Assembly (NCBI RefSeq): GCF_025717005.1
Contig: NZ_JAOVZU010000006.1
Span: 140,925 to 204,924, forward strand
Direction: 5' to 3'
From: Actinotalea endophytica
Lineage (GTDB): Bacteria; Actinomycetota; Actinomycetes; Actinomycetales; Cellulomonadaceae
Length of the DNA: 64,000 nt
Translations under genes and position numbers: made by a program
In this document: positions 1 through 64,000 of the stretch, piece after piece
Position numbering within the stretch: position 1 is the stretch's first letter
Layout of the letters: each line of letters opens with the position of its first letter
Notes under the pieces: model-generated
Databases searched by the model: none
What the model was told of the DNA's origin: nothing
The model's input: only the letters and a program-made list of their open reading frames with translations

Positions 1-165
1 GGGCGTCGTCTCGGCCGGTTCGGAGGTCATCGGCTCGGTCGTGGTCGCCGACTCGGAGCTCGTGCCGGACGTGCTGGTCGACGGTTCCGAGCTGCCGGTC
101 GCGCACGCCGCCAGCAGGAGCACGGCGGCGGCGATCGCGGTTCCGGTCCAGGTGCGCCGTGTCAT
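1..165 (-). CDS. Lipoprotein, N-terminal part (runs off window)
   Basis: Only the first 55 codons are in the window. They encode a signal peptide with two Arg after Met, a hydrophobic stretch and the lipobox LLAAC (Cys near residue 25). A low-complexity Ser/Thr/Glu tether follows, as in actinobacterial secreted lipoproteins. A good ribosome site (GGGAGGA) lies about 7 bases before the ATG. It is the last visible gene of the leftward run that starts at metY, 49 bases after the hydrolase stop. The folded domain lies outside the window, so the function cannot be told. Confidence 0.75.
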   Translation of the reverse strand, partial: MTRRTWTGTAIAAAVLLLAACATGSSEPSTSTSGTSSESATTTEPMTSEPAETTP

Positions 166-214
166 GGGGCCATCCTCCCTCGCGACCCCGGCCGGACCAA
201 GGACATCCGCCCGA

Positions 215-1234
215 TCAGCCCCACCCGTACGTGCCGATCCATCGGGTCAGGGCGGTGAGGAAGCGGTCCCGCGCCGGTCTGGCCGAGAGCGTGAGGTCGT
301 GCAGCCCGCCCGGGATCCGCACCACGGTCACGTGGCGCCCGAGCAGCACGGCCCGTCGGGCGAGGAGGTCCACGTCGAGCACGGTGTCCGCGCTGCGCAT
401 CTCCTCGCGCCAGCGCGGGGCGAGGATGCTCGTGGTCGAGGCGGCCATCAGCACGGGGATCTCGAGGACCAGCCCGCGGGCGACCTGGGCGTGGCCGAGC
501 AGGATGGCCTGCAGCCACCCCGGCCGGACCGGGAACATCGGGTGCGGTCGCCACGCCTCGTCGTACTCCCACTCGCCCCCGTGCCGGGCGAGCACCGACC
601 GGGCGTAGTGACCGGGGTCGATGTTCGGCATGGGCGTGCGCGGCTGCGAGCGGGCGAGCGTCGCGACGACCGGCGTCGTGATGCTGCGGGTGAACGAGGC
701 GCCGGCGAGCTCGAGCCACGGTGCGTTGAGCACGAGCGACGTGATGGCGTCGGGGTGCCGACGGGCCCACAGTGCGGCCACCAGGCCACCGGTGGAGTGG
801 GCCATGACGAGCAGCCGCGCGACGTGCCCGTGCTCGGCCCGGATCAGGGCGACGGCCGCATCGATCTCCTCGTCGTAGGTCGCGAGGTCCTCGATGTAGT
901 TCGGCGTCTGGTGCGGACGCAGGCTCCGCCCGTACTTGCGCAGGTCGAGCGCGTAGAACGCGACCTGCTGGGCGTGCCAGTACTCGGCGAGGTGGGCCTG
1001 GAAGAAGTAGTCGTTCCAGCCGTGCAGGTAGAGGACCACCCGGGCGGGCCGGGTCGGCTCGGGCGCGGGTGGCCGGTGGCGGACGAGGGTCGCGACGACC
1101 TCGCCCTCGTCGTCGGGGGCCAGCGGGAGGGTGCGGGCCTGGAAGTCCGGCCCGAGCACGTCGGTCACCCAGCCGTCGGACGGGTCGGGCGCGGTCCAGC
1201 GGGGCGTCCGTTCCGGGCCTGGCGGCTCGGTCAC
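215..1234 (-). CDS. Alpha/beta hydrolase (lysophospholipase-like)
   Basis: This 339-residue protein has the alpha/beta-hydrolase order: an oxyanion-hole HGWND near residue 71, a nucleophile elbow AHSTGG with Ser147, and a late GGLHD that supplies the likely catalytic His. There is no signal peptide, so it should act in the cytoplasm on an ester or amide; the substrate cannot be read from sequence. The chosen start is the GTG at 1234, which overlaps the stop of the upstream oxidoreductase (GTGA). The two are therefore probably translationally coupled. The open frame continues upstream inside that gene, but the overlap start fits the family length. Confidence 0.8.
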   Translation of the reverse strand: MTEPPGPERTPRWTAPDPSDGWVTDVLGPDFQARTLPLAPDDEGEVVATLVRHRPPAPEPTRPARVVLYLHGWNDYFFQAHLAEYWHAQQVAFYALDLRKYGRSLRPHQTPNYIEDLATYDEEIDAAVALIRAEHGHVARLLVMAHSTGGLVAALWARRHPDAITSLVLNAPWLELAGASFTRSITTPVVATLARSQPRTPMPNIDPGHYARSVLARHGGEWEYDEAWRPHPMFPVRPGWLQAILLGHAQVARGLVLEIPVLMAASTTSILAPRWREEMRSADTVLDVDLLARRAVLLGRHVTVVRIPGGLHDLTLSARPARDRFLTALTRWIGTYGWG

Positions 1235-2208
1235 GGGAGCACCACCACCTTGCCGATCTGCTCGCCGGAGGCGAGCCGGGCGAGCGCCGACCGGGCGTCG
1301 GAGAGCGGGAAGGTCGCGTCGATCGTCGGGCGAAGGCCGCTGCGGACGCAGAACCTCATCAGGGCTTCCAGGTCGTCCTTGCTGCCCATCGTGGCGCCGA
1401 CCACGCGCAGCTCGGTGAAGAACATCCGGGTCAGCTCGGCGCCGGGCTGGTCCCCGGTGGTCGCACCCGCCACCACGATCACGCCGCCCGGGCGCAGCGC
1501 CTTGACCGAGTGCGACCAGGTCGCGGCCCCGACGGTCTCGATCACCGCGTCGACCCGGAACGGTGCCCGGCCGCCGGGCTCGATCGCGGCCACCGCCCCG
1601 GACGCGGTCGCGTGCTCCCGCTTGGCCGCGCTGCGGCTGGTCGCGACGACCTCGAGACCGGCTGCGGCACCGAGCGCGATCGCCGCCGACGAGACCCCGC
1701 CACCGGCACCCTGCACGAGCACACGGTCCCCGGGGCGCAGCCCGGCGCTGGTGAACAGCATCCGGTAGGCCGTCAGCCATGCGGTGGGCAGGCAGGCAGC
1801 CTCGGCGAAGCTCAGCTCTTCGGGCTTGGGCACCAGGTTCCAGGTCGGGACCGCGACGCGTTCGGCGAGCGTGCCCGGGTACCGCTCCGAGAGCAGGCTG
1901 CGCCGCTCGGTCGGTCCGACCCCGTGCCCGGTCGCGCCGATCACGCCGTGCACCACGACGTCCAGCGGGCCGTTCGGTCCGTCGACGACGCCGGCGGCGT
2001 CGGTGCCGAGCACCATGGGCAGCTGGGCGGCGCTCAGGCCCACGCCGCGCAGCGACCACAGGTCGTGGTGGTTGAGGCTCGCAGCGCGCACCTGGACCAC
2101 CGACCAGTCGGGGCGCCCGTCGGGAGCGGCGGCGTCGGGCACCTCGGCGACCTCGAGGCCGGAGGCGGGGTCGTCGGGGGAGATCCGGGCGGCGAAGGCG
2201 GCACGCAT
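1231..2208 (-). CDS. MDR-family zinc-type alcohol dehydrogenase / quinone oxidoreductase
   Basis: This is a 325-residue medium-chain dehydrogenase/reductase. The N-terminal GroES-like half contains SLNHHDLWSLRG and GTDAAG. The nucleotide-binding motif GAGGGV lies at 168-173 and begins the Rossmann half, and the C-terminus (GKVVVLP) is typical. The four-Cys structural-zinc lobe of classical alcohol dehydrogenases is absent, so it is closer to quinone or enoyl reductases that use NADPH. The ATG has no convincing ribosome site; instead TACGTT ends 6 bases before it, which suggests a leaderless transcript inside the met-linked run. The substrate is unknown. Confidence 0.82.
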   Translation of the reverse strand: MRAAFAARISPDDPASGLEVAEVPDAAAPDGRPDWSVVQVRAASLNHHDLWSLRGVGLSAAQLPMVLGTDAAGVVDGPNGPLDVVVHGVIGATGHGVGPTERRSLLSERYPGTLAERVAVPTWNLVPKPEELSFAEAACLPTAWLTAYRMLFTSAGLRPGDRVLVQGAGGGVSSAAIALGAAAGLEVVATSRSAAKREHATASGAVAAIEPGGRAPFRVDAVIETVGAATWSHSVKALRPGGVIVVAGATTGDQPGAELTRMFFTELRVVGATMGSKDDLEALMRFCVRSGLRPTIDATFPLSDARSALARLASGEQIGKVVVLP

Positions 2209-2220
2209 GGGCTCAACGTA
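2209..2220 (-). promoter_or_regulatory. Leaderless -10 element of the MDR gene
   Basis: On the minus strand TACGTT (2220-2215) is followed by six bases and then the ATG at 2208. A TANNNT box at this distance puts transcription start at about the initiation codon. Six other genes in the window share the arrangement. No clear -35 element is visible. Confidence 0.45.
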
Positions 2221-2235
2221 CGGCCCTCGGGCGGG

Positions 2236-2973
2236 TCAGAGCAGCGGAAGCCGCGAACCGAGATCGGGAACCGAGTCCGCGGTGGAGCGGGCTCGGAGCG
2301 CAGCGGTGACCGTGCCGACCGAGACCGGGACGCGTCCGGTCGCGACCCGGAGCCAGGCCAGCGGGTCGACGACCTCGAGGTCCCAGCCCCCGCGGTCCAG
2401 GAGGACCTCGAGCAGCGCGTCGCTGACCACCTGGACGGCCCCGGGCTCGAGCGGACCCGGACCGGGCCAGGGCCCGCGGGACCGCACCAGGTCGTCGCCG
2501 TGCACGACGAGCTCGACGAGCCGGGAGACCACCATCTCGGACAGCAGGATCGGGGCACGCCGGGCCTGGACCACCGGGTCCGGCCCGACCGCCCGCAGCT
2601 CGCGGAGACGGTCGAACGTCTCGGCGGAGAGCCGGTCGATGCCGCGCAGCGGGTCGTGCTGGATCTCGACCGCGAGGTCCCGGGTCACCGCGGTGATCTG
2701 CTCCGCGCGGTCGGGATAGGTGCCGAGGTACTCGCCGAGCGTGAGAGGAACGGTGCCGGGCTCGGCCGGGCGGCACACCGCGAGCGCGCTCATCGCCCGG
2801 GCCAGGTGCGCGACGAGCTCGGCGACGGACCACCCGGGCAGGCTGCTCGGGGCCGGGTCGGTCGCGGCGTCGGTCAGCTCGACCCAGGCCCGGAGCCGGC
2901 GCCACTGGGTCTCGAGCAGGGCCGCGAGCGCGGCGACGTCGTCAGCACTGAGAGGTCCGCCCATGGCGATCAT
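2236..2973 (-). CDS. Maleylpyruvate isomerase-family (mycothiol-dependent-like) protein
   Basis: This 245-residue protein has the N-terminal DinB/MDMPI-like helical domain marked by LPGWSVAELVAHLARA (about residues 45-60), then a second domain rich in VVHGDDL-type motifs. Family members are mycothiol-dependent isomerases or uncharacterised relatives; mycothiol is the actinobacterial low-molecular-weight thiol. The ATG at 2973 starts one base after the metX stop (TAG), with GGAG about 13 bases upstream, so translation is probably coupled to metX. Met4 (2964) is an alternative start with a poorer ribosome site. The substrate is not known, and a link to methionine synthesis is only positional. 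Confidence 0.72.
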   Translation of the reverse strand: MIAMGGPLSADDVAALAALLETQWRRLRAWVELTDAATDPAPSSLPGWSVAELVAHLARAMSALAVCRPAEPGTVPLTLGEYLGTYPDRAEQITAVTRDLAVEIQHDPLRGIDRLSAETFDRLRELRAVGPDPVVQARRAPILLSEMVVSRLVELVVHGDDLVRSRGPWPGPGPLEPGAVQVVSDALLEVLLDRGGWDLEVVDPLAWLRVATGRVPVSVGTVTAALRARSTADSVPDLGSRLPLL

Positions 2974-2974
2974 G

Positions 2975-4162
2975 CTAGGCGGGCGACTCCAGCAGGTCGC
3001 GGACCACGGCGCCGACCTGCTCGATCTCGATCAGGAAGCCGTCGTGCCCGTGGTCGGAGTGCACCAGGTGCACGTCGGGGGAGCCGGGAAGCGCTGCGGC
3101 GATCCGCGCGGACTCCTCGGGCAGGTAGAGCCGGTCGGAGTCGACCGCGACGACCGCCGTGCGGGCCGTCACACCGGCGAGCGCGGCCGCCACGCCGCCC
3201 CGCCCGCGCCCGACGTCGTGGGACAGGATCGACTCGGTGAGTGCGACGTACGACCCGGGGTCGAACCGGCCGACGAGCTTGCCGGCGTGGTGGTCGAGGT
3301 AGGACTGCACGGCGAACCGGCCGCCGCCACCCAGCGGCTGCTCGCCGTCCTGCGCGCGCCGGCCGAACCGGGTGTCGAGCTCGAACGCGCTGCGGTAGGT
3401 GGTGTGCGCGATCTGACGTGCCACACCCATCCCCGCGAGCGGGCCGTTGCCGTCGGCGACGTCGTAGTAGTCCCCGCCGTGCCAGGCGGGGTCGGAGCGG
3501 ATCGCGGCGAGCTGGGCGTGCGCCCACGCGATCTGGTCCCCGCTGGACAGGGCCGTGGTCGCGACCGGTGCGACCGCGCGGACCCGGTCCGGCTCCATCA
3601 CGGCCCACTCGAGGGCGCGCATGCCGCCCATCGAGCCACCGATCACCAGGGCCCAGCTCGGCACGCCGAGGGCGTCCGCGAGGGCGACCTCGGCGCGCAC
3701 CTGGTCGCGCACCGTGACGTAGGGGAAGCGTGAACCCCAGGGGCGTCCGTCGGGCGCGGGTGACGAGGGTCCGGTCGATCCCTGACAGCCACCGACCACG
3801 TTGGCCGCGACGACGAACCAGCGGTCGGTGTCGATCGGCCGGCCCGGGCCGACCATCGTGCCCCACCACCCGGGCGTGGGGTGGCCGGGGCCACGGTCGC
3901 CGGTCACGTGCGAGTCGCCGGTGAGCGCGTGCTCGACGAGCACGGCGTTCGACCCGTCGGCGGCGAGCGTGCCCCAGGTCTCGTAGGCGAGTCGGACGGC
4001 GGACAGGTGCCCACCGGTCTCGAGGTCCAGCGGGCCGATGTCGCACAGCTTCCGGTCGCCGAGCGGGTCGCCCTCCCGCCAGACCGCGCCGGCGCGCGTG
4101 CGCCCGCCGGGCAGCACCCGAAGGGCGCCCGGGGTCGAGGTCCGGCGGGAGGGCGAGGACAT
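2975..4162 (-). CDS. metX: Homoserine O-acetyltransferase
   Basis: MetX activates L-homoserine with acetyl-CoA in the first committed step of methionine synthesis by direct sulfhydrylation. The 395-residue protein is an alpha/beta-hydrolase-fold acyltransferase: nucleophile motif GGSMGG with Ser177, the WWGTMVGPGRPID segment, a late DSDRLYLPEE (catalytic Asp) and HSDHGHDGFL (catalytic His). The open frame continues upstream, but the ATG at 4162 shares one base with the metY stop (TGATG) and gives the usual family length. The acyl preference (acetyl or succinyl) cannot be settled by eye; acetyl is usual in actinobacteria and matches the neighbouring O-acetylhomoserine sulfhydrylase. Confidence 0.93.
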   Translation of the reverse strand: MSSPSRRTSTPGALRVLPGGRTRAGAVWREGDPLGDRKLCDIGPLDLETGGHLSAVRLAYETWGTLAADGSNAVLVEHALTGDSHVTGDRGPGHPTPGWWGTMVGPGRPIDTDRWFVVAANVVGGCQGSTGPSSPAPDGRPWGSRFPYVTVRDQVRAEVALADALGVPSWALVIGGSMGGMRALEWAVMEPDRVRAVAPVATTALSSGDQIAWAHAQLAAIRSDPAWHGGDYYDVADGNGPLAGMGVARQIAHTTYRSAFELDTRFGRRAQDGEQPLGGGGRFAVQSYLDHHAGKLVGRFDPGSYVALTESILSHDVGRGRGGVAAALAGVTARTAVVAVDSDRLYLPEESARIAAALPGSPDVHLVHSDHGHDGFLIEIEQVGAVVRDLLESPA

Positions 4163-5481
4163 CAGGCTTCCTTCGCGGCCCGGAAGCCGGCCTCGAGGTC
4201 GGCCAGGATGTCGTCGATGTGCTCGATGCCGACCGCGAGGCGGACCAGACCGGGCGTGACACCGGAGAAGGCCTGCTCCTCCGGGGTGAGCTGGCTGTGC
4301 GTCGTGGACGCGGGGTGGATGACCAGCGAGCGGACGTCGCCGATGTTCGCGACGTTCGAGTGCAGCTCGAGCGCCGAGACGAAGGCCTGGCCCGCCTCGG
4401 TGCCGCCCTCGAGCTCGAAGGAGAGCACGGCGCCCGCGCCGCGCGGGGCGTACTTGAGCTGGTTGGCGTGCCACGGCGAGGAGGCCAGGCCCGCGTAGTT
4501 GACGTGCACGACGTCCTCACGTGCCTCGAGCCACTCGGCCACCGCCTGGGCGTTCGCGACGTGCCGCTCCAGACGCAGCGAGAGGGTCTCGATGCCCTGC
4601 GAGATGAGGAACGCGTTGAACGGGCTGATCGCCGTGCCGAGGTCGCGCAGCAGCTGGACCCGGGCCTTGAGGATGAACGCGAGGTTCGCGCCGAACGCGC
4701 CGCCGACGCCCAGGTCGCGGGCGTACACCAGGCCGTTGTACGACGGGTCGGGCGTGTTGTAGTTCGGGAAGCGCTCGGGGTGCTGGGCGAAGTCGAACGT
4801 CCCGCCGTCGACGATCACGCCGCCGATCGCGGTGCCGTGCCCGCCGAGGTACTTCGTGGCCGAGTGCACGACGATGTCGGCGCCCCAGCGCAGCGGGTTG
4901 ACCAGGAACGGCGTCGCGACGGTGTTGTCGACGATCAGCGGGACGCCGGCCTCGTGGGCGACGCCGGCGACGGTCTCGATGTCGAGCACGTCGATCCGCG
5001 GGTTCGGGATGGTCTCGGCGAAGAACAGCTTGGTGTTCGGCTGGACGGCGTCGCGCCACTGCTGCGCGTCGTGCGGGTCGGCCACGAAGGTGGTCTCCAC
5101 GCCGAGCTTGGCGAGCGTGTAGTGCAGCAGGTTGTAGGTGCCGCCGTACAGCGACGAGGACGCGACCACGTGGTCGCCCGCCTCGGCGATGTTGAGGATC
5201 GCAAGGGTCTCGGCGGCCTGGCCGGAGGAGACCAGCAGGGCGCCGACACCGCCCTCGAGGTCGGCGATCCGGTTCTCGACGGCCTCGGTGGTCGGGTTGC
5301 CGATCCGGGTGTAGATCGGGCCGAGCTCCTTCAGCGCGAACCTGTCCGCGGCCTGCTGGGCCGAGTCGAACACGAACGACGTGGTCTGGTAGATCGGCAG
5401 CGCACGGGCGCCGGTGGCGGCGTCCGGGGTCTGGCCGGCGTGGATCTGGCGGGTCTCGAAGGACCAGTTCTCGTTGCTCAT
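4162..5481 (-). CDS. metY: O-acetylhomoserine sulfhydrylase (aminocarboxypropyltransferase)
   Basis: MetY is a PLP enzyme that joins O-acetylhomoserine with sulfide to give homocysteine. The 439-residue protein has the Cys/Met-metabolism fold. Visible marks are the ARALPIYQTTSFVF entry, YTRIGNPT, the SSGQAA phosphate-binding region, PNPRIDVLDIE, and the PLP-lysine motif SATKYLGGHG with Lys210. The ATG is preceded by AGGAG at good spacing. It is the first gene of the leftward run, with metX directly downstream. No SAM riboswitch is recognisable in the 500 bases before it. Confidence 0.94.
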   Translation of the reverse strand: MSNENWSFETRQIHAGQTPDAATGARALPIYQTTSFVFDSAQQAADRFALKELGPIYTRIGNPTTEAVENRIADLEGGVGALLVSSGQAAETLAILNIAEAGDHVVASSSLYGGTYNLLHYTLAKLGVETTFVADPHDAQQWRDAVQPNTKLFFAETIPNPRIDVLDIETVAGVAHEAGVPLIVDNTVATPFLVNPLRWGADIVVHSATKYLGGHGTAIGGVIVDGGTFDFAQHPERFPNYNTPDPSYNGLVYARDLGVGGAFGANLAFILKARVQLLRDLGTAISPFNAFLISQGIETLSLRLERHVANAQAVAEWLEAREDVVHVNYAGLASSPWHANQLKYAPRGAGAVLSFELEGGTEAGQAFVSALELHSNVANIGDVRSLVIHPASTTHSQLTPEEQAFSGVTPGLVRLAVGIEHIDDILADLEAGFRAAKEA

Positions 5482-6000
5482 CGTGGGCTCCTGGGTGGAA
5501 GGGCGCGGGAGACCACGGGCAGCGTGCTGACCCTGGCCGGCCCGCAGATGGGGGTCGGGACAGGAATGGCACGTCGGGAAGTTGGCCCGTTCCGGTCAGG
5601 CGCCAGTGCGCCGAGTGCTACCGGGTTTCGGGCACGCCGAACGTGCGCGTCAGCGGCACATTCGACGGGTCATGGCGCAGAGCGTATGTCGCGCTGTCCC
5701 GGAGGGCGTACACCCGTCTCGGCATCTGGGACCGACGTGCCCGGCTGATCCCGGTTCGGGACGAACGGTGCTTCACCCGCGCGGGTCACGGTGGTGGCCT
5801 GCTGCGGTCGACGGACTGTCGAGCGCGAGCCCGTGGATCCGTTCGTCAAGCAGGCGCGCCGACGTGCCGATGGGTGCAGAGTGACTCACCCATCCGGGTG
5901 GTGGCGCGTGTTAACGGCTGATGCTGGTGTTACTTCTGTTCACTTCTGAGGTCGTAGCCACTAGCGTCGGGCGAGGTTCCGTCATCGAGGGGAGTGCTGG
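5482..6000. other. Divergent intergenic region, metY / NlpC-P60 gene
   Basis: These 519 bases hold no convincing gene; the two open frames crossing them lack ribosome sites and family features. The metY side carries a short perfect hairpin (GGCGC-CAGT-GCGCC near 5600) and a GCACG/CGTGC stem near 5640, which could belong to a structured leader, but the SAM-IV core is missing. The right-hand 80 bases hold the promoter of the cell-wall hydrolase gene. Confidence 0.5.
5929..5967 (+). promoter_or_regulatory. Promoter with 10-bp-spaced direct repeats before the NlpC/P60 gene
   Basis: A -35-like TTCACT (5939-5944) and a -10 TAGCGT (5962-5967) are 17 bases apart. ACTTCTG occurs at 5932-5938 and 5942-5948, exactly one helical turn apart, and the second copy overlaps the -35 element. 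Read on the minus strand, the half-sites resemble GTGAAC and GTAACA, like the tandem boxes of the MtrA response regulator that controls cell-wall hydrolases in other actinobacteria. The promoter is seen; MtrA is a guess. Confidence 0.5.
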
Positions 6001-7368
6001 ATGCGCGTGCGCAGTGCCGCGATCGCGCTCGCCCTCGTGATCGGCGCAGGGACGGCGGGCCCCGCCGGGGCCGACCCGATCGACGACGATGACGTCGCCC
6101 AGGCGGCCGCCGCCGTCGACGCGGCGAGCGCGGACGTCGCCCGGATCGAGCTCGAGCTCGCCGTGCAGTCCAGCGAGCTGGACGACGCGTGGACCGCCGT
6201 CGCGGTCGCCGGCGAGGCCTACACGCAGGCCACCGTCGACGCCGACACGGCGCAGGCCACGTTCGCCGACGCCACCGCGCGCGCCGACCAGGCCAACGCC
6301 GACGCGGAGCAGGCCGGGCGTGAGCTCGGGGCGATCGCCCTCGAGGCGTACCGATCCGGCGGTGGCCTCGACGCGATCGGTGCGCTCCTGGTCGCCGACG
6401 GCGTCGAGGACCTCATGGCCCGCAGCGCCGCGATGGACCAGCTGGGCACGCGAGCCCAGCAGGCCGTTCAGCGGCTCGAGGCCGCACAGATCGTCGCCGA
6501 CACGCTCAACGAGCGGGCACAGACCGCTTCGCAGGAGGCGACCGCCGCCGCGGACCACGCCGCCGAGGCGCTGGCCCAGGCCGAGCAGACCCAGCAGGAC
6601 ACCGAGCAGCGGGTCGCGGCGATCCAGGCCGAGCGCGAGACGCTGCTCGTCCGGCTCGCCACCGCGCGGCAGACCTCGGTCGAGGTCGAGACCGCGCGCA
6701 TGGCGCAGCAGGACGCCGAGCGGCGCGCCCGGGAGGAGGCCGCGGCGCGCGCGGCGCGCGAGTCGTCCGGCACGCCCACGACGAGCACGCCGTCGACGCC
6801 GTCGACCGGAACCCCGACGACGTCCCCGTCGACTGCCCCCAGCGCTGAGCCGACGACCGCTCCGACGAGCACGCCGACCACGTCGCCGAGTGCCGAGCCG
6901 AGCCCGACGCCGTCCGCCACGTCCACGCCGACCCCGACGCCGACCCCGGCGCCGACCTCGGACCCGTACGGGCTCGGCACCGGCTCGCAGCGCGGCTCGG
7001 CCTCGCAGGGTGAGTCGGCGGTGGCCTGGGCGCTCAGCCAGGTCGGCAAGCCCTACGTGTACGGGGCCGCCGGGCCGGACAGCTTCGACTGCTCGGGCCT
7101 GACGATGCGGTCGTGGCAGGCCGCCGGGGTCTCGATCTACCGGACCTCGCGCGACCAGTACCGCCAGGTGAAGAAGATCAGCTACGACTCGCTGCGGCCC
7201 GGGGACCTCGTCTTCTGGGGCACCGACCCGTCGAACCCCAGCAGCGTGTACCACGTCGCGATGTACATCGGCGGTGGCCAGATCGTCGAGGCGCCGCGCC
7301 CCGGGCTGACCGTGCGGGTCGTGCCGATGCGGTGGTCGGGGACGATGCCGTACGCCGGGCGGCCCTGA
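6001..7368 (+). CDS. Secreted NlpC/P60 peptidoglycan endopeptidase with coiled-coil domain
   Basis: This 455-residue secreted protein probably cuts peptidoglycan stem peptides. A signal peptide covers about residues 1-24 (cleaved near AGA-DP). A long Ala/Glu/Gln coiled coil follows (about 27-255, RipA/PcsB style), then a Ser/Thr/Pro linker (about 258-320) and the catalytic NlpC/P60 domain. Catalytic Cys364 lies in SFDCSGLT and His418 in YHVAMYIG. The coiled coil is expected to gate or position the hydrolase, for example through an FtsEX-like partner, but no such gene is nearby. The ATG has GGGGAG about 8 bases upstream. The gene stands alone, divergent from metY. Confidence 0.9.
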   Translation: MRVRSAAIALALVIGAGTAGPAGADPIDDDDVAQAAAAVDAASADVARIELELAVQSSELDDAWTAVAVAGEAYTQATVDADTAQATFADATARADQANADAEQAGRELGAIALEAYRSGGGLDAIGALLVADGVEDLMARSAAMDQLGTRAQQAVQRLEAAQIVADTLNERAQTASQEATAAADHAAEALAQAEQTQQDTEQRVAAIQAERETLLVRLATARQTSVEVETARMAQQDAERRAREEAAARAARESSGTPTTSTPSTPSTGTPTTSPSTAPSAEPTTAPTSTPTTSPSAEPSPTPSATSTPTPTPTPAPTSDPYGLGTGSQRGSASQGESAVAWALSQVGKPYVYGAAGPDSFDCSGLTMRSWQAAGVSIYRTSRDQYRQVKKISYDSLRPGDLVFWGTDPSNPSSVYHVAMYIGGGQIVEAPRPGLTVRVVPMRWSGTMPYAGRP

Positions 7369-7399
7369 CGTAGCTCGCCCGCCACCGCTCGTCCGCTGC

Positions 7400-7600
7400 T
7401 CAGGCGGCCGGGCCGCGCTGCAGCCGTTCGGACGCCTCGCGCTCGACGAGCAGGGCGACGAAGTCGCGGACCTTGCTGCGGTCGTACGCGGCATGGCACT
7501 CGTGGACGACGGCGTCGATCTCCGCGCGGCTCACCTCGGGGTGCATCGCCCCGAGCCGGTCTCCCACGGTCGCGAGCTGGGCTGCTTCGTCGTCGGTCAT
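7400..7600 (-). CDS. Small helical protein (three-helix-bundle, DUF3562-like)
   Basis: This 66-residue protein is predicted to be all helical and charged. It contains HPEVSRAEIDAVVHECHAAY and KVRDFVALLVERE, a pattern I associate with short actinobacterial proteins annotated as three-helix-bundle dimerisation domains. The ATG at 7600 is preceded by GGGAGG at good spacing; the longer upstream reading is Arg-rich and lacks a ribosome site. It converges on the NlpC/P60 gene with a 31-base gap. Function is unknown. Confidence 0.65.
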   Translation of the reverse strand: MTDDEAAQLATVGDRLGAMHPEVSRAEIDAVVHECHAAYDRSKVRDFVALLVEREASERLQRGPAA

Positions 7601-7733
7601 CGGGGCCTCCCGTGGTCGCCTCCCGAGCGGGGCGGCGGAGGTCCTCACGCTAGACCGGGCTGCTGAGACGCGGAAGGCGTCAGGTGAACACAGCCTGTGA
7701 ATTGGGCGGACCGCCCGCACCGGGAACCAGTGA

Positions 7734-7758
7734 GGCCCCGCACCTGAGGTGCGGGGCC
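7734..7758 (-). terminator. GC-rich hairpin after the 66-residue protein gene
   Basis: GGCCCCGCACCT and AGGTGCGGGGCC form a 12-bp perfect inverted repeat around one base, starting 10 bases after the stop of the gene at 7768-7968. There is no T tract, which is usual in this genome. A second small stem (GGGCGG-A-CCGCCC) lies at 7704-7716. Confidence 0.6.
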
Positions 7759-7767
7759 CGGACGCGG

Positions 7768-7968
7768 TCAGCCGGCCAGTGGCAGGTGGCGCAGCCGTCC
7801 GGGCCGCTGGTAGGCGGCGGTCGTCTCCACGGTGTAGCGGAACCGTGGTGCGTCGAGCTGTGCGACGTCGACGACCTCGACCTCGAGCACGTCGCCGGCC
7901 TCGTGGGCGTCCGACGTGCCGATCATCTCGCCGTCCAGCGGGCCGTCGACGAACAGGTACGTCGGCAT
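7768..7968 (-). CDS. Conserved small hypothetical protein
   Basis: This 66-residue protein starts MPTYLFVDGPLDGE and ends LRHLPLAG. It is rich in beta-forming and acidic segments (DVLEVEVVDVAQ) and has no signal peptide or membrane span. The pattern resembles short cytosolic proteins of unknown role that are common in actinobacteria. The ATG has a strong GGAGGAG site 6-7 bases upstream; a longer reading from an upstream ATG lacks one. It lies downstream of ppa on the same strand, but 161 bases and a hairpin separate them, so it is probably its own unit. No function can be assigned. Confidence 0.6.
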   Translation of the reverse strand: MPTYLFVDGPLDGEMIGTSDAHEAGDVLEVEVVDVAQLDAPRFRYTVETTAAYQRPGRLRHLPLAG

Positions 7969-8129
7969 CGGGCCCTCCTCCGGTCGTGTCATCACGGGCT
8001 CGACGCTAGACGGCGCCGGTGAACGGACCGCGGAGCAGCAGTGTCGAGCAGGCGAAGGCCTTGTATCGATTCGACCTTCACCGTGCCTGATCGGCACGAA
8101 TGGGCAGCACCTGAGGGAGAGCGGCCGGC

Positions 8130-8627
8130 TCAGTGGTGGCCGTACCCGGCTTCCTTGGCCCGCTCGTAGGAGCGTCGGATCTCTTCCTCGGCAGCCGCCT
8201 TGTCCACCCAGTGCGCGCCCTCGACGGACTTGCCGGGCTCGAGGTCCTTGTAGACCTCGAAGAAGTGCTGGATCTCCAGCCGGTGGAACTCCGAGACGTC
8301 GTCGATGTCCTGCCGCCACGACGCGCGCTGATCGCCGACCGGGACGCACAGCACCTTGTCGTCGCCGCCGGCCTCGTCGCGCATCCGGAACATGCCGAGG
8401 GCCCGGCAACGGATGAGGCAGCCGGGGAAGGTCGGCTCCTCGAGCAGCACGAGGGCGTCCAGGGGGTCGCCGTCCTCGCCGAGAGTGTCGTCGATGAACC
8501 CGTAGTCGTCCGGGTACCGGGTCGAGGTGAAGAGCATGCGGTCGAGCTTGATGCGCCCCGTCTCGTGGTCGACCTCGTACTTGTTCCGGTTGCCCTTGGG
8601 GATCTCGATCGTGACGTCGAACTCCAC
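8130..8627 (-). CDS. ppa: Inorganic pyrophosphatase (family I)
   Basis: Ppa hydrolyses pyrophosphate and so pulls biosynthetic reactions forward in the cytoplasm. The 165-residue length is standard for bacterial hexameric family I enzymes. Visible marks are the start [30 protein letters not shown], the signature DGDPLDAL with its metal-binding Asp residues, and [12 protein letters not shown]. The GTG at 8627 has AAGGAG 6 bases upstream and removes an implausible long extension. It is divergent from the carboxypeptidase gene. A CGTGCC-TGATC-GGCACG hairpin lies at 8082-8098, after its stop. Confidence 0.95.
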
Positions 8628-8766
8628 GGTTCTCCTTCGGCCGGCACGTGATGGACGCTGAGCGTGACCTAGTGTGGCGCACCGACGGCCGAAAAGCCGC
8701 CTCGGGTTCGGCGGCGTGGTGTCCGGCGGGCGCGGGCGGCGGCGGCGGATGACGAGGAGGGCGGGC

Positions 8767-10188
8767 GTGGCGACCACCAGGCAGGTGACGGCCGGAGTGC
8801 TCGTCGCGGTGCTCGGTCTGGGCGCCGGCTGGTCGGTGCTGGACGCGCTCGACCTGGTGCCCGGCGTCCTCACCCTCGCCCCCGTGCCGCCCGCCGCCGA
8901 GCCGTTCCCCACCGCGCCCGGCGCGGTCGTGGTGCCCGAGCCCGAGCAGGTGGTGGCGGACCTCGACCCCGATGCCCTCGTGCCGGACGCGGCGACCGTG
9001 AGCGCGTGGGCGCAGTCGCTGGTGTCCGACTCCCGGATGGGTGACTCGACCTCGGTCGTCGTGTCCGACGCGCTCACCGGCGAGGTCCTGGTCGACCTCG
9101 ACGGGAGCGTGCCGCAGGTGCCGGCGTCCACCGCGAAGCTGCTGACCACCATGGCGGCGCTGAGCGCGCTCGGCCCGGACCGCACGCTGCCCACGACGGT
9201 CGTCCAGGCCGCGCCGGGCGAGCTCGTGCTGGTCGGCGGCGGGGACATGATGCTCGCGCCCGGAGCGGGCGACCCGGACGCCGTGGTCGGCCACGCCGGC
9301 CTGGGCGACCTCGCCGACCAGGTCGCGGCGGCCCTGGCCGAGGAAGGCCGCGACGAAGTGACGCTCGCGGTGGACGACACGCTGTTCTCGGGACCGTCGA
9401 TCCACCCCGACTGGGTGGCGAGCGACGTCGCTCACGGCTACGTCGCGGCGGTGACCCCGCTCGCGGTCGAGATCGCGAAGACCGACCCCGAGGAGGCCTA
9501 CCCGCCCCGGTACCCGGACCCCACGGGGAACGCCACCGGGATCTTCATCGACCTGCTCGCCGAGCGAGGCATCTCGGTGACCGGTTCGGTCCAGGTCGCG
9601 GCCGCACCCGAGGGCGCGACCGAGATCGGCCGGGTCGAGTCCGCGCCGATCGCCGAGATCGTGCACCACGTGCTGCTGGTCTCGGAGAACACGATCGCCG
9701 AGGTGCTCGGCCGGCTGGTCGCGGTCGAGCGCGGCCTGCCCGGCAGCTTCACCGGGGCCGGCACCGCGGTGCTGGCCCAGCTCGCGTTCGACGGCCTGCC
9801 CGTCGCGGGCGCGACCCTGGCCGACTGCAGCGGCCTCGCGGCCACGTCGTCGATCCCCGCGGACCTGCTGGTCGAGGCCGTGCGCTTCGCGTCCGAGCAG
9901 CCGAGCCTGCGGGCCGTGCTCACCTACCTGCCGATCGGCGGCCTGGTCGGCACCCTGAACGACCGCTTCACGAGCGGACCCGGCGAGGGCACGGTGCGCG
10001 CCAAGACCGGGTCGCTGCCCGGGGTGACGTCGCTGGCCGGGACCGTGCAGACGGTGGACGGTCGGCTGCTCGCGTTCGCGGTGCTGGCCGACGACACCCC
10101 CTCGGGCGGGCAGTGGGGTCCACGGGCCGCGATCGACGCGTTCGTGCAGAAGCTCGCCGGGTGCGGTTGCACCGAGGCGGCGGCGTGA
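8767..10188 (+). CDS. dacB: D-alanyl-D-alanine carboxypeptidase/endopeptidase (S13, PBP4-like)
   Basis: This penicillin-binding protein trims or cuts peptidoglycan peptides outside the membrane. All three active-site motifs are present: S121-T-A-K124, S306-E-N308 and K413-T-G415. Residues 8-27 form a signal anchor, followed by a Pro-rich spacer. I chose the GTG at 8767 because GAGGAGG lies six bases before it. Earlier in-frame starts (GTG 8674, ATG 8749) have no site, and 8674 overlaps a likely -10 box (TAGTGT, 8670-8675). The stop overlaps the next gene (GTGA), which opens the run with tilS, hpt and ftsH. It lies divergent from ppa. Confidence 0.9.
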
Positions 10189-11162
10189 GCGCCGACTGGG
10201 CGGCCGCGGGCCGGTGGGCCGGTCGCCTCATGCCGCCCGGGCCGCCGGTCGACCGGGCCGAGGCCGTCGCGCTGGTCGATCGCCTGCGCACGGCGGCGGG
10301 CCGTGCGCTGCCGCTGGCCGAGCGGGCCGGCCGGATGGGCGCCGCCCTGGACGCGGCGGGGCGCCCGGGCCCGGCCGAGGTGCTCGTCGTGGACCGTCCC
10401 GGCTGGGCCCGTGCCGCGGCGCAGTCCTTCGTCGAGCTCGCCGGCCCCGCACTGACCGGCCCGGGAGCGACCACCCAGCTCGCCGTGGCGCTGGGCGTGA
10501 TCGGGACGCGCGTGCTCGGGCAGTTCGACCCCTACGTGCGGCCGCGGCTGCTGCTCGTCGCGCCGAACGTGCTCGAGGTGGGCCGCGCGATGCGGGCCGA
10601 GGCGGACGACTTCGCGCTGTGGGTCTGCGTGCACGAGCAGACCCACGCGCTGCAGTTCGCCGCCGCCCCGTGGCTGGCGGACCACCTGCGCTCCGAGGCG
10701 GCCGCGCTGCTCGGCGCCCTGCAAGGGCCCGGCCGGGAGCTCGGCGCGGCGTTCGAGCAGGTGACCCGCGCGGTCCGGGACGGTGGCGGCACGCCGCTGG
10801 AAGGGCTCCTGGACGAGGAGCAAGCCTCCCGGCTGCGTCGCGTGACGGCCGTGATGTCGCTGCTCGAGGGCCACGCCGACGTCACCATGGACCGCGTCCC
10901 GACGGCGTCGATCCGGTCCAAGAACACGCTGCGCCGACGCATGGAGGCCAGGCGCCGGTCGGGTGGGTTCCAGCTCGTGCTTCGTCGCCTGCTCGGCCTG
11001 GAGGCGAAGCTCGCGCAGTACCGCGACGGCGCGGCCTTCGTGCGAGAGGTCCGCCGGGCGGCCCCGGACGCGCTCGACCTGGTGTGGCGCGAGCCCGAGG
11101 CGCTGCCGACGGATGTCGAGATCGCCGATCCCGCCGCGTGGTTGCGGCGCACCCGGCCGTGA
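10185..11162 (+). CDS. Zinc-dependent metalloprotease-like protein (DUF2342 family)
   Basis: This 325-residue protein carries H150-E-Q-T-H154 inside [11 protein letters not shown] and a later EGHAD (His230), the arrangement of a gluzincin-like zinc site. It has no signal peptide or membrane segment. Relatives are annotated as zinc-dependent metalloprotease or F420-biosynthesis-associated protein and are typically found between a D-Ala-D-Ala carboxypeptidase and tilS, as here; activity is not established to my knowledge. The GTG start overlaps the dacB stop, and its own stop overlaps the tilS start, so all three are probably made from one coupled message. Confidence 0.85.
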
Positions 11163-12280
11163 CCGGACCGGCTCCCGCCGTCGCCGCGGTGCGCGCCGCG
11201 GTGCGAGCCGACCTGACCGCCCTGCTCGCGGAGGCCGCCGGGGCCTCGGCCGGCCCGGACGTCGACGCAGCCGCCGACGTGAGCGGGCCGCGGTCGACGG
11301 TCGGGGGCCGGGGGCTCGTCCTCGTCGCGGTGTCGGGCGGTCCGGACTCGCTCGCGCTCGCCGCCGCCGTCGCGTTCGTCGCACCGCGACTGGGCCTGCG
11401 GGCCGAGGCGGTGGTCGTCGACCACGGCCTGCAGCCGGGCAGCGCCGAGGTCGCCGAACGTGCGGCGGACAGCTGCCGAGAGCTAGGTCTGCCGGCCCGG
11501 GTGCGTGCCGTGACACCTCGCGACCCGAGCGAGGCCGCCGCGCGCGAGGTCCGTCACGCCGCCCTGGCCGAGGAGGCCGAGCGATCCGGGGCGCTCGCCG
11601 TGCTGCTCGGCCACACGCGCGACGACCAGGCCGAGCAGGTGCTGCTCGGCCTGGCGCGCGGCTCGGGGGCCAGGTCGCTCGCGGGGATGCCGGCGGTGCG
11701 CGGGCTCGTGCGGCGGCCGTTGCTGGGCCTGCCGCGCAGCGTGCTCGCGCAGGCCTGCACCGACCAGGGGCTCGAGCCGTGGCACGACCCGACCAACCAT
11801 CCCGACGGCGGTGGTGCGCTGCGCGCGCGGGTCCGCCACGAGCTGCTCCCGATGTTCGACGACGTGCTCGGTTCGGGGGTCGACGCGGCGCTGGCCCGGA
11901 CCGCGGACCTGCTGCGTGCCGACGCGGAGGTGCTCGACGAGCTCGCCTCGGACCTGCTGGACCGGGCGAGGGCCGCCGGGGCCGGCGACCCCGCGGCCGG
12001 CTCCCTCGCCGGGGCGCCGGCCGGGTCGGACCTGCTGGACGTCGCCACGCTCGCCGCCGCGCCCGAGGCGCTGCGCACCCGCGCGCTGCGGCTCGCGGTG
12101 CTCGCCTGGGGCGCGCCGGCCGGCTCCGTGCACGCGGTGCACGTCGCCGCGGTGGACGCGCTGGTGACCCGCTGGAACGGCCAGGGGCCGGCGGACCTTC
12201 CGGGCCTGAGGGTGGCCAGACGGTGTGGCAGGCTTGGCCCCCTCACCTCGACCGAGAGGACGCGCGGTGGACGCGACTGA
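11159..12280 (+). CDS. tilS: tRNA(Ile)-lysidine synthetase
   Basis: TilS attaches lysine to C34 of the minor tRNA(Ile) with CAU anticodon, which changes it from methionine to isoleucine decoding. The 373-residue protein has the ATP-pyrophosphatase P-loop S59-G-G-P-D-S64, followed by [11 protein letters not shown] and [20 protein letters not shown], the N-type PP-loop core. A helical C-terminal part follows; the fully developed C-terminal domain of E. coli TilS is reduced, as is common in actinobacteria. The GTG start overlaps the previous stop by four bases. hpt follows and overlaps its end, the conserved tilS-hpt-ftsH order. Confidence 0.92.
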
Positions 12281-12821
12281 CATGGGCGGCGACCTGGCGA
12301 AGGTGCTCCTGTCCGAGGAGCAGCTCCAGACCCGGCTCGACGAGCTGGCGGCACAGGTGGACGCGGACTACGCAGGACGCGACCTGCTGCTGGTCGGGGT
12401 GCTCAAGGGCGCCGTCATGGTGATGGCCGACTTCGCCCGCCGGCTGCACCTGCCGATCCAGATGGACTGGATGGCGGTGTCCTCCTACGGCGCGGGCACG
12501 ACGTCCTCCGGCGTGGTCCGGATCCTCAAGGACCTGGACACCGACCTGTCCGACCGGCACGTGCTGATCGTCGAGGACATCGTCGACTCGGGCCTGACGC
12601 TCTCCTGGCTGCTGTCCAACCTGCGCAGCCGCAACCCTGCGAGCGTCGAGATCCTGACCATGCTCCGCAAGCCCGAGGCCGCCAAGGTCGACGTGGACGT
12701 GCGGTACGTCGGCTTCGAGATCCCCACCGAGTTCGTGGTGGGCTACGGCCTGGACTACGCGGAGAAGTACCGCAACCTGCCGTTCGTCGGCACGCTCGCA
12801 CCGCACGTCTACGCGGACTGA
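12267..12821 (+). CDS. hpt: Hypoxanthine phosphoribosyltransferase
   Basis: Hpt salvages hypoxanthine (and often guanine) with PRPP to give IMP or GMP. The 184-residue protein has the PRPP-binding signature [14 protein letters not shown] (about residues 99-112, acidic pair E103-D104), [10 protein letters not shown] near 42 and the C-terminal [16 protein letters not shown] hood. I chose the GTG at 12267, six bases after GAGAGGA. It overlaps the end of tilS by 14 bases in another frame. The ATG at 12282 is an alternative and would cost five residues. The order tilS-hpt-ftsH-folE is conserved in many bacteria. Confidence 0.93.
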
Positions 12822-12981
12822 ACGCCGACGCCGGGCGAGCCCCCGGGCAACGTCCCGCCGCGCGTCCGGGTTCCCCTTCCTGCCCTGGGCGAACTGGCGG
12901 GGCTCGCCGTAGGCGCAGCGGGTACCCTGCCCAGCAGACCCGTTCCGCGACGGAAAGGCACCGGGCGACGGCCCGGCACCC

Positions 12982-15045
12982 ATGAATCTCAGCCGACTCA
13001 CCCGCGGCCCGATCCTCTGGATCGCCCTGGCCGTGATCATCCTGCTCTTCGCGGCGTCGAGCCTGTTCACGCCGTCGGTGCACCGGATCGACACCTCCGA
13101 CGGCCTGGCACTGCTGGCCGGCGACACCGTCGAGCAGGCGCTCATCATCGACGGCCAGCAGCGGGTGGACCTCACGCTGTCCCAGGACTTCACCAAGGGT
13201 GACCAGAACTACGGCAAGAACGTGCAGTTCTACTACGTCGCACCGCAGGGTCAGACCGTCGTCGACGCGGTGCAGAACGCGGACCCGCCCCAGGGCTACA
13301 ACTCGGTCAACCCGCAGACGACGTGGTGGGACAGCCTGATCACGTTCGTGCTGCCGATGCTGCTGCTGCTCGGCCTGTTCTGGTGGCTGATGATGCGCAT
13401 GCAGGGCGGCGGGTCCCGGGTCATGCAGTTCGGCAAGTCCCGCGCGAAGCTGGTCTCCAAGGAGAACCCGCAGGTGACGTTCGAGGACGTCGCGGGGGTC
13501 GACGAGGCGGTCGAGGAGCTGCAGGAGATCAAGGAGTTCCTCGCCGACCCGGGCAAGTTCCAGGCCGTCGGCGCGAAGATCCCCAAGGGCGTGCTGCTGT
13601 ACGGCCAGCCCGGCACGGGCAAGACCCTGCTGGCCCGCGCGGTGGCCGGCGAGGCCGGTGTGCCGTTCTACTCGATCTCCGGCTCGGACTTCGTCGAGAT
13701 GTTCGTCGGCGTCGGTGCCTCGCGGGTGCGTGACCTGTTCGACCAGGCCAAGCAGAACGCGCCGGCGATCATCTTCATCGACGAGATCGACGCGGTCGGC
13801 CGGCACCGCGGTGCGGGGCTCGGCGGTGGCCACGACGAGCGCGAGCAGACGCTCAACCAGATGCTCGTCGAGATGGACGGCTTCGACGTCAACGCGAACG
13901 TCATCCTGATCGCCGCGACCAACCGCCCGGACATCCTGGACCCCGCGCTGCTGCGCCCGGGCCGGTTCGACCGGCAGGTGTCGGTGGACGCCCCCGACCT
14001 GCGCGGCCGCGAGCAGATCCTCCGGGTGCACGCCCAGGGCAAGCCGATGGCGCCCGACGTCGACCTGGCGGCGGTCGCCAAGCGCACCCCCGGCTTCACC
14101 GGCGCCGACCTGGCGAACGTGCTGAACGAGGCCGCGCTGCTCACCGCGCGCTCGGCCGGGCAGCTGGTCGGCAACCACGAGCTCGACGAGGCGATCGACC
14201 GGGTCATCGCCGGACCGCAGAAGCGCACCCGGCTGATGAACGACAAGGAGAAGAAGATCACCGCGTACCACGAGGGCGGCCACGCCCTGGTCGCGGCGTC
14301 GCTGCGGTACACCGACCCGGTGACGAAGGTGACGATCCTGCCGCGGGGTCGTGCCCTCGGCTACACGATGGTGATGCCCGCCGAGGACAAGTACTCGGTC
14401 ACCCGCAACGAGCTGCTCGACCAGCTCGCCTACGCGATGGGTGGTCGGGTCGCGGAGGAGATCGTCTTCCACGACCCCACCACGGGGGCGTCCAACGACA
14501 TCGAGAAGGCCACCACGACGGCCCGCAAGATGGTCACGCAGTACGGCATGAGCGACAAGGTCGGCGCCGTGCACCTCGGTCAGGACTCCGGCGAGGTGTT
14601 CCTCGGTCGCGACGTGGGCCACCAGCGCGACTACTCCGAGGACGTGGCGGCCGTCGTGGACGTCGAGGTGCGCAAGCTCATCGACGCCGCGCACGACGAG
14701 GCCTACGAGATCCTGGTCACCAACCGGGCCGTGCTCGACGAGCTGGTCGTCCAGCTCCTCGAGCGCGAGACGCTCAACCAGGCCGAGCTGGCCGAGGTCT
14801 TCCAGCCGGTGATCAAGCGCGACCTGCGCGAGGTCTGGCTGTCCAGCCCGGAACGACAGGTCAGCGACATCCCGCCGGTCCAGACCCCGGCGGAGAAGGC
14901 CGCGGGCAACGGCAAGGCGGTCCCGGCCGAGGCTCCGCAGGACGAGGCGGCCCAGGCGTCGCCCGAGCACGCGCTCCCGCCGCTCGACGAGCCGGCCGGC
15001 GGCGTCGAGGGCGGCGGCACCCTTCCGGGCGGCCCGACGTCGTGA
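12982..15045 (+). CDS. ftsH: ATP-dependent membrane zinc metalloprotease FtsH
   Basis: FtsH is a hexameric AAA+ protease that degrades misassembled membrane proteins and some short-lived regulators. The 687-residue protein has two membrane segments (about 10-29 and 116-136) around an extracytoplasmic loop. The AAA domain has Walker A G208-Q-P-G-T-G-K-T215, Walker B IIFIDEID and ATNRPDILD. The protease domain has H430-E-G-G-H434. A 65-residue Pro/Ala/Glu tail follows the conserved part. Walker A has Gln where Pro is usual. TACCCT (12923-12928) is a possible -10 in the 160-base gap after hpt. folE overlaps the stop (GTGA). Confidence 0.95.
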
Positions 15046-15656
15046 GCACGCTCGACGACGACGTCGCCGGCCGGCCGCCCGAGGAGCCGAGCGGCTTCGA
15101 CCTCGCGCGCGCCGAGGCCGCGGTGCGCGAGCTGTTGCTCGCGGTCGGCGAGGACCCGGACCGCGACGGCCTGCGCGACACCCCGGCGCGGGTCGCACGC
15201 GCGTACGCCGAGATGTTCTCCGGCCTCGGTCGCGACCCCCGTGAGGTGCTCACCACCACGTTCGACGAGAGCCACGAGGAGATGGTCCTGATCCGGGACA
15301 TCCCCGTGTACTCCCAGTGCGAGCACCACCTCCTGCCGTTCCACGGCGTCGCGCACGTCGGCTACATCCCCGGGCGGGACGGCCGGATCGCAGGGCTGTC
15401 GAAGCTCGCGCGGCTGGTCGACCTCTACGCACGGCGCCCGCAGGTCCAGGAGCGGATGACCACCCAGATCGCCGACGCGTTGGTCGACGTCCTCGGGGCG
15501 GCCGGGGTGATCGTCGTCGTCGAGTGCGAGCACCTGTGCATGTCGATGCGAGGTGTGCGCACACCGGGCGCCCGAACGCTGACCTCGGCGGTCCGCGGTC
15601 AGCTGCGCAACAGCGCCACGCGGGCCGAGGCGATGGGGCTCATCACCGCACAGTGA
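15042..15656 (+). CDS. folE: GTP cyclohydrolase I
   Basis: FolE converts GTP to dihydroneopterin triphosphate, the first step of the folate pterin branch. The 204-residue protein contains [19 protein letters not shown], with zinc ligands Cys93 and His96, then [20 protein letters not shown] and [10 protein letters not shown] with the third ligand Cys166. It is thus the zinc-dependent IA type. The GTG start overlaps the ftsH stop by four bases, so translation is coupled. folP and folB-folK follow after a 64-base gap with its own promoter, which completes most of the pterin branch in one place. Confidence 0.95.
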
Positions 15657-15708
15657 GCGCGCACCCGGCACCCCGCCCGGCAGTCCGGGTCGGGGCACGA
15701 CCCGGCCC

Positions 15709-15720
15709 TAGGCTGGGTGG
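15709..15720 (+). promoter_or_regulatory. Leaderless -10 element of folP
   Basis: TAGGCT (15709-15714) is followed by six bases and the GTG of folP at 15721. No ribosome site is present in the gap, which fits a transcript that starts at or next to the initiation codon. This would give folP and the genes behind it a promoter separate from ftsH-folE. Confidence 0.5.
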
Positions 15721-16632
15721 GTGAACGTGCTGCACCCGGCACCGCTGCGCGCGGACCTCGCCGCGCTGGACCGGACCCTGGTGATGGGCGTCGTGAACGT
15801 GACACCGGACTCGTTCAGCGACGGCGGCCGGTGGTACGAGCCGGACGCTGCGGTGGCGCACGGTCTCGAGCTCCTCGCCCGCGGCGCCGACCTGCTCGAC
15901 GTCGGCGGGGAGTCGACCCGTCCCGGAGCGGCCCGCGTCGACCCGGACACCGAACGGGCCCGGGTGCTGCCGGTGATCCAGGAGCTGGCCGGCGCCGGCG
16001 CCGTCGTCAGCGTCGACACGACTCGCGCCGCCGTCGCACACGACGCGGTCGCGGCGGGTGCGGCGATCGTCAACGACGTCTCCGGCGGCCTCGCCGACCC
16101 CGCGATGTACCGCCTGGTCGCGGAGGCGGGCGTGCCCTACGTCGCGATGCACTGGCGCGGGCACGCCGACGTGATGGACGACCTGGCCGACTACGACGAC
16201 ATCGTGGCCGACGTGTGCCGTGAGCTCGCCGAGCGGGTCGACGCCGCGGTCACCGCGGGCGTTCGACCCGAGCAGCTCGTGCTCGACCCGGGGCTCGGCT
16301 TCGCGAAGCCCGGCCGCGACAACTGGCCGCTGCTCGCGCACCTCGACGCGCTCGTCGCGCTCGGGCACCCGGTGCTCGTGGGAGCGTCGCGCAAGCGGTT
16401 CCTGGGGCACCTGCTGGCCGGCCGGGACGGGGGTGTCGACCCGGTCCCGCCCGTCGAGCGGGACCTCGCGACCGCGGCGGTGACGGCGCTCGCAGCGGCG
16501 GCCGGAGCATGGTGCGTCCGGGTGCACGACGTGGCAGGCTCGGTGGACGCAGTCCGCGTCGCAGCGGCGTGGACCGCAGCGCGCGGCGAGCCGGGCGCCG
16601 ACGACGTCCGAACAGGAGGACACGGTGGCTGA
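15721..16632 (+). CDS. folP: Dihydropteroate synthase
   Basis: FolP joins 6-hydroxymethyl-dihydropterin diphosphate with p-aminobenzoate and is the sulfonamide target. The 303-residue TIM-barrel protein shows both family signatures: VMGVVNVTPDSFSDGG near residue 21 and DVGGESTRPGA near 60. DPGLGFAKPGRDN and GASRKRFLG, which bind pterin and phosphate, follow. The GTG at 15721 appears leaderless. The 3' end overlaps the folB-folK gene by eight bases, so the fusion enzyme that makes its substrate is translated directly after it. No resistance-type insertion is evident near the signatures. Confidence 0.94.
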   Translation: MNVLHPAPLRADLAALDRTLVMGVVNVTPDSFSDGGRWYEPDAAVAHGLELLARGADLLDVGGESTRPGAARVDPDTERARVLPVIQELAGAGAVVSVDTTRAAVAHDAVAAGAAIVNDVSGGLADPAMYRLVAEAGVPYVAMHWRGHADVMDDLADYDDIVADVCRELAERVDAAVTAGVRPEQLVLDPGLGFAKPGRDNWPLLAHLDALVALGHPVLVGASRKRFLGHLLAGRDGGVDPVPPVERDLATAAVTALAAAAGAWCVRVHDVAGSVDAVRVAAAWTAARGEPGADDVRTGGHGG

Positions 16633-18421
16633 GGACCGCATCCGGCTGACCGGGATCCGGGCCACCGGGTACCACGGGGTGCTGGAGCACGAACGGCGTG
16701 ACGGGCAGGAGTTCGTCGTCGACGTGGTGCTGCACGTGGACACCAGGGCGTCCGCGTCCGCGGACCGTCTCGAGCTCACCGTGGACTACTCCGCGGTCGC
16801 GACGCAGGTCCACGCCGTGCTGGCGGGTCCGCCGGTCAACCTGGTGGAGACCCTCGCGGAGCGGATCGCCGCGGTGGCGCTCGCGCACGAGCGGGTCGTC
16901 GCGGTCGACGTCGTGGTGCACAAGCCGCACGCTCCGGTCACCGTCGCGCTCACCGACGTCACGGTGGAGATCAGCCGCTCCCGCGAGGACCCGCCGGTCG
17001 TGGCGGCCGAGGCGCCGACCGTCGTCGAACGTCAGGTGCCGGCGTGGTCGCCGGTCGCCGGCATCGTGGCCGCGGCGCTCGCGGACGAGCTGCCCGAGCC
17101 GGTGCCCGAGCCCGTACCGCTGCCGGAGCCGCTTCCGCCGCCCGAGCCGGTGCCGAGCGTCGCTCCGACGGCCGGCACGGTTCCTCAGCCGCCGGTCCCG
17201 CCGGTGCCCGTGCCGGCTCCCCTGGCGGGTGCGGGCGAGCGATGGGAGCCGCCCGCGGAACCTGAGGTGCCGGCGTCGACGCCGGGGGAGCCCGGCGTGT
17301 GGGCGACCGGCTCGGCGTTCGAGCCGGAGGAGGCCGACGCGTGGGAGCCCGGTTCGACGCTCACCCCGGAGGAGGCCGACGCGTGGGAGCCGGCCGTCGC
17401 GCCGGCCGCGCTCGAGGACGCCCCGACCGCCGTGCTCGACCTGGACGACCTCGCTGCGCCGTTGACCGCGCGGCCCGACGCGTCGACGCCGTCGGCCCCT
17501 CCCGGGGTGCCGCCGGAGCCCGCCGCGCCCGCGTGGCCCACCGAGTCCGTCCCGCCGGCCACCCCGGCGCAGCCGGCCGCCTCCCCGCTCCCGCCTGCGC
17601 CACCGGTGCCTGCGGCGGCGCCGACCTGGAGCCCTGTCGGGCAGGTGCCGGAGCCGGCTCCGTTCCACGAGCCGCCGTCCGGGACGGCGCCGATGCCGGT
17701 GCCCGAGCCGGCCGGCTTCCCCGGGCCGGTCCCGACCCTCGCGCCCGAGCCGGCTGGCTTCCCCGGGCCCGTCCCGACCCTCGCGCCCGAGCCCGAGCCG
17801 GAGCCGGAACCGGTGCCGGTGCCGGAGCCCGTCCCGTTCCCCGGGCCCGTGCCCGTCGCCGACGTGGTGCCTCGGGACCGGCTGGACTTCGCTCCCGACG
17901 AGCCGGTCCGGGTCGTGCTCGCGCTCGGGTCGAACGAGGGCCCGAGCCAGGAGACCCTGCGTCGAGCGGTGAACGAGCTCGCCGCCCTGCCGGGCTTCGA
18001 GGTGACGGCCGTCGCCCCGTTGGCCCGCACCGCGGCCGTGGGCGGCCCGCCGCAGCCGGACTTCCTCAACACGGTCGTGCTCGGTCGGACCACCCTGAGC
18101 CCGCGTGCCCTGCTGCACGCGTGCCAGACGATCGAGGCTGCGCACGGCCGGCGCCGCGAGGAGCGCTGGGGACCGCGCACGCTCGACGTCGACCTGATCG
18201 TGCACGGCAGCACCACGGGCGTGACGGACGACCTGGAGCTGCCGCACCCGCGTGCGCACGAACGGGCGTTCGTGCTGCAGCCGTGGGCGCAGGTCGACCC
18301 TGACGCCGTGCTGCCCGGCCTCGGCGGCGGCCCGGTCGCCGCGCTCGCCGGCACGGCGCCCGATCGCGACGGCGTGCGCTGGCTCGCGCTCGACTGGTGG
18401 ACCCCGCCGGGGGTCGACTGA
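16625..18421 (+). CDS. FolB-FolK fusion with long Pro/Glu-rich linker
   Basis: Two successive folate steps are on one 598-residue chain. Residues 1 to about 120 are dihydroneopterin aldolase (FolB): GIRATGYHGVLEHERRDGQ, LVETLAERIA, VVVHKPHAP. Residues 428-598 are the pterin pyrophosphokinase (FolK): VVLALGSNEGPS, GPPQPDFLNTVV and RWGPRTLDVDLI with its Mg-binding Asp residues. Between them lie about 305 residues of Pro, Glu, Ala and Val with short internal repeats and no recognisable fold. The GTG start has AGGAGG at good spacing and overlaps folP. Both domains look intact. A fusion is known in actinobacteria; the linker length is unusual. Confidence 0.9.
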   Translation: MAEDRIRLTGIRATGYHGVLEHERRDGQEFVVDVVLHVDTRASASADRLELTVDYSAVATQVHAVLAGPPVNLVETLAERIAAVALAHERVVAVDVVVHKPHAPVTVALTDVTVEISRSREDPPVVAAEAPTVVERQVPAWSPVAGIVAAALADELPEPVPEPVPLPEPLPPPEPVPSVAPTAGTVPQPPVPPVPVPAPLAGAGERWEPPAEPEVPASTPGEPGVWATGSAFEPEEADAWEPGSTLTPEEADAWEPAVAPAALEDAPTAVLDLDDLAAPLTARPDASTPSAPPGVPPEPAAPAWPTESVPPATPAQPAASPLPPAPPVPAAAPTWSPVGQVPEPAPFHEPPSGTAPMPVPEPAGFPGPVPTLAPEPAGFPGPVPTLAPEPEPEPEPVPVPEPVPFPGPVPVADVVPRDRLDFAPDEPVRVVLALGSNEGPSQETLRRAVNELAALPGFEVTAVAPLARTAAVGGPPQPDFLNTVVLGRTTLSPRALLHACQTIEAAHGRRREERWGPRTLDVDLIVHGSTTGVTDDLELPHPRAHERAFVLQPWAQVDPDAVLPGLGGGPVAALAGTAPDRDGVRWLALDWWTPPGVD

Positions 18422-18894
18422 TGCGACGAACGCCCTGGCCCCGGCTCGTCCTGATCGCCGGGGTGGTGGCGGCGCTGTCCACAGCGCTGCTGCGGGTGCT
18501 CGAGGGGCGCGGATGGATCGTGCTCGGCCCGCCGGTGCTGTCGACCGTGGTGACCCTCGGGATCGCCGCCGTGGTGCTCGCGATGGGGTGGAACGTCCGG
18601 CAGTTCGTCAAGGGCAAGCGGCCGGGCACCGACCCGATCGTCGCCGCGCGCACGGTGGCCCTTGCCACGGCGGCCGCCTACACCGGCACCCTGCTCACCG
18701 GCTGGTACGCCGGCCACGTGCTGCTGGTGGTCGGAGACCTCGCGATCGCCGCGCGCCGGGACGTGGCGATCGGCGCCGGCGTGGCGCTGCTCGGCGCGGT
18801 CGTGCTGACGGTCGCCGGCCTGGTCGCCGAGCACTGGTGCGAGGTCCCGCCGGAGGACGACGACCGCGGGGTCCAGGCCGGGTCCACCGCGTGA
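18421..18894 (+). CDS. DUF3180 membrane protein
   Basis: This 157-residue protein has four hydrophobic segments, around residues 10-28, 37-55, 82-100 and 113-131, so it is a small polytopic membrane protein. A positive loop RQFVKGKRPGTDP sits between the second and third. The family regularly follows folK in actinobacteria and has no established role. The ATG shares one base with the folK stop (TGATG), so it is coupled to folate genes in expression; whether it acts with them is unknown. The longer reading from 18397 has no better ribosome site. Confidence 0.85.
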   Translation: MRRTPWPRLVLIAGVVAALSTALLRVLEGRGWIVLGPPVLSTVVTLGIAAVVLAMGWNVRQFVKGKRPGTDPIVAARTVALATAAAYTGTLLTGWYAGHVLLVVGDLAIAARRDVAIGAGVALLGAVVLTVAGLVAEHWCEVPPEDDDRGVQAGSTA

Positions 18895-18914
18895 GCGGTG
18901 GGAGGATGGCGGCC

Positions 18915-19409
18915 ATGAGTGAGCCGAAGAACCCGTTCGAGCCGGCCGACGTCGTGTGGCAGCCGGTCTCCGGCCGTCTGGTCACGGTGCGGCTCATCCC
19001 GCTCGGCCTGGTGCTGGGCCTCCCGCTGCTCGGCAGCGCCGCGGCAGCCGCCCTGAGCGGGATCGCAGGGCTGTGGGCGATCCCCGCGGTCCTCGCGCTC
19101 CTCCTGGTCTGGGGTGCCGTGCTGGTGCCCCGTCAGGTCCGCGCCGTCGGCTACGCCGAGCGGGACGACGACCTGCTGATCCGTCGCGGCGTGATGTTCC
19201 GGTCGTTGGTCGTCGTGCCCTACGGGCGGATGCAGTTCGTCGACGTCCACGCCGGACCGCTCGATCGCTGGGCCGGCGTGGCGAGCGTCCAGCTGCACAC
19301 CGCCTCGGCGTCGAGCGACGCCGCGATCCCCGGGCTCGTCCCGGCCGAGGCCGCCCGTCTGCGCGACCGTCTCGCGGCGCGCGGCGAGGCGAGGCTGGCC
19401 GGCCTGTGA
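18915..19409 (+). CDS. PH-domain (bPH2) membrane protein, YdbS-like
   Basis: This 164-residue protein has two adjacent membrane segments (about 33-50 and 54-70) and then a bacterial PH-like domain with the strand pattern RRGVMFRSLVVVPYGRMQFVDV and ASVQLHTAS. The family pairs with YdbT-like proteins, as here; in Bacillus the YdbS-YdbT pair has been linked to secreted-antimicrobial resistance, which may not transfer. I chose the ATG at 18915, nine bases after GGGAGG; the ATG at 18906 would leave no spacing. The stop overlaps the next start (GTGA). Confidence 0.85.
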   Translation: MSEPKNPFEPADVVWQPVSGRLVTVRLIPLGLVLGLPLLGSAAAAALSGIAGLWAIPAVLALLLVWGAVLVPRQVRAVGYAERDDDLLIRRGVMFRSLVVVPYGRMQFVDVHAGPLDRWAGVASVQLHTASASSDAAIPGLVPAEAARLRDRLAARGEARLAGL

Positions 19410-20956
19410 GCGGTCGGGGGGCCATGCCGCAGGACCCGCCCACCGGTCTGACCTGGCAGCGGGTGCACCCCGTGACGCCTCTGGTCAGCGGGTGGAAGGT
19501 GTTCGCGGTCCTGCTGGTGATCGCGGCGCAGCAGCTCGACTTCGACCCGTCGAACCTGACCGAGCTGGTCAGGCTCGCCGGACTCGCCACGATCGTGGCC
19601 GGCGTCGCCGTGGTCGTGCTGATCGGGTTCGCGTGGTCGGCGCTCGCGTGGCGGATGACCCGCTACGCGATCGACGACGAGACCATCTACCTCCAGTCCG
19701 GTGTGGTGTTCCGCCGCCAGCGCGCGGCGCGCCTGGACCGGATCCAGGGGATCGACACCATCCAGCCGCTGCTGGCGCGGATGTTCGGGCTCACCGAGCT
19801 GAAGATCGAGGTGGCCGGCGGGCAGGACTCGGCCGTACGCCTGGCCTTCCTGCGCGACGACGAGGCCCAGCGGCTGCGCAACGAGCTGCTCGCCCGGGCG
19901 GCCGGTCTCGAGGTCGGCTCGGCCCGCGAGGGCGGCGCTCCGACACCGGTCGCGGCAGCCCCGGAACGGGAGCTCGTCGTGGTGCCGCCGGCCAGGGTCG
20001 TGCTGGGCCTGGTGCGCTCGGGGGCCGCGATCGTCGCGGTGCTGGTCCTCGTGGCGAGCCTGGCCGTGATGATCGGCACGCACCAGCCGGCCGTCTTCCT
20101 GACGATGATCCCCGCCGTGATCGCCTCCGGGAGCTTCGTGTGGACCCGGTTCAGCAGCGAGTTCAACTTCCGGCTCGCGCAGTCCCCGGACGGCATCCGT
20201 CTGCGTCACGGGTTGCTCGAGGCTCGCGCGCAGACCGTGCCGCCCGGCCGGGTGCAGGCGGTCCAGCTCAGCCAGCCCTTGCTGTGGCGGGGGCGTGACT
20301 GGTGGCGGGTCGAGGTGAACATCGCCGGCTACGTCCAGCAGGGCAACCGGCCCCAGGAGACCGTGCTGCTGCCGGTCGCGACGAGGGACGAGGCGATGCT
20401 CGCGCTCTGGCTCGTGCTGCCGGACCTCGGCGCCGAGCGCGCCCGCGAGGTCCTGGACGTCGGGCTGAGCGGCATGGGCCCGGAGGAGGGCTTCGTGGGC
20501 AGCCCGTCCCGGGCCGTCTGGCTGGACCCGCTGGGGTGGCGGCGCAACGGCTACCTGGTCACCGAGCGCGCCCTGCTGGCGCGGACCGGTCGGCTGCACC
20601 GTCGCCTCGTCGTGGTGCCGCACGAGCGGACCCAGTCGATCGGCGTGGCTCAGGGGCCGTGGCAGCGTCGGCTCGCTCTCGCCAGCGTGCAGCTGCACTC
20701 CACGCCCGGTCCGGTGAGCCCCGTCGTGCCGCACCTCGACCAGGCGGCCGCCGGCGAGCTCGTCACGATGCAGGCGTCCCGCGCCCGGCGGGCGCGCAGC
20801 CTCGCCGGGCCCGAGCGCTGGATGGCACGCCCGGAGGCGCAGCCCGGCGGGCACGCGCCGCGTGACCTGCCGGTGGCTCCGCCCGGTCCACCGGCGCCAC
20901 CCGCCCAGCCGGGTCCGACGCCCCCGCCCCCGCCCCCGCCCCCGCCTGCGCCGTGA
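19406..20956 (+). CDS. PH-domain (bPH2) membrane protein, YdbT-like
   Basis: This 516-residue partner of the preceding gene has two pairs of membrane segments (about 28-45, 55-78 and 205-245). Each pair is followed by PH-like beta domains: QSGVVFRRQRAARLDRIQGID, then RLRHGLLEARAQTVPPGRVQAVQ, and a third copy LLARTGRLHRRLVVVPHERTQ. The last 60 residues are Pro-rich and end in a nine-proline run. The GTG at 19406 overlaps the previous stop; the ATG at 19424 is an alternative with a GGGGG stretch before it. Function is unknown; a cell-envelope role is likely from the topology. Confidence 0.83.
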   Translation: MSGRGAMPQDPPTGLTWQRVHPVTPLVSGWKVFAVLLVIAAQQLDFDPSNLTELVRLAGLATIVAGVAVVVLIGFAWSALAWRMTRYAIDDETIYLQSGVVFRRQRAARLDRIQGIDTIQPLLARMFGLTELKIEVAGGQDSAVRLAFLRDDEAQRLRNELLARAAGLEVGSAREGGAPTPVAAAPERELVVVPPARVVLGLVRSGAAIVAVLVLVASLAVMIGTHQPAVFLTMIPAVIASGSFVWTRFSSEFNFRLAQSPDGIRLRHGLLEARAQTVPPGRVQAVQLSQPLLWRGRDWWRVEVNIAGYVQQGNRPQETVLLPVATRDEAMLALWLVLPDLGAERAREVLDVGLSGMGPEEGFVGSPSRAVWLDPLGWRRNGYLVTERALLARTGRLHRRLVVVPHERTQSIGVAQGPWQRRLALASVQLHSTPGPVSPVVPHLDQAAAGELVTMQASRARRARSLAGPERWMARPEAQPGGHAPRDLPVAPPGPPAPPAQPGPTPPPPPPPPPAP

Positions 20957-21903
20957 GCGCGGTCCAGGCGGGCCGGCTCGGGGTCGGCGTGGTGGGCGCG
21001 GGCCGGGTCGGAGCAGTTCTCGGCAACGCCCTGCGTGCGGTCGGGCACGCGGTGGTCGGTGCGAGCGGGATCTCCGAGGCGAGCCGCGAGCGGATCGGGG
21101 CCCTGCTGCCCGGGGTGCCCGAGCTCGAGGTGCCGCAGGTCGTCGAGCGGGCCGAGCTGGTCCTGCTGACCGTGCCGGACGACGCGCTGCCCGGCCTCGT
21201 CGAGGGTCTCGCCGCGACCGGCGCCTGGCAGCCGGGCCAGATCGTGGTGCACACCTCCGGCGCGTCCGGCACGGGCGTGCTGGCGCCGGCCGCGCGGGCC
21301 GGGGCGATCACGATCGCGCTGCACCCCGCGATGACCTTCACGGGCACCTCGCTGGACCTCGCGCGGCTGCCCGGCTGCACGGTCGCCGTCACCGCCGCCG
21401 CACCCGTGCTGCCGATCGGCCAGGCCCTGGTCGTCGAGCTCGGTGCCGAGCCGGTGGTGGTCGCGGAGGAGCAGCGGCCGCTGTACCACGCGGCCCTGGC
21501 GCACGCCGCCAACCACCTCGCCGTGCTCGTCGCCCAGGCCGCCGACGCGCTGCGGGCCGCCGGGGTCGACGACGCGGACCGGGTGCTCGGCCCGTTGCTG
21601 TCCGCCGCGCTGGACGGCGCGGTGCGTTCCGCCGCCGCGGGCGTCGCGGCCCCGGGTGGGGTGGCCTCGCTGACCGGACCGGTCGTGCGCGGCGACGCCG
21701 GCACGGTCCGCGCCCACGTCCGGGTGCTCGGCGAGCTCGCCGGGAACCGTCCGGACGCGGCGGACGTCGTGGTCGCGTACCGCGCGTTGGCCCGCTCCGC
21801 GACGGCCCGCGCGCTGCGCGGTGGACGGATCGACGCGGGCCAGGCCGAGCGCCTGCTGGACGCCCTCGAGCCCACCGGGCCCGACCCTGAGGAGGATCGA
21901 TGA
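20953..21903 (+). CDS. Rossmann-fold dehydrogenase with DUF2520 domain
   Basis: This 316-residue protein has an N-terminal NAD(P)-binding fold ([18 protein letters not shown], near residues 10-27) and the all-helical DUF2520 C-terminal half ([20 protein letters not shown]). The overall layout matches 6-phosphogluconate or ketopantoate reductase types. Its start overlaps the PH-protein stop and its stop overlaps the panC start. That position, together with the lack of panE here, makes ketopantoate reduction a reasonable hypothesis. The fold is well supported; the reaction is inferred only. Confidence 0.85.
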
Positions 21904-22784
21904 GAGTCGTCAGCACCAAGGCGGAGCTCGCGGACGCGCTCGCCGCGCTGCCCGGGCGCCGCGCCGTGGTGATGACCATGGGTGCGCTGCACGAGGGGCA
22001 CCTCACGCTCGTGCGCACCGCCCGCACCCTCGCGGACGTCGTGGTCGTCACGATCTTCGTGAACCCGTTGCAGTTCGGGCCGACCGAGGACCTGGCGCGC
22101 TACCCGCGTGACCTCGAGGGCGACGTGGCCAAGCTCGCCGGTGCCGGCGCGGACCTCGTCTTCGCACCGGGTGTGGCCGAGGTGTACCCGACCCCGGCGG
22201 TGGTCACGGTCAGCGCCGGCCGGGTCGGCGAGGTGCTCGAGGGGGAGTTCCGGCCCGCGCACATGGACGGGGTGCTCACCGTGGTGCTCAAGCTGCTGCA
22301 CCTCACGGCACCCGACGTCGCGCTGTTCGGCCAGAAGGACGCCCAGCAGCTCGCGGCGATCCGCCGGATGGTGGCGGACCTCGACCTGGGTGTGGAGATC
22401 GTCGGCGTGCCCATCGTGCGCGAACCGGACGGCCTCGCGCTCTCCTCGCGGAACGCCTACCTCGCACCCGACGAGCGGACGGTGGCCCTCGCGCTGTCCC
22501 GCGCGCTCGCCGCCGGTGCTGACCTGGCGGCCGCGGGCGGCGGTCCGCGGGCGGTGCACGCGGCCGCGGCGGAGGTGCTCGCCGCCGAGCCGGGCGTCGT
22601 CCTGGACTACCTCGCGCTGGTCGACCCCGCGCTCGACCCGCTGCCGGAGGGGTACCGTGGTTCGGCCCTCCTGCTCGTGGCCGGGCGGGTGGGGACCACG
22701 CGCCTGATCGACAACGTGGTGATCGACATCGCGGGGATCGACGTCGCGGGCGCCGGGTCGGTCGAGAGCAACGAGGAGCACTGA
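21900..22784 (+). CDS. panC: Pantoate--beta-alanine ligase
   Basis: PanC joins pantoate and beta-alanine with ATP to make pantothenate, the coenzyme A precursor. The 294-residue protein has the nucleotidyltransferase HxGH region [14 protein letters not shown] near residue 25, [31 protein letters not shown] and the [10 protein letters not shown] signature. The ATG overlaps the DUF2520 stop by four bases and its stop shares one base with the panD start, so the product of PanD is used by the enzyme encoded immediately before it. panB is not in the window. Confidence 0.95.
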
Positions 22785-23215
22785 TGTCCACCGGTCGTCT
22801 TCGCACGATGATGACGGGCAAGATCCACCGCGCCCGGATCACCCACGCGGACCTGGACTACGTCGGGTCGATCACGATCGACGCCGACCTCATGGCCGCT
22901 GCCGACATCCTGCCCGGTGAGCAGGTGGACGTCGTCGACGTCACCAACGGTGCGCGGCTGACCACGTACGCGATCCCGGGCGAGCCCGGCAGCGGCGTGC
23001 TCGGGATCAACGGCGCCGCGGCGCACCTCGTCGAGCCCGACGACCTGGTGATCGTGATCGCCTACGGGCAGCTCTCCGACGTGGAGGCGCGCACGTACAC
23101 GCCCAGGGTCGTCCACGTGGACTCGGGCAACCGCATCGTCGACCTCGGGACCGACCCCGGGGTGCCGCAGCCGGGTCTGAAGACCTCGGCGGTGCCCTGG
23201 GACGGGCACCGGTGA
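22784..23215 (+). CDS. panD: Aspartate 1-decarboxylase
   Basis: PanD decarboxylates L-aspartate to beta-alanine. The proenzyme is self-cleaved between Gly and Ser in YVGSITID (about residues 27-28), which creates the pyruvoyl cofactor. The 143-residue protein also shows [22 protein letters not shown] and [10 protein letters not shown]. It is slightly longer at the N-terminus than many homologues: Met9 or Met10 is the usual first residue, but the ATG at 22784 has GAGGAG upstream and couples to panC. The stop overlaps the nadB start (GTGA). Confidence 0.95.
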
Positions 23216-24894
23216 GGCTCGCCCGGCGCCTTGCCGGACCTCAGCCGGGCTGGACCGCGCACGCCGACGCGATCGTCGTCGGGTCAGGGGTCGCGGGTCT
23301 GACGGCGGCACTGCGGCTGCGGTCTCGCGTCCCTCGCGTGCTGCTGGTCACCAAGGGGCCGCTCGCGTCGGGGTCGACGGTCTGGGCACAGGGTGGCATC
23401 GCCGCCGCGCTCGACCCGGAGGACAGCCCCGAGGCCCATCTCAGCGACACGCTGGTCGCCGGTGCCGGGCTCTGTGACCGGGGCGCCGTGGAGGTGCTGG
23501 TCACCGAGGGTCCGGACCGCGTCCGTGAGCTCATGGCGCTCGGCGCCAGGTTCGACACCGACTCCGACGGCGGCATCTCGCTGACCCGCGAGGGCGGGCA
23601 CCACGCCGACCGGATCGCGCACGCGGGCGGTGACGCGACCGGCGCCGAGATCTCCAGGGCCCTCGTCGCGCAGCTCGAGGCGGTGCGCAACGACCCGGGC
23701 ATCGAGGTGCTCGAGAACGCCCTGGTGCTCGACCTGCTGACCGCGGCGCCGGACGCCGACGGCCGGCCCGGGCCGGTGTGCGGCGTGACGCTGCACGTCA
23801 TCGGCGCGGGCCAGCGGGACGGCGTGGGCGCCGCCCTGGCCCCGGCCGTGATCCTGGCGACCGGCGGGATCGGGCAGGTCTACCCGTCCTCGACCAACCC
23901 GGTGCAGGCGACGGGCGACGGGCTGGCGGCCGCGCTGCGGGCCGGTGCGTCGGTGGCGGACGTGGAGTTCGTGCAGTTCCACCCGACCGTGCTGTGGCTG
24001 GGGTCGGGCGTGAAGGGGCAGCTCACCCTGGTGTCCGAGGCGGTGCGGGGCGAGGGCGCCATGCTGCTGGACACCGACGGCCTGCGGTTCATGCCCGAGG
24101 TGCACCCGATGGCGGAGCTCGCGCCGCGGGACGTGGTCGCGCACGCGATCGTGCGGCGGATGGCGGAGACGTCCTCGGACCACGTGTTCCTCGACGCGCG
24201 GCACCTGGGGGCGGACTTCCTGCGTGCGAGGTTCCCGACCATCGACGAGAGCCTGCGGGCCGAGGGCATCGACCTGGCGACCGACCTGGTCCCGGTGGCC
24301 CCGGCCCAGCACTACCACTCGGGTGGCGTGCTGACCGACCTGCGTGGGCGCTCGGACCTCGAGGGGCTGTACGCGGCGGGCGAGGCGGCGTGCACCGGTG
24401 TGCACGGCGCGAACCGGCTCGCCTCGAACTCGTTGCTCGAGGGACTCGTCTACGCCTACCGCGCGGCGGCCGACGTGGCCTCCCGGGTCGCCGATCGCGA
24501 CCTGGTGCAGCGCGAGCCGGTGGAGCGTGACGGGGTCGCGCTGGTCGCGGCGCCGACCCGGAGCCGGGTCCAGCGTCTCGCGGCTCAGGGGCCCGGCGTG
24601 ATCCGCACGGCTGCGGGTCTCGAGCGCGCGGCCCAGGCGCTCGCCGCCGTGCCGACCCACGCGCACGAGGTGCCGGGGGTCCAGGCGACCCCGCAGGCGG
24701 CCGAGTGGGAGACCACGAACCTGCACCAGGTGGCGACGCTGCTGACGCTCACGGCGCTGCGGCGCGAGGAGTCCCGCGGCGGGCACTACCGCGAGGACTT
24801 CCCGGAGACCTCACCGGCCTGGCGTGCCCGGCAGGTCGTCCGGCTCACCCCCGACGCCGAGCCCGAGATCGCGCTCGCCCCCGTCGCCGACTGA
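23212..24894 (+). CDS. nadB: L-aspartate oxidase
   Basis: NadB is an FAD enzyme that oxidises L-aspartate to iminoaspartate, the first step of de novo NAD synthesis. The 560-residue protein has the FAD motif [16 protein letters not shown], the [13 protein letters not shown] loop, [28 protein letters not shown] and the succinate-dehydrogenase-like [13 protein letters not shown]. The GTG start overlaps the panD stop. PanD and NadB both draw on aspartate. The next enzymes of the pathway are usually adjacent; here nadC is 3.4 kb away beyond a leftward sulfur module and nadA is absent. Confidence 0.94.
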
Positions 24895-24936
24895 GCCACC
24901 AGGCTCCTCACACGCCCGGCACCGCTCGCGCCGCGA

Positions 24937-25010
24937 CGCCGAGTTCGCTGGTGGGCGCCGAGTTCGCTGGACCTGACCAGCGAACTCGGCGACGGTCAGC
25001 GAACGCGGCG
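24937..25010. repeat. Two direct and two inverted copies of a 15-bp unit; terminator between convergent genes
   Basis: CGCCGAGTTCGCTGG occurs at 24937-24951 and 24956-24970. Its perfect inverse complement is at 24977-24991, and a copy with one mismatch is at 24997-25010. The inner pair can form a 15-bp stem with a six-base loop; the outer pair can extend it or form an alternative stem. It lies just past the nadB stop and just past the stop of the leftward gene at 25032, so it probably ends transcription from both sides. A run of nine G follows (25014-25022). Confidence 0.75.
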
Positions 25011-25031
25011 CCCGGGGGGGGGTGGTGGGTC

Positions 25032-26711
25032 TCAGCCGACCTCGAGGACCAGCTCGGGCAGCGCGGCGCGCAGGGTGAGCATGCCGCCGGAGAGGTTCGC
25101 CGAGTCGAGGCCCGCCTGGTCGAGGACGCGGTGGGCCAGGTACGAGCGGAAACCGCTCGCGCAGTGCACCCGCACGGGACGGCCCTCGGCGGCCTCGCGG
25201 ATCTCCTCGAGCCGGGCCCGGACCTCGGTGTGCGGCACGTTGAGCGCCTTGGGCAGGTGCCCGCGGCGGTACTCGCCGGCCGAACGGACGTCGAGGATCA
25301 GCGCGGTGTCCATGACCTCGTCGAGCTGGTGCGGGTACCAGAGGGTCAGCGTCCCGTCGAGGACGTTCTGCGCGACCATGCCGGCCATGTTGACCGCGTC
25401 CTTGGCCGAGCCGTAAGGCGGGGCGTACGCGAGCTCGAGCTCGGCCACGTCGTCCATGGTCATGCCCGCGGCGAGCGCGGTGGCGAACACGTCGATCCGC
25501 TTGTCCACGCCGGCGCGCCCGACGGCCTGGGCGCCGAGCAGGCGGCCGTCCGGCGCGAACATCACCGTCATGTGCAGCTGCTCGGAGCCGGGGAAGTAGC
25601 CCGCGTGGTGGCCCGGGTGGGTGTGCACCACGTGGTGCTCGATGCCGGCGCGCTGCAGCTGGTGCTGGCTGGCGCCGGTGACCGCGGCGGTCAGGCCGAA
25701 CACGCGGACCACCGCGGTGCCGATCACCGGGCGCGCCTCGGTGGCCTCGGTCAGCCGGCCCATGATCGAGTCCGCAGCGCGGCGGCCCTGACGGTTGGCC
25801 GGGCCGGCCAGCGGGATCGGGCCGAGCGCGCCGGTCACGCCGTGCCGCACAGCGGTCGCGTCGCCGACCGCCCAGATGTGCCGGTCCGAGGTGCGCTGCG
25901 CGGTGTCCACGACGATCGCACCCTGCTCGGTCAGCTCCAGGCCCGCGCCGGCCGCGAGGTGGGTGTCCGGCCGCACGCCGACCGAGAGCACCACGACGTC
26001 GGCGGCGAGCACCGTGCCGTCGGACAGCTCGACCTCGACGGCGTGGTCGGCGCCGCGGGTCGGTCGCACGCCCTGCGCGGCGACCCCGACGTGCGTGGTC
26101 ACGCCGTGCGCGCTGAGCTCGTCGTCGAGCAGGCTGGCCAGCTCGGCGTCCAGCGGCGGCAGGACGTGCGGCGCGAGGTCGACGAGGTCGACGTCGAGAC
26201 CGCGCTCGCGCAGGGCCTCGGCGGCCTCCAGGCCGATGAACCCGGCGCCGAGCACGACGGCCCGGGACGCGGAGTCGGTGAGCAGCGCGCGGATCGCGTC
26301 GGCGTCCGGGACGCTGCGCAGGGTGTGCACCTGCGGCAGGTCGAGACCGTCGATCGGCGGGCGGACGGCGGCGGCGCCGGGGGCGAGCACGAGTGCGTCG
26401 TAGTCGACGACGTCGGTGCCGTCGTGCGGGAGCCGCACGGTGACCTGCTTGGCGTCCGGGTCGATCGAGACGACCTCGTGGCCGGTGCGCACGTCGAGGT
26501 TGAGCGCGGCGCGCAGCGACGCGGGGGTCTGCAGCAGGAGGGAGGCGCGGTCGGCGATCTCGCCACCGACGTGGTACGGCAGTCCGCAGTTGGCGAACGA
26601 CACGTAGTCGCCGCGCTCGAGGACGACGATCTCGGCGTCCTCGTCCAGGCGGCGGGCCCGGGCCGCGGCGCTCATCCCTCCGGCGACACCGCCGACGACA
26701 ACGATCCTCAT
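25032..26711 (-). CDS. CoA-disulfide reductase / persulfide reductase with C-terminal rhodanese domain
   Basis: This 559-residue flavoprotein joins a pyridine-nucleotide disulfide oxidoreductase to a rhodanese. The FAD motif VVVGGVAGGMSAAARAR is at 4-20, the redox Cys42 is in SFANCGLPY, and the NAD(P) motif is VVLGAGFIGLEAAEAL. The C-terminal rhodanese domain (about 455-559) has Cys517 in HCASGFRS. Known fusions reduce CoA-disulfide or CoA-persulfide and so detoxify reactive sulfur. ATG 26711 follows GAGGA at good spacing. The gene has its own operator 130 bases upstream, matching the operator of the adjacent rhodanese-regulator unit. Confidence 0.88.
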   Translation of the reverse strand: MRIVVVGGVAGGMSAAARARRLDEDAEIVVLERGDYVSFANCGLPYHVGGEIADRASLLLQTPASLRAALNLDVRTGHEVVSIDPDAKQVTVRLPHDGTDVVDYDALVLAPGAAAVRPPIDGLDLPQVHTLRSVPDADAIRALLTDSASRAVVLGAGFIGLEAAEALRERGLDVDLVDLAPHVLPPLDAELASLLDDELSAHGVTTHVGVAAQGVRPTRGADHAVEVELSDGTVLAADVVVLSVGVRPDTHLAAGAGLELTEQGAIVVDTAQRTSDRHIWAVGDATAVRHGVTGALGPIPLAGPANRQGRRAADSIMGRLTEATEARPVIGTAVVRVFGLTAAVTGASQHQLQRAGIEHHVVHTHPGHHAGYFPGSEQLHMTVMFAPDGRLLGAQAVGRAGVDKRIDVFATALAAGMTMDDVAELELAYAPPYGSAKDAVNMAGMVAQNVLDGTLTLWYPHQLDEVMDTALILDVRSAGEYRRGHLPKALNVPHTEVRARLEEIREAAEGRPVRVHCASGFRSYLAHRVLDQAGLDSANLSGGMLTLRAALPELVLEVG

Positions 26712-26843
26712 GGTGGTCCTCACTGGTCGGTCGGCTCGAGCCGACGAACGGTCACTGGCCGCATCGTGCCGTCGAGGCTACGGCCCGGGCACGACGAAGG
26801 GTGGGCACCTGGCCCACCCCGTTGCGGTTCCTCGGCACCAACC

Positions 26844-26863
26844 ATATACCCCGGGGGGTATAT
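26844..26863 (-). promoter_or_regulatory. CstR/CsoR-type operator of the CoA-disulfide reductase gene
   Basis: ATATACC-CCGGGG-GGTATAT is a 7-bp perfect dyad around a 6-base centre. Its core, ATACC-N6-GGTAT, is identical in form to the site at 28200-28215. CsoR-family repressors, including the persulfide sensor CstR, bind C/G-rich centres flanked by AT like this. On the minus strand a -10-like TATGGT (26846-26841) overlaps it, so a bound repressor should block transcription. The site is well supported; the bound protein is inferred from the gene at 27518. Confidence 0.78.
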
Positions 26864-26882
26864 TTCCGACAGTCCGAAGGTC

Positions 26883-27521
26883 CTAGTCCGGCACCGGGCG
26901 GACGGCCTCGACGACCGTGTCCAGCGCATCCCGGTCGGCCCCGGCGACGCTGCGGCGGACGATCTCGGCGCGCTCGACCCGCAGGCCGGCGCCGGTCAGG
27001 ACCTCGGCGACCTCGTCCGGGTCGGTGAGCACCTCGTGCCGGCGCGGTCCGCCCACCCCGGCGGTGAGGTTCGTCCGGTCGTGGCCGACGAGCAGGAGCC
27101 GCCCACCGGGCGCCAGTGCGCTCGCCGACAGCTCGAGCGTGCTGCGGGCCTGGTCCGGCGGCAGGTGGACGAAGCTCAGCAGCACCAGGTCGGCCGAGCC
27201 GGGCTCGGGGCGATCGGTGCTGACGTCGGCGACCGCCCACCGGATCGGGCCGGGCAGCGCGCCGTCGGCCGCGAGCCGCTCCGCCGTCTCGCGACCTCGC
27301 TCGACCGCGACCGCGGAGAAGTCGACCGCGTCGACGGACCAGCCCAGGCCGGCGAGCCAGATCGAGTGCCGGCCGTCGCCGCAGGCGACGTCACGCGCGC
27401 GGCCGGGCGGCAGCGCGCTCACGACCTCGCGGACCGTGACGTTCGGTCCGGCGTGCCAGGGCGAGCCCTGGGCGTAGCGCTGGTCCCAGTCGGCCGCGGT
27501 GCCCCGGGCCGGGTCGGTCAC
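26883..27521 (-). CDS. Class I SAM-dependent methyltransferase (TehB-like)
   Basis: This 212-residue protein has the SAM-binding motif ARDVACGDGRHSIWLAGLGW, VDAVDFSAVAVERGR and the later LVLLSFVHLPPD, the order of TehB/thiopurine-type class I methyltransferases. The N-terminal WDQRYAQGSPWHAGPN is also typical. The GTG start overlaps the regulator stop by four bases, so sensor and enzyme are made together. In that setting the acceptor may be a sulfide, thiol or selenium compound; this is inference from neighbours, and the sequence does not fix the acceptor. An open frame runs further upstream, but only inside the regulator gene. Confidence 0.82.
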   Translation of the reverse strand: MTDPARGTAADWDQRYAQGSPWHAGPNVTVREVVSALPPGRARDVACGDGRHSIWLAGLGWSVDAVDFSAVAVERGRETAERLAADGALPGPIRWAVADVSTDRPEPGSADLVLLSFVHLPPDQARSTLELSASALAPGGRLLLVGHDRTNLTAGVGGPRRHEVLTDPDEVAEVLTGAGLRVERAEIVRRSVAGADRDALDTVVEAVRPVPD

Positions 27522-27835
27522 GCGAGCGAGAGGAACAGCTTCTGGAGCTTGGCGCGGTCCACGCCCGCGGCCTCGTCGCCGCGGGTGATGCACTGCTCGA
27601 GCCCGGAGGCGATGATGACGAAGCCCGCGCGGTCGAGCGCCTTGGACGCTGCCGACAGCTGGGTCACCACGTCGGCGCAGTCGGCCCCGGACTCCAGCAG
27701 CTTGAGCACGCCGCCGATCTGTCCCTGGGCGCGGCGGAGCCGGTGGATGACCGCGGTCAGCTCCTCGGGGTCGAGCTGCATGCCTACCTCCGAACCGCGC
27801 GGCTTCTGCTGCGCCGTCGACGACTCCTCGGCCAT
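27518..27835 (-). CDS. CsoR-family repressor, CstR (persulfide-sensor) type
   Basis: This 105-residue all-helical DUF156 protein has HRLRRAQGQIGGVLKLLESG, with Arg and Gln residues that contact DNA. Cys53 and Cys82 are 29 residues apart, the spacing of CsoR and CstR. The His of copper-sensing CsoR, four residues before the second Cys, is Gly78 here. Losing that ligand while keeping both Cys is the CstR pattern, where persulfides bridge the two thiols and release DNA. I chose the ATG at 27835; a GTG six bases upstream is possible. It sits between rhodanese and methyltransferase genes and has two matching operators nearby. Confidence 0.85.
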   Translation of the reverse strand: MAEESSTAQQKPRGSEVGMQLDPEELTAVIHRLRRAQGQIGGVLKLLESGADCADVVTQLSAASKALDRAGFVIIASGLEQCITRGDEAAGVDRAKLQKLFLSLA

Positions 27836-27842
27836 GCTCACC

Positions 27843-28190
27843 TCACCTCACAGATCCGCCTGCCATGCGCCAGGCTGCGATCCCGCCGGAGAGGCTTGTG
27901 GCCTTGTACCCCATGGATCGTAGCTGGGCGGCAGCGGACTTCGACCGGGACCCCGAGGCGCACATCACGACGACGGGGACGTCCTTCTTCAGCCGCCGCG
28001 CCTCGCCGGCCAGCTTGGCCATCGGGATGTGGCGGGCCTGTGGCGCGTGGCCGGACTTCCACTCCGAGGTCTCGCGCACGTCGACCAGCTGGGCGCCGTC
28101 GTCCAGCAGGGTCAGCGCGCGGTCGACCCGCACGTTCTTGGGAAGGGCGTCGGGGTCACGGCTCAGCAGGCGGTCCAGGAAGGAGGGCAT
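27843..28190 (-). CDS. Single-domain rhodanese (sulfurtransferase)
   Basis: This 115-residue protein is one rhodanese domain: VRVDRALTLLDDGAQLVDVRE, then the active-site loop with Cys77 in VVVMCASGSRSKSAA, then LSGGIAAW. It should carry a persulfide on Cys77 and pass sulfane sulfur to an acceptor in the cytoplasm. The chosen ATG (28190) gives the standard size; it lacks a ribosome site but lies six bases after TATTCT, so it looks leaderless. It is the first gene of the rhodanese-regulator-methyltransferase unit. Eight bases separate its end from the regulator start, and its stop codon lies in that gene's ribosome site. Confidence 0.88.
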   Translation of the reverse strand: MPSFLDRLLSRDPDALPKNVRVDRALTLLDDGAQLVDVRETSEWKSGHAPQARHIPMAKLAGEARRLKKDVPVVVMCASGSRSKSAAAQLRSMGYKATSLSGGIAAWRMAGGSVR

Positions 28191-28202
28191 GCGCAGAGAA
28201 TA
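28191..28202 (-). promoter_or_regulatory. Leaderless -10 element of the rhodanese gene
   Basis: On the minus strand TATTCT (28202-28197) is followed by six bases and the ATG. The first three bases of the box lie inside the operator at 28200-28215, so repressor binding and polymerase binding should exclude each other. Confidence 0.55.
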
Positions 28203-28215
28203 CCCCCTGGGGTAT
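28200..28215 (-). promoter_or_regulatory. CstR/CsoR-type operator of the rhodanese-regulator-methyltransferase unit
   Basis: ATACC-CCCTGG-GGTAT is a perfect 5-bp dyad with a 6-base centre, the same form as the operator at 26844-26863. It overlaps the -10 box of the rhodanese gene, which makes autoregulation by the repressor encoded second in the unit likely. The nadC promoter, pointing the other way, starts 43 bases to the right and might also feel it. Confidence 0.8.
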
Positions 28216-28257
28216 GCGGGGCGCAGCCCGGTCATGTCGCGGTCGACTGCGGGCCTC

Positions 28258-28269
28258 TAGGGTCGACTC
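28258..28269 (+). promoter_or_regulatory. Leaderless -10 element of nadC
   Basis: TAGGGT (28258-28263) is followed by six bases and the ATG of nadC, with no ribosome site between. The -35 region shows no good match to TTGACA. Confidence 0.5.
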
Positions 28270-29178
28270 ATGGACGAGCACCCGGAGCACTCCCCGCAGC
28301 CCGCTCCGCCGGACCCGGCCTGGCTGGCCCGCACCGTGGAGATCGCGCTCGACGAGGACCTCGGCCCGGCGCCCGGCCGGGACGTGACGACGCAGGCCAC
28401 CATCCCGCTCGGCCAGGAGGGGGTCGCGGACCTCGTCGCCCGGGCCGACGGCGTGGTCGCCGGCCTGGTCGTGGTGCAGCCGGTGCTCGACGCCGTCGCG
28501 GCCCGGCTCGACCTGGATCGCGCACTGGTCACGCTCCGCGTCGATGACGGTGCGCGCGTGACCCGGGGCGACGTCGTGGGAGAGCTGCGCGGTCCGGTCC
28601 AGGTACTGCTCGTCGCCGAGCGGACGCTGCTCAACCTGGTGTGCCGGGCCTCGGGGATCGCCACCCACACCCGGCTCTGGGCGGACACGCTCGAGGGCAC
28701 CGCGGCCACGGTCCTCGACACCCGCAAGACCACACCCGGCCTGCGCGCGCTGGAGAAGTACGCCGTGCGGTGCGGCGGGGGCACCAACAAGCGGATGGGT
28801 CTGTACGACGTCGCGATGGTCAAGGACAACCACATCGCCGCGGCGGGCTCGGTGGGCGCCGCGGTGCGCGCGGTCAGGGAGCGGTACGACGTGCCGATCC
28901 AGGTCGAGGCGGACACCCTCGCCCAGGCGATGGAGGCGATCGACGCGGGCGCGGACTTCCTGCTGCTGGACAACATGGCGACCCCGCTGCTCGCCGAGGT
29001 CGTCGCCGCGGTGCGGGCCCGTGAGCCCGAGACCGGGCGGGTCGAGCTGGAGGCGACCGGGAACCTGACGCTCGACCGGGCCCGCGAGGTCGCGTGGACC
29101 GGCGTCGACTACCTCTCGGTCGGGGGACTGACGCACTCCTCGCCGATCCTCGACCTCGCGCTCGACCTGCGCGCCTGA
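28270..29178 (+). CDS. nadC: Nicotinate-nucleotide diphosphorylase (carboxylating; quinolinate PRTase)
   Basis: NadC converts quinolinate and PRPP to nicotinate mononucleotide in de novo NAD synthesis. The 302-residue protein has LNLVCRASGIATHTRLWAD, the catalytic DTRKTTPGLRALEKYAVRCGGG segment with its Lys and Arg residues, VKDNHIAAAG and VEADTLAQAMEAIDAGADF, and ends in the typical ELEATGNL and SVGGLTHS. It is divergent from the sulfur module and separated by it from nadB. The message appears leaderless. lysS follows after 79 bases with its own promoter. Confidence 0.95.
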   Translation: MDEHPEHSPQPAPPDPAWLARTVEIALDEDLGPAPGRDVTTQATIPLGQEGVADLVARADGVVAGLVVVQPVLDAVAARLDLDRALVTLRVDDGARVTRGDVVGELRGPVQVLLVAERTLLNLVCRASGIATHTRLWADTLEGTAATVLDTRKTTPGLRALEKYAVRCGGGTNKRMGLYDVAMVKDNHIAAAGSVGAAVRAVRERYDVPIQVEADTLAQAMEAIDAGADFLLLDNMATPLLAEVVAAVRAREPETGRVELEATGNLTLDRAREVAWTGVDYLSVGGLTHSSPILDLALDLRA

Positions 29179-29245
29179 GGTTCCCGCCGACGTTCGTGCC
29201 CGCCGGGGCGCCCACCGCCGAACGGTCGGGCCGCACCGCCCCCGA

Positions 29246-29257
29246 TAGACTCCCGCG
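29246..29257 (+). promoter_or_regulatory. Leaderless -10 element of lysS
   Basis: TAGACT (29246-29251) is followed by six bases and the GTG at 29258. No ribosome site is visible in the 79 bases between nadC and lysS. Confidence 0.55.
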
Positions 29258-30760
29258 GTGACCACGCCTGACGTCCACGCCGCCGACGACCTCCCGGAGC
29301 AGATGCAGGTCCGCCGCGCCAAGCGCGACCGGATCCTCGCCGAGGGCGGCCAGGCGTACCCGGTGAGCGTGCCCGTCAGCCGGACCCTCTCGCAGGTGCG
29401 CACCGCGCACGAGGGCCTGGCGCCCGGCGAGGAGACCGACGACGTGGTCGGCGTGGCCGGCCGGGTGGTCTTCCAGCGCAACACCGGGAAGCTCTGCTTC
29501 GCGACGCTGCAGGACGGCGAGGGCCACCGTCTGCAGGTGATGCTCTCGCTGGCCGAGGTGGGCGAGGAGAGCCTGGAGGCCTTCAAGGCGGATGTCGACC
29601 TGGGTGATCACCTCTTCGTGCACGGGCGGGTGATCTGCTCCAAGCGCGGTGAGCTCTCGGTGATGGCGGACGAGTGGCGGATGGCGGCCAAGGCGCTGCG
29701 GCCCCTTCCGGTGCTGCACAAGGAGCTGTCCGAGGAGGCTCGGGTGCGCAACCGCAGCGTCGACCTCATCGTGCGGCCCGCCGCACGGGACGCCGTGCGG
29801 CTGCGCGCGGACGTGATGCGCTCGCTGCGGGACAACTTCCACCGGCGCGGCTACCTCGAGGTCGAGACGCCGATGCTGCAGACGCTGCACGGCGGGGCGA
29901 CGGCGCGGCCGTTCGTCACGCACATGAACGCCTACGACATCGACCTGTACCTGCGGATCGCTCCGGAGCTGTTCCTCAAGCGCGCCGTCGTCGGTGGCGT
30001 CGAGCGGGTCTTCGAGATCAACCGCAACTTCCGGAACGAGGGTGCGGACTCCAGCCACTCGCCGGAGTTCGCGATGGTCGAGGCGTACCAGGCGTACGGC
30101 GACTACGACACCATGGCCGAGCTGACCCAGGACCTCATCCAGACCGCGACCCGGGAGGCCCTCGGGACGACGCTGGTCACGCTCGCCGACGGCACCGAGT
30201 ACGACCTGGGCGGCGAGTGGCAGCAGATCACGCTGTACGGATCGCTGTCGGAGGCCATCGGCGAGCAGATCACTCCGCAGACCTCGGTCGAGCGCCTGCT
30301 CGAGCTCGTCGAACGTTTCGACCTTCAGGTGGATCGCGCCCGGCAGAACCACGGAAAGCTCGTCGAGGAGCTGTGGGAGCACCATGTCGGTTCGGCGTTG
30401 CACGCGCCGACATTCGTGCGCGACTTCCCGGTCGAGACGAGCCCGTTGACGCGCGACCACCGCGATGCCGACGGTCTTGTCGAGAAGTGGGACCTGTACA
30501 TCCGCGGGGTCGAGACGGCGACCGCCTATTCCGAGCTGGTCGACCCGGTGATCCAGCGGGAACGTTTCGAGGCGCAGGCACGCCTTGCGGCCGCCGGTGA
30601 CGACGAGGCGATGCGGCTGGACGAAGATTTTCTTGCGGCGATGGAGCACGCGATGCCGCCCAGTGGGGGAATGGGGATGGGCGTCGATCGGTTGCTCATG
30701 GCGATGACTGGGCTCGGGATCCGCGAGACGATCCTGTTCCCGCTGGTCAAGCCGATGTGA
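29258..30760 (+). CDS. lysS: Lysyl-tRNA synthetase, class II
   Basis: LysS charges tRNA(Lys). The 500-residue protein has an N-terminal OB-fold anticodon-binding domain ([22 protein letters not shown]), class II motif 1 around [12 protein letters not shown], motif 2 in [14 protein letters not shown] and motif 3 in the C-terminal [15 protein letters not shown]. The GTG at 29258 appears leaderless. From about 30305 onward the codons shift: A- or T-ending triplets (CGT, CTT, GAT, GAA, GGT, TTT) become several times more common than in the first two thirds, although the protein stays intact. A small membrane protein gene follows after seven bases. Confidence 0.95.
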
Positions 30761-30767
30761 GGGTGCT

Positions 30768-30947
30768 GTGAACACGTTCTGGCTGTCCGTCGGGGCGCTC
30801 ATCCCGCCGATCGGGGTCGGCGTCATCTTCTGGCTGGTGATGCGCTGGATCGTCCGCGCGGACCGGCAGGAGCGCGCCGCGATCGCGCGAATCGACGCGG
30901 CCGAGCGCGATGCCGCTGAACGAGATGCCCCACCGCGCGAGGACTGA
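30768..30947 (+). CDS. Small single-span membrane protein
   Basis: This 59-residue protein starts at a GTG seven bases after the lysS stop, with GAGGG overlapping that stop. It has one membrane segment (about residues 5-26, WLSVGALIPPIGVGVIFWLV), a positive flank RWIVRADR and then an Ala/Arg/Glu-rich helical tail (AERDAAERDAPPRED). The topology suggests an N-terminal anchor with a charged cytoplasmic tail. Similar short proteins often sit between lysS and lsr2 in actinobacteria. Function is unknown. Confidence 0.7.
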   Translation: MNTFWLSVGALIPPIGVGVIFWLVMRWIVRADRQERAAIARIDAAERDAAERDAPPRED

Positions 30948-31040
30948 TTTTCCACGACCGGGTGCGCGGTGTGCCGGATTTCTGTGATTCTCCGTTATTG
31001 TTGACCTGTTCACAGGGGGTCGACGACGTGAGGAATCATG

Positions 31041-31370
31041 ATGGCGCAAAAGGTTCAGGTCGTTCTGGTGGATGACATCGACGGCGGGACCGCGGACGAG
31101 ACGGTGTCGTTCTCGCTCGACGGTGTCGCCTACGAGATCGATCTTTCGACGGCGAATGCGGCGGCGTTGCGCGACGCCTTCGCGCCCTATGTCGGATCGG
31201 GTCGCCGGGTCGGTGGCCGCACGCGTGCGGGTCGCCGTTCCGCGCCGGGGCGCTCGCGCACGAACAGCACGGAGATCCGTGAGTGGGGCCGTGCCAACGG
31301 TTTCGAGGTGAGCGAGCGCGGCCGGATCTCGGCCGAGCTGCGGGCCGCCTACGAGAAGGCCAACGCCTGA
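31041..31370 (+). CDS. lsr2: Lsr2 nucleoid-associated protein (H-NS-like)
   Basis: Lsr2 bridges DNA and silences AT-rich, often foreign, genes in actinobacteria. The 109-residue protein has the N-terminal oligomerisation domain (KVQVVLVDDIDGG and VSFSLDGVAYEIDLS), a basic linker rich in Arg and Gly, and the C-terminal DNA-binding domain with IREWGRANGFEVSERGRIS, whose RGR inserts into the minor groove. Two ATGs are adjacent (31038 and 31041); the second has the better spacing to GAGG. The gene and upstream region are less GC-rich than the neighbours, and TATTGT (30996-31001) is a likely -10. The usual downstream clpC is absent. Confidence 0.93.
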   Translation: MAQKVQVVLVDDIDGGTADETVSFSLDGVAYEIDLSTANAAALRDAFAPYVGSGRRVGGRTRAGRRSAPGRSRTNSTEIREWGRANGFEVSERGRISAELRAAYEKANA

Positions 31371-31380
31371 TCCACCGACG

Positions 31381-31415
31381 TCGGGCCCGGGTGCGTGGAG
31401 CGCGCCCGGGCCCGA
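31381..31415. terminator. Bidirectional terminator between lsr2 and the esterase gene
   Basis: TCGGGCCCGGG (31381-31391) and CCCGGGCCCGA (31405-31415) form an 11-bp perfect stem with a 13-base loop that can pair a little further. It lies between two convergent genes, 10 bases after the lsr2 stop and 12 bases from the esterase stop, so it can serve both. Confidence 0.75.
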
Positions 31416-31427
31416 GGCGTGTCTGCC

Positions 31428-32390
31428 TCAGGACGCCAGGGCGCGGCGCAGGAAGGCGATCGCCTCGGCGTCGTCCTCCGGCCCGCCTCCCTCGTGGCCG
31501 TTGTAGCGCCACACCCGCAGCTCCTTGGGGCCGGCCCAGGCGTGGTGCGCCGCCACCACGGTGGACGGCGGCACGATCTCGTCCATCAGCGCGACCGAGA
31601 TCCGCGCCGGGGCGCTCGCGCGCCGGGCGAACGCCACCCCGTCGACGTAGGACAGCGTGCGCAGCACCCGCTCGGCGGCGTCCCGATGCTGGCTCAGGTA
31701 CGCACGCACCTCGGAGAACGGCGCGGCGTCGGTGATCGTGATGGCCCGCGCGATGTCGCACAGGAACGGCACGTGGGCCGCGACCGCGCGGACCTGCGGC
31801 ACCAGCGCGGCCGCGGCGATCGCGAGCGCGCCGCCCTGGCTGCCGCCCACGACGGCGACCCGCTCGGGGTCGACGCCCGGGAGGGTGCGGGCCAGGTCGA
31901 CCGCGCGCACGGCGTCGGTGACCAGCCGCCGGTAGTAGTACGTCTGCGGGTCCTCGATGCCGCGGGTCATCACCCCGGGGAACTGCGGGCCGCTGCCCCA
32001 GGGGTCCGGGGTGGCGCCACGGCTCCAGACCGAACCCTGGCCGCGGGTGTCCATCTGCAGGTGGGCGTACCCGGCCGCGGACCACTGGAGGTTCTCCAGC
32101 ACGTGCCCGCGCCCGCCGCCGTAGCCGACGAACTGCACGACGACCGGCAGCGGGCCGGCCGCGTTCTTCGGCACCCGCCACCACGCCCGGACCGGGTCGC
32201 CGGCGAAACCGGCGAACGTCACGTCGTGCACGTCGACCGTGGCCAGGGCGTCGACCGGCTCCAGGACCGGTGGCCGGTCGGCCGCACGTGCCTCGGCGAG
32301 CGTCGTGGCCCAGAACTCGTCGAAGTCGTCGGGCTCGACGAGGTCGCTGGTGTGCTCCCAGAGCTGGGGTTCGGGCAGGTCCGTGTACAT
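31428..32390 (-). CDS. Acetyl xylan esterase / cephalosporin-C deacetylase (CE7)
   Basis: This 320-residue alpha/beta hydrolase belongs to carbohydrate esterase family 7, which removes acetyl groups from xylo-oligosaccharides. Marks are YGGGRGHVLENL, the CE7 motif DTRGQGS, nucleophile motif GGSQGG, catalytic Asp in ALMDEIVPPST and catalytic His in YNGHEGG. There is no signal peptide, so it acts on imported acetylated oligosaccharides. The ATG shares one base with the lacI stop (TGATG). The unit is divergent from the sugar ABC transporter, which fits use of small xylan fragments. The family is firm, the natural substrate less so. Confidence 0.9.
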   Translation of the reverse strand: MYTDLPEPQLWEHTSDLVEPDDFDEFWATTLAEARAADRPPVLEPVDALATVDVHDVTFAGFAGDPVRAWWRVPKNAAGPLPVVVQFVGYGGGRGHVLENLQWSAAGYAHLQMDTRGQGSVWSRGATPDPWGSGPQFPGVMTRGIEDPQTYYYRRLVTDAVRAVDLARTLPGVDPERVAVVGGSQGGALAIAAAALVPQVRAVAAHVPFLCDIARAITITDAAPFSEVRAYLSQHRDAAERVLRTLSYVDGVAFARRASAPARISVALMDEIVPPSTVVAAHHAWAGPKELRVWRYNGHEGGGPEDDAEAIAFLRRALAS

Positions 32391-33400
32391 CAGGCTCCCT
32401 GGCGACTGGTCGGACCGGTCGACCCGCGCACCACGAGCGAGGTCGGCAGGCGCAGGTGGGTGTGGTCGTCCGCCGCGCCGCCGATCAGGCCGAGCAGCAT
32501 GGACGTGGCGGCGGCGCCCATGTCCTGGATCGGCTGGCGCACGGTGGTCAGCGCCGGCTCGGCGGCCACGGCCTCGGGGACGTCGTCGAACCCGACGACC
32601 GACAGGTCGTGCGGGATCCGCAGGCCGAGCCGGTGCGCGACGTCGAGCACGCCGAGGGCGGACAGGTCGTTCGCCGCGAAGATCGCGGTCGGTGGGTCGG
32701 CGAGCGAGAGCAGTCGCTCGGCCGGCTCCACCGCGGTCTCGCGCCGGTAGCCGCCGACCTGCACCAGGTCGGGGTCCACCTCGACGCCGGCGGCGGCCAT
32801 CGCCTGACGGAACCCCTCCTCGCGACGCCGGGAGGACTCGAGGTCCTCGCGGCCGCCGAGGAAGCCGATCCGGCGGTGGCCGAGCGAGAGCAGGTGCTCG
32901 GTCGCGGCGACCGCGCCGCGGAGGTTGTCCGAGTCGACGGTCGGCAGGCCGGACGGCCCGGTGTGCGGGTCGACGGCCACGACCGGGACCGGCGCGGTGA
33001 CGTCGACGACGGTCGGCGTCACCAGGAGGGCGCCGTCGATCAGGGTGCCGCTGAGCCGCGACAACGAGCGCCGCTCCCAGCCCACGCCGGTGCCGACCTG
33101 GCCGCCGCCGGAGTAGGCGAGCAGCTCGTAGCCCGTGCCGGCGATCGCCTGCGAGACGCCCTTGAGGATCTCGGTGCTGAACGGCTCGAACTCCGCGACC
33201 AGGATCCCGATCACGTGGGTCTGGTGGGAACGCAGGCTGCGGGCCACCAGGCTCGACTCGTAGCCGAGCTCGTCGATCACCTGCCGGACGCGCTCGGACG
33301 TGCCGGCGGCGACGCCGTAGCGGTCGTTGACGACCTTGGACACGGTCGCGACCGAGACGCCCGCGGCTCGCGCCACGTCGTGGATGGTCACCCGTGCCAT
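32390..33400 (-). CDS. LacI-family transcriptional regulator
   Basis: This 336-residue repressor has the N-terminal helix-turn-helix and hinge VTIHDVARAAGVSVATVSKVV, then a periplasmic-binding-protein-like effector domain (IGILVAEFEPFSTEILKGV, DPPTAIFAANDLSALGVL, VVGFDDVPEAV). It probably senses a xylo- or gluco-oligosaccharide brought in by the divergent transporter. Its own promoter looks leaderless: TAGGCT ends six bases before the ATG. A 14-bp palindrome at 33425-33438 lies over both divergent promoters, consistent with autoregulation and control of the transporter. The effector sugar cannot be read from the sequence. Confidence 0.92.
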   Translation of the reverse strand: MARVTIHDVARAAGVSVATVSKVVNDRYGVAAGTSERVRQVIDELGYESSLVARSLRSHQTHVIGILVAEFEPFSTEILKGVSQAIAGTGYELLAYSGGGQVGTGVGWERRSLSRLSGTLIDGALLVTPTVVDVTAPVPVVAVDPHTGPSGLPTVDSDNLRGAVAATEHLLSLGHRRIGFLGGREDLESSRRREEGFRQAMAAAGVEVDPDLVQVGGYRRETAVEPAERLLSLADPPTAIFAANDLSALGVLDVAHRLGLRIPHDLSVVGFDDVPEAVAAEPALTTVRQPIQDMGAAATSMLLGLIGGAADDHTHLRLPTSLVVRGSTGPTSRQGA

Positions 33401-33412
33401 GGTGGGAGCCTA
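33401..33412 (-). promoter_or_regulatory. Leaderless -10 element of the lacI gene
   Basis: On the minus strand TAGGCT (33412-33407) is followed by six bases and the ATG at 33400. The region where the -35 should be is occupied by the LacI operator palindrome. Confidence 0.55.
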
Positions 33413-33424
33413 TCGTGTGGAAAA

Positions 33425-33445
33425 CGTTATCGATAACGATTGACA
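33425..33445. promoter_or_regulatory. LacI operator palindrome next to transporter -35 element
   Basis: CGTTATCGATAACG (33425-33438) is a perfect 14-bp palindrome with a central CG, typical of LacI-family operators. A consensus -35 element TTGACA for the rightward transporter starts two bases later (33440-33445). A -10 for it is weak (CACGCT near 33464). The palindrome also covers the -35 position of the leftward lacI promoter, so one bound dimer could block both directions. Confidence 0.75.
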
Positions 33446-33509
33446 TGCTGCCCGGGACGGTGGCACGCTCGCGCTCATCCACCCGTCAACGACGACTCGA
33501 GGAAGACAC

Positions 33510-34820
33510 ATGGCGATCAAGCGAGGCATGTCCGTCGTCGCGCTGCTCGGCAGCGCAGCCCTGCTCGCGGCCTGCAGCGGCACCGCCGACGCGGGCGACG
33601 GCAGCTCGGACTCAGGCTCGGCCTCAGGCTCGGCCGGGGGTGACCAGGTCACCCTCACCTGGTGGCACAACTCCAACACCGACCCCGGCATGCAGTACTA
33701 CCAGGACGTCGCGGACGCCTTCACGGCCGACCACCCGAACGTCACCATCGAGGTCGAGGCCATGCAGCACGAGGACATGGTCACCCAGCTCGAGGCCGCC
33801 TTCCAGTCCGGCAACGCCCCCGACGTCTACATGGAGCGTGGCGGCGGCGAGCTGCGCGACCACGTCGAGGCCGGCCTCACCATGGACATCTCCGACACCG
33901 CAGCCGACACGATCACCACGCTCGGTGGTTCGGTCGCCGGCTGGCAGGTGGACGGCAAGACCTACGCGCTGCCGTTCTCGGTCGGCGTGGTGGGCTTCTG
34001 GTACAACACCAAGATCTGGTCCGACAACGGGCTCGAGCCGCCGGCCACCTGGGACGAGTTCTACACGGACATCGACACCCTGAAGGCCAACGGGATCGCC
34101 CCGCTGTCCGTGGGCGCGGCCGACGGCTGGCCGGCGGCGCACTACTACTACTACTTCGCGCTGCGCGAGTGCTCGCAGCAGACCCTGACCGACGGTCTGG
34201 CGAGCTACGACTTCTCCGACGACTGCTTCCTGCGGGCGGCCGACGACCTGAAGGCCTTCGTCGACTCCGAGCCGTTCAACGACGGCTACCTGGCCACCGT
34301 GGCGCAGGCCGGCGCGACCTCCGCCTCCGGCCTGCTGGTCAACGGCCAGGTCTCCGCCGAGATGCAGGGCCACTGGGAGCCCGGCGTGATGCAGGGCCTC
34401 AACGACGGCACCCCGATGGAGAACCTCGGCTGGTTCCCGTTCCCGGCGATCGACGGCGGCGAGGGCGACCCGGGTGCCGCGATCGGCGGCGGCGACGCGT
34501 GGGCCTGCTCGGCCGACGCCCCGCCGGAGTGCGTGGACTTCATCACCTACCTGCTCTCCGACGACGTGCAGACCGGCTTCGCCGAGCTCGACATGGGCCT
34601 GCCCACGAACCCGGCCGCGACCGGGGCCGTGTCCGACCCGACGCTCGCCTCGCTGCTCGCCTTCCGTGACGCGGCGCCCTACGTCCAGCTCTACTTCGAC
34701 ACCGCGCTGGGCACGAACGTCGGCAACGCGATGAACGCCGCGATCGTGAACGTCTTCGCCGGCCAGGCCGCACCGGACACGATCATCACCGAGTCCGAGA
34801 AGGCGGCGGAGCTGGAGTGA
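33510..34820 (+). CDS. Sugar ABC transporter substrate-binding lipoprotein (CUT1)
   Basis: This 436-residue lipoprotein captures a sugar outside the membrane. The signal peptide ends in the lipobox LLAAC (Cys near residue 22), followed by a Gly/Ser linker and a family 1 binding fold: TLTWWHNSNTDPG, APDVYMERGGGELRDHV, ALPFSVGVVGFWYNTKIW. The last is a mark of CUT1 oligosaccharide binders. GAGGAAG precedes the ATG. The two permease genes follow with overlaps. The GH3 enzyme and CE7 esterase beside it suggest xylo- or cello-oligosaccharides as ligand; that is inference. Confidence 0.92.
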   Translation: MAIKRGMSVVALLGSAALLAACSGTADAGDGSSDSGSASGSAGGDQVTLTWWHNSNTDPGMQYYQDVADAFTADHPNVTIEVEAMQHEDMVTQLEAAFQSGNAPDVYMERGGGELRDHVEAGLTMDISDTAADTITTLGGSVAGWQVDGKTYALPFSVGVVGFWYNTKIWSDNGLEPPATWDEFYTDIDTLKANGIAPLSVGAADGWPAAHYYYYFALRECSQQTLTDGLASYDFSDDCFLRAADDLKAFVDSEPFNDGYLATVAQAGATSASGLLVNGQVSAEMQGHWEPGVMQGLNDGTPMENLGWFPFPAIDGGEGDPGAAIGGGDAWACSADAPPECVDFITYLLSDDVQTGFAELDMGLPTNPAATGAVSDPTLASLLAFRDAAPYVQLYFDTALGTNVGNAMNAAIVNVFAGQAAPDTIITESEKAAELE

Positions 34821-35869
34821 CGGCCGTGACCGACGGAGCGCGCGCCGAGCAGGACGCGAGCGCACCGGGCGCGTCGTCGACGGCCGCCGGTCGTGCCTCG
34901 GCACGGCCGGCGGCCCCGGCCCGGCGCTCGCGGCGAGCCGGCCTCCGCACGGCGCTCGAGGTCACGTTCTTCGTGACCCCCGCGCTGGTCGTGTTCGGGG
35001 TGTTCGTGGTCTGGCCGGTGATCAAGGCCGTCCAGTACTCGCTGTACAGCTGGAAGGGCTACGGGCCCCTGGTCGACTTCGTCGGTCTGCGCAACTTCGC
35101 CTACGTCCTGACCAACGACGTCTTCACCGACGCGCTGGTGCACAACCTGATCATCATGGTCGTCTCGATCGTCGTGCAGCTGCCGCTCGGCCTGGGGATC
35201 GCGCTGCTGCTGAACCGCAGGATCCACGGCCAGGGCCTGCTGCGGACCATCGTGTTCGTGCCCTACGTGCTCTCCGAGGTGATCGCGGGCGTGATCTGGC
35301 GCCAGCTGCTCACCGCGGACTACGGGCTGGTGGACACCGTCGCGGGCTCGCTCGGCATCCCGACCCCGGAACAGGGCTTCCTCGGCGACCCGCGGTTCGC
35401 GCTCGGCGCGGTCATGGTCGTGCTCACCTGGAAGTACCTCGGTCTGGCCGTGGTGCTCTTCCTCGCCGGGCTGCAGGGTGTGCCGGACGAGCTGCACGAG
35501 GCCGCGCAGCTCGACGGCGCGACCTGGTGGCAGACCCAGCGGCGGATCACGATCCCGCTGCTCGGCCCGACGATCCGGACCTGGGCCTTCCTGTCGATGA
35601 TCGGCTCGATCCAGGTCTTCGACATGGTCTGGATCCTCACCAAGGGCGGTCCGGCCGAGTCGACCAACACCATGGCCACGTTCCTCTACTCGTGGGGCGT
35701 GGACCGCAACCTGATCGGGATCGCCTCGGCCGCCTCGGTCGTGCTGTTCGTGGTGGCCCTGGTGTTCGCGATCGCGTACCAGCGCCTCATCCTGCGCCGC
35801 GACCTGGTCGATGCGCCCCGCTCGTCGCGCCGGCGCACGCGCCGGGCCGACCGGGAGGTGGCGGCATGA
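34817..35869 (+). CDS. Sugar ABC transporter permease, MalF-like (CUT1)
   Basis: This 350-residue permease has six membrane segments (first near residue 50) after a 45-residue Ala/Arg-rich cytoplasmic head. The EAA loop that docks the ATPase is present as DELHEAAQLDGATWWQTQRRITIPLLGP (given by its key part EAAQLDGA, about residues 222-229). The GTG overlaps the binding-protein stop by four bases and the stop overlaps the next permease start. No ATPase gene follows; such CUT1 systems in actinobacteria usually share one ATPase (MsiK) encoded elsewhere. Confidence 0.92.
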   Translation: MTAVTDGARAEQDASAPGASSTAAGRASARPAAPARRSRRAGLRTALEVTFFVTPALVVFGVFVVWPVIKAVQYSLYSWKGYGPLVDFVGLRNFAYVLTNDVFTDALVHNLIIMVVSIVVQLPLGLGIALLLNRRIHGQGLLRTIVFVPYVLSEVIAGVIWRQLLTADYGLVDTVAGSLGIPTPEQGFLGDPRFALGAVMVVLTWKYLGLAVVLFLAGLQGVPDELHEAAQLDGATWWQTQRRITIPLLGPTIRTWAFLSMIGSIQVFDMVWILTKGGPAESTNTMATFLYSWGVDRNLIGIASAASVVLFVVALVFAIAYQRLILRRDLVDAPRSSRRRTRRADREVAA

Positions 35870-36744
35870 GCGCAGCTCCGGCCACGACCCGGGCGCCGGT
35901 CGCCCGGCGCGGTCGCCGCACGGTCCAGGGCGGCGGCAACCCGCTGGTGTACGGGATCGCGCTCGCCGTCGTCGCGGTGACGCTGACCCCGGTGCTCTAC
36001 GGCGTGATCTCCGGCTTCCGCACCAACACCGACCTGTCCCGCAACCCGTCCGGCTGGCCGTCCCCGTGGGTCCTGAGCAACTACACCGGGGTGCTCACCG
36101 ACGGCCGGTTCTGGCAGTACGCGCTGAACTCGACGATGGTGGCCGTGATCACCACGGCGATCGTCGTGGTGGCGGGTGTCATGGCGGCGTACCCGCTGGC
36201 GCGGTACCAGTTCCGGCTGCGTGAGCCGCTCTACATGGTCTTCGTGCTCGGCCTGCTGTTCCCGGCCGCCGTCGCGGTGATCCCGCTGTTCATCATGATC
36301 ACCAACGACCTCGGCCTCGGGAACACCTGGTGGGGCGTCGCGCTCCCGCAGGCCGCGTTCGCGCTGCCTACCACGATCGTGATCCTGCGACCGTTCCTGA
36401 TGGCGCTGCCGACCGAGCTCGAGGAGGCGGCGATGCTCGACGGCGCGAGCCGGATCGGCTTCTTCTGGCGGATCCTGCTGCCGCTCTCGGGGCCGGGCAT
36501 GGTCACCGTCGGCGTGCTCGCGTTCGTCGGCTCCTGGAACGCCTACCTGCTGCCGTTGCTGCTGCTGCGCGAGGACGGGATGAAGACCCTGCCGCTGGGC
36601 GTCGCGGACTTCTCCACCCGGTACGCCGCGGACATCGCCGGCATCTTCGCCTACACGTCGCTCGCGATGATCCCCGCCCTGGTCTTCTTCCTGGCCATGC
36701 AGCGCCGGATCGTCAACGGCCTGCAAGGCGCTGTGAAGGGTTGA
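35866..36744 (+). CDS. Sugar ABC transporter permease, MalG-like (CUT1)
   Basis: This 292-residue second permease has six membrane segments, the first near residues 28-48, and the EAA loop as ELEEAAMLDGASRIGFFWRI (about residues 185-204), which contacts the ATPase. Its ATG overlaps the MalF-like stop (ATGA). Together with the lipoprotein and the other permease it makes a complete importer apart from the ATPase. The C-terminus QRRIVNGLQGAVKG is typical of CUT1 MalG proteins. A short hairpin follows before the glycosidase gene. Confidence 0.92.
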   Translation: MSAAPATTRAPVARRGRRTVQGGGNPLVYGIALAVVAVTLTPVLYGVISGFRTNTDLSRNPSGWPSPWVLSNYTGVLTDGRFWQYALNSTMVAVITTAIVVVAGVMAAYPLARYQFRLREPLYMVFVLGLLFPAAVAVIPLFIMITNDLGLGNTWWGVALPQAAFALPTTIVILRPFLMALPTELEEAAMLDGASRIGFFWRILLPLSGPGMVTVGVLAFVGSWNAYLLPLLLLREDGMKTLPLGVADFSTRYAADIAGIFAYTSLAMIPALVFFLAMQRRIVNGLQGAVKG

Positions 36745-36827
36745 CCGACATCGAGACCGACACCGCCCGCACCGACCGCGCACCGCTGGCGAACCGCCCG
36801 CGCACCCGCTGCGCCCGCAACCGACGA

Positions 36828-36846
36828 GGGCTCCGTCCCGGAGCCC
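36828..36846 (+). terminator. Short hairpin between permease and GH3 gene
   Basis: GGGCTCC-GTCCC-GGAGCCC is a 7-bp perfect stem with a five-base loop, 15 bases before the GTG of the glycosidase gene. It may weaken read-through or protect the upstream message; its closeness to the ribosome site could also affect translation. Confidence 0.4.
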
Positions 36847-36861
36847 GGTGAGGAACCCACC

Positions 36862-39180
36862 GTGACCGACACCACCACCGCCACCTCGGTGGGCGGGGCG
36901 CGCGACGACGCGGTCGACGCCCTGCTGGCGCGCATGACGCTCGAGGAGAAGCTCGCCGCGATCGTCGGGCTGTGGAGCACCGAGACCTCGGCGGGCGAGG
37001 AGGTCGCGCCTCTGCAGGAGGCCATGGCCACCGAGCTGCCGCCCTTCGAGCGGTTCGCCGAGCACGGCCTCGGACACCTGACCCGGATCTTCGGATCGGC
37101 GCCGGTCGAGCCCGAGGAAGGGCGGCGCGAGCTGTGGCGGCGCCAGCGGCACCTGGTCGACGGGACGCGCCTCGGCATCCCGGCCGTCGCGCACGAGGAG
37201 TGCCTCACCGGGCTCGCCGCGTGGCGGGCCACGACCTACCCGGTGCCGCCGGCCTGGGGTGCGACCTTCGACCCCGCGCTGGTCGGCGAGATGGCCGCCG
37301 CGATCGGCGAGCAGATGGCCGGCCTGGGCGTGCACCAGGGCCTCGCGCCGGTGCTCGACGTGGTCCGCGACCCGCGCTGGGGCCGCGTCGAGGAGTGCAT
37401 CGGCGAGGACCCGTACCTGGTGGGCGAGGTCGGCACCGCCTACGTGCGTGGTCTGCAGTCGGCCGGGGTGCTCGCGACCCTCAAGCACTTCGTCGGGTAC
37501 TCGGCCTCGCGCGCCGGGCGGAACCTCGCCCCCGTGAGTGCCGGGCCGCGCGAGGTGTCCGACGTGCTGCTGGTGCCGTTCGAGATGGCCGTGCTCGACG
37601 GCGGAGCCCGCTCGGTGATGCACTCCTACGCCGAGATCGACGGTGTCCCGGTGGCCGGCGACCCGGCCCTGCTGCACGGTGTGCTGCGCGATCGATGGGG
37701 GTTCGACGGCACGGTCGTCGCGGACTACTTCGGGATCGCCTTCCTGCAGACCCTGCACCGGGTCGCGGGCGACCTCGGCGAGGCGGCCGCGCAGGCGCTC
37801 GCCGCAGGGGTGGACATCGAGCTGCCGACCGGCCACGCCTACCTCGCCCCGCTCGCCGAGGCGGTCCGGGCCGGGACGGTGCCCGTGGAGCTCGTGGACC
37901 GCGCGGTGCGCCGGACGCTCGCGCAGAAGGCCGAGCTCGGCCTGCTCGCGCCGGACGCGATCGACCAGGCCGAGCCGAGCGGGGCGATCGACCTCGACCC
38001 GCCGGAGCATCGGGCGATCGCCGCGCGGGTCGCCGAGGAGTCGGTGGTCCTGCTCGGCAACGACGGGACGCTCCCGCTGGCCGCGCCGGCCAGGGTCGCG
38101 GTGCTCGGGCCCAACGCGGACCGCGCGCACGCGCTGTTCGGCTGCTACTCGTTCGTCAACCACGTGCTCGACCACCACCCGGAGGTGCCGCTCGGCATCG
38201 AGGCGCCCACGGTGCTCGAGGCCCTGCGGGCCGAGCTGGGCGAGCGCCGCGGCGCCGAAGTGACCTACGCGCGGGGCTGCGGCGTCCAGGACTTCGACCG
38301 GTCCGGCATCGCGGAGGCCGCCGAGCTCGCCGCCGCGGCGGACGTGGCGGTCGTCGTGGTCGGTGACCACGCCGGGCTGTTCGGCCGCGGCACGTCGGGG
38401 GAGGGCTGTGACGCCGACTCGCTCGAGCTGCCGGGCGTCCAGCGGGACCTCGTCGAGGCGGTGCTCGCCACCGGCACACCGGTGGTGCTCGTGCTGCTCA
38501 CCGGCCGCCCCTATGCCGTGGGCTGGGCCGTCGAGCGGTGCGCGGCCGTGGTGCAGGCGTTCTTCCCCGGTGAGGAGGGTGCGCGCGCGGTGGCCGGCGT
38601 GCTGAGCGGGCGGGTCAACCCCTCCGGCCGGCTGCCGATGAGCCTGCCGCGCTCCGCGGGGGCGCAGCCCTTCTCCTACCTGCACCCGCCGCTCGGCGGG
38701 CCGAGCGACGTCACGACCGCCGACCCGACCCCGGCGCGCCCGTTCGGCTTCGGGCTGGGTTACACGACGTTCGAGCACACCGGGCTCGAGGTGCCCGCCG
38801 AGGTGCCGACCGACGGTTCGCTGCGGGTCCGGGTGACCGTGACCAACACCGGCGACCGCGCCGGCGCCGAGGTGGTCCAGGTCTACGCGCACGACGTCGT
38901 GGCCTCGGTCACCCGGCCGGTCGCGCAGCTGGTCGCGTTCCACCGGGTCGAGCTCGCGCCGGGGCAGCGCGCCGTGGTCGAGCTCGACGTGCCGACCACA
39001 CGCCTCGCGTTCAGCGACCGGCGCATGGTGCGGGTGGTCGAACCGGGTGAGGTGCAGGTCTGGGTCGGGCGCTCCGCGGCGGACCCCGGGCCGGCGACGA
39101 CGACCACGCTGGTCGGCCCGGTGCACTCGGTCACCGTCGCGGACCGGCGCGAGGTCCGGACGGCCGTGCACCCGGCCTGA
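36862..39180 (+). CDS. Glycoside hydrolase family 3 (beta-xylosidase/beta-glucosidase)
   Basis: This 772-residue GH3 enzyme releases sugars from oligosaccharide ends. It has the N-terminal TIM barrel (PPAWGATFDPALVGEMAAAI, PVLDVVRDPRWGRVEECIGEDP, LKHFVGY), nucleophile Asp288 in VVADYFG, the alpha/beta sandwich with VVVVGDHAG, and a C-terminal fibronectin-III-like domain (FGFGLGYTTFEH). There is no signal peptide, so it works on imported oligosaccharides. The order matches intracellular beta-xylosidases and beta-glucosidases alike; the CE7 esterase and xylose genes nearby favour xylosidase. The GTG has GAGGA at good spacing. Confidence 0.9.
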   Translation: MTDTTTATSVGGARDDAVDALLARMTLEEKLAAIVGLWSTETSAGEEVAPLQEAMATELPPFERFAEHGLGHLTRIFGSAPVEPEEGRRELWRRQRHLVDGTRLGIPAVAHEECLTGLAAWRATTYPVPPAWGATFDPALVGEMAAAIGEQMAGLGVHQGLAPVLDVVRDPRWGRVEECIGEDPYLVGEVGTAYVRGLQSAGVLATLKHFVGYSASRAGRNLAPVSAGPREVSDVLLVPFEMAVLDGGARSVMHSYAEIDGVPVAGDPALLHGVLRDRWGFDGTVVADYFGIAFLQTLHRVAGDLGEAAAQALAAGVDIELPTGHAYLAPLAEAVRAGTVPVELVDRAVRRTLAQKAELGLLAPDAIDQAEPSGAIDLDPPEHRAIAARVAEESVVLLGNDGTLPLAAPARVAVLGPNADRAHALFGCYSFVNHVLDHHPEVPLGIEAPTVLEALRAELGERRGAEVTYARGCGVQDFDRSGIAEAAELAAAADVAVVVVGDHAGLFGRGTSGEGCDADSLELPGVQRDLVEAVLATGTPVVLVLLTGRPYAVGWAVERCAAVVQAFFPGEEGARAVAGVLSGRVNPSGRLPMSLPRSAGAQPFSYLHPPLGGPSDVTTADPTPARPFGFGLGYTTFEHTGLEVPAEVPTDGSLRVRVTVTNTGDRAGAEVVQVYAHDVVASVTRPVAQLVAFHRVELAPGQRAVVELDVPTTRLAFSDRRMVRVVEPGEVQVWVGRSAADPGPATTTTLVGPVHSVTVADRREVRTAVHPA

Positions 39181-39195
39181 CCGACCCTGGCGTGC

Positions 39196-39240
39196 GTCGC
39201 GGGTCGGGGCCGCACCGACCCGGCTGCCCCGACCCGCGAC
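39196..39240. terminator. Bidirectional terminator between GH3 and xylB genes
   Basis: GTCGCGGGTCGGGGC (39196-39210) and GCCCCGACCCGCGAC (39226-39240) form a 15-bp perfect stem with a 15-base loop. It lies between the convergent glycosidase and xylulokinase genes. Confidence 0.8.
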
Positions 39241-39256
39241 CGGAGCGTCGCGCCCC

Positions 39257-40729
39257 TCAGGCGGGGCGGTCGGCCACCAGGTCGCGCACCGCGGCGTAGC
39301 GCTCGCGGACGCCGGGCGTCGGCTCGGCGCTGCGCAGCTCCTCGGCCGCCAGGACCCAGGTCGGTGCCGGTGCGGCGGTGTCGGCCCGGCGGGCCAGGAC
39401 CCAGGCCGCCTGTCGCGCCGCGCCGTCGGCGACGTACTCGCCGGCCTCGGGCACCAGGACGTCCAGCCCGAGGACCGCGGGTGCGATCGCCCGGACGGCC
39501 TCGGACCGCGCGCCCCCGCCGATCAGGCGGACCCGCTCGACCGGGACGCCCTGGTCGTGCAGCGCGTCGAGGCCGTCGGCGAGCGCGCAGAGCATGCCCT
39601 CGACGGCCGCGCGGGCCAGGTGCGCGGGCGTCGTGTTGGCGAGCTGCATGCCGTGCAGCGCGCCGGTGGCGTCCGGCTTGTTCGGGGTGCGCTCGCCCTC
39701 GAGGTAGGGCACGAGCACGAGACCGTCCGCGCCGGCCGGTGCGGACAGCGCGAGCGCGGACAGCCCGGCGTGGTCGACGCCGAGCAGCCGGCACGCGGCG
39801 TCCAGCACGCGAGAGGCATTGAGCGTGCAGGCCAGCGGCAGGTACGCGCCGGTGGCGTCGGCGAACCCGGTCACCATGCCGCTCGCGTCCGCGGTCGCGT
39901 GCGGGCTGATCGCGGAGACCACGCCCGAGGTGCCGATCGACACGGTCACGTCGCCGGGGACCATGCCGAGACCGAGGGCCGCAGCTGCGTTGTCTCCCGC
40001 GCCGGGGGAGAGCAGCAGGTCACCGGCCGGGTTGCCGGGCCGGTGCACCTGCTGGGCGATCTCCGCCGGGCCGAGCACCCGAGGCAGCGTGACCTCGTGG
40101 CCCAGCGCGCGGACGACGAGCTCGGGCAGGTACTCCCCGGTGGCGGCGGACCAGTACCCGGTGCCGGACGCGTCCGAGCGGTCGGTGGTCAGCGCGGTCA
40201 GGTCCGGCACGCCGCCCTCGGCGGCGGGGCCGTAGCCGGCCAGGCGCCAGGTGAGCCAGTCGTGCGGAAGGGCGACCGCGGCGACCCGGGCGGCGAGCTC
40301 GGGCTCGTGGTCGCGCAGCCAACGCAGCTTGGTCACGGTGAGCGACGCGACCGGGACCGAGCCGATCGCGTCCGCCCACGCCGCCGCCCCGGCGGCCGGG
40401 TCGCCGTCGCCGAGCTCGGCGATCAGGTCCACGGCCGCCTGGGCGGAGCGGGTGTCGTTCCACAGCAGCGCGTCCCGGACGACCTCGCCGCCGGCGTCCA
40501 GCGCGACCATGCCGTGCTGCTGGCCGCCCACGCCCGCCGCCGAGACGTCGTCCAGGCCGCCCGCCTCGGCGAGTGCCGCGGACAACGCCTCCCACCAGAA
40601 CCGCGGGTGGACCTCGGAACCGTCCGGGTGCGAGGCCCGACCGCTGCGCAGCAGGGCGCCGGTGGCGGCGTCCCGGACCACGACCTTGCACGACTGGGTG
40701 GACGAGTCCACCCCGGCGACGAGGGCCAT
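39257..40729 (-). CDS. xylB: Xylulokinase
   Basis: XylB phosphorylates D-xylulose to D-xylulose 5-phosphate for the pentose phosphate pathway. The 490-residue FGGY-family kinase starts [17 protein letters not shown] (phosphate 1 motif), has [26 protein letters not shown], the phosphate 2 motif [24 protein letters not shown] and the C-terminal [14 protein letters not shown]. Asp near residue 230 in [13 protein letters not shown] is the likely catalytic base. The ATG lies three bases after the xylA stop, so the two are co-transcribed and coupled. Confidence 0.94.
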
Positions 40730-40732
40730 GGG

Positions 40733-41920
40733 TCAGCGGGCGCCGAGCGCGTGCTCGAGGGCCAGCTGGTTGAGGCGCACGAAGCCGAAGTTGCGCTCGG
40801 CGACGGCGTCGACGTCGAGGTCCTCGTAGGCGGACCGGTCGGCGAGCAGGTCGGCGAAGGTCTCGCCCTCGGCCATCGTCGGGATGGCGAGGTCGAACAC
40901 GCCGGCCTCCTCCATCGCCGCCTTGACCTCGGGGTCCGCTCGGAACGCCGTGGCGCGCTCGGCGAGCAGGATGTACGTCGCCATGTTGGCCGCGGCCGAG
41001 TCCCACACGCCCTGCATGTGCTCGGTGCGCGACGGCTTGTAGTCGAAGTGCCGGGGCCCGTCGTAGGTCGGGCCGCCGCTCGGGAAGCCGTTCTCGAGCA
41101 GGTCGACGGTGGCGAAGGCGGAGAACAGGTCGCCGTGGCCGAACACCAGGTCCTGGTCGTACTTGATGGACTTCTGGCCGTTGAGGTCGATGTGGAAGAG
41201 CTTCCCGGCCCACAGCGCCTCGGCGATGCCGGTGGTGTAGTTCAGCCCGGCCATCTGCTCGTGGCCGACCTCGGGGTTCAGGCCCACGATGTCGGCGTTG
41301 TCGAGCCGGTCGATCAGCGCGAGGGCGTGGCCGATGGTCGGCAGCAGGATGTCACCGCGGGGCTCGTTCGGCTTGGGCTCGAGCGCGATCTTGAGGTCGT
41401 AGCCCTGCTGCTTGATGTACGCCGCGACCGCGTCGATGCCCTCGGCGTAGCGGTCGTGCGCGGCCTTGAGGTCCTTGGCGCTGTCGTACTCGGCGCCCTC
41501 GCGCCCGCCCCACATCACGAACGTCCTGGCGCCGAGCCGGCCGGCGAGGTCGACGTTGCGCAGCACCTTGCGCAGGCCGTAACGGCGCACCCGCCGGTCG
41601 TTGGAGGTGAACGCGCCGTCCTTGAAGATCGGGTGGGTGAAGGTGTTGGTCGTCACCATCTCCACCTCGATGCCGGTCTCCTTGAGCGCGGCCTGGAAGC
41701 GCTCGAGGATCCGCTCGCGCTCGGCGTCGTCGGAGCCGAACGGCACGACGTCGTCGTCGTGGAAGGTCACGTAGGACGCGCCGAGCTCGGCGAGCCGGTG
41801 GACGGACTCGACCGGGTCGAGGTCAGGCCGGGTCGCGTCGCCGAACTGGTCACGGGCCGGCCATCCCACGGTCCACAGACCGAAGGAGAACTTGTCCTCG
41901 GGGGTGGGCTTGCGCACCAT
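40733..41920 (-). CDS. xylA: Xylose isomerase
   Basis: XylA interconverts D-xylose and D-xylulose. The 395-residue length fits the short actinobacterial (class I) enzymes. Catalytic His54 and Asp57 are in [11 protein letters not shown], metal-binding Glu181 and catalytic Lys183 in [11 protein letters not shown], and further ligands in [16 protein letters not shown] and [14 protein letters not shown] precedes the ATG. It is first in a leftward unit with xylB, divergent from the ROK regulator; the 70-base gap holds both promoters and a likely operator. Confidence 0.96.
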
Positions 41921-41943
41921 CGCTGGCTCCTCGTCGAGCGGAT

Positions 41944-41961
41944 TTGTTGTATGGATGAACT
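41944..41961. promoter_or_regulatory. Candidate XylR (ROK) operator between xylA and the regulator gene
   Basis: This AT-rich stretch in a GC-rich gap contains GTTGTATGGATGAAC, with outer inverted bases GTT/AAC. It shares the spaced pattern TTG-N4-G-N-TGAA with the stretch before the sugar-binding gene at 43355-43367. It overlaps the -35 position of the ROK gene promoter, consistent with autoregulation and control of xylA-xylB. Two sites are too few to define a motif firmly. Confidence 0.45.
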
Positions 41962-41978
41962 TATATCGTCCGGTGCGG

Positions 41979-41990
41979 TAGGGTCAAGCC
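41979..41990 (+). promoter_or_regulatory. Leaderless -10 element of the ROK regulator gene
   Basis: TAGGGT (41979-41984) is followed by six bases and the GTG at 41991. A weak -35-like TGAACT (41956-41961) lies 17 bases upstream and overlaps the candidate operator. Confidence 0.55.
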
Positions 41991-43232
41991 GTGTCCGTTG
42001 AGCCGGGGGCGCCCCGACCGTCGTCGCGCAGCCTGCGCGGCCCGTCCGGCGCGGCCAGGCAGCGCAGCCTCCGTACTCACAACCTAGGCGTTGTGCTGCG
42101 CGAGGTCCTCGGCTCACCTCGCCCGGTGTCCCGGGCCGAGGTCGCGGCGTCGACCGGGCTGACCCGGGCGACCGTCTCGGCGCTCGTCGAGCAGCTGCTC
42201 GCCGCCCGGCTGATCCGCGAGCTCGAGCCGGTGGCGGGGCAGCGGGCCGGCCGGCCGGCCGTGCCGCTCACGGCTGCGCTGGACACGGTGGTGGCGATCG
42301 GCATGGAGATCAACGTCGACTACCTCGGCGTGTGCGCGATCGACATGGCGGGTCAGGTGCCGGTGGAACGCATCGTGCACGACGACTTCCGGCGCAGCGA
42401 GCCGGGTCCGGTGATGGACCGGCTCGCGCAGCTCGCGGGCGAGGTGGTGACCACGCTCACCGACCGGGGCGTCGCCGTGGCCGGTACCGCGCTGGCGCTC
42501 CCGGGCCTGGTGGACAGCATCACCGGACCGCTGCGTCTCGCGCCGAACCTCGGCTGGCGCGACGTGGACGTCCTCGCCCACCTCGCGCGGCACCCGGTGC
42601 TGGCCCAGGTGCCGCCGTGGCTCGGCAACGAGGCCAACCTCGCGGCGATCGCCGAGGCCAGGGCTCGTCGGGTCGGTGGACCCGCGAGCTTCGTCTACGT
42701 CTCCGGCGAGGTCGGCATCGGTGGCGCGATCGTCCTCGACGGGACGATCTTCGGTGGGGTGCACGGCTGGAGCGGCGAGATCGGCCACGTCGCGCTCGGG
42801 ACCGAGGGGTCGTTCGACCGGGGCGGGCAGCTCGAGGAGCTCGCCGGCCAGGACGCGCTCCTGGACGCCGCGGGCCTGCCCCGGACCGCAGCGGTGGCGG
42901 CGCTGCTCGACGGGGGGGAGCGGGCGGAGCGGGCGCTCGACCGCGCGGCCGACGCGCTGGGCCTCGCGCTCTCGGCCGTCCTGAACATCGTGGACGTCGA
43001 GTGCGTGGTGCTCGGCGGCATCTACGCCGGTCTCGCGCCGCGCCTCGCGCCGCGCATCCGGGCGCAGCTCGACGCCCGCGTGCTGTCCGCGCCGTGGAGC
43101 GCGTTGCGGATCGAGGCCGCGGCGGCAGGCCGCTTCCCGGCCATGTCCGGCGGCGCGTGGGCGGTGCTCGAGGCGATCGCGGACGACCCCGAGGCCTGGG
43201 TGCGCGGGGACGAGGAGTCCGCGGCGCTCTGA
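41991..43232 (+). CDS. ROK-family transcriptional regulator, XylR-like
   Basis: This 413-residue protein has an N-terminal winged-helix domain (SRAEVAASTGLTRATVSALVEQLLAARLI, key turn STGLTRATVS) and a sugar-kinase-like ROK domain (ALALPGLVDSITGPLRLAPNLGW, VYVSGEVGIGGAIVLDG, GWSGEIGHVAL). It probably senses xylose and represses xylAB and the adjacent transporter. In most ROK proteins a CxCG-x2-GC zinc motif follows the EIGH segment; here the equivalent FDRGGQLEELAG has no Cys, so the zinc site is lost. The start is leaderless. The sensed sugar is inferred from position. Confidence 0.88.
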   Translation: MSVEPGAPRPSSRSLRGPSGAARQRSLRTHNLGVVLREVLGSPRPVSRAEVAASTGLTRATVSALVEQLLAARLIRELEPVAGQRAGRPAVPLTAALDTVVAIGMEINVDYLGVCAIDMAGQVPVERIVHDDFRRSEPGPVMDRLAQLAGEVVTTLTDRGVAVAGTALALPGLVDSITGPLRLAPNLGWRDVDVLAHLARHPVLAQVPPWLGNEANLAAIAEARARRVGGPASFVYVSGEVGIGGAIVLDGTIFGGVHGWSGEIGHVALGTEGSFDRGGQLEELAGQDALLDAAGLPRTAAVAALLDGGERAERALDRAADALGLALSAVLNIVDVECVVLGGIYAGLAPRLAPRIRAQLDARVLSAPWSALRIEAAAAGRFPAMSGGAWAVLEAIADDPEAWVRGDEESAAL

Positions 43233-43352
43233 GCCGCATCCGGCCGCCGGTGCCGGTGCCGGGGCCGGTGCCGGGGCCGTCCGACGGCCGGCTCGTCGTG
43301 ACCGAACGGTGATCGAAACAGGTGCCAGGAGACCCTCGCCCTGATCGCGTCG

Positions 43353-43377
43353 AGTTGATATGTTGAATAAACCAACT
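43353..43377 (+). promoter_or_regulatory. Candidate XylR operator before the sugar-binding protein gene
   Basis: AGTTG (43353-43357) and CAACT (43373-43377) are inverted, and a smaller dyad GTTG-N7-CAAC lies at 43362-43376. The stretch is AT-rich against its surroundings and includes a -35-like TTGATA (43355-43360). It shares TTG-N4-G-N-TGAA with the site near 41947. The remaining bases of the 207-base gap hold GGGAGGA, the ribosome site, just before the ATG at 43440. Confidence 0.45.
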
Positions 43378-43439
43378 AAGGCGTTGGTCGCGGACGAGAG
43401 CCACAGTGACGTGGCGCTGGACCCAACGGGAGGACAACG

Positions 43440-44585
43440 ATGTCAAGGACGTGGATCAGAGCTGCCGCCGGAGTTGCCGCCGCTTCGTTGTTGGTGGGAG
43501 GGCTCGCCGCCTGCAGCGCCGAGCGCACGGACGAGCCCGGCGGTGAGACCTCGAGCAGCGACGGCTCGGCAGCCGGCTCGGAGATGCTGGTCGGGATCGC
43601 GATGCCGACCAAGAGCCTCGAGCGCTGGAACAAGGACGGCTCGCACCTGGAGGAGCTGCTCCAGACGGCCGGCTACGACACCAACCTGCAGTACGCCGAC
43701 AACAAGGTCGACCAGCAGATCTCGCAGATCCAGAACATGATCAACGAGGGTGCCGACATCCTCGTGATCGCATCGATCGACGGAACCGCGCTCGCACCGA
43801 TCCTGTCGACCGCCAAGGAGCAGGACATCACGGTCATCGCCTACGACCGTCTGATCAACGACACCCCGGACGTCGACTACTACGCGACGTTCGACAACTA
43901 CATGGTCGGGCAGATGCAGGGGCAGTACATCGAGGAGGCCCTCGGGCTCGCCGACGGTGCCGGCCCGTTCAACATCGAGCCGTTCGCGGGCTCGCCGGAC
44001 GACAACAACGCGAAGTTCTTCTTCTCCGGCGCGTGGGACGTGCTGCTGCCCTACGTCGAGGCGGGCCAGCTCGCCACGCCGTCGGGCAAGTCGCCGGCCA
44101 GCAACGACGAGTGGCAGAGCATCGGCATCCCCGGCTGGGGCTCGGAGGATGCCCAGGACGAGATGACCACCCGGCTCAACTCGTTCTACGCCGACGGCAC
44201 CGCGCTCGACGCCGTCCTGTCGCCGAACGACTCGCTGGCGCTCGGCATCGCCCAGGCGCTCGAGGGCGCCGGCTACACGCCCGGGGACGGCTACCCGGTG
44301 CTCACCGGCCAGGACGGCGACCAGGCGAACGTGCTCAACATCATCGCGGGCAAGCAGTCGATGACGGTCTGGAAGGACACCCGCACCCTCGCCGAGCGGG
44401 TGGCGACGATGATCGACGAGATCACGGCCGGCGAGACCGTCGAGACCAACGACACCGAGACCTACGACAACGGGGTCAAGGTCGTGCCGACCTACCTGAT
44501 CCCGCCCGTGGTCGTCACCGCCGACAACATCGAGGACACCCTCGTGGCATCCGGCTTCTACAGCGCCGAGGACCTCGGCCTCTGA
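43440..44585 (+). CDS. Monosaccharide ABC transporter substrate-binding lipoprotein (ChvE-like)
   Basis: This 381-residue lipoprotein has a signal peptide ending in the lipobox GLAAC (Cys near residue 25), a Ser/Gly linker and a type I periplasmic-binding fold: VGIAMPTKSLERWNKDG, DNKVDQQISQIQNMINEGAD, TVIAYDRLINDTPDVDYY. This pattern matches the ChvE/multiple-monosaccharide binders that take xylose, arabinose, glucose or galactose. The neighbours xylAB and the ROK regulator favour xylose or arabinose. A 14-bp-stem hairpin follows its stop. Confidence 0.92.
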   Translation: MSRTWIRAAAGVAAASLLVGGLAACSAERTDEPGGETSSSDGSAAGSEMLVGIAMPTKSLERWNKDGSHLEELLQTAGYDTNLQYADNKVDQQISQIQNMINEGADILVIASIDGTALAPILSTAKEQDITVIAYDRLINDTPDVDYYATFDNYMVGQMQGQYIEEALGLADGAGPFNIEPFAGSPDDNNAKFFFSGAWDVLLPYVEAGQLATPSGKSPASNDEWQSIGIPGWGSEDAQDEMTTRLNSFYADGTALDAVLSPNDSLALGIAQALEGAGYTPGDGYPVLTGQDGDQANVLNIIAGKQSMTVWKDTRTLAERVATMIDEITAGETVETNDTETYDNGVKVVPTYLIPPVVVTADNIEDTLVASGFYSAEDLGL

Positions 44586-44595
44586 CGCAGGCATG

Positions 44596-44650
44596 ACCTC
44601 GGGCGGTGCGGCGGCGCGACGCAGCGGCACCGCCCGAGGTCCGTCGCCGC
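44596..44650 (+). terminator. Strong hairpin between binding-protein and ATPase genes
   Basis: ACCTCGGGCGGTGC (44596-44609) and GCACCGCCCGAGGT (44637-44650) form a perfect 14-bp stem with a 27-base loop, just after the binding-protein stop. Partial termination or 3' protection here would let the binding protein be made in excess over ATPase and permease. The inositol transporter has a similar hairpin at the same place. Confidence 0.6.
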
Positions 44651-44690
44651 GCCACGAACCCGCCAGCCCACGAGACGGAGCGGAGCCGAC

Positions 44691-46262
44691 ATGAACCAGC
44701 ACGGGGAGCTGACGCCGTCGCAGCGCGAGATCGTGCTCGAGATGCGTGCCATCACCAAGACCTTCCCCGGGGTCAAGGCCCTCGAGGACGTCTCGCTCGA
44801 GGTCCGCAGGGGTGAGATCCACGCCATCTGCGGCGAGAACGGAGCCGGCAAGTCGACGCTCATGAAGGTGCTCTCCGGGGTGTACCCGCACGGCACCTAC
44901 GAGGGCGAGATCGTGCTCGACGGCCGCCCCGTGGAGTTCCGCGGGATCCGGGACAGCGAGCACCACGGCATCGTGATCATCCACCAGGAGCTCGCGCTGA
45001 GCCCCTACCTGTCGATCGCCGAGAACCTGTTCCTCGGCAACGAGCGCGCGAAGCGCGGGGTGATCGACTGGGAGCAGACCAACGCCGACGCGGCGCGGCT
45101 CCTCGCCGAGGTGGGCCTGCGGGAGAAGCCGGAGACCCGGATCTACGACATCGGCGTCGGCAAGCAGCAGCTGGTGGAGATCGCGAAGGCCCTGAGCAAG
45201 GACGTGAAGCTGCTCATCCTCGACGAGCCGACCGCGGCGCTCAACGACGAGGACAGCACCCACCTGCTCGGCCTGATCGAGAACCTCCGCCGGCGCGGGA
45301 TCACCTCGATCATCATCAGCCACAAGCTCGGCGAGATCCTCCGGGTCGCGGACAGCGCCACGGTGATCAGGGACGGCCGGACGATCCGCAGCTTCGACTT
45401 CGGGACCGGGACCGTCACCGAGGAGGACCTCATCCGTTCCATGGTCGGCCGCGCCATGGAGGCCAGGTTCCCGACCCGTGAGCCGCACATCGGGGAGGAG
45501 GTGCTCCGGATCGAGGACTGGACCGTCCACCACCCGATCCAGCAGGAGCGCAAGGTCGTCGACGGTGCATCGATCACGGCGCGCGCCGGCGAGGTGGTCG
45601 GCCTGGCCGGCCTCATGGGCGCCGGGCGCACCGAGCTCGCGATGAGCGTCTTCGGTCGCGCCTACGGCACCCGGATCTCCGGCCGGGTGATCAAGGACGG
45701 CAAGGACGTGACCCCGCACAGCGTGGGTGCGGCGATCTCGGCCGGGATCGCCTACGCGACCGAGGACCGCAAGCGCTTCGGGCTGAACCTGCTGACCGAC
45801 ATCAAGCGGAACATCGCCTCGGCGTCGTTGCGCAAGGTCTCCACCCGCGGCGTGGTCGACGCCGGCGCCGAGGCCAACGTCGCCGAGCGGTACCGGACGA
45901 GCATGAACATCAAGGCGCCGAGCGTCGACGTCATCACCGGCAACCTGTCGGGCGGCAACCAGCAGAAGGTCGTGCTGTCCAAGTGGATCTTCACGGACGC
46001 CGACGTGCTGATCCTCGACGAGCCGACCCGCGGCATCGACGTCGGCGCGAAGTACGAGATCTACACGATCATCAACCGCCTCGCCGCCGAGGGGAAGGCG
46101 ATCATCCTCATCTCCTCGGAGCTGCCCGAGCTGCTCGGGATGTGCGACCGGATCTACGCCATCAGTGAAGGACGCGTGACCGGCGAGGTGCTCCGTGAGG
46201 ACGCCACCGAGGCCACGCTCATGCGCTACATGACCAACTCGGACCAGGAGGTGTCCCAGTGA
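44691..46262 (+). CDS. Monosaccharide ABC transporter ATPase (MmsA/GguA-type, two ATPase domains)
   Basis: This 523-residue protein has two fused ATPase domains, as in ribose- and xylose-type importers. Domain 1 has Walker [10 protein letters not shown], a signature region [17 protein letters not shown] and Walker [12 protein letters not shown]. Domain 2 has a degenerate Walker [10 protein letters not shown], the intact signature LSGGNQQKV and Walker [39 protein letters not shown] supports the multiple-monosaccharide subfamily (key part [13 protein letters not shown]). GGAG lies before the ATG; the stop overlaps the permease start (GTGA). Confidence 0.93.
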
Positions 46263-47434
46263 CCGCCCTCAAGGAGATGCTGGGCGGCAACATCCGCCAG
46301 TACGGCATCGTCGGCGCGCTCTTCTTGATCGTGCTGCTCTTCCAGCTGGCCACGGGCGGCAAGCTGCTGCTGCCGAACAACGTGGCGAGCCTGATCCAGC
46401 AGAACGCGTACGTCATGATCCTGGCCGCCGGCATGGTCATCGTGATCATCGCCGGCCACATCGACCTGTCGGTCGGGTCGATCGTGGGCTTCATCGGCGG
46501 CGTCGTCGCTCTGCTCATGACGCACGTCGGTCTGCCGTGGTGGCTCGCCATCCTCGGCGGGATGCTGCTCGGCGTCGTGGTCGGCATGTGGCAGGGCTTC
46601 TGGGTCGCGTTCGTCGGGGTCCCGGCGTTCATCGTGACGCTCGCCGGATGGCTCGCGTTCCGAGGCCTGGCGATCCTGCTCGTCGGTGTCACCGTGTCGA
46701 TCGGCACCGAGAAGGAGTTCGTGGCGATCTCCAACGGGTCGATCCCGAACGCGCTCGGCTACATCGCGAACCGTGACGTCGTGACGCTGCTGATCGGTGT
46801 GGCGGTGATCGGCCTGCTGGTCTTCACCCAGCTCCGGTCCCGCCGTGCGATGCGCAAGCACGGCCTGGAGACCGAGTCGGCCGGCGCGCTCGTGCTCAAG
46901 CTCGCGCTCGTGTCCGTGCTGGTCGCGTTCTTCGCGTGGACCTTGGCCGGGAGCCGCGGGGGCACCCCGATCGTCCTGGTGATCATCGGGGTGGTCATCG
47001 CGGTCTACTCGTTCGTCACGCAGAGCACCGTCTTCGGTCGCAACGTGTACGCGATGGGTGGCAACTTCCAGGGCGCGGTGCTGTCCGGCGTCAACACCCG
47101 CCGGATGAACTTCATGATCTTCGTGAACATGGGCGTGCTGGCCTCGGTCGCCGCCGTGGTGACCACGTCGAAGTCCGGGGCCGCCACCGCTCAGGCGGGC
47201 AACCTGTACGAGCTCGACGCGATCGCCGCCTGCTTCATCGGTGGCACGTCCGTCAGCGGCGGCATCGGGCGGGTCTCCGGCGTCATGGTCGGTGCGCTGA
47301 TCATGGGCGTGCTCAACATGGGTCTGTCGATCATGCGCGTCGACCCGGCGTGGCAGCAGGTGGTCAAGGGGTTGGTGCTGGTCCTCGCGGTCGCGTTCGA
47401 CCTGGTGAACAAGCGGCGGGCCGGCACCCGCTGA
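46259..47434 (+). CDS. Monosaccharide ABC transporter permease (MmsB/GguB-type)
   Basis: This 391-residue integral membrane protein has about ten hydrophobic segments and the BPD-2 permease marks [40 protein letters not shown] and [18 protein letters not shown]. The central insert with [15 protein letters not shown] (near residues 190-205) is typical of the GguB branch and makes it longer than ribose permeases. The GTG start overlaps the ATPase stop. With the preceding two genes it forms a complete monosaccharide importer, likely for xylose or arabinose. Confidence 0.92.
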
Positions 47435-47449
47435 CCCGATCCCCTCCGT

Positions 47450-47487
47450 GTGCCGCGCGGCCCGGTCGTCGTCGGGCCGCGCGGCAC
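47450..47487 (+). terminator. Terminator after the monosaccharide transporter operon
   Basis: GTGCCGCGCGGCCC (47450-47463) and GGGCCGCGCGGCAC (47474-47487) form a 14-bp perfect stem with a 10-base loop, 16 bases after the permease stop. A short TCTC follows. Confidence 0.8.
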
Positions 47488-47545
47488 TCTCGTGCCCGGG
47501 CGAGCCGGGTACGCGGGCGGTGAGCCGACCTGCCAGGGTGGACCC

Positions 47546-48562
47546 ATGAGGCTGTGGATCGGGACGTATCCCGCGGACGGTGCCGGGACTCCGGTCGGTA
47601 CCGGTGAGGGCATCTGGTACGCCGAGACCGATCCGGCCACCGGCCGGCTCGTCGCGCGGCAGGTGGCTGAGGTGCCCGCGCCCTCGTACCTCGCGCTGAG
47701 CCCGGACGGCGCCACGCTCTACGCGGTCGGGGAGACGGCCCCGGGCATGGTGCTGGCCCTCGCCGTCGGAGCGGACGGCTCCTTGGTCGAGCGGGAACGC
47801 ATCACGTCGGGCGGCAGCGACCCGTGCCACCTGCTCGTGCACCCCTCGGGACGGACGCTGTACGTGGCGCAGTACAGCAGCGGGTCGCTCGCCGCGGTGC
47901 CGCTCAGCCCGGACGGCGGGTTCGCCGGCGGCGTGGGGCAGATCTTCGAGCACTCCGGCATCGGCCCGCACGAGCGCCAGGCGGGCCCGCACGTGCACTC
48001 GGCCGTGCTGGTGGACGACGTCGTGCTCGCGCTCGACCTGGGCACCGACGAGCTGCGCCGCTACCGGGCCGGCGCCGACGGCGTCCTCACGGTCGACGAG
48101 ATCGCGGGTCGGCTGCCGTTCGGCACGGGGCCCCGGCACGCTGCGGTCACCCGGGACGGCGACCTGCTGGTGGTCGGGGAGCTGTCGGCGACCCTCTACC
48201 TGCTGGGCTGGGACGCCACGACCGCACGGGTCGAGCCGCTCGATCGCCTCGAGCTCGCTGAACCGCCCGCGCTGCCGGCGCACGTCACGGTCTCGCCCGA
48301 GGGTGACCGGGCGTTCGTGGGGGTGCGCGGCCCGGACGAGATCGCCGTGGTCGACGTCGTGGGTCGTCGCCTCGTGCCGCGGGGCACGATCCCCACACCG
48401 GCCTGGCCGCGCCATCACGCCGTGGTGGACGGGTGCCTGCTCGTCGCGGGCGAGCGCGGCCACCGGGTCACGGTGCACGCCATGGTCGACGGGGTGCCGC
48501 AGGCGGAGGTCGTCGACCAGCTCGAGATCCCGTCGCCGACCTTTATCCTGCCGCGGCCCTGA
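47546..48562 (+). CDS. Lactonase-family beta-propeller protein (YkgB/Pgl-like)
   Basis: This 338-residue protein matches the seven-bladed-propeller lactonase family that includes E. coli 6-phosphogluconolactonase Pgl. Marks are RLWIGTYPADG, PAPSYLALSPDGATLYAV, SGGSDPCHLLVHPSGRTLYVAQY, QAGPHVHSAVL and GTGPRHAAVT. Some family members act on sugar lactones of oxidative xylose or arabinose routes, which would suit the neighbours, but phosphogluconolactone is equally possible. No ribosome site is clear; CAGGGT ends six bases before the ATG, a weak leaderless candidate. The longer upstream reading crosses the terminator hairpin. Confidence 0.83.
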   Translation: MRLWIGTYPADGAGTPVGTGEGIWYAETDPATGRLVARQVAEVPAPSYLALSPDGATLYAVGETAPGMVLALAVGADGSLVERERITSGGSDPCHLLVHPSGRTLYVAQYSSGSLAAVPLSPDGGFAGGVGQIFEHSGIGPHERQAGPHVHSAVLVDDVVLALDLGTDELRRYRAGADGVLTVDEIAGRLPFGTGPRHAAVTRDGDLLVVGELSATLYLLGWDATTARVEPLDRLELAEPPALPAHVTVSPEGDRAFVGVRGPDEIAVVDVVGRRLVPRGTIPTPAWPRHHAVVDGCLLVAGERGHRVTVHAMVDGVPQAEVVDQLEIPSPTFILPRP

Positions 48563-48628
48563 GGTTGCCGGACGGGCGGCGCGCGAACGGCACCGAGGCG
48601 GGGACGCTCGCGCAGGCCTCCGTGACAA

Positions 48629-48670
48629 CCCGACGGCCGCCCGCCCCCGAGGGGACGAGCGGCCGTCGGG
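48629..48670. terminator. Bidirectional terminator between lactonase and transaldolase genes
   Basis: CCCGACGGCCGC (48629-48640) and GCGGCCGTCGGG (48659-48670) form a 12-bp perfect stem with an 18-base loop between two convergent genes. Confidence 0.75.
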
Positions 48671-48701
48671 CCGAGGAGGTCTCAGGGCGCCGGGGCGCCG
48701 G

Positions 48702-49811
48702 TCAGTCGGGGTTCGGCACGAGGATCTCGCGGACCAGCGCGGACAGCTGGGCGTCGGCGTCGAGGAACTGACGCAGCGTGCGGCGGGTCGCCCCGAAGTC
48801 GGCGAACTCGTCGATCGTCATGCCGTCCGGCTCGTAGGCCTTGGTCCACTCGTCCGGGATGCGCGCCGCGATCTCGTCGAGGATCGCCTGGTCCACCGGC
48901 ACGTCGATCCGCGAGGGCAGGTCGAGGCCGTTGTCGTTGATGAGCTTCTGCCACCCGAACGGCGGGGAGATCACCACGTCGCCGCCGACCAGCTCGGAGA
49001 GCTGGAGGTGGTTGCGGAACGCGGCCGAGAGGACCCGCGTCCGGTAGCCCCGCTCGGCGAAGATCTGGTAGGCGCGCTTCATCGCGGCGACGCCGGCCCA
49101 CTCGAGCACGCCGGGGCTCAGCAGCAGCCCGCGCTTCGCGGCGACGTGCTTGAGCCAGTCGTCCAGCCGGCCACCCATCAGGGTCGCGACCGGGCCCATC
49201 TGCTCGGTCGGCAGGCCCTCGGCCTCGCGCCGGGCGAGCCCGCGCTCGACCGCCGCGCCGACCTCGACGACCTGCGGGACCGTGAAGGACACCGTCGCGT
49301 TGATGCTCACGCCGCGGTAGGTGACCTCTTCGATCGCCTCGATGCCGGCGCGCGTGGCGGGCAGCTTGACGATGATGTTCGGCGCGAGGTGGTGGAAGTG
49401 CTCCGCCTGGTCGGCGAGCGCGACCGGGTCGCGGTGCAGGCGCGGGTCGGTCTGGATCGACAGGCGTCCGTTGCGGCCGTTGTGCTCGGTGAAGATCGGC
49501 GCGAGCAGCTCGGCCGCGTCGACCGAGAGCTCCTCGACCACGAGCCAGCCGAGCTCGGACTCGCCGAGCGTCGGGTGCTCGTCGGCGAGCTCGCGCAGCC
49601 GGGCGGTCCACCGGGGCAGGTCGGCCTTGATCGCGGCGAGCGCGATGACCGGGTTGCAGGTGGCGCCGACCGCGCCGAACGAGATGGACGTCCGCAGCTG
49701 GGTGGGGTCCGCCGAGTCGTTCCACAGGGCGGTCTGCGGGAACGCCTGGGTCATCCGCCCCAAGGGGGTGGTGGTGTCGACCGCGATCCGGTCCATGTCG
49801 AGCTGGGTCAT
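48702..49811 (-). CDS. Transaldolase-family protein
   Basis: This 369-residue TIM-barrel protein carries the transaldolase core: SFGAVGATCNPVIALAAIK near residue 44, the Schiff-base Lys149 in NIIVKLPAT, and YRGVSINATVSFT after it. The rest differs from the housekeeping pentose-pathway transaldolase, notably the N-terminal FPQTALWNDSADP and the C-terminal DEWTKAYEPDGM. It is leftward, downstream of the GntR gene. Its promoter has the same operator as iolC, so it probably belongs to inositol use, with an unknown aldol substrate. I chose the ATG at 49811, preceded by GGAGGA. Confidence 0.85.
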   Translation of the reverse strand: MTQLDMDRIAVDTTTPLGRMTQAFPQTALWNDSADPTQLRTSISFGAVGATCNPVIALAAIKADLPRWTARLRELADEHPTLGESELGWLVVEELSVDAAELLAPIFTEHNGRNGRLSIQTDPRLHRDPVALADQAEHFHHLAPNIIVKLPATRAGIEAIEEVTYRGVSINATVSFTVPQVVEVGAAVERGLARREAEGLPTEQMGPVATLMGGRLDDWLKHVAAKRGLLLSPGVLEWAGVAAMKRAYQIFAERGYRTRVLSAAFRNHLQLSELVGGDVVISPPFGWQKLINDNGLDLPSRIDVPVDQAILDEIAARIPDEWTKAYEPDGMTIDEFADFGATRRTLRQFLDADAQLSALVREILVPNPD

Positions 49812-49890
49812 CGAGTCCTCCGCTGCGCGCATCTACGAGGCCGCCCGCCCTGGCGGAACCCGTCCGCACCCTTGCGGTGCGCACGACTAG

Positions 49891-49938
49891 ATTCCACAGC
49901 AGGACAGCACTTGATGTCAAGCATATGTCCTGACAAAT
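49891..49938 (-). promoter_or_regulatory. Promoter and GntR operator of the transaldolase gene
   Basis: The operator ATATGTC-CT-GACAAAT (49923-49938) has arms matching at 6 of 7 positions; its first 15 bases recur before iolC (50882-50896). On the minus strand TTGACA (49920-49915) is a consensus -35, and TGGAAT (49896-49891) a moderate -10 at 18-base spacing. GACAGCAC (49903-49910) is also shared with the iolC region. A repressor bound just upstream of or over the -35 would control the gene. Confidence 0.7.
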
Positions 49939-50044
49939 ATTGAGGCGAGACGGAAGTCCCGGACGCGGTCCGCGGAGTCGCGCCCGGTGCGGCCGCGGAT
50001 CGGGCCGCGGGGCGGGTTCGTCGGGCAGAGGGCAGGTGTGCCGA

Positions 50045-50782
50045 TCAGCCCGCGAACATCGTCGTCTCGAACGAGTACCGCGACGCGCGGTAGATGTGGG
50101 CGCCGAACTCCACGGCGGCGCCGGCCTCGTCGAACGCCGTGCGCTCCATGGTCAGCAGCGCCGCGCGGGGCGCCTCGTCGAGCATCCGGGCCTCGGCGGC
50201 CGACGCGGTGCGCGCACCGATCCGCTGCTTCGCGATCCGCGGCTTCACGCCCCGGCCGCGCAGGCAGTCGTACAGGCCGTCCGCCTCGAGGTCCTCGCGG
50301 GACGGCGCGATCGCGATCGGCAGGTAGTTCGTCATCAGGGCGATCGGGTCGCCGTCGGCCCGGCGCAGGCGGCGGATCATCACGACCTCCGTCCCCTCCG
50401 GGATGTCGAGGGCGTGCGCGACGTCCACCGGGGCCGGCACCGTGGTGTGCTCGAGCACCTCGGTGGTCGGCTTCTGACCGCTCTTGGTGAGGTCGTCGTA
50501 CAGCGACGTGAGGTCGACCGGCCGGCGGATCCGGGCCGGGGCGACGTGCGTGCCGGCGCCGCGCTTACGGACCAGCTGGCCCTTGTCGACCAGCTCGCGC
50601 AGGGCCTGGCGAGCGGTCGGCCGGGAGATGCCGAGGCGGTTGGCGAGCGAGATCTCGTTCTCGAGCAGCTCGCCCGGCGCGAGTCGACCGTCGTCGATCG
50701 CAGCCTGGATGGCCTGGGCGACCTGGTGGTAGAGCGGCACCGGGCTGGTCCGGTCGAGCTCGATGCGCAACGGCTGCGGCAC
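50045..50782 (-). CDS. GntR-family regulator (HutC subfamily), IolR-like
   Basis: This 245-residue regulator has an N-terminal winged helix (VPLYHQVAQAIQAAIDDGRL, then ISLANRLGISRPTARQALRELV) and a C-terminal UTRA effector domain (RPVDLTSLYDDLTKSG, ALMTNYLPIAIAP, SYSFETTMF-like end), the HutC type. It is divergent from iolC, so it probably represses the inositol genes until an inositol breakdown product binds. The GTG at 50782 has GGGAGG five bases upstream. The intergenic region to iolC holds two operator-like elements; a third stands before the transaldolase and a fourth before the transporter. Confidence 0.88.
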   Translation of the reverse strand: MPQPLRIELDRTSPVPLYHQVAQAIQAAIDDGRLAPGELLENEISLANRLGISRPTARQALRELVDKGQLVRKRGAGTHVAPARIRRPVDLTSLYDDLTKSGQKPTTEVLEHTTVPAPVDVAHALDIPEGTEVVMIRRLRRADGDPIALMTNYLPIAIAPSREDLEADGLYDCLRGRGVKPRIAKQRIGARTASAAEARMLDEAPRAALLTMERTAFDEAGAAVEFGAHIYRASRYSFETTMFAG

Positions 50783-50856
50783 GGATGCCTCCCTCGGCAA
50801 CAAGGCGTGTCGGCCCGCATCGTCGCGGACCGCACCTGATCCGTGAGCATAGCGCA

Positions 50857-50897
50857 GTACTGACAGCACGTCCGGATGAAGATATGTCCTGACAAAC
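50857..50897. promoter_or_regulatory. IolR-type operator cluster between the GntR and iolC genes
   Basis: Three elements are adjacent: GTACTGACAGCAC (50857-50869), GTCCGGATG (50870-50878) and ATATGTC-CT-GACAAAC (50882-50897). The first contains GTACTGACA, whose complement TGTCAGTAC is in the transporter operator. GTCCGGATG is also found there, and the third element is the transaldolase operator. A -35-like TTGACG (50900-50905) for iolC follows directly. The grouping suggests shared control by the GntR protein. Confidence 0.72.
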
Positions 50898-51013
50898 ACT
50901 TGACGAGACGGCCATCCACGGTGCATCGTCGTGACATCCCGGAACGAGCCGGGCGCTCGGGTCTGCGGCCCGACCCGCGACGCGGCGGACAGCGCGCACG
51001 GACAGGAGGAGCG

Positions 51014-51988
51014 GTGACCGGCGTCCGAACCCCCGAGGTGCTCACCGTGGGGCGCAGCGGCGTCGACCTGTACCCGCTGCAGACCGGTGTCCACCTCGAG
51101 GACGTGCAGACGTTCGGCAAGTTCCTCGGCGGCAGCCCGACCAACGTCGCGGTCGCGATCGCGCGTCTCGGCCACTCGGCAGCGGTCCTCACCGGCGTCG
51201 GCGACGACCCGTTCGGCCGGTTCGTGCGCCAGGCCATCCGCGACTTCGGCGTCGACGACTCGCACGTGGTCGTGGTGCCCGACCTGCACACCCCGGTGAC
51301 CTTCTGCGAGATCTTCCCGCCGGACTCCTTCCCGCTCCGCTTCTACCGCGCGCCGAGCGCACCCGACCTGCGCCTGCGGCCGCAGGACGTGCCGGTCGAC
51401 CTGGTCGCCGAGGTCCGGCTGCTGTGGTTCACCGCGAGCGGGCTGTCCGCGGAGCCGAGCCGCTCGGCGCACCTGGCCGCGCTCGCCGCGCGCACCCGCG
51501 GGCTCACCGTGCTCGACCTCGACTACCGGCCGATGTTCTGGGACTCCGAGCAGCACGCGCACGACGAGGTCGCCGCGGTGCTCGGGCAGGTCGACGTCGC
51601 GGTCGGCAACGGCGAGGAGTGCCTGGTCGCGGTCGGCGAGACCGACCCGGACCGTGCCGCGGACGCCCTCCTGGACCACGGCGTCGACCTCGCGGTCGTC
51701 AAGCAGGGTCCGCGGGGCGTGCTCGCCAAGACCCGCTCGGAGCGGGTCTTCGTGGAGCCGACCGTGGTCGAGGTGGTCAACGGGCTCGGTGCCGGCGACG
51801 GGTTCGGCGGCGCGCTGTGCCACGGCCTGCTCGAGGGCTGGTCGCTGCGTCGCACGATCGAGTACGCCTCGGCTGCGGGCGCGATCGTCGCCTCGCGCCT
51901 GGAGTGCTCGGGTGCCATGCCGACCGCAGCCGAGGTCGACGCGATGCTCGCCTCGGGGATGCCACCACAGCAGCGGGGGGTGCGGTGA
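51014..51988 (+). CDS. iolC: 5-dehydro-2-deoxygluconokinase
   Basis: IolC phosphorylates 5-dehydro-2-deoxy-D-gluconate in myo-inositol breakdown. The 324-residue PfkB-family kinase shows VLTVGRSGVDLYPLQ at the start, KFLGGSPTNVAVAIARLG, the IolC-type region TFCEIFPPDSFPLRFYR, and the C-terminal PfkB signature VVNGLGAGDGFGGALCHGL with the catalytic Asp. I chose the GTG at 51014, preceded by AGGAGGA; the longer upstream reading crosses the operators. The stop shares one base with the next gene (TGATG). Confidence 0.92.
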   Translation: MTGVRTPEVLTVGRSGVDLYPLQTGVHLEDVQTFGKFLGGSPTNVAVAIARLGHSAAVLTGVGDDPFGRFVRQAIRDFGVDDSHVVVVPDLHTPVTFCEIFPPDSFPLRFYRAPSAPDLRLRPQDVPVDLVAEVRLLWFTASGLSAEPSRSAHLAALAARTRGLTVLDLDYRPMFWDSEQHAHDEVAAVLGQVDVAVGNGEECLVAVGETDPDRAADALLDHGVDLAVVKQGPRGVLAKTRSERVFVEPTVVEVVNGLGAGDGFGGALCHGLLEGWSLRRTIEYASAAGAIVASRLECSGAMPTAAEVDAMLASGMPPQQRGVR

Positions 51989-52896
51989 TGGGCACCGGTT
52001 TCGTCGAGGACCGCGCCGGGCTGACCGAGGTGCGGATGACCGACCCGGCCCGGATCGCCGCGCGCCTCGCGGCCAGGACGCCGTTCCCGGGGCTCGCCGC
52101 CGGGGAACGCCTGCTGATCATCGCGGCCGACCACCCCGCGCGGGGTGCGCTCGCCGCGGGCCACGACGCCATGGCCATGGCCGACCGCTGGGACCTGCTC
52201 AGCCGGGTCCGGGTGGCGCTCGCGCGCCCGGGCGTGCACGGCTTCCTCGGCTCGGCGGACCTCGTCGAGGACCTCACCATGCTCGGGGCCCTCGAGGGCA
52301 AGCTCGTGCTCGGCTCGATGAACCGGGGCGGTGTCGCGGGCGCGACCTTCGAGCTCGACGACCGCTTCACCGGGTACGACCCGAAGGGGATCGCCGCCGC
52401 GGGTCTGGACGGCGGCAAGATGCTGCTCCGCATCGACCCGGACGACCCGGCGTCGGTCGCGACGCTCGAGGCGTGCGCGAGCGCGGTCGACGGGCTCGCC
52501 GAGCGTGGCCTGGTCGCGATGATCGAGCCGTTCTGGAGCACCCGGTCCGACGGCCGGGTCCGCAACGTCCTCGACGCCGAGGCCGTGATCCGGTCGATCG
52601 CGATCGCCTCGGGGCTCGGCAGGACCTCCGCGTTCACCTGGCTCAAGCTCCCGTTCGTCCCGGACATGGCCCGGGTGCTCGCCGCGACGACGCTCCCCAC
52701 GTTCGTCCTCGGCGGCGACGTGCCCGACGGCGGGGCGCCGCTGCCGGACTGGGCGGCCGCGCTCGCGCTGCCCACGGTGCGCGGTCTGACGATCGGCCGC
52801 TCGCTGCTCTACCCGCCGGACGGCGACGTCGTCGCCGCCGTCGACAGTGCCGTGGCGCTCCTGGGCGCCCGACCGGAAGGAGTCATGGTCCGATGA
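51988..52896 (+). CDS. Cgl0159-type (beta/alpha)8 aldolase-fold protein of inositol clusters
   Basis: This 302-residue protein contains LLIIAADHPARGALAAG, GSADLVEDLTMLGALEGK, GSMNRGGVAGATFELDDRFTGYD (key part SMNRGGVAGA) and TWLKLPFVPDM. This matches a barrel family found in actinobacterial iol clusters and named after Corynebacterium Cgl0159. Class I aldolases of the DeoC/LacD type are the nearest fold relatives, and Lys in WLKLPF may form the Schiff base. It probably cleaves the phosphorylated product of IolC, a step done by IolJ elsewhere, but this is inference. It is coupled to iolC and iolB by overlaps. Confidence 0.82.
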   Translation: MGTGFVEDRAGLTEVRMTDPARIAARLAARTPFPGLAAGERLLIIAADHPARGALAAGHDAMAMADRWDLLSRVRVALARPGVHGFLGSADLVEDLTMLGALEGKLVLGSMNRGGVAGATFELDDRFTGYDPKGIAAAGLDGGKMLLRIDPDDPASVATLEACASAVDGLAERGLVAMIEPFWSTRSDGRVRNVLDAEAVIRSIAIASGLGRTSAFTWLKLPFVPDMARVLAATTLPTFVLGGDVPDGGAPLPDWAAALALPTVRGLTIGRSLLYPPDGDVVAAVDSAVALLGARPEGVMVR

Positions 52897-53807
52897 GCGA
52901 CACCGAGCGTCTGGTCCGCCGCGCCGGAGACCCGGCGGCCGGGGAAGCGGTCTGCGCCGTGACCCCCGAGTCCGCGGGGTGGGGCTGGAGCGGTCTCGAG
53001 GTGCGCGAGCTCGCCGCGGGGGACGAGTGGACCGTCGAGCTCGACGGGCGCGAGGCCGTCGTGGTGCCGTTGCGCGGGGGTGCCCACCTCTCGGTGACCG
53101 GGCCGGAGGCCGCGGAGATCGACCTCGCCGGGCGCCCCGGCGTGTTCGCCGGCCCCACCGACTTCGCCTACCTCCCGGTCGGCTCGACCGTGACGCTCAG
53201 CGGCGCGGGTGCACGGGTCGCGGTCGGCACGTCGAGGGCGAGCAGGGTGCTGCCGCTGCGCCACGTCCCCAAGGAGCAGGTGCGGGTCGACCTGCGTGGC
53301 GCCGGGTCGTGCAGCCGCCAGGTCAACAACTTCACGATCGCGACCGACGTCGAGGTGGACCACCTGCTGACCTGCGAGGTGGTCACGCCCGGCGGCAACT
53401 GGTCGTCCTACCCGCCGCACAAGCACGACGAGCACGGCGAGGACGAGCGGGCGCTCGAGGAGATCTACTACTTCGAGGTGGCGGACGGCCCGGACGGCCC
53501 CGGGGTCGGGTACCACCGCACCTACGGCACGCCCGGGCGGCCGATCGAGGTGTTCGCCGAGGTGCGCACGGGCGACACCGCGCTGGTGCCGCACGGCTTC
53601 CACGGCCCGTGCATGGCTGCCCCGGGCTACGACCTCTACTACCTCAACGTCATGGCGGGCCCGTCCGAGGACGGGCGCTGGCTCGCCGTCGACGACCCCG
53701 CCGTCACCTGGGTGCGGCAGACCTGGGAGACCCAGCAGGTCGACCCGCGCCTGCCCTGCCCGACCCCCGACCCGCTCGGCGTCGACGACGACGCCCCGAC
53801 CCACTGA
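52893..53807 (+). CDS. iolB: 5-deoxy-glucuronate isomerase
   Basis: IolB converts 5-deoxy-D-glucuronate to 5-dehydro-2-deoxy-D-gluconate, the IolC substrate. The 304-residue bicupin shows GAGSCSRQVNNFTI, the metal-binding stretch SSYPPHKHDEHGEDERALEEIYYFE (His and Glu ligands within PPHKHDEH and EEIYYF), VPHGFHGPCMAAPGYDLYYLNVMAG. The ATG overlaps the previous stop (ATGA). iolD follows after ten bases. The N-terminal cupin is more variable, as usual in the family. Confidence 0.94.
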   Translation: MSDTERLVRRAGDPAAGEAVCAVTPESAGWGWSGLEVRELAAGDEWTVELDGREAVVVPLRGGAHLSVTGPEAAEIDLAGRPGVFAGPTDFAYLPVGSTVTLSGAGARVAVGTSRASRVLPLRHVPKEQVRVDLRGAGSCSRQVNNFTIATDVEVDHLLTCEVVTPGGNWSSYPPHKHDEHGEDERALEEIYYFEVADGPDGPGVGYHRTYGTPGRPIEVFAEVRTGDTALVPHGFHGPCMAAPGYDLYYLNVMAGPSEDGRWLAVDDPAVTWVRQTWETQQVDPRLPCPTPDPLGVDDDAPTH

Positions 53808-53817
53808 GGGACACCAC

Positions 53818-55752
53818 ATGAACGACTCCGCAGCAACCGTGCGCCTGACCGTCGGCCAGGCCGTGGTCCGCTTCCTGGCCCACCAGTGGACCGAGCGGGA
53901 CGGTGAGCGCCAGAAGCTGTTCGCCGGCATCTTCGGCATCTTCGGTCACGGGAACGTGGCGGGCCTGGGCCAGGGACTGCTGCAGGCGCGCCGCGAGGCG
54001 GCCGAGGCGGGCTACGGGCCCGGCTCGGCGCTCGGCGAGCACGGCCCGGACGAGCTGCCCTACCTGCTCGGCCGCAACGAGCAGGCCATGGTGCACACCG
54101 CGGTGTCGTACGCCCGCACCAAGGACCGGCTGCAGGTCTACGCCGTGACCTCCTCGATCGGCCCGGGCGCGACCAACATGATCACCGGCGCCGCGCTCGC
54201 GACCGTCGACCACATCCCGGTCCTGCTGCTGCCGTCGGACATCTTCGCCAACCGGGTGCCGGACCCGGTGCTCCAGCAGCTCGAGTACCCGCTCGGTCCG
54301 GACGTGTCCGTCAACGACGCGTTCCGGCCGGTGTCGCGGTTCTTCGACCGGATCTGGCGCCCCGACCAGCTGATCGCCTCGCTCCCGCAGGCGATGCGCG
54401 TCCTCACCGACCCGGTCGAGACCGGTGCCGTGACCGTGGCGCTGCCGCAGGACGTGCAGGCCGAGGCCTACGACTGGCCGGTCGAGTTCTTCGCGGACCG
54501 GGTGTGGCACATCGGGCGGCCGGCGGCGCAGCCGGCCCAGCTGGCCCGTGCGGTCGAGGTGATCCGTTCGGCCTCGAAGCCGCTCGTGGTCTGCGGCGGC
54601 GGCACGATCTACTCGGGTGCCTCGGCCGAGCTGCGCGCGTTCGCGTCGGCGACCGGCATCCCGGTGTCCGACACCCAGGCCGGCAAGGGCGCGATCAACT
54701 GGGACCACCCGCAGGCCGTCGGCGGCGTCGGGTCGACGGGTGCCGGCTCGGCGAACGCGATGGCCGCCGAGGCCGACGTGATCATCGGCATCGGCACCCG
54801 GTACACCGACTTCACCACCGCGAGCCACACCGTGTTCGGCAACCCCGACGTGCGCTTCGTCAACGTCAACGTCGCGTCGTTCGACGCGGCGAAGCACGCG
54901 GCGACCATGGTCGTGGCGGACGCCAAGGAGGCGCTGGTCGCGCTCACCGACGCGCTCGCGGGCTACACCGCGCCGCAGGAGTGGCAGGCGAAGGCGACCT
55001 CCGAGGTCGCGGCCTGGGCCGAGCAGACCGAGATCTGCTACCACCGCGACCACGGGCCGCTGCCCGCGCAGACCGAGGTGTTCGGCGCGCTCAACGAGCT
55101 GATGGGCGACGAGGACATCCTGATCAACGCGGCCGGCTCCCAGCCCGGCGACCTGCAGTGCCTGTGGCGGGCGAAGACCCCGGTCGGCTACCACCTCGAG
55201 TACGGCTACTCGTGCATGGGCTACGAGGTGCCGGCCGCGATCGGGGCCAAGCTCGCCCGGCCCGAGGCCGAGGTCGTGGCGATCGTCGGTGACGGCGGCT
55301 GGCAGATGATGCCCACCGAGATCCTCACCGCGGTGGCCGAGGGCATCAAGGTCATCTACGTCCTGCTGCAGAACCACGGCTTCGCGTCGATCGGCGCGCT
55401 GTCGGAGTCCCGCGGATCGCAGCGGTTCGGCACCAAGTACCGGATGCGCAACCCGGAGACCGGTGAGCTGGACGGCGACCGGCTGCCGGTGGACTTCGCG
55501 CTCAACGCGGAGAGCCTCGGCGCGAACGTCATCCGGGCGGAGGGCGTCGACGGGTTCCGCAAGGCCTACGCCGAGGCGGTCGCCGCAGACCGGGTGACCC
55601 TCATCCACATCGAGACCGACCTGCTCGGCCCGAACCCGCCGGGTACCGGCTGGTGGGACGTGCCGGTCTCGGAGATCTCCACGCTGGAGTCCACCCAGCG
55701 TGCCAAGCGCGAGTACGACGAGGCGCGGACCGCGCAGCGCCACTACCTGTGA
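53818..55752 (+). CDS. iolD: 3D-(3,5/4)-trihydroxycyclohexane-1,2-dione hydrolase
   Basis: IolD is a thiamine-diphosphate enzyme that opens the inositol-derived ring to 5-deoxy-glucuronate. The 644-residue protein has the ThDP-enzyme layout: N-terminal PYR domain with GIFGIFGHGNVAGLGQ and the catalytic Glu region, TSSIGPGATNMITGAA, the central Rossmann-like domain (VVCGGGTIYSGASAEL), and the PP domain with the Mg/ThDP motif GDGGWQMMPTEI. The ATG follows TGAGGG at good spacing. It works between the iolE product and IolB; iolE itself is not in the window. Confidence 0.95.
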   Translation: MNDSAATVRLTVGQAVVRFLAHQWTERDGERQKLFAGIFGIFGHGNVAGLGQGLLQARREAAEAGYGPGSALGEHGPDELPYLLGRNEQAMVHTAVSYARTKDRLQVYAVTSSIGPGATNMITGAALATVDHIPVLLLPSDIFANRVPDPVLQQLEYPLGPDVSVNDAFRPVSRFFDRIWRPDQLIASLPQAMRVLTDPVETGAVTVALPQDVQAEAYDWPVEFFADRVWHIGRPAAQPAQLARAVEVIRSASKPLVVCGGGTIYSGASAELRAFASATGIPVSDTQAGKGAINWDHPQAVGGVGSTGAGSANAMAAEADVIIGIGTRYTDFTTASHTVFGNPDVRFVNVNVASFDAAKHAATMVVADAKEALVALTDALAGYTAPQEWQAKATSEVAAWAEQTEICYHRDHGPLPAQTEVFGALNELMGDEDILINAAGSQPGDLQCLWRAKTPVGYHLEYGYSCMGYEVPAAIGAKLARPEAEVVAIVGDGGWQMMPTEILTAVAEGIKVIYVLLQNHGFASIGALSESRGSQRFGTKYRMRNPETGELDGDRLPVDFALNAESLGANVIRAEGVDGFRKAYAEAVAADRVTLIHIETDLLGPNPPGTGWWDVPVSEISTLESTQRAKREYDEARTAQRHYL

Positions 55753-55807
55753 GAGCGGCCGAGACCGCCGACCCGCAGACCGACCCATGAGTGAAGGAGA
55801 ACCCCGA

Positions 55808-57307
55808 ATGACCAGCCTGACCGCCAACTGGATGGATGGTGAGCCCTACGAGGGCCACTACGAGAAGACGTCCCCGCTCGAGAACCCCGCGACCGGCGAG
55901 GTCATCGGCGAGGTCGTGCACGCCACGCCGGAGGACGTCGAGGCGATCATCGCCTCGGCCAAGAAGGCCTCGGAGACGTGGTCCCAGGTGTCGCTGGCCA
56001 AGCGCACCGCGATCCTCTTCCGGTTCCGCGAGCTGCTCGTCGAGCACACCGACGAGATCGCCGAGATCGTCGTCCGTGAGCACGGCAAGGTGTTCTCCGA
56101 CGCCAAGGGTGAGGTCGGTCGCGGCCTCGAGGTCGCCGAGTTCGCCTGCAGCATCCCGACGCTGCTCAAGGGCGAGTTCTCCGACCAGGCCGCCACCGGG
56201 ATCGACGTGTACTCGTTCCGCCAGCCGGTGGGCGTCGTCGCAGGCATCACGCCGTTCAACTTCCCGGTGATGATCCCGCTGTGGATGTCGCCGGTGGCGA
56301 TCGCGACCGGCAACGCCTTCATCCTCAAGCCGCCGACCCGCGACCCCGGCGCCGGCATGCTGCTGGCCAAGCTGTGGAAGAAGGCCGGCCTGCCCGACGG
56401 CGTGTTCAACGTCGTGCACGGCGACCGCTCGGTGATCTCGCGGCTGCTCACGCACCCGGACATCGACGCGATCTCGTTCGTCGGCGCGACCACCACGGCG
56501 AAGATCATCTTCGAGACCGGGACCAAGCACGGCAAGCGTGTCCAGGCGCTCGGCGCGGCGAAGAACCACGGTCTGGTGCTGGCCGACGCCGACCTCGAGT
56601 CGACGGCGAACAACCTCATCGCGGCCGCCTACGGTGCCGCCGGCGAGCGGTGCATGGCGCTGCCGGTCGCGGTCGTGCAGGAGGAGATCGCCGACGAGCT
56701 GGTCGCCAAGCTCGTCGAGAAGGCCAAGGCCGTCAAGGTCGCCGAGGGCATGACGCCCGACGCCGACATGGGCGCGATCATCACCAAGGACGCCGTGGAG
56801 CGCATCACGGGCCTGATCACCTCTGCGGAGGAGGAAGGCGCCGAGATCCTGGTCGACGGGCGCAACTTCACGGTCGAGGGCTACGAGGGCGGCAACTGGC
56901 TCGGCCCGACCCTGATCGACAAGGTCCGCCCGGGCATGCGGGTGAACCAGGAGGAGCTGTTCGGGCCGACCCTGGAGATCATCCGGGTCTCGGGCCTCGA
57001 GGAGGGCCTCGCGCTGATCAACGGCCACGAGTTCGGCAACGGCTCGGCGATCTTCACCTCGTCCGGCGAGGCCGCCCGGACCTTCACCCGGGGCGTCGAG
57101 GCCGGCATGGTCGGCGTCAACGTGCCGATCCCGGTGCCGGTGGCCTGGCACTCCTTCGGTGGCTGGAAGGAGTCGCTGGTCGGCGAGACGCACATCTACG
57201 GCCCCGAGGGTGTGAAGTTCTACACCCGCGGCAAGGTCATCACCCAGCGCTGGCCGCGGACCACCGGCGGCGTCTCGTTCCACTTCTCGGGCGACGCCCA
57301 GAAGTAG
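55808..57307 (+). CDS. mmsA: Methylmalonate/malonate-semialdehyde dehydrogenase (CoA-acylating)
   Basis: This aldehyde dehydrogenase (IolA in inositol clusters) turns malonate semialdehyde, the last product of the pathway, into acetyl-CoA and CO2. The 499-residue protein has GITPFNFPVMIPLWM, FILKPPTRDPGAG, FVGATTTAKIIFETGTKHGK (key part FVGATTTAK) and catalytic Cys282 in GERCMALPVA; CoA-acylating MmsA enzymes keep this Cys but have a changed general base. The chosen ATG at 55808 has AAGGAG upstream; the longer reading overlaps the end of iolD. A terminator-like hairpin follows. Confidence 0.94.
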   Translation: MTSLTANWMDGEPYEGHYEKTSPLENPATGEVIGEVVHATPEDVEAIIASAKKASETWSQVSLAKRTAILFRFRELLVEHTDEIAEIVVREHGKVFSDAKGEVGRGLEVAEFACSIPTLLKGEFSDQAATGIDVYSFRQPVGVVAGITPFNFPVMIPLWMSPVAIATGNAFILKPPTRDPGAGMLLAKLWKKAGLPDGVFNVVHGDRSVISRLLTHPDIDAISFVGATTTAKIIFETGTKHGKRVQALGAAKNHGLVLADADLESTANNLIAAAYGAAGERCMALPVAVVQEEIADELVAKLVEKAKAVKVAEGMTPDADMGAIITKDAVERITGLITSAEEEGAEILVDGRNFTVEGYEGGNWLGPTLIDKVRPGMRVNQEELFGPTLEIIRVSGLEEGLALINGHEFGNGSAIFTSSGEAARTFTRGVEAGMVGVNVPIPVPVAWHSFGGWKESLVGETHIYGPEGVKFYTRGKVITQRWPRTTGGVSFHFSGDAQK

Positions 57308-57324
57308 TCGAACCGCAGGTCAGA

Positions 57325-57357
57325 GCCCGGGCCCCGGACCACGAGCGGGGCCCGGGC
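57325..57357 (+). terminator. Terminator after mmsA
   Basis: GCCCGGGCCCCG (57325-57336) and CGGGGCCCGGGC (57346-57357) form a perfect 12-bp stem with a nine-base loop followed by TT, 17 bases after the mmsA stop. It separates the catabolic genes from the transporter operon. Confidence 0.78.
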
Positions 57358-57425
57358 CTTGGCCTGCCCGGGGGTCGTCAGGCTGCCGACGGACCCCGCC
57401 GGACCCGTCGCGCGGGGTCCGTCGA

Positions 57426-57506
57426 CCTGTCCGGATGTGAGTGGGGTCACAGAAGGTAACGTTTTAATGTCAGTACATTGTCTCATCCGGACAGGTTCGC
57501 TAGTCT
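57426..57506 (+). promoter_or_regulatory. Promoter and IolR-type operator of the inositol transporter operon
   Basis: A -35 TTGTCT (57478-57483) and -10 TAGTCT (57501-57506) are 17 bases apart. AATGT-CAGT-ACATT (57466-57479) overlaps the -35 and contains TGTCAGTAC, also found inverted before iolC. CCTGTCCGGATG (57426-57437) and its exact inverse CATCCGGACAGG (57484-57495) flank it; the second copy fills the spacer of the promoter. The leader from about 57513 to the GTG at 57623 is roughly 110 bases; I see no riboswitch in it. Confidence 0.75.
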
Positions 57507-57622
57507 CGGCAACGAGCGATCGCGTGGCGCGGCTCCGGGACTGCCGGAGCTCGTGGGGTCCGAAGTACCGAGTCAGCTCGGTGGGCCCGGGTCGCGTCCC
57601 TTCAAAGAGGAAAGGACCAACG

Positions 57623-58606
57623 GTGATCAAGAGGCGTGGATTCAAGGCGCTCGCCGCGTTCGCGGCAGCAGCCTTCCTGCTGGTGGGTTGCTCGAGCACT
57701 GACGGCGGAGGCTCGGACACGTCGTCGAGCGACTCCACCGGCGGTTCGGGCGGTGGCGATGTCACGATCGGCGCCACCTTCCCGATCCTTGACCAGTTCC
57801 TGCAGACCGTCGCCGACGCGATGCAGTCCAAGGCCGACGAGCTCGGCGTGACCCTGAACGTGGTGGCGGCTGACGAGCAGACCGACACCCAGCTCGGCCA
57901 GGTCGAGAACTTCATCGCCCAGGGCGTCGACGCGATCCTCGTGATCCCGGTCGACACCGACGCGGCCGGCCCGATGACGCAGGCCGCGCAGGACGCCGGC
58001 GTCCCGCTGGTGTACGTGAACCGCAAGCCGTCCGACCTGCCGGCCGGTGTGCCCTACGTCGGCTCCGACTCGCTCTACGCGGGCACGGTCGAGATGCAGG
58101 CGCTCGCGGAGATGGCCGGTGGCGAGGGCAACGTCGTCATCCTGATCGGTGACCCGGCCAACGAGGCCGCCGTGCAGCGCACCCAGGGCTGCAAGGACGT
58201 CGTGGACGAGAACCCCGGCATGACCGTCACCAAGGAGCAGGCCGGCAACTGGTACCGCGAAGAGGGCCAGAACATCATGGAGAACTGGATCCAGTCCGGT
58301 GACGACATCAAGGTCGTCTGCGCGAACAACGACGAGATGGCGCTCGGTGCGATCAACGCGATCAAGGCCGCCGGCATCTCGCTCGGTGCGGACGGCATCC
58401 TGGTCGGCGGCGTGGACGCGACCTCCGACGCTCTCGCCTCGATGGAGGCCGGCGAGCTCTCGGTGACGGTCTTCCAGGACGCGGCCGGTCAGGGCGCGGG
58501 CGGCGTCGATGCCGCCATGACCCTCATCGGTGGCGGGATCGTCGACGACTACGTCGACATCCCCTACCAGCTGGTGACGCCGGACAACATGGCCGACTTC
58601 CAGTGA
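57623..58606 (+). CDS. Inositol-type ABC transporter substrate-binding lipoprotein
   Basis: This 327-residue lipoprotein has a signal peptide with lipobox LLVGC (Cys near residue 23), a Ser/Gly linker and a type I periplasmic-binding fold of the ribose family: TIGATFPILDQFLQTVADAM, FIAQGVDAILVIPVDTDAAG, VCANNDEMALGAINAIKAAG. I chose the GTG at 57623, after AAAGGA; a much longer reading would run back over the promoter. Position in the iol regulon suggests myo-inositol as ligand. A strong hairpin follows the stop. Confidence 0.9.
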   Translation: MIKRRGFKALAAFAAAAFLLVGCSSTDGGGSDTSSSDSTGGSGGGDVTIGATFPILDQFLQTVADAMQSKADELGVTLNVVAADEQTDTQLGQVENFIAQGVDAILVIPVDTDAAGPMTQAAQDAGVPLVYVNRKPSDLPAGVPYVGSDSLYAGTVEMQALAEMAGGEGNVVILIGDPANEAAVQRTQGCKDVVDENPGMTVTKEQAGNWYREEGQNIMENWIQSGDDIKVVCANNDEMALGAINAIKAAGISLGADGILVGGVDATSDALASMEAGELSVTVFQDAAGQGAGGVDAAMTLIGGGIVDDYVDIPYQLVTPDNMADFQ

Positions 58607-58612
58607 GCACGA

Positions 58613-58646
58613 CCCCGGGGGAGGGGCTCATGTCCCTCCCCCGGGG
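58613..58646 (+). terminator. Hairpin between inositol-binding-protein and ATPase genes
   Basis: CCCCGGGGGAGGG (58613-58625) and CCCTCCCCCGGGG (58634-58646) form a perfect 13-bp stem with an eight-base loop, seven bases after the binding-protein stop. A second smaller stem (GGGGCC-GAC-GGCCCC) follows near 58658. It probably lets the binding protein be expressed above the ATPase and permease. Confidence 0.62.
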
Positions 58647-58803
58647 AGCTTCCCCCCGGGGCCGACGGCCCCTCGGCGTGGGCGCACGACGCCCATGACC
58701 CGCGGCACTTGCCCCGGCCCCGCTGCCGGGAGCAGTGTCCTCCTGTACCCGCACGACATGGCCTGATGTCCTGTCGTGCGCCAGAACGAAGACGTGAGGC
58801 GTC

Positions 58804-60306
58804 ATGGCAGACGAGTTCATCCTCCGGATGGCGAACATCACGAAGACCTTCCCCGGTGTGGTCGCGCTGGACGACGTGAAGCTGGATGTGCGTGCGGGCA
58901 CCGTGCACGCGCTGATGGGCGAGAACGGCGCAGGCAAGTCCACGCTGATGAAGGTCCTGATCGGGATGTACCAGAAGGACTCCGGCACGGTGACGCTCGA
59001 AGGCCGTGAGGTCGAGGTCCACGACACCAAGGGCGGCCTGAACCTGGGGATCTCGATGATCCACCAGGAGCTGTCCCCGGTGCCCGAGATGACCGTGGCC
59101 GAGAACATCTACCTCGGTCGCGAGCCGCTCAACCGGTTCAAGCTGGTCGACAAGGCCCTGATGCGCCGCATGGCGCAGGAGCTGTTCGACGAGTGGAACA
59201 TCCCGCTGAACCCGGGCATGCAGATGAAGGCCCTGACGGTCGCCAGCATGCAGCTCGTGGAGATCGCGAAGGCGATCTCCTACGACGCCAAGGTGATCAT
59301 CATGGACGAGCCCACCTCGGCGATCACCGAGCGTGAGGTCGACCTGCTGTTCGCGATGATCCGCCGGCTGCGGGACCGCGGGACCGCGATCATCTACATC
59401 AGCCACAAGATGGACGAGATCTTCCAGATCGCCGACGAGGTCACGATCTTCCGGGACGGGCAGTGGGTGCTGACCCAGTCCACCGCGGAGATGACCCAGC
59501 AGTCGCTGATCACCGCGATGGTCGGTCGCGAGCTGACCCAGATGTTCCCCAAGGAGCACGCCGAGATCGGCGAGGTGCTCCTGGAGGTGAAGAACCTCAA
59601 CCGTGGCCGGCTGGTCAAGGACGTGTCGTTCACGCTGCGTCGCGGCGAGATCCTCGGCCTGGCCGGGCTGGTCGGCGCCGGTCGCACCGAGGTGCTGGAG
59701 ACGATCTTCGGGGTCCACCGGGCCGAGTCGGGCGAGATCCTGGTCGACGGGAAGCCCGTGCAGATCAAGCAGCCGAAGGACGCGATCAACGCCGGGATGG
59801 CCCTGCTGACCGAGGATCGGCGCGCGACCGGGATCATGGGCGTGCTCTCGGTGCGGGACAACATGCTCGCCGCCGCGCTGCGTCGCTACAGCCCGGGCGG
59901 CTTCGTCGACGCCAAGCGCCTGGAGGAGGCCGCGGAGGAGCAGCGCAAGGCGCTCGCGATCAAGACTCCGAGCCTGGACCAGCTGATCAAGAACCTGTCC
60001 GGCGGCAACCAGCAGAAGGTGCTCGTCTCGCGCTGGCTGCTGACCCTGCCCGACATCCTGATGATCGACGAGCCGACGCGGGGTATCGACGTCGGCGCGA
60101 AGTCGGAGATCCACCGGCTCATCTCGACCATGGCCAAGGAGGGCAAGGCGATCTTGATGGTCTCCTCCGAGATGCCGGAGATCCTCGGGATGAGCGACCG
60201 GGTCCTGGTCATGCACGAGGGCGAGGTCACTGGCGAGGTGCCCCGCGCCGAGGCCACGCAGGACAAGATCATGCAACTCGCCACCGGCACCGAAGCCGCG
60301 GCCTGA
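58804..60306 (+). CDS. Inositol-type ABC transporter ATPase (two ATPase domains)
   Basis: This 500-residue RbsA-like protein has two ATPase domains. Domain 1 shows Walker [30 protein letters not shown] and Walker [12 protein letters not shown]. Domain 2 has a degenerate Walker [10 protein letters not shown], signature LSGGNQQKV and Walker [17 protein letters not shown] lies before the ATG. It is separated from the binding-protein gene by 197 bases with hairpins and from the permease by 11 bases. It is related to, but clearly distinct from, the ATPase at 44691. Confidence 0.93.
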
Positions 60307-60317
60307 GAGGGAAACTG

Positions 60318-61334
60318 ATGTCCACCACCACCAATGCCCCGGCTGAGGCTCCGAGCTCGACCGCTGCGCGGTTCAACCTGGGCGCCTTCGCCAAGAAGTA
60401 CCTGATCGTCCTGATCCTGATCGGCCTGGTCATCCTGCTGACGATCCTGACCGACGGCGCCTTCATCAAGACGCAGAACCTGATCAACGTGATCCGCCAG
60501 GTCTCCGCGATCGGCATCATCGCGGCCGGCATGGTCTTCGTCATCATCACGCTCGGCATCGACCTGTCGGTCGGCTCGATCGTGGCGATGTCGGCGGTCG
60601 TCGGCGCGAGCCTGGCCCAGACCGCCGACGCCGCGGTGATCAAGTTCCCCGGTCTCGACGTCCCCGTGATCGTCGCCGTCCTGGCCGGCCTCGCGGTGGG
60701 TGCCGGGGCAGGCTTCGTGAACGGATTCTTGATCACCAAGTTCAAGATCGCGCCGTTCATCGCGACCCTCGGCATGATGACCGCAGGTCGTGGCGCCGCC
60801 TACATCTTCTCCAACGGTCGCCCGATCTCGACCCTCAAGGACGGCTACAACTGGATCGGCCAGGGCTCGCTGCTCGGCGTCCCGGTCCCGATCCTGCTGT
60901 TCGCGATCGTCGTGCTGATCGCCTCGGTCATGCTCAACCGGACCCGCTTCGGCCGCTACACCTATGCGATCGGCGGCAACGAGCAGGCGGCACGGGTCTC
61001 CGGCATCAACATCGACCGGGTCAAGCTCGGCATCTACGTGTTCATCGGCACCCTCGCCGGCCTCGCGGGCCTGGTGCTCTCGGCCCGGATCGGTTCCGGC
61101 AACCCGACGCTGGGCACGGGCCTCGAGCTCGACGTCATCGCCGCGACCGTCATCGGTGGCACGAGCTTCGCCGGCGGCATCGGCACCATCTGGGGCTCGG
61201 TCGTCGGTGCTCTGATCATCGGCTCGATCAACAACGGCCTGGACCTGCTGAACGTCTCGCCGTTCTGGCAGCAGGTCGTCAAGGGTCTGATCATCGTCGT
61301 CGCGATCATCATCGACGAGCGCAAGAACAGATAG
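60318..61334 (+). CDS. Inositol-type ABC transporter permease
   Basis: This 338-residue permease of the RbsC family has about nine hydrophobic segments, the marks [19 protein letters not shown] near residue 65, [34 protein letters not shown] and [20 protein letters not shown]. The ATG has GAGAGGGA upstream and lies 11 bases after the ATPase stop. With the two preceding genes it forms a complete importer, assigned to inositol by its position and shared operator type. A strong hairpin and a G-rich tract follow. Confidence 0.92.
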
Positions 61335-61346
61335 CCGGCTCGGCGC

Positions 61347-61380
61347 GACGGGGCCCTGCCGAGCTCGGCGGGGCCCCGTC
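61347..61380. terminator. Terminator after the inositol transporter operon
   Basis: GACGGGGCCC (61347-61356) and GGGCCCCGTC (61371-61380) form a 10-bp stem; the loop itself holds the palindrome GCCGAGCTCGGC, so the structure is extended. It lies 12 bases after the permease stop. Confidence 0.78.
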
Positions 61381-61426
61381 CGCATCCGGGCGCCGGTGGT
61401 GGGCGTGCCGGAGCCGGCCCGGCCGC

Positions 61427-61475
61427 GGGGGGGGGGGCCGGGGCCGGGGGGGGGGGGGGGGCGGGCGGGGGGGGG
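61427..61475. repeat. G-homopolymer tract
   Basis: Runs of 11 (61427-61437), 4, 16 (61446-61461), 3 and 9 (61467-61475) G, broken only by single or paired C, lie between two convergent terminators. The plus strand could form G-quadruplexes. Equally, homopolymer length may be wrong in the assembly. No gene crosses it. Confidence 0.85.
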
Positions 61476-61503
61476 CTGGCCGCACCCGCCCCGCCCGCGT
61501 CGT

Positions 61504-61531
61504 GGCCCCCGGACCGTCGCGGTCCGGGGCC
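61504..61531 (-). terminator. Terminator after the leftward dehydrogenase genes
   Basis: GGCCCCCGGACC (61504-61515) pairs with GGTCCGGGGCC (61521-61531) with one bulged C and a five-base loop, 17 bases after the stop of the gene at 61549. Confidence 0.7.
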
Positions 61532-61548
61532 CTCGACGTGTGCGTGGC

Positions 61549-62736
61549 TCAGCTCGCGAAGGTGGTCCGCCCGGTCGGCGCGGGCACGTCGCGCCACGAG
61601 CCGTCGGCCGCGGACTCCTCGGCCGCGTGCGCGACCTCGGCGGCGGCGAGGCCGTCGGCCACCGAGGGGGCCTTCTGCTCGCCGGTCAGCACCGACTCCA
61701 GGAACAGCGCGGCCTCGATCACCTTGAGGTCGTCGAAGCTGAGCCCCATCCCGGCGCCCACCTGGAAGCGCCCGAAGGCACCCATCGACGGGTCGGTGAG
61801 CACGCGCGTGTAGCCGTACCGGCCCTCGTCGCCGAGGCAGACGGCGAGCTCGTTCATCCGCTCGAAGTCCCAGACCGCCGAGCCGCGGGTGCCGTAGACC
61901 GCGATCGAGTACTCGCACCGCGGCCCGACCGCGACCCGCGACGACTCGAAGGTGCCGACGGTGCCCGACGCGAAGCGGGTGTGGACCGCGGCCCAGTCCT
62001 CGTTCTCGACCGGAAGCATCGGTGCGCCCGCGGCGGCCCGGACCTGGTGGCCGACGCCGCCGACGGCCACCTCGGGACGCTCCGGGATGAACGTCGCGGT
62101 GATCGCCGAGACCTCGGTCACGGGGTCGGCGAGCACGTACTGGGCGAGGTCGAAGCCGTGGCTGAGCAGGTCGCCGAGGACCCCGCTGCCGGCCTGGGCC
62201 TTGACGAACCGCCAGGTGCGCGGCCCGGTCGGGTCCGCCGAGTAGTCGGCGTCGAGCCGGACCCGCACGTTGGTGACCCGGCCGAGCCGTCCGCTGCGGA
62301 CGAGCTCGCGCAGGTGGTGGACGGCCGGGGCGTGCCGGTAGTTGAACCCCACTGCGGTCACCAGCTCGGCGGCGTCGACCGCCGCGGCGATCGCGCGCGA
62401 GTCCGCCAGGCCGGCGCCCATCGGCTTCTCGATCCAGAACGGCTTGCCGGCGGCGGCCGCGGCCAGGGCGAACTCCTTGTGCAGGAAGTTCGGGGCGGCG
62501 ATCGAGACGACGTCGACGGCGGGGTCGGCGAGCACCTCGCGGTAGTCGGTGGTGCTGCGGGTGTAGCCGAGCCGGTCGACCAGCCGCTGGGAGTTGGCCT
62601 CGACCGTGTCGGCGACCACGACGAGCTCGGGCGAGACGCCGAGCTCGGGGTACTTGTCACCTACCGCGAGGTAGCCGCGCGAGTGCACGGTGCCCATCCA
62701 GCCGGCCGAGATGAGGCCGACGCCGATGCGTGTCAT
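61549..62736 (-). CDS. Gfo/Idh/MocA-family oxidoreductase
   Basis: This 395-residue NAD(P)-dependent dehydrogenase has the N-terminal Rossmann motif VGLISAGWMGTVHSRGY, the family motif EKPMGAG in PFWIEKPMGAGLADS (Lys of EKP is catalytic) and a C-terminal sheet domain with GDLLSHGFDLAQYVL, whose His is the usual catalytic partner. Family members oxidise inositol or related polyols and sugars. Here it is last in a leftward set of three such genes, ten bases after the second; the AAGGAG ribosome site overlaps that stop. The set converges on the inositol transporter operon, so an inositol isomer is the likely substrate. Confidence 0.9.
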   Translation of the reverse strand: MTRIGVGLISAGWMGTVHSRGYLAVGDKYPELGVSPELVVVADTVEANSQRLVDRLGYTRSTTDYREVLADPAVDVVSIAAPNFLHKEFALAAAAAGKPFWIEKPMGAGLADSRAIAAAVDAAELVTAVGFNYRHAPAVHHLRELVRSGRLGRVTNVRVRLDADYSADPTGPRTWRFVKAQAGSGVLGDLLSHGFDLAQYVLADPVTEVSAITATFIPERPEVAVGGVGHQVRAAAGAPMLPVENEDWAAVHTRFASGTVGTFESSRVAVGPRCEYSIAVYGTRGSAVWDFERMNELAVCLGDEGRYGYTRVLTDPSMGAFGRFQVGAGMGLSFDDLKVIEAALFLESVLTGEQKAPSVADGLAAAEVAHAAEESAADGSWRDVPAPTGRTTFAS

Positions 62737-62746
62737 GGGGACTCCT

Positions 62747-63760
62747 TCAGCTCTCGCGGATCTCGGCGATGGTGACGGGGCGGTGCTCGCGCATCGAGAT
62801 GCCGCACGCCTCGGCGACGTACAGCGCCTCGAGCGCCTCGGCCGGCGTGCACGGGCTCGGGGCCCGACCGGCCGCGACGTCCACGAACGTGGCGAGCTCG
62901 GCCCGGTACGCGGCCTCGAAGCGCTGGTGGTAGGTCTGGTAGGGCTCGGCCGGGGTCCAGGACAGGGCGGCCGGGTCCTCGGCGGTGACCAGCGGCGCGC
63001 GGTCGTCGAGCCCCACGAACCGGGAGTCGGCCGACCCGTGCAGCTCGAGGCGGACGTCGTGACCCGAGCCGTGGTAGCGCGTCGCGGAGACCAGCGCGGT
63101 CATCTCGTCGTCGTAGGTGATCAGCGCGTTGCAGGTGTCCACGTCGCCGCCGTCGCGGAAGAAGTCCGCGCCCATGTTCGAGCCGGTGCCCCAGACCGAG
63201 ACGGCCTGCCGCCCGGTGAGCCATGCGATCGCATCGACGTCGTGGATCGAGCAGTCCTTGAACAGCCCGCCCGAGGTCGGGATGTAGGCCGCGGGCGGGG
63301 GAGACACGTCGTACGTGGTCGCGTGCACGGTGTGCACGAACCCCAGCGACCCGCTCCGGTACGCGTCCCGTGCGGCGAGGTAGCCGGCGTCGAACCGGCG
63401 CTGGAAGCCGATCTGCACGGGCACGTCGGGGCGGGCGGCGGCGTGCTCGACGACCGCGCGCGTCGTGGGCACGTCGAGCGCGATCGGCTTCTCGGTGAAC
63501 ACCGCGACACCCGCGTCGAGCGCGCGGTGCAGCAGCGGAGCGTGGGCGGACGTGTTCGCAGTGATCACCACGCCGTCGACGCCCGCGCCGAACGCGTCGT
63601 CGGCCGAGACGTGAGTGGCCTTCGGGCTGATGGCGGCGAGGGCCGCCGCGCGGTCGGGGTCGCCGTCGGCCACCAGGAGCTCGGTCACGGCGTCGAGCGC
63701 GACCAGGCGGCGCGCGTGGGCCGCGCCGATCTGGCCGGCGCCGACGAGGGCGATGCGCAT
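62747..63760 (-). CDS. Gfo/Idh/MocA-family oxidoreductase (inositol 2-dehydrogenase-like)
   Basis: This 337-residue protein is nearest the IolG type, which oxidises myo-inositol to scyllo-inosose. Marks are RIALVGAGQIGAAHARRL, the catalytic-Lys motif TEKPIALD, VQIGFQRRFDAGYLAARD and GGLFKDCSIHDVDAIAWLTG with the Asp-x3-His-type pair (CSIHDVD). GAGGAGGA precedes the ATG, 20 bases after the stop of the partial gene at the window edge. Which of the three tandem dehydrogenases handles which isomer cannot be read from sequence. Confidence 0.9.
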   Translation of the reverse strand: MRIALVGAGQIGAAHARRLVALDAVTELLVADGDPDRAAALAAISPKATHVSADDAFGAGVDGVVITANTSAHAPLLHRALDAGVAVFTEKPIALDVPTTRAVVEHAAARPDVPVQIGFQRRFDAGYLAARDAYRSGSLGFVHTVHATTYDVSPPPAAYIPTSGGLFKDCSIHDVDAIAWLTGRQAVSVWGTGSNMGADFFRDGGDVDTCNALITYDDEMTALVSATRYHGSGHDVRLELHGSADSRFVGLDDRAPLVTAEDPAALSWTPAEPYQTYHQRFEAAYRAELATFVDVAAGRAPSPCTPAEALEALYVAEACGISMREHRPVTIAEIRES

Positions 63761-63780
63761 GGGTCCTCCTCGCGGACGGG

Positions 63781-64000
63781 TCAGTGCTCGATGCGGACCG
63801 GTCGCCCGGTGCGCAGGGACTCGGTGGCGGCCTCGGCGACGCGCTGCGCGATCAGCCCGTCCTCGAGCGACGGCTCGGGTGCGACGCCCGCGTCGAGGGC
63901 CGACACGAACGCGTCGAGCGCCGCGGGGTACGTCGCGGCCATCCGTTCGAACCAGCCGGTGTCGATGCCGGTGCTCGTCACGGTGCCGGTCGTGTACCGG
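63781..64000 (-). CDS. Gfo/Idh/MocA-family oxidoreductase, C-terminal part (runs off window)
   Basis: The last 72 codons of a gene that begins beyond the right edge are present. The frame stays open to base 64000 and ends AVEAATESLRTGRPVRIEH-like (TESLRTGRPVRIEH), with FVSALDAGVAPEPSLEDGLIAQ before it. This is the usual C-terminus of Gfo/Idh/MocA dehydrogenases. The GTG at 63981 is not taken as start because the open frame and family pattern continue upstream. It would be the first of three tandem dehydrogenase genes. Confidence 0.72.
   Translation of the reverse strand, partial: RYTTGTVTSTGIDTGWFERMAATYPAALDAFVSALDAGVAPEPSLEDGLIAQRVAEAATESLRTGRPVRIEH

What the first reader, a model, noticed from the sequence alone, without database searches (positions are those of the whole stretch)
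25032..28215. A two-operator reactive-sulfur regulon inserted between nadB and nadC
Four leftward genes (rhodanese, CsoR-family repressor, SAM methyltransferase, CoA-disulfide reductase/rhodanese fusion) lie between two rightward NAD-synthesis genes. Two identical-form dyads, ATACC-N6-GGTAT, stand at the two transcription starts (26844-26863 and 28200-28215). The second overlaps the -10 box of the first gene. The combination of persulfide donor, acceptor and sensor matches the logic of staphylococcal CstR systems, but the enzyme set, with a methyltransferase, differs.
Basis: partly seen in the sequence, partly recalled or inferred. Interest (0 to 1): 0.72.

Follow-up and report, generated by a model that had tools for sequence, protein, structure and literature searches.

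The report
Persulfide-sensing repressor with a wide regulon
This actinobacterium carries a sulfur-sensing repressor whose likely DNA binding site, first seen twice in this operon, recurs in front of about ten other sulfur- or thiol-related genes around the genome, while a site one base longer marks its copper-type genes.

Summary
Four leftward genes (rhodanese, CsoR-family repressor, methyltransferase, CoA-disulfide reductase/rhodanese) lie between nadB and nadC, with perfect dyads at 26844-26863 and 28200-28215. The repressor is of the CstR kind: Cys-Gly-Cys where copper CsoR has Cys-His-Cys. Its operator equals the one published for Streptomyces ScCsoR, so system and motif are of a known kind. 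"Two-operator" is incomplete. The genome has 11 perfect 16-mers ATACCC-N4-GGGTAT (about 0.07 expected), 10 of 11 before genes I class as sulfur or thiol-redox. Across 150 family genomes the 16-mer tracks the CstR-like gene (100 of 112 with it, 3 of 38 without), also within genera. A site one base longer (N5) does not track it (94 of 112, 30 of 38) and often stands at csoR and metal pumps. Nearest classified gene: 16-mers 49 sulfur, 1 copper, 9 neither; 17-mers 0, 14, 10. Some operators overlap SigR-type promoters (11 of 56; background 1 of 322; pattern chosen after inspection). The methyltransferase family recurs beside CstR, persulfide dioxygenase or rhodaneses elsewhere; an MddM1-like H2S/methanethiol S-methyltransferase is the best guess, untested. 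Binding, inducer and activities are inferred. New variant of a known kind.

The parts
23212..24894 (+). nadB (L-aspartate oxidase), left flank
   Evidence: NF005867 and TIGR00551 over cut-off
25032..26711 (-). CoA-disulfide / CoA-persulfide reductase fused to a C-terminal rhodanese; only two Cys, C42 (NCGLPY) and C517 (CASGFR), numbered from the ATG at 26711
   Evidence: (best PDB match 8a56, E 2.5e-150; 8A56 is E. faecalis CoAPR)
26844..26863 (.). operator O2: perfect dyad ATATACCCC-GG-GGGGTATAT, 132 bp upstream of the reductase ATG
   Evidence: an exact site stands before the reductase in fetched relatives L152, L158, L163, L178, L180, L183, L184, L185
26840..26867 (-). candidate SigR/SigH-type promoter around O2, GGAAA-N20-GTT (near consensus only; relatives G066 and G033 have GGAAT-N18-GTT with the operator filling the spacer)
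   Evidence: function inferred
26883..27521 (-). class I SAM-dependent methyltransferase (212 aa, GTG start overlapping the repressor stop)
27518..27841 (-). CstR-type CsoR/RcnR-family repressor (likely start ATG 27781; sensor Cys35 and Cys64 in that numbering; Gly where copper CsoR has His)
27843..28190 (-). single-domain rhodanese, active-loop Cys77 (CASGSR)
28200..28215 (.). operator O1: ATACCCC-CT-GGGGTAT, 9 bp upstream of the rhodanese ATG and 54 bp upstream of the nadC ATG
28270..29178 (+). nadC, right flank, divergent from the operon
   Evidence: TIGR00078 over cut-off

Best explanation
The operon encodes a persulfide/polysulfide-sensing repressor of the CstR/ScCsoR kind and part of its regulon. 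In the reduced state it binds 16-bp sites (ATACCC-N4-GGGTAT) that overlap promoters and blocks them. When sulfane sulfur rises, Cys35 and/or Cys64 is persulfidated or bridged and the repressor lets go. The local genes then move sulfane sulfur (rhodanese), reduce CoA-persulfide (reductase/rhodanese) and probably methylate sulfide or a small thiol (methyltransferase). At the same time about ten other loci are released: persulfide dioxygenase with a rhodanese, two sulfide:quinone-reductase-like genes (one by an exact site, one by a one-mismatch site exact in relatives), two thioredoxins, a glutaredoxin, a rhodanese lipoprotein and others. The copper paralog CsoR uses a site one base longer. SHOWN: gene content, residues, operator copies, their conservation, and co-occurrence with the repressor gene. 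INFERRED: binding by this repressor, the inducer, enzyme activities, SigR-type co-control.
For: Family and residues: PF02583. Of 73 repressors typed (72 fetched frames whose best match was the window's repressor, plus the window), 71 are Cys-Gly-Cys, 1 Cys-Asn-Cys, 1 Cys-Ser-Cys and none Cys-His-Cys; the one fetched frame that matched CsoR better, and the same genome's CsoR, are Cys-His-Cys. Operator: ATACCn6GGTAT is the site mapped for S. coelicolor ScCsoR, which leaves DNA with polysulfide and needs both Cys (PMC7533328, Results and Discussion read). Regulon: 11 perfect sites; for 10 of 11 the nearest gene is one I class as sulfur or thiol-redox. Co-occurrence: 100 of 112 CstR-positive and 3 of 38 CstR-negative family genomes have a 16-mer, Fisher 1.7e-20; within-genus CMH p 1e-14, ten of 14 mixed genera separated perfectly; phylum sample 56 of 70 against 13 of 176. 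In 80 named CstR neighbourhoods: 119 sites with arm spacing 6, 4 with 7, 2 with 5. Reductase: best solved relative is E. faecalis CoA-persulfide reductase, both catalytic Cys present.
Against: No binding or expression data. 12 of 112 CstR-positive family genomes have no exact 16-mer; a looser search gave a site in 2 of those 12 and in 1 of 4 negative controls. In the phylum sample 14 of 70 positives lack sites and 13 of 176 negatives have them, two with many (G193 15, G217 12). One of the 11 G000 sites stands before an SDR and an NmrA-like gene without obvious sulfur link; the AhpD-like and Fer4_22 genes are counted as sulfur/thiol by my judgement. The sulfur and copper labels rest on Pfam names and were partly drawn from the sites themselves. 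Of ten one-mismatch sites in the genome only three are backed by exact sites in relatives; some others (for example in L023, L028, L030) have no evident sulfur link.
Confidence: 0.85

Rival explanations
1. The repressor is a copper sensor (CsoR/RicR) and the operon a copper-stress unit.
For: Same Pfam family; the best NCBIfam hit, far below cut-off (42.5 against 175 bits), is RicR; the csoR operator of this genome shares the same arms.
Against: His ligand replaced by Gly. A Cys-His-Cys CsoR lies elsewhere in the genome with an HMA protein and an HMA P-type ATPase and its own 17-mer. 16-mers track CstR while 17-mers occur with and without it (94 of 112 and 30 of 38, p 0.47). 16-mer neighbours are mostly sulfur genes.
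Confidence: 0.04
2. The repressor senses another thiol stress (nitroxyl, hypochlorite, electrophiles or disulfide stress) and sulfur is only one input.
For: Thioredoxin, glutaredoxin and AhpD-like genes carry the operator. S. aureus CstR also reacts with nitroxyl (PMC5480029, abstract and passages). Some promoters look SigR-type.
Against: SQR-like, PDO-like, DsrE/DsrC and CoA-persulfide reductase genes point to sulfide and persulfide chemistry; the studied actinobacterial homologue responds to polysulfide (PMC7533328).
Confidence: 0.1
3. The methyltransferase is an unrelated hitch-hiker (tellurite/TehB-like or small-molecule methyltransferase) without a role in sulfide handling.
For: Generic class I fold, closest solved structures of mixed function (Slr1183, a heterocyclic toxin methyltransferase, TehB). 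Not found in the operon in L163 and L183. 22 of 29 fetched phylum relatives showed no PDO-like or rhodanese neighbour in their 3.6 kb (the gene caller missed genes in some).
Against: Homologues lie next to CstR in L049, L050, L061, L068 and next to PDO (L224, L226, L237) or a rhodanese (L219, L220, L228, L234) in 7 of 29 fetched phylum relatives. A second, distinct methyltransferase shares an operator with SQR2 in L018 and L171.
Confidence: 0.3
4. O1 is really (or also) a nadC operator, coupling NAD synthesis to sulfur stress.
For: O1 lies 54 bp before nadC; nadC flanks the operator in six fetched same-genus loci and in ten of 80 named loci.
Against: The distance to nadC varies (42-187 bp), while the site sits 1-26 bp from the rhodanese start in the loci where that gene was called. 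In same-genus G107 (L180) and G008 (L185) the operator and reductase are kept without nadC beside them.
Confidence: 0.1

Closest known systems
ScCsoR circuit of Streptomyces coelicolor (SCO0618-SCO0621; PMC7533328)
   Same: Two-Cys CsoR-family repressor, the same ATACC-N6-GGTAT operator close to the transcription start, rhodanese and persulfide dioxygenase under it, repressor in its own regulon
   Different: The paper describes four genes in one place; here 11 perfect sites at 10 loci, with CoA-persulfide reductase, SQR-like genes, thioredoxins and a methyltransferase
Enterococcus faecalis cst-like operon (CstR, RhdA, RhdB, CoAPR; PMC9405070, abstract and passages)
   Same: CstR with CoA-persulfide reductase and rhodaneses; catalytic Cys pair of the reductase conserved (C42 and C508 there, C42 and C517 here)
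   Different: No methyltransferase is named in the passages seen; different phylum
Staphylococcus aureus CstR / cst operon (PMC5480029, abstract and passages)
   Same: Sensor family and logic
   Different: The authors conclude that S. aureus CstR likely directly controls a single operon; this one looks genome-wide. Enzyme set differs
Bacillus licheniformis YrkD cluster (PMC9918477, passages)
   Same: CstR-like repressor with two promoters, dsrE-homologue, SQR and PDO targets, release by sulfane sulfur
   Different: One 11-gene cluster plus a two-component system
Thermus TTHA1953 (PMC10318464, passages)
   Same: Second CsoR-family paralog with its own regulon; half-site spacing matters (one base more or less changes binding about 10- to 15-fold)
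   Different: Different motif (TACNNTACNNNNGTANNGTA)
MddM1 H2S/MeSH S-methyltransferase of Actinomycetota (PMC12904073, abstract and sections 2.2-2.5 plus bioinformatics methods)
   Same: 210 aa against 212 aa, predicted cytoplasmic SAM enzyme, MddM candidates found in Actinomycetota and also Dormibacteraeota, transcript induced by H2S
   Different: No MddM1 sequence was available to compare; identity unknown

Membership tests
CsoR/RcnR (DUF156) repressors | PF02583 domain over gathering score | tested here: met
   72.4 bits, cut-off 22.8
CstR-type persulfide sensors | two conserved Cys and no His at the copper-ligand position | tested here: met
   C-G-C; in-genome CsoR is C-H-C
CstR-type persulfide sensors | operator of the published ScCsoR form at its own promoter | tested here: met
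CstR-type persulfide sensors | release from DNA by polysulfide, not by Cu(I) | not testable with these tools
   needs protein
Copper CsoR/RicR | Cys-His-Cys copper ligands | tested here: not met
S. aureus-like single-operon CstR | operators confined to one operon | tested here: not met
   11 sites at 10 loci (sequence sites, not shown to be bound)
CoA-persulfide reductase (CoADR-RHD) | FAD/NAD reductase with active Cys42 plus rhodanese Cys | tested here: met
CoA-persulfide reductase (CoADR-RHD) | activity on CoA persulfide | not testable with these tools
   needs protein; TIGR03385 matched at 414.7 bits, below its cut-off of 578.8
MddM1 S-methyltransferase | at least 40% identity and 70% coverage to M. 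poriferae MddM1 (the paper's rule) | not tested
TehB tellurite methyltransferase | NCBIfam TehB over cut-off | tested here: not met
   34.5 bits, cut-off 218 (the broader Pfam TehB PF03848 is over its cut-off, 30.2 against 20.4)
SigR/SigH-dependent promoters | GGAAT-N17-19-GTT at the promoter | tested here: inconclusive
   11 of 56 16-mer sites, but the window's own O2 only near consensus and O1 without it; pattern chosen after inspection

The most novel reading that the evidence does not exclude
In Cellulomonadaceae-type actinobacteria two paralogous repressors share the same half-site and are kept apart by one base pair of spacing: 16-mers report persulfide to a CstR, 17-mers report copper to a CsoR. 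Part of the 16-mer regulon sits inside SigR-type promoters, so full expression needs both a thiol-stress sigma factor and removal of the persulfide repressor. The regulon includes a persulfide-controlled S-methyltransferase that disposes of surplus sulfide as a volatile methyl sulfide.
Probability: 0.3. Interest if true: 0.72.

Novelty: new variant of a known kind. Interest (0 to 1): 0.52.

Why it matters
In the papers seen here, CstR-type sensors control one cluster or a few neighbouring genes. Here a short code, readable from any genome, predicts a whole persulfide regulon and largely separates it from the copper-type regulon of a paralog with the same half-site. That makes paralog specificity directly testable by inserting or deleting one base pair in an operator, and it nominates new persulfide-stress genes, among them two methyltransferases.

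Tried and rejected
Copper regulation: rejected on residues and on the separate 17-mer. A chance dyad: rejected on genome counts and controls. Sigma-70 promoter and terminator scan: nothing found. A looser operator in the 12 CstR-positive genomes without a 16-mer: a site in only 2 of 12, and in 1 of 4 negative controls, so their operators remain unexplained. Fold search for methyltransferase function: class I fold at high confidence (pLDDT 92.8) but the neighbours are of mixed function. Paper searches for the spacing rule (0 papers with all six terms) and for CstR regulons or SigR with persulfide listed no paper whose title or abstract start reports it; that covers only this open-licence library and those terms.
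Full report
WHAT IS THERE. The window comes from an Actinotalea-like member of the Cellulomonadaceae: the nearest named relatives of the repressor are Actinotalea and Cellulomonas species and Actinomycetales MAGs, and a same-genus genome (G066) has a contig of the same length as Actinotalea lenta's. Between nadB (23212-24894) and nadC (28270-29178), both rightward, lie four leftward genes: rhodanese, CsoR-family repressor, methyltransferase, and a CoA-disulfide reductase/rhodanese fusion. O1 (28200-28215) lies 9 bp before the rhodanese ATG and supplies the TAT of a possible TATTCT -10 box. O2 (26844-26863) lies between the methyltransferase and the reductase.

THE REPRESSOR. It belongs to PF02583. 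Aligned with M. tuberculosis CsoR, the two Cys ligands are kept and the His ligand is Gly. Of 73 repressors of this kind typed (72 frames from the 80 named loci whose best match was the window's repressor, plus the window), 71 are Cys-Gly-Cys, one Cys-Asn-Cys, one Cys-Ser-Cys and none Cys-His-Cys. The genome has one other family member, beside an HMA protein and an HMA P-type ATPase, and that one is Cys-His-Cys. The operator form is the one mapped by EMSA for S. coelicolor ScCsoR, where polysulfide releases the protein and both Cys are needed (PMC7533328, Results and Discussion read). Sensor type and operator are therefore known.

THE REGULON IS NOT TWO OPERATORS. The genome (20 contigs, 4.25 Mb) holds 11 perfect ATACCC-N4-GGGTAT sites, against 0.05-0.09 expected by composition and 0 for the reversed pattern. 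Nearest genes: the two window sites; an AhpD-like CMD protein; two thioredoxins; a rhodanese lipoprotein behind an SQR-like/DsrC/DsrE set; SQR2 divergent from a second methyltransferase; a rhodanese followed by a PDO-like metallo-beta-lactamase/rhodanese protein; a glutaredoxin; a Fer4_22 protein heading a hydrogenase-like gene set; and one SDR/NmrA pair with no evident sulfur link. SQR and PDO are names given by me from sequence and domain make-up. Allowing one mismatch adds ten sites. Three of the ten, before a CoA-disulfide reductase/rhodanese/TusA/DsrE fusion, a YgaP-like membrane protein and SQR1, have perfect counterparts before the same genes in relatives; the others are unbacked.

CO-OCCURRENCE. 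Of 150 family genomes (a sample of the family), 112 have a CstR-like gene (best E at most 1e-14; the next best E is 2.5e-10). A perfect 16-mer is in 100 of these 112 (293 sites) and in 3 of the other 38 (3 sites), Fisher 1.7e-20. Stratified by genus the association stays (CMH p 1e-14; 0 of 200,000 within-genus permutations reach it; ten of 14 genera holding both classes separate perfectly). In a phylum sample of 246 genomes it is 56 of 70 against 13 of 176. In 80 named neighbourhoods of the repressor (859 kb), arms six apart occur 119 times in 66 loci, seven apart 4 times, five apart twice; 61 of 80 have a sulfur-type neighbour by BLAST and 30 of 80 a PDO-like gene. Exceptions are told under evidence against.

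ONE BASE PAIR LARGELY SEPARATES SULFUR FROM COPPER. Searching the own genome for ATACCC-N1..9-GGGTAT gave only N4 (11) and N5 (4). The four 17-mers stand before csoR, a YHS-domain gene, a P-type ATPase, and a gamma-glutamyltransferase; copper as the metal is inferred from the CsoR context. Family-wide, 17-mers are in 94 of 112 genomes with and 30 of 38 without the CstR-like gene, p 0.47. In eight genomes (59 16-mers, being every exact one of those genomes; 24 17-mers, being every one of six of them, those of G033 and G008 not fetched), the nearest classified gene was sulfur for 49 16-mers, copper for 1, neither for 9; for 17-mers it was copper for 14, sulfur for 0, neither for 10. Fisher on the classified ones is 3e-13, or 2.5e-10 without G000. 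In G107 one divergent promoter (L181) has both: the 16-mer 67 bp from a rhodanese, the 17-mer 19 bp from the pump. Against a strict rule: gamma-glutamyltransferase carries a 17-mer in five genomes and a 16-mer in two, an ABC gene carries 17-mers, and G135, without CstR, has a 16-mer 206 bp from a pump. The classes were seeded partly from the sites. For TTHA1953 spacing is known to matter (PMC10318464, passages); a spacing rule between CsoR and CstR was not found with the searches listed.

A SECOND LAYER. 11 of 56 16-mer sites with a usable neighbour overlap GGAAT-N17-19-GTT, against 1 of 322 upstream windows without operators in the same loci (p 3e-9) and 1 of 35 in reverse orientation; the looser form is 13 of 56 against 3 of 322. 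Against a special tie to sulfur, 17-mers show it too: strict 1 of 22, loose 3 of 22 (p 0.004). The pattern and its spacing were chosen after looking at the sites, and 7 of the 13 are related thioredoxin promoters, so the p values flatter. GGAAT and GTTG as SigR elements are cited in PMC5005934 (passages); the spacing is recalled. In G066 and G033 the operator fills the 18-bp spacer of such a promoter before the reductase; the window's O2 is only near consensus (GGAAA-N20-GTT). The genome has a SigR orthologue over cut-off, followed by a small zf-HC2 frame as expected of RsrA.

THE ENZYMES. The reductase's best solved relative is E. faecalis CoA-persulfide reductase 8A56. It has only two Cys, C42 and C517, matching the catalytic pair C42/C508 described there (PMC9405070, abstract and passages). 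The methyltransferase models as a class I enzyme at pLDDT 92.8. MddM1, an H2S/MeSH S-methyltransferase of 210 aa induced by H2S (PMC12904073, abstract, sections 2.2-2.5 and bioinformatics methods read), is the best candidate function. No sequence was at hand to test it.

VERDICT. A real, well conserved persulfide-response operon of a known kind, whose regulatory reach was underestimated. The added value is the genome-wide set of sites, the one-base spacing split from the copper-type sites, and the SigR-type overlap. All three are computed predictions.

Noticed in passing
L191 (G000:C14:263234), L194, L199, L204, L210, L160, L166: A gamma-glutamyltransferase gene carries a 17-mer in five genomes but a 16-mer in two, as if it changed regulon or answers both.
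   Followed up: partly
L196, L200: An ABC transporter ATP-binding gene carries the same 17-mer in two genomes, possibly part of the CsoR regulon.
   Followed up: partly
G228 (33 sites), G193 (15), G217 (12): Distant genomes with very many 16-mers; G193 and G217 had no CstR-like hit at the threshold used.
   Followed up: no
L024 (G000:C15:58311 and 58377): Two one-mismatch sites 66 bp apart between two TusA genes in a cluster with FlpD and DsrE proteins; possible further regulon member.
   Followed up: partly
L025 (G000:C20:124694): One-mismatch site upstream of a gene pair (DHODB_Fe-S_bind and Fer4_20/Pyr_redox_2 proteins) resembling sulfide dehydrogenase/NfnAB (name recalled).
   Followed up: partly
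window 21900-30760: Pantoate ligase (panC), panD, nadB, nadC and a class II tRNA synthetase (lysS-like) form a cofactor cluster into which the operon is set; nadB and nadC also flank an operator and a CoADR-like gene in Demequina silvatica (L098).
   Followed up: partly
L084: MAG locus where a CstR-like gene lies next to a CsoR and P-type ATPase set, a natural place to compare the two paralogs.
   Followed up: no
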